IMG/VR virus record: IMGVR_UViG_3300021961_000726
Coordinates: 1-21,694 of that record
Source of the DNA: a virus
Direction: 5' to 3' (one strand)
DNA: 21,694 nt
In this document: one piece after another, positions 1 through 21,694 of the stretch
How positions within the stretch are numbered: the stretch's first letter is position 1
Layout: each line of letters opens with the position of its first letter
Notes under the pieces: model-generated
Seen by the model: only the letters and a program-made list of their open reading frames with translations
What the model was told of the DNA's origin: nothing
The model's database searches: none
Translations under genes and position numbers: made by a program

Positions 1-494
1 AACGTAGGTTTCTGTGTATTCACCCATGTACAAAACTTGTCTGTATAGAACAAGTTGGAGAAATGTTCTTCAGGAATCTGACGACCGAGAAGATATCCTC
101 GTGCAGGGTGTTCATTATTTAGTTGTTCGATACTTTGAAGTTCTCCCTTTTTCTTGAACTTCGGTTTTTCAAATTGAACGGGTTTAGGTTTGGGAACATA
201 CGAACCTTTGCCAGTAGTTCCATTCTTGTATCGCTCCATGATGTACTCGTCATGAAGGTCGGGAGCATTGTCCTTCAAGAAGTTAGGCAGAGTCCTCCCT
301 ACGCCGCAGTTGTGGCACTTGAATACCATATCCGTCTTGATACGAAAGAAGTACCCTCGTGCCTTGTTACGGTGCTTCTGAGAGTCACCACAGTAAGGAC
401 AGCGAAAGTTATATAAGTCTTCCTTCTTCCGAGCGAACTTTTCTAGTCGCCCCGAAAGAAGGTTCACATAATGAACATCAACAAAGTTAGACAA
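1..494 (-). CDS. gp61: DNA primase (gp61-like), N-terminal part
   Basis: Primase makes the RNA primers for lagging-strand synthesis and works with the gp41 helicase encoded elsewhere in this window. I translated this stretch by hand; it is open to the window edge, so only about 164 N-terminal residues are present. A zinc-binding module is clear: CPYCGD (Cys32, Cys35) and CHNCG (Cys60, Cys63), with GDSQKHRNKARGYFF between them, the usual arrangement of T7/T4-type primases. No ATG fits. An in-frame TAG lies just upstream, and the first usable start is TTG at 494-492, giving MSNFVDVHYVNLLSGRLEKF. That start overlaps the end of the preceding gene by 8 bases, in keeping with the coupling seen elsewhere. 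The catalytic TOPRIM part is outside the window. The family call is firm; the TTG start is likely but not proven. Confidence 0.88.
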   Translation of the reverse strand, partial: MSNFVDVHYVNLLSGRLEKFARKKEDLYNFRCPYCGDSQKHRNKARGYFFRIKTDMVFKCHNCGVGRTLPNFLKDNAPDLHDEYIMERYKNGTTGKGSYVPKPKPVQFEKPKFKKKGELQSIEQLNNEHPARGYLLGRQIPEEHFSNLFYTDKFCTWVNTQKPT

Positions 495-915
495 TACGCT
501 GGACTACCGCTGGGTCCATCATACTTGTCTTCTGGACTGGTGTCAAGGCGAATCCGATGTTTGGTAGGATTTGTAGTAATGTAACTGCAGTGGTAAGGAC
601 AGCACCAGCCATCCAAACCCATCTTTGTGCTTCTTCTATCTTTTTATTTTGCTCATAAAACTTTATTTTCACACCTTTATCAATATCAGCAACCTCTTCT
701 TTCAATTCCTCCATCATTTTAAGGATGAGATTATCTGTTCGTTCACTCTCGGCAAGACGACTCTCGTGACGCTCTAGAATAATTGCCACCCTGTTACTAT
801 TTTCACTAATAGTCGCAACCGCTCTTTCAAGCTTATCGAGCATTTCTTTTGATAGGTCTTCATAGATGTCGAGTTTTGATTCAAGGACCGCTAATTTTTG
901 AAGACCGAATGCCAT
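487..915 (-). CDS. Coiled-coil protein with one membrane segment, cyanophage conserved
   Basis: A 142-residue protein with no function I can assign. Residues 1 to about 95 are charged and heptad-like (ESKLDIYEDLSKEMLDKLE and following), predicting a long coiled coil. A hydrophobic stretch around residues 98-124 (WVWMAGAVLTTAVTLLQILP) looks like a single transmembrane helix, followed by a short polar tail. This shape resembles the T4-like phage family I remember as DUF7201; that name is from memory. The start ATG overlaps the upstream stop as TAATG, with GGTGG a few bases before it as a ribosome site. It sits between small virion-region genes and primase. A holin or spanin-like role is possible from the shape but nothing proves it. 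Confidence 0.8.
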   Translation of the reverse strand: MAFGLQKLAVLESKLDIYEDLSKEMLDKLERAVATISENSNRVAIILERHESRLAESERTDNLILKMMEELKEEVADIDKGVKIKFYEQNKKIEEAQRWVWMAGAVLTTAVTLLQILPNIGFALTPVQKTSMMDPAVVQRIV

Positions 916-1448
916 TATTGATCCACCGTTGCTTGTGCGCCACCAACGCGCTGTTTATTCTTTAACATTTGAACCTTCTTCTGAAGTTGCTTTTGCATTT
1001 CAGCAGTCTTCAGTTGAACTTTTTTCTTTTCATTTGCAATCTGCTGCTGCGTCATCTGCTGCTGCATTTGCTTATCATCTTGCTCAGAAACATTACGCAT
1101 ATGCTTTGTGCGCTTGTCCATGAAGAATTTACCAGCTTCGGCAGGCATGATTCTTTCAAGTTTAATATCTGCTCTGTGTTGAGGAGCAACAATCATACGA
1201 AGTTTGCGAGCAAGTTCTGCTCCAGATGACGCATAGATAACGGTATCACCGAGTTCAGGAATAGTAACTTTATATTGAAGAAGAGCAGAACGTTGTTCTG
1301 TAGCTTCACCAAGACCAACATTAGTTACAGTCTCTTTCTTTTTCTTTAACTTCTTACGAAATTTCATGACAGGATCATAACCCGCATTAGGACCAGCGGC
1401 ATCAGCACTACCACTAAAACCTCCAGTACCAGCAGTTGCGATTGTCAT
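915..1448 (-). CDS. Gln/Lys-rich coiled-coil protein, unknown function
   Basis: A 177-residue protein I do not recognise by function. The N-terminus is Gly/Ala-rich and disordered-looking (TIATAGTGGFSGSADAAG), followed by a very basic patch (FRKKLKKKKE). A middle segment of about residues 55-110 could be a small folded domain (YKVTIPELGDTVIYASSGAELARKL split across strands and a helix). The last 60 residues are Gln/Lys-rich with strong coiled-coil character, starting near MQQQMTQQQIANEKKKVQ. The start overlaps the upstream stop as ATGA and is preceded by GGAGAG, a good ribosome site. Its position between virion and replication genes, and its basic nature, would suit a nucleic-acid or structural role, but that is only inference. 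Confidence 0.8.
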   Translation of the reverse strand: MTIATAGTGGFSGSADAAGPNAGYDPVMKFRKKLKKKKETVTNVGLGEATEQRSALLQYKVTIPELGDTVIYASSGAELARKLRMIVAPQHRADIKLERIMPAEAGKFFMDKRTKHMRNVSEQDDKQMQQQMTQQQIANEKKKVQLKTAEMQKQLQKKVQMLKNKQRVGGAQATVDQ

Positions 1449-1807
1449 AGTCTCTCCAATTCTTCTTCTAAATCTTGGTCTGTATCCAAATCAGATAACA
1501 TTCCTATAGGATATTTATTTAAATATAAAAGTACAGTCTTTAAAATACTCCAATACTCCCTCTCTAACTTAAAGAAAAGTAAGGGAGTTGCTGCTTCGCC
1601 AAATACATTATAAAGAATGATGAGATGATTAATAATAAGATGTGTCCTTAGTGGACCTCCACGAACATAACGCTTCAAGAGTCTTTTCAGATACTTGAAG
1701 CGTTTCATGTCTTCATCAAAATCCTCTCTGGTTACGCAGTGAGGATTTTCATAATGCTTTATGGCGAACAGAATGTAATTAGATTCATTCAGTTCGCTAA
1801 AGTTCAT
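1445..1807 (-). CDS. Conserved myovirus protein (DUF7207-like)
   Basis: A 120-residue, mostly helical protein. The N-terminal part, NESNYILFAIKHYENPHCV followed by a DFDEDMKRFKYLKRLLKRY segment, matches what I remember of a widespread T4-like myovirus family (DUF7207, from memory). The middle (THLIINHLIILYNVFG) and end (WSILKTVLLYLNKYPIG) are hydrophobic helices, and the C-terminus is acidic. In related phages the family lies among virion assembly genes, but I know of no demonstrated function. The ATG at 1807 is 6 bases after the stop of the structural gene upstream. No strong Shine-Dalgarno is visible, so it is probably translated by readthrough of ribosomes from that gene. The next gene overlaps its stop as ATGA. 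Confidence 0.82.
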   Translation of the reverse strand: MNFSELNESNYILFAIKHYENPHCVTREDFDEDMKRFKYLKRLLKRYVRGGPLRTHLIINHLIILYNVFGEAATPLLFFKLEREYWSILKTVLLYLNKYPIGMLSDLDTDQDLEEELERL

Positions 1808-1813
1808 ATGTTA

Positions 1814-2719
1814 TCAGGCGGCATTAACGAGTCTCAGGGTTGCAGCATTAGAGATGACTTCCTCAGCACCCTTGCTGGTGGTAATCTTAACTCTGAACTG
1901 GATACCATCGTATGCAGCAACAGAATCATCTTCAGAACCAGGAGCACCCCACTTAGCAGTTGTAGTGTCAACCGAGAGAGTTGCACCAGTTACGGCAGTG
2001 TATGCTGCTCCATCAAGAGATGTAGTGAGATTGACCCAGCGAGTAGCACCAGGGAGCTTACGTTGCCACTGATAGTAAATAGTACCAGACTGATCGACTG
2101 TTGCGGTAACTCCGAAGGTTGTTACAGCACCAGAAGGAAGTTCCAGAGTCGTTGCACCATCGCCAACCGATACAGGTTGTGCAGAGATGGTGATAACTTC
2201 CAGAACGTCTGCTACCAGAGTATCATCAGCGTCGTCACCAGCAAGGAGTGCAGTGTTGCTTACGAATGCAATGTGCTCTGCCTTGTGACGGGTGTTGCCA
2301 CCGCCATCAACGTGTGTACGATACTTCCACCAACCAGGACCAGTGATTCCACGAGTTTTGTTGGAAGCAACTGTAGCCTCGGTGTCGTCTACAAAGAGAA
2401 GTTCATAAGAAGCACTGTCGCCACCCTTAATGACGTACTCAGCAACTGCCTTAGGAGCAGTACGACGAACAGCATTTGCAGCACTAATAGTTCCAGACGA
2501 TGCAACATAGTCTGTATGAAGTTCCAGAGTAAGACCGTCACTTGCTACGGATTTTACAATATAAGGAACAGTAGCGAGTTCTAAGATGTCACCAGCAACG
2601 ATATAATCCGCTGTGGTGTCATCGTTGAAATCACCAGTAGTAGTAACAGTAGCGTCATTCTGGATGACCGCTACGTCAGTTAAAAATGCTTTCGCATCAA
2701 TTTTTCCGAATACAGACAT
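1814..2719 (-). CDS. Virion structural protein with C-terminal Ig-like domain
   Basis: A 301-residue protein of beta-rich, Thr/Ala/Val-rich composition with few Lys, typical of phage capsid decoration or tail proteins. Residues 1 to about 95 form one beta domain (MSVFGKIDAKAFLTDVAVIQ onward). The middle contains a Gly/Trp-rich segment (TGPGWWKYRTHVDGGG). Residues from about 190 look like an Ig-like domain: ISAQPVSV, then FGVTATVD, YYQWQRK with the core Trp, ISNAATL and LRLV. Hoc-type head-surface proteins of T4-like phages also carry Ig folds, so host- or particle-binding is a fair guess, but I cannot tell head from tail. It has its own late-type promoter (2749-2756) and a GGAGAAC ribosome site. 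It is the first gene after a terminator. Confidence 0.85.
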   Translation of the reverse strand: MSVFGKIDAKAFLTDVAVIQNDATVTTTGDFNDDTTADYIVAGDILELATVPYIVKSVASDGLTLELHTDYVASSGTISAANAVRRTAPKAVAEYVIKGGDSASYELLFVDDTEATVASNKTRGITGPGWWKYRTHVDGGGNTRHKAEHIAFVSNTALLAGDDADDTLVADVLEVITISAQPVSVGDGATTLELPSGAVTTFGVTATVDQSGTIYYQWQRKLPGATRWVNLTTSLDGAAYTAVTGATLSVDTTTAKWGAPGSEDDSVAAYDGIQFRVKITTSKGAEEVISNAATLRLVNAA

Positions 2720-2748
2720 TGTTCTCCGAAGACGTTTTTCCTAATATT

Positions 2749-2756
2749 TATTTATA
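2749..2756 (-). promoter_or_regulatory. T4-like late promoter TATAAATA
   Basis: On the minus strand the exact octamer TATAAATA lies about 30 bases upstream of the ATG of the Ig-like virion protein. This is the late-promoter consensus read by gp55-type sigma factors with the sliding clamp in T4-like phages. Its first T is the last base of the T-tract of the terminator just upstream, so transcription of the previous unit ends where the late unit begins. It is followed by the ribosome site GGAGAAC. A virion gene downstream fits a late promoter well. Confidence 0.75.
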
Positions 2757-2778
2757 AAAATGGGGGCTTACGCCCCCA
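2756..2778 (-). terminator. Intrinsic terminator after the 67-residue gene
   Basis: Read on the minus strand, TGGGGGC, loop GTAA, GCCCCCA, then TTTTT. This is a GC-rich stem of 7 pairs with a GNRA-type loop and a five-T tail, 7 bases past the stop codon of the small gene at 2786. It closes the transcription unit that includes the two charged proteins and the nucleotidyltransferase. Confidence 0.88.
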
Positions 2779-2785
2779 GTAAGTA

Positions 2786-2989
2786 TCACGCTTCTTCGCG
2801 TGCTTCAAGTGCTGCCTTGACTTTCTCAAAAAGTTCGTCATCAGCAGTAGTCTTTGTTAGTTTAACTGCTTTACCCACAATCAGAAGGCACAGGTCGATG
2901 AGTTTCTCACCGAGTTCTGCGTCATCAGGAATCTTAGAGACAGCAGCATCTACAACTTTATATGCTAAAGGTAGCAGAAAGGATACCAT
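2786..2989 (-). CDS. Small amphipathic protein, cyanophage conserved
   Basis: A 67-residue protein of unknown function. The N-terminus MVSFLLPLAYKVVDAAVSKI is hydrophobic and helical. A second apolar helix follows at about residues 30-42 (LIDLCLLIVGKAVKL), and the C-terminus is acidic and helical (ADDELFEKVKAALEAREEA). Two short hydrophobic helices and small size would allow a membrane-associated or holin-like protein, but amphipathic helices packing in a soluble bundle are equally possible. Its ATG follows AGGTAAAAATC, a modest ribosome site, 36 bases after the preceding stop. It is the last gene before the 2756-2778 terminator. Confidence 0.75.
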   Translation of the reverse strand: MVSFLLPLAYKVVDAAVSKIPDDAELGEKLIDLCLLIVGKAVKLTKTTADDELFEKVKAALEAREEA

Positions 2990-3025
2990 GATTTTTACCT
3001 AAACAGGAGTATATCCTATATAGGC

Positions 3026-3895
3026 TCAATCTCTTGGCGAAGTGTGCTTTGCCATCGATTCAACTTCTTTCTTTTCTTTAGAAGTGTAACCATGCTTGAC
3101 GACCCTAGAAACCTGACGATTGGTTTGTCTACGCTGAGTTTCAGCAGGAGTCTCCTTAGCACCAGGGACTTTCTTACCAGTACGCTTGGCACCAGGGAAT
3201 TCTTTCTTGTGTGCTTTGTGCTCAGGGGTCTTGGCGATGTCAAGTTTCTTGCCAGTTTTCTTCTCGTGTGCATCGAGAACCTTCTGACGTGCTTTGACTT
3301 TTGCTAAAGATACTTGTGCATCTTCGGATCTACCTTCTTCAAGTTCAATCTCTTCAACATACTGAGAGCGATACTTGCCACCAGTTGCCTTATGAGTATC
3401 AGCAAGTTCTGCTGCTCTTGCGTCAGCATACTTTTTGCTCTTTACAGGTTTGCCAATCTTCTTCTCCTTCTTTCCATCAGGAGAACCCATTACTTGAAAA
3501 GGCATCTCGGCAAGGAACTGCCCAAAGGTCAAGAGAGTTTCGGTTTCTGCGATGCTTTGATTGCTTTCTTCTGAAACTTCTTCTTGACTGACATAGGCTG
3601 TTTCCTCTTTAGTAGTTTTCTTGGTTTTCTTTTTGATGGTAATGGATTTGTTTTTACCAGACTGACCACGAGTTGCTTCCGCTTCGTCATGGTCAAAGGT
3701 ATCATCATCCATAGGGTCATAATATTTTGCTTCGGTGGCAACTTCTTTTTCACCACCTTCCTTCCTACGCTTCTTTTCACACTTCATACAATCACAGTCT
3801 TCACCGTGATTGTTTTCCATTTCAGTGATTTCAGATTGCTTAGGATTGATTTTGATTTTAGTTTTCTTCTCAGAAAGTGCTTTAAAACTCAGCAT
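3026..3895 (-). CDS. Highly charged Lys/Glu-rich protein, possible head-internal protein
   Basis: A 289-residue protein, very rich in Lys, Glu and Thr and probably largely disordered. I start it at ATG 3895, one base after the upstream stop, because GGAGG lies 6 bases before it; a longer open frame has no support. The N-terminus MLSFKALSEKK resembles capsid-targeting sequences of T4 internal proteins, with a possible prohead-protease site L-S-E at residues 7-9. A second similar segment, TFGQFLAEMP, lies at residues 123-132 (L-A-E). Residues 34-39 are CDCMKC, a possible metal site. The C-terminal half is strongly basic (KKTGKKLDIAKTPEHKAHKK) and could bind DNA. Head-internal protein is my inference from the composition and sites; no catalytic domain is visible. 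Confidence 0.8.
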   Translation of the reverse strand: MLSFKALSEKKTKIKINPKQSEITEMENNHGEDCDCMKCEKKRRKEGGEKEVATEAKYYDPMDDDTFDHDEAEATRGQSGKNKSITIKKKTKKTTKEETAYVSQEEVSEESNQSIAETETLLTFGQFLAEMPFQVMGSPDGKKEKKIGKPVKSKKYADARAAELADTHKATGGKYRSQYVEEIELEEGRSEDAQVSLAKVKARQKVLDAHEKKTGKKLDIAKTPEHKAHKKEFPGAKRTGKKVPGAKETPAETQRRQTNRQVSRVVKHGYTSKEKKEVESMAKHTSPRD

Positions 3896-3896
3896 A

Positions 3897-5609
3897 TCAA
3901 CCTCCATAGTTATTCTGATGCTTGGGGTCTTGACCGATACGATCAAAACGCTCGCGCTCTTTCTTGGAAGTGATAGCACTTACAATCTTAGCAGACTTGT
4001 CTTGTGCAATCTTCTTTGCTCTACCTGTAGAAGATAAAGAAGTGCGAGCAAGATTTCCTGCACGACGATACATTCTGTTTTCTTTGTCGCGGTCAATCTC
4101 CTTGTAACCTTCTTCGATTACATTTTCAATCTCTTCAATGGAGAAGAGACCAGACTCATACAGATGTGCAATTTGCTCATACTCTTCACCAAGACGCTTA
4201 GCGAGTTTGTCACTACCGCTGGATACAGCACGAGCAGTTTTGCCAACTGCCTTCTTGATTCCTTTACCAACCAGTTTAGCAGCACTCTTGAGAGCACCAC
4301 CAACAGCCTTGCGGGTAGAACCTTTTTCAGAAGACTTAGACTTCAGGATTCCAGGACCACTGGAACCAGAAGAACTGCTGCTTTCCCCGCCACCACCAGA
4401 CTTAGAACCGCTATCAGAACTGCTGGAAGTTCCACGGGTAGACTTCAGAAGTGCATCTAACTTACCGTCAGTGCCATCGTCGTCAGAAGAAGTTTCTTTC
4501 TTTTTAGGAGGAGTCTTCTCCATAGAAGTACGTTTTGCTTTGATTCTTGCTGCTTCCTTCTCACCCTGATAGGTGCCTGCAACTTTACCAGCAGTAGAAA
4601 CAGCAGCCTTACCTGCCTTACTAGCAGCACGACCTGCCATCTTAGCACCTGCCTTAACAGCACTACCAACTTTCTTAGCAGCACTCTTAGCAGCAGACTT
4701 CATACGCTCTACTCTGGAAGGACCAGAGGGAGCACTGGATTTTTCAGCAGCAGACTTCATTGCAGAACCAGTTTCAAGTCTATCCTTTGCCTGGTCTCTG
4801 CGACGCTGAGTCTCCTTGGGGTCAACTCTCTCAGAAATAACTTCCACTTCCTCAAGTGCTTCGCAGATTTCAATGAGGTCTTGGTCATCTTCAGCAACTT
4901 CAAGAATGATTTCTTCCATGAAGTCGATGAGCTCCTCATCGGTCATAGCATCAATCTCTTCACCAAGCATTGCCAACTCTTCCCATTCTGCATCAGAGAA
5001 TGCAAATGCTTCATTCTTAGCACCAGACTTATGACGAGTTACACCTGCAGAATCAACATAGGTCTCTTTCTCACGTCTAGGAGTTACATAACCAACTCCA
5101 GGAACCGCACCCGTTTGTCCAGCATCTCTTGCAGCATTTCTTGCAGCTGCTCTTTGTGCTGCTCTCTTACGGTTGCGGTCATACTTAGCATCTTCGCCAA
5201 GAACTTCAGCATTCTTGTCGTAGTTGACGAAGTGCTCATGCTTCTCGGAGATTACAATCTCAAGTTCTTCGACGGGGACGTTTTCGTAAATCCATTCGCC
5301 ATCGGTGATGTCGTAGTGAGTTACAGTGCCATCTTCCAGCAGAGTGTGCTGCTCAGGAATGGTTTCAAACTCTTCCTTAACGCCGCCATCGGGAGCATAC
5401 TTGACAAGTTTTGCACAGTCATGACCTTTGGGTTTTGCTTTGCCACCCTTTTCGTCACGACCAACAGCACCAACAATAATGTCTGCTTTGGTTACTTTGT
5501 CATAAGGCACGGCATTATTAGCAAGATTGCCGTCTCCTTTTTTCTTTGCTTCATACATCTGCACTTGTTTCAGTGCATCTGACATATCTGGTAGGTCGTT
5601 GAGATTCAT
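3897..5609 (-). CDS. Large acidic/basic modular protein with histone H1-like Ala/Lys tracts
   Basis: A 570-residue protein with clear zones. Residues 1-140 are mixed, with MYEA at 18-21 a possible prohead-protease site. An Arg/Ala-rich patch follows (RKRAAQRAAARNAARDAG, about 148-164). About 204-262 is very acidic and helical (MTDEELIDFMEEIILEVAE). Ala/Lys-rich tracts at about 303-346 and 433-463 (KSAAKKVGSAVKAGAKMAG) resemble histone H1 tails. A Ser/Gly linker runs from 393 to 420, and a charged C-terminal helix region carries HLYES. I recognise no enzyme motif. The basic tracts suggest DNA binding and the acidic part charge neutralisation, as in a head core or internal protein. A late-type promoter at 5634-5641 supports a virion role. 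The next gene starts one base after its stop. Confidence 0.85.
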   Translation of the reverse strand: MNLNDLPDMSDALKQVQMYEAKKKGDGNLANNAVPYDKVTKADIIVGAVGRDEKGGKAKPKGHDCAKLVKYAPDGGVKEEFETIPEQHTLLEDGTVTHYDITDGEWIYENVPVEELEIVISEKHEHFVNYDKNAEVLGEDAKYDRNRKRAAQRAAARNAARDAGQTGAVPGVGYVTPRREKETYVDSAGVTRHKSGAKNEAFAFSDAEWEELAMLGEEIDAMTDEELIDFMEEIILEVAEDDQDLIEICEALEEVEVISERVDPKETQRRRDQAKDRLETGSAMKSAAEKSSAPSGPSRVERMKSAAKSAAKKVGSAVKAGAKMAGRAASKAGKAAVSTAGKVAGTYQGEKEAARIKAKRTSMEKTPPKKKETSSDDDGTDGKLDALLKSTRGTSSSSDSGSKSGGGGESSSSSGSSGPGILKSKSSEKGSTRKAVGGALKSAAKLVGKGIKKAVGKTARAVSSGSDKLAKRLGEEYEQIAHLYESGLFSIEEIENVIEEGYKEIDRDKENRMYRRAGNLARTSLSSTGRAKKIAQDKSAKIVSAITSKKERERFDRIGQDPKHQNNYGG

Positions 5610-5613
5610 TTTA

Positions 5614-6771
5614 CTAAGCGTCCTTGTCCTTTTTATTTATCTTGCGAATGAATTCACCTGGGGTGAGCTTCCTCATATAGTTAGCGAGTTTGTCTGTACC
5701 CATTTCCCCAGCAGGAGTAAAGTCAAAGAACTTAATATCATTTCTTTCAACTAAGTCTTTCAACCAAGAACGAAAAATACCATCACGCTCATCAATACTG
5801 ATGACATAATTGCTACCACGACTAACGACTTTACTAATGATCCCCGTGTTAACATTTTCTACAAAGGTGCCAACCTTAAACATTTCATTTTCAAAGTATG
5901 CTTCACGCATTCCTCTGGGGTCCAACTTAGGAGCAATCTCATGAAGTTGGAATGATGCATCCGCAAAATCATCAAACTCTTCAACCTGCATTGCTGCACG
6001 AAGAAGCATGAATAACTTCTCAGCACCATCCTTGCCAAGTGCTTTAGGAATACCCTGCTGGAACGAATCAAAGTCTCCTTCTGCTGCTGCTTTACGCATC
6101 TTAGATGCAGACATTCCTTCTACACCTTCAGCATCAGGGTCGCGGTCACCCGCACTCACCACTTTGATTTCGTCGAATGTGTATAATTCCCCGTTATATT
6201 TCTGTGCGAGACTGTTGAACTCGCTAACCCTGTCGCCTCCCACCACAATGTTAACGCTGCTATAGCCGTCATTATCGAGGGCACCGAGAACATCAAAAAT
6301 GGTACGCATGTCGCCATTATCAATAATCGCATTCGCGTGGTCTGGATATGCCATCCGCATATATTTAATTTTAGTCCCTGCGTCGAGCGGGTTCTTCTTA
6401 GGATCCTCCGACCTTGAGGGGTATATTCTATACTCTCCTCCATTTGATTTTGCCTCTCTTGCTACTTTTGCAAGAAGTTTTTCATGTCCAACAGTAGGTG
6501 GATTAAATCTTCCGAATGTAATAGATATTGCGCCTTGATCGACCTTACCCGTGCCATCTCCAGTTTCTTCTTCTCCATTCTGTTGAGTTGGCGCAGTGTC
6601 GGGATTCTTGGGGTCAACCTTTACAAGTTTTCCATCCTTAGACATATGTGTTACGTTGCCCGAAGCGTCGGCATAACGTCCGTAACCAATATGCTTAAGT
6701 TTTAAAGTCTGTGCAGCCTTTGCTGCGAAGGATTTTTCGGCTTCAGTTAGGAAAGCACTGAACTTTTTCAT
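5614..6771 (-). CDS. Nucleotidyltransferase (cytidylyltransferase fold) with capsid-targeting-like N-terminus
   Basis: A 385-residue protein. The core, about residues 82-240, is a HIGH-type nucleotidyltransferase: GRFNPPTVGH at 87-96 is the nucleotide-binding motif, VVGGDRV at 176-182 a core strand, and MSASKMRKA at 220-228 the second signature (the ISSTxxR equivalent). This superfamily includes NMN and pantetheine-phosphate adenylyltransferases and transfers NMP to a phosphate; the substrate here is unknown. The N-terminus MKKFSAFLTEAEKS closely resembles the capsid-targeting sequences of T4 internal proteins and Alt, with a possible gp21-type cleavage after L-T-E (residue 10). A linker rich in charged and polar residues runs from 40 to 80, and a C-terminal domain of about 145 residues is unassigned. 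It lies one base after the ligase-like gene. Enzyme fold is firm; packaging is inference. Confidence 0.88.
   Translation of the reverse strand: MKKFSAFLTEAEKSFAAKAAQTLKLKHIGYGRYADASGNVTHMSKDGKLVKVDPKNPDTAPTQQNGEEETGDGTGKVDQGAISITFGRFNPPTVGHEKLLAKVAREAKSNGGEYRIYPSRSEDPKKNPLDAGTKIKYMRMAYPDHANAIIDNGDMRTIFDVLGALDNDGYSSVNIVVGGDRVSEFNSLAQKYNGELYTFDEIKVVSAGDRDPDAEGVEGMSASKMRKAAAEGDFDSFQQGIPKALGKDGAEKLFMLLRAAMQVEEFDDFADASFQLHEIAPKLDPRGMREAYFENEMFKVGTFVENVNTGIISKVVSRGSNYVISIDERDGIFRSWLKDLVERNDIKFFDFTPAGEMGTDKLANYMRKLTPGEFIRKINKKDKDA
5634..5641 (-). promoter_or_regulatory. Candidate late promoter GATAAATA
   Basis: On the minus strand GATAAATA matches the T4-type late consensus TATAAATA at 7 of 8 bases. 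It lies inside the 3' end of the nucleotidyltransferase gene, 25 bases before the ATG of the 570-residue protein. An internal late promoter would raise the output of the two charged downstream proteins relative to the enzymes. The sequence is AT-rich and short, so chance cannot be excluded. Confidence 0.5.
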
Positions 6772-6772
6772 T

Positions 6773-7672
6773 CTACCAATTTTTATTAAGATTAAAGTTT
6801 GCTTTACTAAAAGTCAGTCGGTCTACGAGTTTGTAGGGATTATCAGAAACAGTTACGAAACCTTCATGTTGTGCAGGTTCCCCATCGATGTAACATTCAA
6901 CTGTTCCATTAACGATAATCGCATCGAGTAGACGCTGTTTCAGTTGGAAGATTTTATGCCACACCTTAAAGGTAGACACATTAACCTCTTCCTTATATTT
7001 ATCAGGTAACGAATTGTACATAACGGCAGCACTAGGTATCTCACCACTTCGAATGAAACTATTGATATGCTTTTTCAGTTCTGCAGAATGTGCAACCTTA
7101 CAGAAGGGAATCATTGCAACAATCTCTGCAGCAAGTTTCCACCCAAACCAATAACCAATATAGGCATCATTCGTATTTACAAAGTACACATCATTAGTGG
7201 ACTTCATCTTAACACCAAGTTTTGCCTCGGCATCAGGAGAAACTCTGCTATAACAAGTATGAGGAGCAAGAATTATTTCTTGAGTAATCTCGTGGGCAAA
7301 GTGATACTCCACAGTATTAGGATGAAAAACATTGCCCCCACCGACACCGATCCAATCAGCTTGGACAATACCACTGATGCGAGGAAGATAGCGATAACAT
7401 AACCTAAGAATATCAGCAACATTACCTTTGTGATTCTTAGCAATGTCTTCATAGGAATAGTTAATCAGAACTTTCTTCTTATTAAAAACAGACTTGGTGC
7501 CAACGAAGAACTTACCATTCTCAGGATTAGTTCCAAAAACAATAGCAGGAGCACCGTCATACTTAATACTGATGTTCCACTTTGCTGTCATTGCTTCCTT
7601 GATAGCAGCAAGTGCTACGCGACGACCATCGAAGATGGAGTCCTCCAGATGCTCAAGGTGTTTGTTCGGCAT
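6773..7672 (-). CDS. Ligase-like covalent nucleotidyltransferase-fold protein (DUF6267-like)
   Basis: A 299-residue protein. ISIKYDGAPAIVFG at about 34-47 contains K37-Y-D-G40, the lysine-nucleotidylation motif I of ATP-dependent DNA/RNA ligases and capping enzymes. FFVGTKSVFNKK (55-66) follows as expected in this family. VQADWIGVG (103-111) sits where ligase motif III lies, EGFV (270-273) matches motif IV, and YKLVDRLTFSKANF (280-293) is motif V-like. The opening HLEHLEDSIFDG and the KYDGAPA segment match what I remember of DUF6267 in T4-like phages. Activity is unproven; ligase, end-sealing or another NMP-transfer role are all open. GAGGATGA precedes the ATG, and an extended -10 promoter lies upstream. 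It is followed directly by the HIGH-type nucleotidyltransferase. Confidence 0.82.
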   Translation of the reverse strand: MPNKHLEHLEDSIFDGRRVALAAIKEAMTAKWNISIKYDGAPAIVFGTNPENGKFFVGTKSVFNKKKVLINYSYEDIAKNHKGNVADILRLCYRYLPRISGIVQADWIGVGGGNVFHPNTVEYHFAHEITQEIILAPHTCYSRVSPDAEAKLGVKMKSTNDVYFVNTNDAYIGYWFGWKLAAEIVAMIPFCKVAHSAELKKHINSFIRSGEIPSAAVMYNSLPDKYKEEVNVSTFKVWHKIFQLKQRLLDAIIVNGTVECYIDGEPAQHEGFVTVSDNPYKLVDRLTFSKANFNLNKNW

Positions 7673-7693
7673 TCATCCTCTGTCTATAAGACT

Positions 7694-7702
7694 ATTATAG
7701 CA
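7694..7702 (-). promoter_or_regulatory. Extended -10 promoter TGCTATAAT
   Basis: Minus-strand TGC followed by a perfect TATAAT gives an extended -10 element (TGnTATAAT), which host sigma70-type polymerase can use without a good -35. A clear -35 is not visible 17 bases upstream. It begins directly after the terminator hairpin at 7707-7727 and would start RNA near 7687, about 15 bases before the ligase-like gene. Confidence 0.55.
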
Positions 7703-7727
7703 GAAAGGGGGTCCGCTTAGGACCCCC
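7701..7727 (-). terminator. Intrinsic terminator after the nuclease-like gene
   Basis: Minus strand: GGGGGTCC, loop TAAGC, GGACCCCC, then TTTCT. The stem has 8 perfect pairs, but the T-tract is short, so termination may be incomplete. It lies 12 bases past the stop of the nuclease-like gene and abuts the promoter for the next unit. Confidence 0.8.
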
Positions 7728-7738
7728 TGTGTGCCAGT

Positions 7739-8875
7739 TTAAATACTGAACATTCCCGCCTGTGCCTCCAAGTAATGTCTTGGATAGAATTTATAAACTT
7801 TCTTTCCACCAGATGTTCCACTAGCCACCTCAAGTTTATATCTAATCTGCATAATAAAATATTCTTTACCTTTCATCTTTTTACCATTTTCATCTGCCAA
7901 ATAGATTTCAATCTTAGGGTCACCAGTTTTTTTCATTTCTACAGAAAATCTATGCCCCAGTAATACATTTCTAAATGCTCTGTCTGCTACTCTTGTTTTA
8001 ACTCTTCCACTACCAGCAAACTTAACCAGTTCAGTTCTAACATTTCTTGAGAGACCATAGATGATGTAATCAGCAAACTTTCTTTTTACATCAGTCTCCC
8101 CTTCAGCATTTAATCCTTCTTCTAAAATTTCCTTCGCTTTATTATAAACTACTCTTGCAGCAGCTTTTAGATTATCTCCTCCACCAGTATTTTGAGCATC
8201 TTGTCTGCTAGTATATTTTTTAGTATAAACTTCTACGTCAAAAAAGTCATTAAGCTTTTTATCATACGCTTTTTTAGATGCACTAACGTTTATTCCCATT
8301 TCTGAGAAGATGTTATCAAATTTATCAAATCCTAAACCAGAGACTTGGTGAAATTGTTCACCACCAGTAACTTTTAAAGAATAATCGACATTCCTAAATT
8401 TTCTATCGGGATGCATGGGAGAATGCACTTCAATCTTTACATCTGCCTTTGTTCCTTTTTGGTCTTCTGTTCCTGCAGCAGTTACTTTAATTTCGTCTTG
8501 ACGATTATTAATAGATAACCCTCTTGCCTGTGCATTAAGTCGTGAATGGGAGTTAGCAAATCTTACTGCACCATCACGCAAATCCGATACTTTTCCCCAG
8601 TTAGTTCTTACTTTTAAAAAGTCACTTGCTTTTTTTGGAATAGAAACACTAACAGTAACGGTATCAATCACCGCACTACCAACATCATTTACATTCTTCT
8701 TATATCCATCTTTCATCATTTCTCGCAAAACAGTATTGACATCAGATGCAGTTACTCTTGGAAGAGTTTTAGCACTTCTTTCTTTTGCCCTCTTTACAAA
8801 TCTTGCTGCTACAGCAGCAGCGAAAAATGCTTCAAACAAATCTCCTCTGTTAGCATCAATCTTCTCTGCTGCCAT
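7739..8875 (-). CDS. PD-(D/E)XK nuclease-like protein
   Basis: A 378-residue protein not recognised by name. Several features suggest a restriction-endonuclease-like fold: an N-terminal helix with a conserved-looking Glu (GDLFEAFFAAAVAARF, E15), an Asp in a strand at D145 (KADVKIEV), and about 20 residues later a strand ending S-L-K168 (VDYSLKVTGGEQF) followed by Gln-rich QFHQVSG. Many PD-(D/E)XK nucleases have this D...(D/E/S)xK layout with a Gln/His segment after it. The central metal-binding position is Ser rather than Asp/Glu, as in some S-x-K variants, so activity is uncertain. The remaining 190 residues are Lys-rich and mixed alpha/beta. Its ATG follows the upstream stop by one base. 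A terminator follows. Fold assignment is inference from motif spacing only. Confidence 0.8.
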   Translation of the reverse strand: MAAEKIDANRGDLFEAFFAAAVAARFVKRAKERSAKTLPRVTASDVNTVLREMMKDGYKKNVNDVGSAVIDTVTVSVSIPKKASDFLKVRTNWGKVSDLRDGAVRFANSHSRLNAQARGLSINNRQDEIKVTAAGTEDQKGTKADVKIEVHSPMHPDRKFRNVDYSLKVTGGEQFHQVSGLGFDKFDNIFSEMGINVSASKKAYDKKLNDFFDVEVYTKKYTSRQDAQNTGGGDNLKAAARVVYNKAKEILEEGLNAEGETDVKRKFADYIIYGLSRNVRTELVKFAGSGRVKTRVADRAFRNVLLGHRFSVEMKKTGDPKIEIYLADENGKKMKGKEYFIMQIRYKLEVASGTSGGKKVYKFYPRHYLEAQAGMFSI

Positions 8876-8876
8876 C

Positions 8877-9083
8877 TTACTCTATAGGATCGTCAAGACT
8901 ATTTAGATAATCCTTTTCATTCTGGTAGACTGTTTTCTGTCCTGACCATATCTGATACCCCTCAACAACATCAGGGATTAACCATTGGTCCACCCTATAG
9001 CAATACTTCCAGTTGGCAGGCTGAACACAGTTCAACACAACCACCTGGAAGAATGCTACTAGATGTATCCAGAGACTATACAT
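8877..9083 (-). CDS. Small membrane protein, unknown function
   Basis: A 68-residue protein starting at ATG 9083, which overlaps the 3' end of the oxygenase gene by 8 bases; a longer open frame upstream is only an alternate reading of that gene. Residues 2-20 (YSLWIHLVAFFQVVVLNCV) form a single hydrophobic segment that could be a membrane anchor or signal. The rest is polar and Trp/Tyr-rich (WKYCYRVDQWLIPDVVEGYQ). Three Cys are present. I cannot assign a function. The following nuclease-like gene begins one base after its stop, so the two are almost certainly co-translated. Confidence 0.7.
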   Translation of the reverse strand: MYSLWIHLVAFFQVVVLNCVQPANWKYCYRVDQWLIPDVVEGYQIWSGQKTVYQNEKDYLNSLDDPIE

Positions 9084-9630
9084 AATTAAACCATCCAGTA
9101 GCAATATATTTTGTTTGTGTCTTACTGATAACTCCTTTGTGCATGTGTGTCCATGCTGCAGGAAATAACACAATTGTTCCAGTTTTTGCTGGTACAATTG
9201 TATTTTGATATGGATAGCATGTACCCCCTTCGTCAGTTACAGTATTCAAATACAAAGTCCATACTAGCATACGAGCATACTGATAATCACTAATTCCTCC
9301 TTGCTCACAATGAACTGATGGATATCCTTCTCCTGGAAAGTATCTTTGTAAATTATAAGCAGAGTAAATTGACCATTTATCAAGGTTGTCGAGGAGATAG
9401 TATTTTTGTTTGTATCTAGTAACACATTCTGATAATGCTGGCAATATTAAATTTGTTACATCATCATTATTACGGATATCCATATGGATATCCGTAGATA
9501 TTTTTTCACCAAATTCAGACTTTCCTTTAATGTATAATTTATTATTTTTATCAAACCAAGAAATAATAAATTTGCAATCAGAGTCAGTTAATGAATCTGG
9601 ATATTCTTCTATAAAATTATACGTCACCAT
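9076..9630 (-). CDS. 2-oxoglutarate/Fe(II)-dependent oxygenase (HxE variant)
   Basis: A 184-residue prolyl-4-hydroxylase-type oxygenase, which would oxidise a protein or small substrate using 2-oxoglutarate and O2. Iron ligands can be placed: YPSVHCEQGG gives H107-x-E109 (Glu instead of the usual Asp), and WTHMHKGV gives the distal His (H162 or H164). The 2-oxoglutarate-binding basic residue is Lys in TKYIATGWF (K174). GTIVLFPAAW is the typical strand before the distal His. I start it at ATG 9630 (MVTYNFIEEY), where it overlaps mazG by 14 bases; the longer open frame adds residues read out of frame from mazG. It is one of three such enzymes in the window. The substrate is unknown. Confidence 0.87.
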   Translation of the reverse strand: MVTYNFIEEYPDSLTDSDCKFIISWFDKNNKLYIKGKSEFGEKISTDIHMDIRNNDDVTNLILPALSECVTRYKQKYYLLDNLDKWSIYSAYNLQRYFPGEGYPSVHCEQGGISDYQYARMLVWTLYLNTVTDEGGTCYPYQNTIVPAKTGTIVLFPAAWTHMHKGVISKTQTKYIATGWFNYV

Positions 9631-10018
9631 CCTGTCGATTCTCAGAATAGTGAACATCAAACTCACCACCAGGATAACGGGACACAAGTTTGTCCACGTT
9701 CATTTCAATAACTTCCTCAAGGGAAACACCGAGACCAATACATGCTTGGGCAACATACCACATGATGTCACCTAATTCACGCTTAAGGTGAAACAGGTTT
9801 TCTTCATTCACGGGTTTACCTTGGAAAATAATCTTCTTCACAACTTCGGTGAACTCACCTGCCTCAGCAGACATTCCTACAGCAGCAGTAAGCAGTCGCT
9901 GGGTAGGAAATCCTTCCCTTTCCAGTTGGAAGAGACGGGCGGTAAAATGAGAATAGTCCTGACTTTCTTTCGACGTGACGGCATCGACGAATTCAACATA
10001 CTTCTTAGGGTCAATCAT
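9617..10018 (-). CDS. mazG: MazG-type nucleotide pyrophosphohydrolase
   Basis: A 133-residue single-domain MazG protein. Members hydrolyse nucleoside triphosphates to monophosphates and pyrophosphate; host MazG has been linked to ppGpp levels and growth state, while cyanophage MazG has been reported to prefer dNTPs such as dGTP and dCTP. The metal-binding pattern is intact: AEAGEFTEV supplies E52-x-x-E55, and KRELGDIMWY supplies E81-x-x-D84, in two helices. The ATG overlaps the end of the helicase gene by 8 bases and the oxygenase gene overlaps its 3' end, so it is embedded in the replication operon. A role in recycling host nucleotides or altering host physiology would fit this position. Family assignment is strong. 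Confidence 0.92.
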   Translation of the reverse strand: MIDPKKYVEFVDAVTSKESQDYSHFTARLFQLEREGFPTQRLLTAAVGMSAEAGEFTEVVKKIIFQGKPVNEENLFHLKRELGDIMWYVAQACIGLGVSLEEVIEMNVDKLVSRYPGGEFDVHYSENRQDGDV

Positions 10019-11396
10019 ACTTTAAGTCTTGGAATGTTTTCTTTGCTGTAAACTTTTTAACTAAATCGATTTGCTGTTCTTGAGAACCTTGACCAGAATC
10101 AACTAGGTCTTCTTGAGCAGAATCCTCTACATCATACAACCTCATCTTCGACCTGTCAATACCTACACAGAATCTTTTGTTAGAGGCAATATCATTATAT
10201 CGGTTCTTGAGTTGCTTGACCATGATTTGATTCATGCCCTCAAGCTCCTCCGTGCTAATAAGGGCAAACATAAGATCAGCAGTAGCAGGGAGACCAAAGG
10301 ATTCACTAGTGTCAGTAAGGTCAACATCAGTGCTACCGTAACCTGAACGAGTGGTCTGCGTAGCACTGATAATAGGAACATTACACTCCACAGCAAGACC
10401 CCGAAGTTCTTCTGCGATTGCCTTGACATAGGTGTAGGAGTTGACAATGCTGCCTTTATATCTCTGGGAAGCACAGATATTAAGGTAATCCACAAAGATA
10501 ATATCGGGTCGAATAGACCGCTTAAGAGCAAGATCGCTAATAAGAGACTTAAAGTGTCCGACATGAGCAGAGGCAGTTGGGTACTCTTTAATAATTAGCT
10601 TACCTTGAGTCTTCTTAGAAAGGTTCGCAATCTTTTTGTCAAACATCAACTTAGGCAAATCACCTAGTTGTTGGATTGGAACGTTGAGAAGATTCGCATC
10701 AATGCGCTCTGCGATCTTCTCCTCCGCCATTTCCAATGTGATATAAAGGACGTTCTTACCCTGGAGGAGGGTAGCGGCAGCACAGTGGCACATAAACAAA
10801 GATTTGCCCACCCCAGTGCCAGCGAGTGCGATATTGAGAGTCTTGTTAGGGAGACCGCCCTTCGTAATCTTATTGAAGAACGAAAGGTCAAACGGGATTT
10901 TATCTTCTTTGCGATGGTAGAAATCATAGCGTGATTCTGCGTCCGAAACATAATCGTGTCCTACGTGTTGGTCGAATGATACTCCGAGTGCCTCAGAAAG
11001 AATCTGTGGAATGGCACCTTTATCACGTTTGGAATCCTGTCCATCAGCAATCTTGACACTCTCCATAAGCGATAGGTAGATTGCACGCTCTTGACACCAC
11101 TTTTCCGTAGAATCAACGAGCCAGTCAAAGTCTGCGGTATCATTGGAAAGGACATTTAGGACTCCGATAATCTCTTTAAATTGTTCTTCAGTAAGGTCAG
11201 TTCGTTCCTGACACTCAATGCCAATAGCATTTAGCGAAGGCATTGCATCATACTGACTTACATACTCATGTATTTCGAGAAAGATAATCTTGTGCTCTCT
11301 TGCAGTAAAGTAATCAGACTTCAAAAAAGGAAGAACCTTACGAGTATACTTCTCATTATAAATGAGGTTACTGAGAATGGTTACTTCTAGGTTCAT
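10011..11396 (-). CDS. gp41: Replicative DNA helicase (gp41, DnaB-like)
   Basis: A 461-residue hexameric replicative helicase that unwinds the fork 5' to 3' on the lagging strand and recruits primase gp61. The N-terminal 150 residues are the helical primase-interacting domain. The RecA-like core has Walker A GTGVGKS at 193-199, the catalytic Glu in ITLEMAE (E222), and Walker B-like PDIIFVDYLNIC. Downstream, PIISATQTTRSGY matches the family's conserved Gln motif and KNRYNDI the arginine-finger region. The start at ATG 11396 overlaps the oxygenase stop as ATGA; the longer open frame is a shadow. Length is close to T4 gp41. The C-terminal tail is acidic and Gln-rich. No odd residues were seen. 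Confidence 0.95.
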   Translation of the reverse strand: MNLEVTILSNLIYNEKYTRKVLPFLKSDYFTAREHKIIFLEIHEYVSQYDAMPSLNAIGIECQERTDLTEEQFKEIIGVLNVLSNDTADFDWLVDSTEKWCQERAIYLSLMESVKIADGQDSKRDKGAIPQILSEALGVSFDQHVGHDYVSDAESRYDFYHRKEDKIPFDLSFFNKITKGGLPNKTLNIALAGTGVGKSLFMCHCAAATLLQGKNVLYITLEMAEEKIAERIDANLLNVPIQQLGDLPKLMFDKKIANLSKKTQGKLIIKEYPTASAHVGHFKSLISDLALKRSIRPDIIFVDYLNICASQRYKGSIVNSYTYVKAIAEELRGLAVECNVPIISATQTTRSGYGSTDVDLTDTSESFGLPATADLMFALISTEELEGMNQIMVKQLKNRYNDIASNKRFCVGIDRSKMRLYDVEDSAQEDLVDSGQGSQEQQIDLVKKFTAKKTFQDLKYD

Positions 11397-11959
11397 ACGT
11401 AGTGCAGGTAAGTTCCGACGATGTACTTTTTGGATGTTAATGGTGGTAATCCAGCATGTCTCCACTGCCAGGTAGCAGGGAACAGAAGTATTCTACCACA
11501 CTTTGGCGACACTGAATGGGTAAGTTTAGGAAAATTTGTTTCCCCACCAACCTCTACATCATTAAGATATAAAAAACAAACTAGAAATCTGCGAGCAGAG
11601 TTGTAGTTTCCAACATCAACATGGTCTTTGAATTGGTCGTAATCATTATTGTTGTACATCTTGATACGAAATTCTTCAAAAGCATACTTTGAAGGAAAAT
11701 CTGGACCTAAGTCCAAATCTTTCATATACAATTCAATAGCATCAATAAAAGAGTTTTGTAGTTTTGCTTGGATAGACATCCAAACTTTATCATTTTCCAA
11801 ATATTTTTTGGAAATATTCAACTCACTAAAAGAAGGTCTTTGTTCCCTATCGAAATATTCGAAGTCGGAGGAGTTGAAAGATTCAATTACAGTTTTACAA
11901 AAACCTTCTTCTAAGACACCATCATATACTCGAATAAAATCTTTAAGTTCAGTTCCCAT
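11393..11959 (-). CDS. 2-oxoglutarate/Fe(II)-dependent oxygenase (HxD type)
   Basis: A 188-residue oxygenase of the prolyl hydroxylase group. [10 protein letters not shown] gives H113-x-D115, [12 protein letters not shown] and VGGETNFP form the double-stranded helix core, [16 protein letters not shown] carries the distal His H168, and [12 protein letters not shown] places Lys177/178 as the 2-oxoglutarate contact. I start at ATG 11959 ([14 protein letters not shown]), preceded by AAAGGAG at good spacing; the frame upstream of it is read from uvsX. It overlaps uvsX by 11 bases and helicase as ATGA, so it is made together with the replication proteins. Substrate unknown; possible targets are a phage or host replication, ribosomal or DNA-bound component. 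Confidence 0.88.
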
Positions 11960-12959
11960 AACGAAACTCCTTTGCTGCTGCTTCATCAAGTGCCTGCATT
12001 ATTTCGGGCGTGAAGTATTTCTCGGGATCAGCGAGAATAGACTTAGGATAAACAGCAGATTCACCAATGACGATACGATTGCCCCGCTTCTCGAATACTC
12101 CGTACTTTTCACCCAGCTCCAGTAGTCCATAATACTTGTCCAGTCCACGGTCGTAATAAAGACGTGTTTCAACTTGAGAGTTCTCCTTAGTAAGACGAGA
12201 CTTTGCTGCTTTACACTTAATGATATTACCTACAACCTCAGTACCATCCTTCTCCTTCTTCTTAGACAGATAGATGATAGTAGATGCTGCATACTTCAGA
12301 CCAGAACCTCCGCCCATTTCCTTGGTGGGAATATAGGCACCAACAACATCATAGGTATGATTGGTCACGAGCAGAGGAACATTTGCCTTGCCCAGTTTCA
12401 GAGTCAGCACTCGGAAGATAGACTTCACAACCTGAGCACGAGTCATGTCACGAGTCTCTTTACCTGCCTCAGAGTCTTCAATCTCCTTAGAGGTGGACAG
12501 CATACCCAGAGAGTCAAGAACAAACATCATGGGTTGACGTTGCTCAGGTTTCTGTTCTAGATACTTGTCGAGAATCTTGATTGCTTGAGTACGAAACTCT
12601 TGCACAGTTGTAACAGGAACAATCATCATGCGCTGAGAATCGATACCTCGGTCCTCAATCATTTGACGAGAGATAGCAGACTCCGACTCAAAGTAGATTA
12701 CCCCAGCATTGGGGTCAGACTCAAGAAAATGCTGGACAATCCCAAGGCAAAAGAAAGTCTTGCCAGTAGAAGACTCACCAGCGATAGCAGTGATTTTGTT
12801 TGAGGGGACTCCACCGTAGATTGAACCGCTAACCAGAGCATTGAAAATGTAACTACCAGTATCAATGAAGCCAGAAGTATCTCCTGCTGAGACACCATCA
12901 CTAACAAGTCCTGCATATTCATTACCAATTTCCTTTACTATGTCTTGCAGAAAATTCAC
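11949..12959 (-). CDS. uvsX: RecA-like recombination protein UvsX
   Basis: A 336-residue strand-exchange protein that drives recombination-dependent replication and repair in T4-like phages. Walker A is GESSTGKT at 61-68, Walker B is [10 protein letters not shown] at 144-153, and the ATP-sensing segment [11 protein letters not shown] follows. The order matches T4 UvsX and is somewhat shorter than T4's. Initiation is at GTG 12959, not ATG: GGAGG lies 8 bases before it and the GTG overlaps the upstream stop as GTGA. It sits between gp43 and gp41 as part of the core replication cluster. Confident family call. Confidence 0.95.
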
Positions 12960-13111
12960 TCTTTGACCTCCAATAATGTTGTAATGTAATTAGAACGTTT
13001 CATGGCACGTTCAAACCATTGTGCTTCTTTCATGTCTTCAAAGATTTTCTCTTCTCTGGGAGAAAATCCAAATGCATTTTGATACGAAACAATGAACTTT
13101 ACTTTATTCAT
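12956..13111 (-). CDS. Small protein between gp43 and uvsX, unknown function
   Basis: A 51-residue protein, [20 protein letters not shown] at its start, then a charged helical half ([20 protein letters not shown]) ending in TTLLEVKE. I start it at ATG 13111, which overlaps the polymerase stop as ATGA and has GGAG upstream; an earlier start in the same frame would lie inside the polymerase gene. Its stop overlaps the UvsX start as GTGA. The perfect coupling on both sides argues that it is real despite its size. No recognised domain. It may be an accessory to the replication proteins made with it, but this is only position-based. Confidence 0.78.
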
Positions 13112-15609
13112 CCAAATAGAAACTCCAGTGATGCTACTTTTTCTGCTTGCCATCCAATCGTGTCCATGATTACTTTGATAGGTTCCAAGAACGACTTTTC
13201 AAATTGTAAATCATAATCCACCTGTCTGTCAAGACCAAACTCTTTTGGGAATGTTCCCAGATAACTGATAACATTCTCGTTAATTTTATTGGGGGTCTTA
13301 AGATAAACAAACTTAATCTTTTCACCATCTTGAATCAACGGATACTTATGAGTAAGTTTGTGTTTCTTGTTGTAGAAGTTGTACAACAATGCACCGCGAA
13401 CATGAATAGGTGTACCTTTACTATAGATGGTCGCAGGAAGATTGGACCACTTATTTATTCCATTACACCCTCGGGGGAAAGAAATATCTTCGACTGGTAA
13501 CGAAGAAAACTCATCTCGGAAATCTGCAATAAATTTTTGTGCTGATTCCTCATCCTGATTCATGATAACCTTCATACACTCCTTAATAGCAGTGCGACAA
13601 GCAGCAGGAGTAGAAGATTTGACTGCTTCCAAACCCATGATTTTAAGTTTGGGTTCAGCATATTGAACACCCTCACTGTTCCATACATTGAGGATGTATC
13701 GCTTCTTAGCAGTCCAGAGTCCTTTGTTGGCAATGTTCTCTCGCTTCATCTGCATCTTCTGTTCATAAGCACCTACGTATTCCGCCAACGCTTCATAAGA
13801 ACGATCAATATGTTTTTCAAGTTCCATCTGACACACCTTGTCAAGGAACTTAACGATGCTAACATCAGTTTTCTCTCGCCCTCCGTATACAGAATCAACA
13901 AGAGGACCCAGATTAAGATAGATACTGTCAGTATCTGAGGCAATGACATAATCTTCTCCGTCAGTTTTTAGTACCTTATTCAGGTACTGATTCATTTTGT
14001 TCTCAATCCAACGAATCGAGACTTGACCCGAGAGAGTGATTGCCTCAGCATTTGCCAGATTGTAATATCGGAAGTATTGGTTTCCGATGGCACCATAGGC
14101 AGAGTTGAGTTGGATCTTCCTTGCCATTTGGATGTTGTTGAACTTTGATATATCTTTTTGTAGTGCCAAGGTCTCTGCAGATGTCTTGGCATGTTCAAGG
14201 GATTGCTTTGCGGCAAGCATCCTCTTTTTGTAAATTGTTCGTTCATCATAAATCTTCTGCATCATTTCAGGTAGGAACCCATGAATATCTTTTCGATACT
14301 GGGCACCATTAGCACAGACACAATACTCACCATTGATGTCTAATGACTCTGTAAGAATCTTATCAACTGTTGCCGTTGGATGCCTCTGGTCAACAAGTGT
14401 CTCTGGCGAGATGTTGTACTGCATAATAAGGTGAGGGTACAGACTATTAAGGTCAAAAGATACAACCCAATCATACTTTCCAGGAATCGGTTCCTTGACG
14501 TATGCTCCTGCATATTTTTCATCCTTCTTAGCACCTTTGCGAGGGGGCACAACAATGTTACGCTCACTAAGATAGTTATAAATCATCGTGTCCCACATAC
14601 GGACCTGACTATACACATCTTCAAAGTTCACCTTAGCATCATAGCTCATGGTGATAGCAAGTTCAAGCAACTTCATCTTATCTTCCAATCGGTCAATAAG
14701 TTCAACGTCTTGGATGTTGTACTCCATGAACTTCTGCCAATCACGAGTATAGAAGTCTTTGAAGTTTTCGTACTCGCTATGGTCTACCTTTCTTTGTCCG
14801 AGTTCAACGAAGGCAATATGGTCGAGACGATAAGACTCTTGGTTTGAATATGTAAACTTACGATAAAGATCCAGATAGTCAAGGATGTTAACACCAGAGA
14901 TATCGTAAGCATAATTTTTGCGTCCTTGGACATAAACTTCCCTCTCATTTGCACGATTCCAAGGGGACAGACTCTTCATCCATTTTTCCCCAAGCACACG
15001 ATTAACCCGACGAGCAATGTAAGGAACGTCATACAAGTTCACGTTCCAACCCGTCAGGATATCAGGAGTATTTTCTACCCACCATCCAATAAAATGGTTG
15101 AGCATTTCACGTTCAGTCCAGAAGATATGAGTCTCCACATCCTTAGGTGCTTCAAACTCACGAGTTGCCCAGCAGTAATACTGCTTGGTCACCATGTCTT
15201 TGATGGTGATAGACAACATTTCTTCTGCTGCTTCTTCTACATTAGGAAATCCATTTTCACACTGGACCTCAATGTCCATTGCAAAAATTTTCATCTGACT
15301 AATAGTATAGTCTACTTCGTCAGGGAACTCCTGTGAAATAAACTGGTATACGAATCTCTCATATCCATGTACTTTAAATCCTTCTACTCCCTCATACTGG
15401 GCAATAAATTCCCGTGCTTCCCTGGCAGTTTCAAACTTAAGGGGTTTAACATAATCGCCAGTTAGGGTTTTATACTTCTCCTGTTTGTTAGAAGAAACAA
15501 AAAGAGTAGGACTAAAATGGGTACGAGATTGGACTTTTTGCCCATTCTCATACCCACGGTAAAGGATAGTATTGCCAGCGAGTTGTACGTTTGTATAAAA
15601 ACGGCTCAT
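13108..15609 (-). CDS. gp43: Family B DNA polymerase (gp43)
   Basis: The replicative polymerase, 833 residues, somewhat shorter than T4 gp43. The 3'-5' exonuclease is intact: FAMDIEV (D112, E114), GWNVNLYDVPYI (Exo II) and YNIQDVELI (Exo III, about 297-304). Polymerase motif A is DLNSLYP at 386-392, motif B KIQLNSAYG at 498-506, and motif C ASDTDSIY at 557-564 with the two catalytic Asp at 559 and 561. All catalytic residues expected for proofreading and synthesis are present. The ATG overlaps the upstream Sm-like gene as ATGA. No intron or inserted endonuclease is present, unlike some T4-like polymerase genes. Very confident. Confidence 0.97.
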   Translation of the reverse strand: MSRFYTNVQLAGNTILYRGYENGQKVQSRTHFSPTLFVSSNKQEKYKTLTGDYVKPLKFETAREAREFIAQYEGVEGFKVHGYERFVYQFISQEFPDEVDYTISQMKIFAMDIEVQCENGFPNVEEAAEEMLSITIKDMVTKQYYCWATREFEAPKDVETHIFWTEREMLNHFIGWWVENTPDILTGWNVNLYDVPYIARRVNRVLGEKWMKSLSPWNRANEREVYVQGRKNYAYDISGVNILDYLDLYRKFTYSNQESYRLDHIAFVELGQRKVDHSEYENFKDFYTRDWQKFMEYNIQDVELIDRLEDKMKLLELAITMSYDAKVNFEDVYSQVRMWDTMIYNYLSERNIVVPPRKGAKKDEKYAGAYVKEPIPGKYDWVVSFDLNSLYPHLIMQYNISPETLVDQRHPTATVDKILTESLDINGEYCVCANGAQYRKDIHGFLPEMMQKIYDERTIYKKRMLAAKQSLEHAKTSAETLALQKDISKFNNIQMARKIQLNSAYGAIGNQYFRYYNLANAEAITLSGQVSIRWIENKMNQYLNKVLKTDGEDYVIASDTDSIYLNLGPLVDSVYGGREKTDVSIVKFLDKVCQMELEKHIDRSYEALAEYVGAYEQKMQMKRENIANKGLWTAKKRYILNVWNSEGVQYAEPKLKIMGLEAVKSSTPAACRTAIKECMKVIMNQDEESAQKFIADFRDEFSSLPVEDISFPRGCNGINKWSNLPATIYSKGTPIHVRGALLYNFYNKKHKLTHKYPLIQDGEKIKFVYLKTPNKINENVISYLGTFPKEFGLDRQVDYDLQFEKSFLEPIKVIMDTIGWQAEKVASLEFLFG

Positions 15610-15845
15610 TGAGATTCGTACTTCTCCAACAACTTTGGTGTCGGATCCAGTATAGTCAAAATTACCTCGGATGTCAAGAACAAATCTCGCTGTTCCGAGT
15701 AACGAGGGAAGGGTCGAATTTCCTCGTCACCAAATACTTCTACACATTTTTCAATGAGAATACTTGGTTCTTCATCAAGTTCAGTTACAGAACCTAGAAG
15801 ATATTCACTCCTGTCCTTCAGAAGAATCAGTTTGACGTTTTCCAT
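15606..15845 (-). CDS. Sm-like small protein, copy 2
   Basis: A 79-residue beta-rich protein. VKLILLKDRSEYLLGSVTEL has the shape of an Sm1 motif (strand, K-D/N-G/R, strand), followed by PSILIEKCVEVF and VILTILDPTPKLLEKYES. The same plan, ending in a conserved EKY, is seen in its larger neighbour at 15805-16185. LSm/Hfq-like proteins form rings that bind RNA. I recall a solved structure of an Sm-like protein of putative cyanophage origin, which makes this reading plausible. It overlaps the preceding gene by 41 bases, with GAGG about 10 bases before the ATG, and its stop overlaps the polymerase start. RNA binding is inferred, not shown. Confidence 0.75.
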   Translation of the reverse strand: MENVKLILLKDRSEYLLGSVTELDEEPSILIEKCVEVFGDEEIRPFPRYSEQRDLFLTSEVILTILDPTPKLLEKYESQ

Positions 15846-16185
15846 TAATTTTTGCCTCTACTAGTTCAGTGTACTTTTCAACAACTTGGTCATGTGTTTC
15901 GTATGCAGATACTACCTCATCAATTCTGAAGAAGATGTGGTCATGCTTACACAGTGGCAACCAAGGTTCCATAACAATTTCTGGTTCATTCAGTTTGTGA
16001 ATTCCATCTTCATCTCCAGACTGGATATTAAGTTCCATTCCAGAATTAATCCAGATAGAATATGGATGCCTCAGTTGGTATGCAACGGGAGTCTTATTCT
16101 CCTCACCTTCAGCATTTGAAGTTACCTCATAAATGTCAGAGATAATATCTTCACCGTTTTTTAGTCTTACGATTCTTACGCTCAT
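15805..16185 (-). CDS. Sm-like protein, copy 1 (longer form)
   Basis: A 126-residue protein that opens MSVRIVRLKNGEDIISDIYE, a good match to the Sm1 strand-turn-strand pattern (hydrophobic, K-N-G-x-x-I). It continues with YQLRHPYSIWI, an acidic loop, and EPWLPLCKHDHIFFRIDEVV, which resembles the Sm2 half, before a charged tail (VVEKYTELVEAKINGKRQ). I start at ATG 16185 because AAGGAGG lies at ideal spacing; upstream residues belong to overlap with the previous gene. Compared with its neighbour it has about 45 extra residues. A role in phage or host RNA handling is likely if the fold is right. The pair stands directly upstream of gp43, so dosage or translation control of polymerase is conceivable but speculative. 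Confidence 0.78.
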   Translation of the reverse strand: MSVRIVRLKNGEDIISDIYEVTSNAEGEENKTPVAYQLRHPYSIWINSGMELNIQSGDEDGIHKLNEPEIVMEPWLPLCKHDHIFFRIDEVVSAYETHDQVVEKYTELVEAKINGKRQTDSSEGQE

Positions 16186-16381
16186 AATTCCTCCTTTCAA
16201 TTTCTAGTACTGCTTCCTTAATAATGTCTTTAAGGATTTTGTCTTCGTCAATATTCTTTTGTTCTGCGATAGGTCTAACATATCGTAGAAGTTCATCAGT
16301 ATAAGATGCTGGGACTTCTACTGTCAAGAGGTCAGTATCGCCATCAAAATTATTCGGTTTTAAGTTTACATAGACGTTCAT
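16151..16381 (-). CDS. Small protein, unknown function
   Basis: A 76-residue protein beginning MNVYVNLKPNNFDGDTDLLT. The first half is beta-like with hydrophobic alternation (LLTVEVPASYTDELL). The second half is helical and ends in a very basic tail (RRNYERKNRKTKKR), which could contact nucleic acid. I chose ATG 16381, just after the oxygenase gene's last codons; the ribosome site is weak (GGTAAC), so coupling to the upstream gene is likely. It overlaps the Sm-like gene that follows by 35 bases. I recognise no family. Confidence 0.72.
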   Translation of the reverse strand: MNVYVNLKPNNFDGDTDLLTVEVPASYTDELLRYVRPIAEQKNIDEDKILKDIIKEAVLEIERRNYERKNRKTKKR

Positions 16382-16382
16382 G

Positions 16383-16910
16383 TTACCATGCCCACGATAC
16401 AAAGGAATAGCGAGTGCCCTTTGTCACTCTTTTGACTTCATGGGGATAGAGAAAGATTGATGGAAAAACGATTACATGACCCTTCTTCATTTCAATATCT
16501 TCCTCAGATAGGAAAAAATTTCCTCCCTCAAAATCATCATTCAACAACCCAACAGCAGTGCAGATTGGTATTCCCTTTCGTTCACCATCAAATATGTCCT
16601 TATTGTGGTCATGGTGGGAACGAAGATATGAACCTTCTGGGTATCTACTTATTCTTGGAGGAGTAAATTCGACTAGACCAATGCTAAAATGCTCAGAATA
16701 ATCTTTAAAAACTTTTCCACAGATGTCAAACACTAGATTGTTTTCTGGAAAAAGAATTTCTGTATTGTCGTCTTCGGCGTGATGAGTTTCTCCATCATTG
16801 TGACCCCATTCATGTTTCTCCCACTCGTAAGTAGAATATTCTCGAACTACAGAATCACAGAAGTTGTCATCTTCAATATCGTACAAACGTACATAATCTA
16901 AAAGACTCAT
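16383..16910 (-). CDS. 2-oxoglutarate/Fe(II)-dependent oxygenase (HxD...H...R)
   Basis: A 175-residue prolyl-4-hydroxylase-like enzyme with the canonical ligand set: LRSHHDHNKD gives H99-x-D101, YPHEVKRV gives H157, and GTRYSFVSWAW supplies R167 for 2-oxoglutarate. FEGGNFFL and GHVIVFPS are core strands. The start at ATG 16910 follows a strong GAGGAG site; the longer open frame would run back through a terminator into another gene and is rejected. Residues 30-50 are His/Glu/Asp-rich (KHEWGHNDGETHHAEDD), a possible extra metal-binding or regulatory loop. Of the three oxygenases here it is the only one with Arg rather than Lys at the co-substrate site, so the three are not simple duplicates. 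Substrate unknown. Confidence 0.88.
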   Translation of the reverse strand: MSLLDYVRLYDIEDDNFCDSVVREYSTYEWEKHEWGHNDGETHHAEDDNTEILFPENNLVFDICGKVFKDYSEHFSIGLVEFTPPRISRYPEGSYLRSHHDHNKDIFDGERKGIPICTAVGLLNDDFEGGNFFLSEEDIEMKKGHVIVFPSIFLYPHEVKRVTKGTRYSFVSWAW

Positions 16911-16919
16911 TTTACTCCT

Positions 16920-16948
16920 CAAACAAAAAGAGACCCGAAGGTCTCTTT
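16920..16948 (-). terminator. UUCG-tetraloop intrinsic terminator
   Basis: Minus strand: AAAGAGACC, loop TTCG, GGTCTCTTT, continuing TTGTTT. The 9-pair stem closes with C(UUCG)G, an exceptionally stable loop, and has a T-rich tail. It ends the Hsp20 and small membrane protein unit and lies in the leader of the oxygenase gene, just before its GAGGAG site. Confidence 0.88.
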
Positions 16949-16951
16949 GGT

Positions 16952-16968
16952 TGTATACTATGTATACA
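16952..16968. promoter_or_regulatory. 17-base palindrome, possible operator
   Basis: TGTATAC TAT GTATACA is a perfect inverted repeat with 7-base arms around a 3-base centre. It begins the base after the stop codon at 16969 and lies 4 bases from the terminator stem. On the minus strand it also contains a TATACA that could serve as a -10 element. A dimeric repressor site is a reasonable guess; no regulator is identified. Confidence 0.5.
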
Positions 16969-17166
16969 CTAATCAAAGTCAGAGATAATCCTCTCACACT
17001 TTTCAATATTCTTTTTGCAGAAGTTACGAACGTAACTATCAGCATCAAGACTCATAGTGTAGTGAGCGTGAGTATGCATAGATTGAATAATAAAAAGAAA
17101 ACCTACCACCAACACATTAAAATGAGTGACAGGATGACGCAGGATTTGTTTAATCTTGGATGTCAT
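16969..17166 (-). CDS. Small membrane protein after hsp20
   Basis: A 65-residue protein beginning MTSKIKQILRHPVTHFN, with a basic start, one hydrophobic helix at about residues 17-29 (NVLVVGFLFIIQS), then a His-rich HTHAHY patch and a charged tail with two Cys (NFCKKNIEKCERII). The basic N-terminus predicts the C-terminus outside the cytoplasm if membrane-inserted. It overlaps the hsp20 end by 17 bases and has no clear ribosome site, so it depends on coupling. It ends immediately before the 16952-16968 palindrome and the terminator. Function unknown. Confidence 0.65.
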   Translation of the reverse strand: MTSKIKQILRHPVTHFNVLVVGFLFIIQSMHTHAHYTMSLDADSYVRNFCKKNIEKCERIISDFD

Positions 17167-17599
17167 AAATTTTAAGTTTTTGGTGGTCAGGAATAATCTT
17201 CTGTAATTCTATCACAAGCATCCCATTATTAAAAGTCACTGTTCCAAGTTCAACATCATCACTCAAGTTGAATCCTCTGGCGAAAGTCCGAGTAGCAACG
17301 CCCCGATGCATGTACTCTTCTTCTCCTTTAGACTTCGCCGCCTTAGACCTGACTAGGAGGACGTTAGATTCTGTAGAGACTTCAATCTCGTCCTTACCCC
17401 AACCAGCAAGTGCCATTTCAATCCTCCACTTCACCTCAGATTCTTTCACGAGGTTGTATGGAGGATATGCTTCGTTAACAGAACCCATTCCATAAGAATG
17501 CAGTCTGTAGAAAATGTCGTCCAGTCCGACGCTGTATCTTTCTGCAGCGTCAACGATGGCACCCAAATCTTTGGTGCCGAACTTTCTAAGTCCAGTCAT
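17150..17599 (-). CDS. hsp20: Small heat shock protein Hsp20
   Basis: A 149-residue small heat shock protein, an ATP-independent chaperone that holds unfolding proteins. The alpha-crystallin domain runs from about residue 50 to 140: WRIEMALAGWGKDEIEVSTE, NVLLVRSKA, FARGFNLSDDVELGTVTFNN and the GMLVIELQKIIP end strand. The N-terminal arm is short, and the usual C-terminal IxI tail is replaced by KLKIYDIQD. Hsp20 is common in T4-like cyanophages. AAGGAGC precedes the ATG. It is the first gene of a minus-strand unit with a sigma70-like promoter (17663-17690) and a leader of about 55 bases that may fold. It is divergent from the plus-strand exported proteins. Confidence 0.93.
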   Translation of the reverse strand: MTGLRKFGTKDLGAIVDAAERYSVGLDDIFYRLHSYGMGSVNEAYPPYNLVKESEVKWRIEMALAGWGKDEIEVSTESNVLLVRSKAAKSKGEEEYMHRGVATRTFARGFNLSDDVELGTVTFNNGMLVIELQKIIPDHQKLKIYDIQD

Positions 17600-17606
17600 T
17601 TGTTAT

Positions 17607-17620
17607 GCTCCTTTAAAAGC
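17607..17620 (-). promoter_or_regulatory. Possible hairpin over the hsp20 ribosome site
   Basis: The minus-strand sequence GCTTTTAAAGGAGC can pair with itself as GCUUU, loop UAAA, GGAGC, using two G-U pairs, which would bury the Shine-Dalgarno of hsp20. Weak, G-U-rich hairpins over the ribosome site are how small heat-shock genes are often temperature-controlled. The stem is only 5 pairs, so this is a suggestion, not a firm call. Confidence 0.35.
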
Positions 17621-17662
17621 GAGTTTGATTGTGTGAACCCCGAAGGCATTCAGTATTATTTA

Positions 17663-17690
17663 ATAGTAATACCTAGAAACACATTGTCAA
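17663..17690 (-). promoter_or_regulatory. Sigma70-like promoter for hsp20
   Basis: Minus strand: a perfect -35 TTGACA (17690-17685), 16-base spacer, and -10 TACTAT (17668-17663). It predicts an RNA start near 17656, giving a leader of about 57 bases to the hsp20 ATG. This is the best host-type promoter in the window and suggests early transcription. On the plus strand of the same 158-base gap I see no convincing promoter for the exported-protein genes. Confidence 0.7.
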
Positions 17691-17757
17691 GTAAACCGAA
17701 TATAGATGTAAAGTTTCCCCAACCTACATATAGATAGGACTCCTAATCGATGGAAAA

Positions 17758-18210
17758 ATGCGTAAACTTCTTCCTATCGTAATGATTTTGATGGCAACCC
17801 CTGCATACGCTGGTGGTCTTGTTACTAAGCACGCCTCTTCGGTCCAACTTACTGTTGATGCTGCTCGCTCTACTGCTGTAAGAATTGGTGGTAGTTATTC
17901 TGCCTCTGGTTCTAACATCACGGCAGGCACGATGGGTGGCGTTTCCACTGGTGCTGGCACATACACTGTCACTACATCTGGACAAAATTGGTCGTTGACT
18001 GAAACTTACAACGCAGCAGATAGTGTACCTGCCTCTGCTGTTAGCACAGGTGATGTTCCTAACTTCGGCAATCTTACCTCTTATGCTGCTGGTTCTGCTG
18101 GCACTCTAGCTGGCACAATCACAAGTGGTCACGGTATGACACTGACTGCTGGTGGAGCAGGTTCTGTTGCGACAGGACAATTCGTCTCTGAGATTACTGT
18201 TATTGATTAA
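17758..18210 (+). CDS. Exported Gly/Ser/Thr-rich protein, copy 1
   Basis: A 150-residue protein with a clear Sec signal peptide: MRKLLPIVMILMATPAYAGG, cleavage expected after AYA. The mature part is low in charge and rich in Gly, Ser, Thr and Ala with alternating small and hydrophobic residues (SASGSNITAGTMGGVSTGAG), suggesting beta strands. It is related to the next gene: SYSASGSNITAGTM here matches QYSVTGSGITASGSL there, and LTETYNA matches FTETYQG. It would be moved to the host periplasm or beyond, which is unusual for a phage protein. It starts the only plus-strand group in the window. Upstream, GATGGAAAA gives only a weak ribosome site. Function unknown. Confidence 0.85.
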   Translation: MRKLLPIVMILMATPAYAGGLVTKHASSVQLTVDAARSTAVRIGGSYSASGSNITAGTMGGVSTGAGTYTVTTSGQNWSLTETYNAADSVPASAVSTGDVPNFGNLTSYAAGSAGTLAGTITSGHGMTLTAGGAGSVATGQFVSEITVID

Positions 18211-18222
18211 CACTATATAATC

Positions 18223-18639
18223 ATGAAGAGATTAATCTTGGTGGCATTCTTAATGGGGACACCAGCAATGGCAGTCCCCGTTGTACCTAACTTCACTCAG
18301 GGGTCAATGACCAGCCACACTGAGACAACACAAAAGATAACAGAAACCATCAACTCGATGGACTATAACACAGGGTATCAATACTCTGTGACAGGGAGTG
18401 GAATTACAGCATCAGGTTCTTTACAACCAGGCACAGGTGCTAACAATGTAACTATAGACGGTGTGACATCATCATGGACAGGACTAACAAGCAGACCGAA
18501 CTTTACACAGACAACTCCAGGGAGAGCGTTTCAGTTCACAGAAACTTACCAAGGTCCAGGTCTCAGCAATCAAACAATTATTCAAAGGACCACAGAGGTC
18601 ACAAGTATCACAGATACTACAAGTATCTTCTCGCAATAG
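18223..18639 (+). CDS. Exported Ser/Thr-rich protein, copy 2 (paralogue of upstream gene)
   Basis: A 138-residue protein with a signal peptide, MKRLILVAFLMGTPAMAVPV, likely cut after AMA. The mature part is rich in Thr, Ser, Gly and Asn (TQGSMTSHTETTQKITETIN) with predicted beta structure and no Cys. It shares two segments with copy 1, so the pair arose by duplication. The ATG is 13 bases after the previous stop with no visible Shine-Dalgarno, so coupled translation is likely. Its last 166 bases overlap the annotated start of the next open frame, discussed there. Tail fibre-like, surface or superinfection-related roles can be imagined, but nothing in the sequence decides. Confidence 0.83.
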   Translation: MKRLILVAFLMGTPAMAVPVVPNFTQGSMTSHTETTQKITETINSMDYNTGYQYSVTGSGITASGSLQPGTGANNVTIDGVTSSWTGLTSRPNFTQTTPGRAFQFTETYQGPGLSNQTIIQRTTEVTSITDTTSIFSQ

Positions 18640-19313
18640 GACTTAATTTTGTTTTCCCAATTCAAGCATATGCTGAAGTCGGGGGTGTTAGTGCTACAGC
18701 TGCTCCCGTTGCTAATTCTTCAGGCTCTGTTACAAATCAGGCAATCCAAGTTTTACAAGGACCCTACATTACAAACACCTATGGGGCTGGGATCCAGTGT
18801 CAGGGACCAACAATGAATATCACACCGTATGTGACAGGTAGTGCTTCTGCTACTAAACCATACGAACCATATTATAATGACCCTGTATATGACATGCGTG
18901 ACCTAGATGATGATGGAGCACCTGACAATCCTGGTTCAGTTTTGTATCGTGTCCCCGTAAGAACAGGACAGAAAGATAATTACAACCTGGGTGTTGGTTT
19001 CTCTGCTACATGGTCTCGTCCTCTTGATAAGAAACTACAGGACCAATGTAAAGAAGCAGCTGCTGCTAACATCGCTTTGATGCAACAGACAACTGCTAAT
19101 AAGAGATTGGATTTTGAGATTGCTAGACTTAAGAACTGTGGTGAGTTAATTCAAAAAGGAATTATGTTCCATCCAAAGAGTCCATACTATTCAGTATGTG
19201 CTGATGTAGTGGTAATGAACAAGAACAAGATTGCTCCACACATTCATTCTATTCCTGCACCAGTATCAACCAAAGCAGAAGACTTAGGTGGTCCTATTCA
19301 AACACAGGATTAA
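18474..19313 (+). CDS. Exported protein with internal signal-like segment; start uncertain
   Basis: The open frame from ATG 18474 encodes 279 residues, but the first 48 or so are read from inside the preceding gene. A normal signal peptide, KYLLAIGLNFVFPIQAYAEV, begins only at about 18621, and no ATG, GTG or TTG lies near it in frame. The mature region starts EVGGVSATAAPVANSSG and continues with YITNTYGAGIQCQGPTMNIT, an Asp-rich loop (RDLDDDGAPDNPGS), VGFSATWSRPLDKKL and a helical segment (AAAANIALMQQTTANKRLDF). Four Cys, including CGELI and VCADVV, could form disulfides outside the cytoplasm. The coding region after 18621 is convincing; translation must begin at 18474, at a non-standard codon, or by frameshift. 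Function unknown. Confidence 0.75.
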   Translation: MDRTNKQTELYTDNSRESVSVHRNLPRSRSQQSNNYSKDHRGHKYHRYYKYLLAIGLNFVFPIQAYAEVGGVSATAAPVANSSGSVTNQAIQVLQGPYITNTYGAGIQCQGPTMNITPYVTGSASATKPYEPYYNDPVYDMRDLDDDGAPDNPGSVLYRVPVRTGQKDNYNLGVGFSATWSRPLDKKLQDQCKEAAAANIALMQQTTANKRLDFEIARLKNCGELIQKGIMFHPKSPYYSVCADVVVMNKNKIAPHIHSIPAPVSTKAEDLGGPIQTQD

Positions 19314-19512
19314 CTTTATAATGATATTGGTTTCTCATACGTTTTAGAACATTGGGGTCATTACCATAATACCCCATGTTCATGTATACACAATCTAAAT
19401 ATCGCAAGTCTTCACGGTCTGCATCTAGTGTATAGGAATCGCAGTAGTACAAAATCTCCTGAGGGACTTGCACTTGTTCGTAATCGTACTCAATGTAATA
19501 AGGTACAGTCAT
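19294..19512 (-). CDS. Small Tyr/Asp-rich protein
   Basis: A 72-residue protein, MTVPYYIEYDYEQVQVPQEI at the start, very rich in Tyr, Asp and Asn. I prefer ATG 19512, which overlaps the upstream stop as ATGA, over an ATG 15 bases earlier. The segment VYMNMGYYGNDPNV resembles LYVNYSYEGNDPNI at the end of the upstream gene, so the two are probably related by duplication. Its last 20 bases overlap tail to tail with the plus-strand exported-protein gene, with no terminator between. Function unknown. Confidence 0.68.
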   Translation of the reverse strand: MTVPYYIEYDYEQVQVPQEILYYCDSYTLDADREDLRYLDCVYMNMGYYGNDPNVLKRMRNQYHYKVNPVFE

Positions 19513-19550
19513 TTCAGTTTTGCCCATTCAGTAATATTGGGGTCATTACC
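19351..19550. repeat. 15-base direct repeat ATTGGGGTCATTACC (two copies)
   Basis: The plus-strand sequence attggggtcattacc occurs at 19351-19365 and 19536-19550, 185 bases apart. On the minus strand both copies encode Gly-Asn-Asp-Pro-Asn in related segments of two neighbouring small genes, so it is most simply a trace of gene duplication rather than a separate element. Confidence 0.75.
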
Positions 19551-19724
19551 CTCATAAGAGTAATTTACATACAGATTGTCACCACCGATGTTAAGGTGAT
19601 ACATCTTACCATCGGCAAGATAGATTCCCAACCATACAGCACGACCTTCTTCCATGGTCTCATAGTGTAGCATCTTCACATTCTCTAGTACAATCTCGTC
19701 TGGATTCTTCACAAATTTACTCAC
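19509..19724 (-). CDS. Small protein, unknown function (GTG start)
   Basis: A 71-residue protein that begins at GTG 19724 (MSKFVKNPDEIVLENVKMLH) and overlaps the previous stop by 8 bases. The middle is beta-like (RAVWLGIYLADGKMYHLNI), and it ends NYSYEGNDPNITEWAKLK, matching a segment of the gene that follows. No recognised domain. Initiation probably depends on ribosomes finishing the upstream gene; GAAAGG lies too close to the GTG to be a standard site. Confidence 0.7.
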   Translation of the reverse strand: MSKFVKNPDEIVLENVKMLHYETMEEGRAVWLGIYLADGKMYHLNIGGDNLYVNYSYEGNDPNITEWAKLK

Positions 19725-19944
19725 CTTTCACCACCTCATTCCATGCTTCTTTATACTTACGGTCCCAGTTGTCAGTATATACTGGAAGGAAAGCATTGAG
19801 AGCATGAGCAATATCATGGGCAGCATCCATACGGTTGTTGTCCATTGCTTCATTCAGTTCTTCTAGCATGAAACTAATAGCGTTTATGTTATTAAATGAA
19901 TCTTGCAGTTGATTCATCACATCCCAGTTCTTACTAATCATCAT
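19717..19944 (-). CDS. Small acidic helical protein, unknown function
   Basis: A 75-residue, mostly helical protein: MMISKNWDVMNQLQDSFNNI, then FMLEELNEAMDNNRMDAAHD and ALNAFLPVYTDNWDRKYK. The overlap with the upstream stop is ATGA; the second ATG, one codon later, is equally possible. GGAG lies upstream within the previous gene. It resembles the many small early proteins of cyanophages, some of which alter host enzymes, but no specific function can be given. Confidence 0.72.
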   Translation of the reverse strand: MMISKNWDVMNQLQDSFNNINAISFMLEELNEAMDNNRMDAAHDIAHALNAFLPVYTDNWDRKYKEAWNEVVKGE

Positions 19945-20399
19945 GCTACTCCGTTTGCACTATCAGCAAGTGCTTCCATGTCAGAATGCCCCCATGGCGG
20001 CATATTATCTTCAGGCACTGTGCCCATAGGACCTTTTTTTAGTCGGTTCCATTCTTCATCACGCTTCACCCACTCTTTGAACTTCTCATCAAGGTCTTCA
20101 TCCATGGTCAGTTCAAACTCTTTACAGACTTTACGCTGGTCATCTTCTCGTGTCCAATCATTGAAAACAAGGGACATAGCACCAGAGCGAATAGATTCAG
20201 GTGCCATACCTACACAGAGTAGAAACTTTTCAAAAAGTTTGAAATACTGTTTGGCGTTAAGGTCTGCTGCTGGTGCAGTGATAAGATAATGCTCTTCGGG
20301 GATGAAGTCATCATCACCAATACTAGAACCAAACCCACGATTATAATCATGAGTGTAGGTAGCATCAAACTTGAATTGAACTTCTGCTTCGTAAGTCAT
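19941..20399 (-). CDS. Acidic protein, unknown function
   Basis: A 152-residue protein starting MTYEAEVQFKFDATYTHDYN at ATG 20399, which overlaps the upstream stop as ATGA; the longer open frame is a shadow. The middle has a mixed fold (EEHYLITAPAADLNAKQYFK, then LFEKFLLCVGMAPESI), and the C-terminus is helical and charged (EFELTMDEDLDEKFKEWVKR), then Pro/Gly-rich. I do not recognise it. There is no visible ribosome site, so it should be translated by coupling. Confidence 0.75.
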   Translation of the reverse strand: MTYEAEVQFKFDATYTHDYNRGFGSSIGDDDFIPEEHYLITAPAADLNAKQYFKLFEKFLLCVGMAPESIRSGAMSLVFNDWTREDDQRKVCKEFELTMDEDLDEKFKEWVKRDEEWNRLKKGPMGTVPEDNMPPWGHSDMEALADSANGVA

Positions 20400-20629
20400 A
20401 GTTGCGGTTTTTTCACAGGTTGCATAGGTTGACGTGGTAGTAGATTCCAAGGGTCTTCTACATACTCATCTCGATTTCTCCACTCCATAATAGCATTGAC
20501 GAGATCAATAATGGTAGGGTTCTTATCTAGATATTCACCATCACGATCTACTGGTGCTGGATTATTACAGAATACTTCATCCCACCAGTCAGATACAATG
20601 TCATACAGTTCTTGTTGTTCTTCAGTCAT
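20396..20629 (-). CDS. Small acidic protein, unknown function
   Basis: A 77-residue, Asp/Glu/Trp-rich protein: MTEEQQELYDIVSDWWDEVF, then TIIDLVNAIMEWRNRDEYVE and a Pro-rich end. AGGTGA lies 9 bases before the ATG, a decent ribosome site. The acid-rich composition could mimic nucleic acid or bind a basic partner, but that is speculation. Its stop overlaps the next gene as ATGA. Confidence 0.75.
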   Translation of the reverse strand: MTEEQQELYDIVSDWWDEVFCNNPAPVDRDGEYLDKNPTIIDLVNAIMEWRNRDEYVEDPWNLLPRQPMQPVKKPQL

Positions 20630-20684
20630 CGATAGTCACCTGATTTGTAACGACGATGTAGTAGAGATAATCAAAAAGTTTCAT
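20622..20684 (-). CDS. Possible 20-residue microprotein
   Basis: ATG 20684 overlaps the upstream stop as ATGA and opens a short frame, MKLFDYLYYIVVTNQVTIDD, that overlaps the next start by 8 bases. The hydrophobic start could insert in a membrane. It fills the only gap in an otherwise coupled series of genes, which is the main argument for it. No ribosome site is visible, so it may simply be a coupling leader. Confidence 0.4.
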   Translation of the reverse strand: MKLFDYLYYIVVTNQVTIDD

Positions 20685-20821
20685 TTTAAATAGTACGCTT
20701 TGTAATCGCAGTTGTAACGGTCAATGTATTTTTGAGCATGTTGCTCACACTGAAACCAACAGGTTTTGTTTTCTGTTTTGTCCTCTAGTCTAATAGGAAA
20801 TGTTTCATAATAAGGAAACAA
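20681..20821 (-). CDS. Small protein with CWFQC motif (TTG start)
   Basis: A 46-residue protein, MFPYYETFPIRLEDKTENKT then CWFQCEQHAQKYIDRY and a short tail. I place the start at TTG 20821, one base after the preceding stop and a few bases after GGAAGG; no ATG is near. A longer open frame runs back to 21190, but its extra part is Ser/Thr/Lys-rich and is read out of frame from the acidic gene at 20823-21197. The CxxxC and His could bind a metal. I have a general memory of similar short CWFQC-containing cyanophage proteins. Function unknown. Confidence 0.6.
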   Translation of the reverse strand: MFPYYETFPIRLEDKTENKTCWFQCEQHAQKYIDRYNCDYKAYYLK

Positions 20822-20822
20822 C

Positions 20823-21197
20823 TCAACCTTCCCAGAGGCGGTCAGTTTCAGTAGGGAATCCACCTTCTTTGAGGGGCGGGAGTTCCCAGAAGGTTTCTTC
20901 GTTTGTTGCTTGGATGTAGTCGGAGTCTTCTTGCTCCGTGATGTCGTCGCCTTCCCAGAAGTCTTCGTAGTCTTCCTCGGTTGCTTCGGAGACGTTGCTA
21001 GCATCTCCAAGTTCTTTTCTAAATTTGCTTGCGTTTTTACCGATGTATTCTTCCTGCGACTTTTCGAGACCGAGACGGTAGTTGAAGAAGTCGATGAAGT
21101 CTTGCTTCGTCCAGTCGTTGAGGATGCTTTCTTGGGGGTCGTTTTCGTCCCAGTCGATCGTGAACGAACCGTCGTCGTTTTCTGTGACATTAATCAT
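20823..21197 (-). CDS. Very acidic protein, unknown function
   Basis: A 124-residue protein, MINVTENDDGSFTIDWDEND at the start, then a helical stretch (DWTKQDFIDFFNYRLGLEKS) and a long acidic segment rich in Glu, Asp and Trp (ATEEDYEDFWEGDDITEQED). Overall charge is strongly negative. The ATG overlaps the stop of the upstream gene as ATGA. Acidic early phage proteins can mimic DNA or bind RNA polymerase; nothing here is specific enough to claim that. An overlapping frame of similar length is discussed among the findings. Confidence 0.75.
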   Translation of the reverse strand: MINVTENDDGSFTIDWDENDPQESILNDWTKQDFIDFFNYRLGLEKSQEEYIGKNASKFRKELGDASNVSEATEEDYEDFWEGDDITEQEDSDYIQATNEETFWELPPLKEGGFPTETDRLWEG

Positions 21198-21694
21198 TTC
21201 GGTTTCAGGGTTTGCCTTAATACCATTATAGCACGATTTCGGTCCCTTTGCTCGTTTCTACGCTCAGCAATGGACAGTATGGGAACTGTCTTCCCCCTGA
21301 TAGCAGCAATCTTCTTCATTACTTTCTTGACCGTTGGTTTGATAACCTTGAGTAGGATATCTGCCAGCGGTTTTGCCATAAGTGCTGATGCTGTTGCTAC
21401 TACAGCAATACTTGAGGTAGTTACTACAACGCCAGCAGCAGGAAGACCAGCAACAATCTGCTCTGGTAGAGGCACTGCTTCTGTTATCTGAATACACTGG
21501 TTGCCAACTAACTGATAGTCAGTAACTTTCTTTCTAAACCCCTCAATGTATGTGCCGACAGGTTCCTTCGCTGCTTGTGCTGGTGTGGGACAGTCCACCT
21601 TAGCAGTAGCAGCGGGAGTTTTAGGTATCGGTAGGTCTGGTGCTTCGGGAGCTTTAGGTTGCCTTGTATCTACTCCCGAAGGTCTTGTAGGAAC
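21194..21694 (-). CDS. Proline-rich protein with a membrane segment, C-terminal part
   Basis: The frame is open to the right edge of the window, so at least 166 residues of the C-terminus are present and the true start lies outside. A GTG at 21598 is possible as a start but not needed. The visible N-terminal part is Pro/Ala-rich (APEAPDLPIPKTPAATAK). It is followed by a small domain with two Cys (VDCPTP, GNQCIQI), a hydrophobic helix of about 28 residues (IVAGLPAAGVVVTTSSIAVV), and a basic C-terminal tail (KPTVKKVMKKIAAIRGK). This suggests a single-pass membrane protein with its basic tail in the cytoplasm. Function unknown. Confidence 0.78.
   Translation of the reverse strand, partial: VPTRPSGVDTRQPKAPEAPDLPIPKTPAATAKVDCPTPAQAAKEPVGTYIEGFRKKVTDYQLVGNQCIQITEAVPLPEQIVAGLPAAGVVVTTSSIAVVATASALMAKPLADILLKVIKPTVKKVMKKIAAIRGKTVPILSIAERRNEQRDRNRAIMVLRQTLKPK

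Follow-up and report, generated by a model that had tools for sequence, protein, structure and literature searches.

DUF6267, a core protein of T4-like cyanophages, as a candidate polynucleotide ligase with a predicted ligase-superfamily fold

Introduction

The gene content of T4-like cyanophages raises the question of which ligase serves their replication. According to a 2010 review, the cyanomyoviruses are without homologues of T4 gp30 and rnh, save for an RNase H in S-PM2, and either distant unidentified homologues or dependence on the host may account for this (PMC2984593). Host LigA can provide DNA ligase activity and a phage ligase is therefore not required (PMC2984593); the corresponding domain, PF01653, is present in Synechococcus elongatus.

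The locus described here lies in a viral DNA stretch of 21,694 nucleotides (IMG/VR record IMGVR_UViG_3300021961_000726), hereafter the window. A sequence-only reading of it had proposed that a ligase-like protein with a KYDG motif is a covalent nucleotidyltransferase, and that this protein and the HIGH-type nucleotidyltransferase encoded next to it could make and then use an adenylylated or capped substrate. Is the protein such an enzyme, is it functionally tied to its neighbour, and could it be the ligase that these phages appear to lack?

The locus and its protein family

The window is part of a T4-like cyanophage that is almost the same as Synechococcus phage S-RIM50 (KU594605), to which the window aligns in two long blocks at 98.7% identity. 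The protein in question matches PF19782 (DUF6267) over the full length of the profile (positions 1-376 of 376, E 9.1e-96, 321.9 bits against a curated cut-off of 27 bits) and phrog_455 of PHROGs (E 1.4e-179), and it is 100% identical to its S-RIM50 counterpart. The same locus is labelled T4-GC 71 in the S-SM1 and S-PM2 records. The description of this protein as ligase-like with a KYDG motif is confirmed, as is the one-base gap to the HIGH-type gene, whose ATG is at 6771. The protein is indeed not a standard T4 DNA or RNA ligase. Its family already has a Pfam entry, DUF6267, which gives no function, and a literature search for DUF6267 found no mention of it. The nucleotidyltransferase fold is newly proposed here.

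Table 1. Position of the features discussed, in window coordinates.
Feature	Position	Strand	Details
DUF6267 / T4-GC 71 gene	6773..7672	-	299 aa; ATG at 7672, stop ends at 6773
Motif I, K37-Y-D-G-A-P42 (KYDG = 37-40)	7547..7564	-	predicted AMP-lysine; from conservation
Motif Ia-like, FFVGTKSVFNK, residues 55-65	7478..7510	-	from conservation
Motif III-like, IVQADWIG, residues 102-109	7346..7369	-	VQADWIG = 103-109
Motif IIIa position, APHTCY, residues 136-141	7250..7267	-	H-T replaces canonical F-D
Helical insertion between motifs IIIa and IV, residues 177-251	6920..7144	-	predicted; DSSP on model
Motif IV, HEGFV, residues 269-273	6854..6868	-	from conservation
Motif V-like, PYKLVDRLTFSKANF, residues 279-293	6794..6838	-	K281-x-V283-x-R285 instead of K-x-K
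HIGH-type nucleotidyltransferase, T4-GC 190, 'cytidylyltransferase'	5614..6771	-	385 aa; PF01467, phrog_395
HIGH-type motif GRFNPPTVGH, residues 87-96	6484..6513	-	sequence and PF01467
Second nucleotidyltransferase motif GMSASKMR, residues 219-226	6094..6117	-	sequence
Capsid-targeting-like MKKFSAFLTE	6742..6771	-	predicted cleavage after E10, before A; T4-like pattern
Upstream variable-slot gene	7739..8875	-	378 aa; PD-(D/E)XK-like D-x-K-I-x(n)-Y-S-L-K; phrog_33928 / phrog_3560
Gene labelled 'cytidyltransferase' via phrog_764 and S-SM1	3897-5609	-	no Pfam domain; low-complexity, Ser/Lys-rich

Different phages carry members of unrelated PHROG families in the slot upstream of DUF6267, and several of these have a D-x(n)-[FYC]-S-x-K pattern that looks like that of PD-(D/E)XK nucleases. 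In the window the block 7703-8869 (1167 bp versus 864 bp) is unrelated to S-RIM50 whereas both flanks are about 98.7% identical, a gene swap relative to S-RIM50. On the other side of the locus, the 'cytidyltransferase' name of the gene at 3897-5609 is probably a carried-over label. A match to the T4-like late promoter ATAAATA (5634-5640, minus strand) is found 25 bases upstream of that gene; the number of such matches in the window does not exceed chance (6 against 3.8 +/- 1.8 expected).

Conservation of the active site

Relatives drawn from IMG/VR (four scans), phage records and genome contigs amounted to 234 distinct sequences, which were reduced by clustering at 80% identity to 110 and reach down to about 27-30% identity. 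Throughout this set K37, D39, G40 and P42 of motif I are each invariant (110/110), and the same is true of F56, T59 and K60 in the Ia-like segment, of Q104 and D106 in the III-like segment, and of H138 and T139 at the IIIa position, where Y141 is kept in 109 of 110. Motif IV is equally fixed (E270 and G271, 109/109 each). The helical insertion contains two invariant residues, N204 (110/110) and K245; the alignment shows it to be enlarged in relatives of the S-PM2 type, where the whole protein has about 100 extra residues. While short motifs alone could arise by chance, these are conserved across 110 clustered relatives and are therefore regarded as above chance. Lys37 and Glu270, the residues whose conservation the earlier reading had singled out for checking, show no substitution at all.

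The motifs also occur in the order that had been claimed for them, and both this order and their spacing suit a covalent nucleotidyltransferase, with the exception that the last does not have the expected form. Motif V, within YKLVDRLTFS (residues 280-289), reads K-x-V-x-R and not K-x-K: K281 is invariant (108/108), position 283 holds V in 104 sequences and I in 4, and R285 is invariant (106/106). A second lysine, as in the K-x-K that is usual in ligases but not universal in the superfamily, is absent from DUF6267; R285 may stand in for it.

Predicted fold and relation to known ligases

An AlphaFold2 model built from 60 relatives has a pLDDT of 94.1 and a pTM of 0.89; it replaced a first model from 16 close sequences in which the motif V region was poor (pLDDT 34-51). 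In the final model K37 terminates a strand (33-37), D106 lies within strand 102-110, H138-T139 close strand 133-141, E270 stands just before strand 271-274 and K281 is part of strand 280-282. Structural comparison with VIA-align returned only ligases or RNA/tRNA ligases among the 50 matches listed. The best of these is the RNA ligase of Naegleria gruberi, with 175 residues aligned at an rmsd of 3.9 A (Z 9.1), and the others listed include T4 Rnl1 (8.0), fungal Trl1 (7.6), T4 Rnl2 (7.4) and an RNA editing ligase (7.1). Lower in the list come archaeal RNA ligases and DNA ligases, with Z values as low as 5.7, those of the DNA ligases lying near 5.9 (T4 ligase structure, 5.9). The Z of 9.1 was obtained on the same candidates as a plain Foldseek search of the PDB in which no match reached E <= 0.001 (best E 0.017) and capping enzymes appeared only at E near 1. 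Comparison of a predicted structure with ligases and capping enzymes, which the sequence-only reading had called for, thus revealed a ligase core, and the fold together with the invariant active-site residues bears out its view of the protein as a covalent nucleotidyltransferase. DUF6267 is very probably a covalent nucleotidyltransferase of the ligase superfamily, and the model suggests that its fold is nearest to RNA ligases among the members of that superfamily.

Sequence comparisons place the protein in none of the known families. Neither phmmer nor a 60-sequence profile found anything credible for DUF6267 among PDB sequences, searches of NCBIfam and PADLOC gave no ligase assignment, and hhalign against 12 relatives of T4 Rnl2 was not significant (probability 0.2-0.4%). 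The Rnl2-type RNA ligase model PF09414 has no match in the S-RIM50 genome, which contains the DUF6267 gene; PF01068 (DNA_ligase_A_M) has none either in S-RIM50 or for the window protein, and PF01653 (DNA_ligase_aden, the NMN-binding Ia domain) has none for the DUF6267 protein. Because the profile and plain Foldseek comparisons are not significant, the kinship with ligases rests on fold and motifs.

The closest structural match illustrates both the likeness and the distance. The motif I lysine, the motif IV E-G and the motif V lysine of the nick-sealing Naegleria gruberi RNA ligase (5cou, 6vt1) align with those of DUF6267, and both proteins end just past motif V, the alignment running to model residue 295 opposite Naegleria 339 (and to 294 opposite Rnl1 252). 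E270 and K281 fall within 1-2 residues of the motif IV and V residues of the Naegleria ligase and T4 Rnl1. In contrast to the Naegleria enzyme, with which it shares 10% identity, DUF6267 has no N-terminal OB domain, carries a helical insertion ahead of motif IV, and has V or I in place of the second motif V lysine with an Arg two residues on. T4 Rnl2 has, by eye, a similar L-E-[NH] segment before motif I, but it differs in having a C-terminal domain, K-x-H-G where DUF6267 has K-x-D-G, and F-D where DUF6267 has H-T at motif IIIa. Motif III of DUF6267 has D where known ligases have E. The protein stops 6-14 residues past the motif V region, its last element in the model being helix 285-294, and the model shows a bare catalytic core into which a helical segment is inserted, with no OB or C-terminal domain. 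In view of these departures and of the null profile and Foldseek results, DUF6267 is placed in the superfamily by its fold and active site, but not with Rnl2, gp30 or LigA.

Genome context and a possible ligase role

In the reference phage of the window and in S-SM1, the DUF6267 gene stands in an operon between gp41/MazG and gp61/nrdA, and at distant loci its frequent neighbours include a DNA helicase (44/107) and a DNA methyltransferase (24). Among nine phage records with DUF6267, none has a DNA_ligase_A_M match over the cut-off or a DNA_ligase_aden match, and RNA_ligase is matched only in S-CREM1, whose weak PF01068 match overlaps its own RNA ligase gene. Ten further contigs with DUF6267 (46-173 kb fragments) gave no match to DNA_ligase_A_M, DNA_ligase_aden or RNA_ligase. 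That gene of S-CREM1 apart, these phages have no other recognisable ligase, while the same search of T4 as a control recovered gp30 and Rnl2 and no DUF6267.

As a core gene of the replication cluster whose product has the active site of a ligase, DUF6267 is a direct candidate for the missing ligase. The balance of the evidence tips slightly towards an ATP-dependent polynucleotide ligase of the phage replication and recombination cluster. Such an enzyme would charge Lys37 with AMP from ATP and Mg2+, would transfer that AMP to the 5'-phosphate at an end of, or a nick in, a nucleic acid, and would then join that end or nick, so that the phage would possess its own small polynucleotide ligase; the nick could be in DNA, RNA or a mixture of the two alike. 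A nick-sealing role is about evenly poised, the chief reservations being the absent accessory domain, a fold closer to RNA than to DNA ligases, and a host LigA able to do the same work. DUF6267 may stop at nucleotidyl transfer, because it is without the OB or C-terminal domain that known ligases use for end joining. The role proposed in phage replication is that of T4 gp30, from which DUF6267 differs in its length (299 aa versus about 487 aa), in the absence of OB and DNA-binding domains, and in having no detectable sequence similarity to it.

The same fold could instead belong to an RNA-repair ligase, which like Rnl1 or Rnl2 would seal RNA ends, such as those of a tRNA cut by a host defence, and would take no part in DNA replication. 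Enzymes of this type are common in phages, and among the 50 structural matches listed the RNA and tRNA ligases rank above the DNA ligases. However, the neighbours of DUF6267 in two divergent groups are genes of DNA replication, recombination and modification, no annotated polynucleotide kinase stands beside it, and S-CREM1 has a separate RNA ligase in addition. A dedicated role in RNA repair is therefore considered unlikely. In S-CREM1 the annotated RNA ligase and DUF6267 genes (excerpt 963-2045, 7001-7912) are both present and the latter is away from any HIGH-type gene.

The HIGH-type neighbour

The neighbouring protein is, as had been read from its sequence, a nucleotidyltransferase of the HIGH/T-x-G-H type. 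Its second motif, GMSASKMR, is intact and is also present in the S-PM2, S-SM1 and Melnitz proteins. It matches PF01467 (E 6e-6) and phrog_395 (E 2.8e-126) and takes the label T4-GC 190 from S-SM1. PF01467 is unspecific for NMNAT, however, and the NMNAT family model TIGR00482 is not reached (E 0.059; 13.4 bits versus a cut-off of 112); the substrate is not readable from the motifs. Residues 283-341 of this protein are the likely origin of the 'ribonucleotide reductase alpha subunit' labels of cyanophages (phrog_4808), no such function being evident.

Its N-terminus resembles the signal that sends internal proteins of T4 into the capsid. In T4, positions 4 and 7 of the targeting sequence steer targeting while 8 and 10 steer cleavage (PMC9026906), and among 20 distinct N-termini of the HIGH-type protein F4 and F7 are each found in 19, L8 in 18 and E10 in 17. 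As read from the T4 record, IPII and IPIII start with MKTYQEFIAE/A, like the MKKFSAFLTE/A of the HIGH-type protein (the slash marking the cleavage site); T4 internal proteins are small and basic, whereas the candidate cargo here is a nucleotidyltransferase. Homologues have been found in virions of S-SM1 (PMC3037559), are reported from those of S-SZBM1 (PMC9146016), and are reported from those of S-CREM2, for which the authors regard contamination as possible (PMC10665884). The S-PM2 homologue was not among the proteins detected in the S-PM2 virion (PMC3037559), and the short versions in S-PM2-like phages are without the targeting sequence. Because of the targeting-like N-terminus and the virion detection in relatives, the HIGH-type protein in the window's clade is probably an injected internal protein packed in the capsid. 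One other annotated gene of S-RIM50 has such a start, 99616 (a 108-aa hypothetical protein, MKSYNEFISES; excerpt 2617-2943), and is a candidate internal protein. The view that DUF6267 itself is a virion protein finds no support: it has no targeting start, save for a possible extension in Melnitz, and it is not named in two virion reports, as judged from the text for S-SZBM1 and from a table not mapped gene by gene for S-CREM2.

The two proteins could nevertheless form a functional pair, for example with DUF6267 consuming NAD+ with release of NMN and an NMNAT-like partner remaking NAD+, or with one adenylylating a substrate for the other. Close relatives agree with this idea: at >=45% identity to the window protein the HIGH-type gene is immediately downstream in all 85 cases with enough flank, the S-PM2 lineage contains 39 contigs (and 3 partial ones) in which both are fused in a single ORF with a full length of 590-591 aa, a 764-column PHROG family spans both proteins, and in S-SCSM1 the annotation of the partner reads NMNAT. 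Yet in 69 of the 78 relatives of 35-45% identity that have enough flank, the HIGH-type gene is missing within at least 1 kb, and the jumbo phages K64-1 and Ettore possess it without a DUF6267 gene close by. The census rules out an obligatory pair: the two genes do not always occur together, and the make-then-use proposal, while compatible with the adjacency and fusion in cyanophages, finds no support as a general rule. Rather, the association is lineage-specific, strong in cyanophages and dispensable elsewhere. Because the HIGH-type protein has a targeting N-terminus and occurs in the virions of relatives, while DUF6267 is without such a sequence, it is probable that in the window's clade the two do not act at the same time. 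In the S-PM2 lineage the fusion still allows for a joint role; with the NMNAT identity derived from weak matches, a functional pair is on the whole rather improbable.

Three records add to the picture of this arrangement. In the S-PM2 reference NC_006820 (excerpt 7989-9768) DUF6267 is split by a frame difference, and in the other S-PM2 record, LN828717 (excerpt 3989-5764), as in about 40 environmental contigs, the DUF6267 and HIGH-type fusion is one open frame. A 188-kb contig from a flavobacterial isolate, Nonlabens xiamenensis NZ_RMVE01000006, has DUF6267 with a HIGH-type gene directly downstream and is probably a T4-like phage or prophage.

Other nucleotidyl transfer reactions

Equally improbable is a nucleotidyltransferase that does not act on nicks, and would instead cap an RNA 5' end or adenylylate a protein or metabolite. 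The bare core without accessory domains for end joining and the alterations in motifs IIIa and V would suit such an activity, but the 50 structural matches listed are without exception polynucleotide ligases, with capping enzymes confined to the weak end of the Foldseek results, and no capping-related neighbours were found. Less likely still is that DUF6267 founds a separate branch of NAD+-using covalent nucleotidyltransferases, or shares a substrate with its HIGH-type partner, the NMN set free by the ligase-like core being recharged by the adjacent or fused NMNAT-like domain; in the S-PM2 lineage one polypeptide would then be a self-recycling ligase. That the family is a non-catalytic scaffold keeping the ligase fold is very unlikely, as Lys37, Asp39, Gly40 and Glu270 show no substitution in about 110 clustered relatives.

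Implications for cyanophage biology

The abundant T4-like phages that infect marine Synechococcus and Prochlorococcus have T4-GC 71 among their core genes. If DUF6267 is a polynucleotide ligase, it would fill a documented gap in phages that have kept the T4 replisome but are reported to be missing gp30, and it would be an unusually small enzyme of its kind, with no OB domain and with changed motifs IIIa and V, and a possible reagent. The HIGH-type neighbour is a separate enzyme, which in the window's clade is probably carried in the capsid and injected, and its probable status as an injected internal protein leads to a testable prediction on the early takeover of the host.
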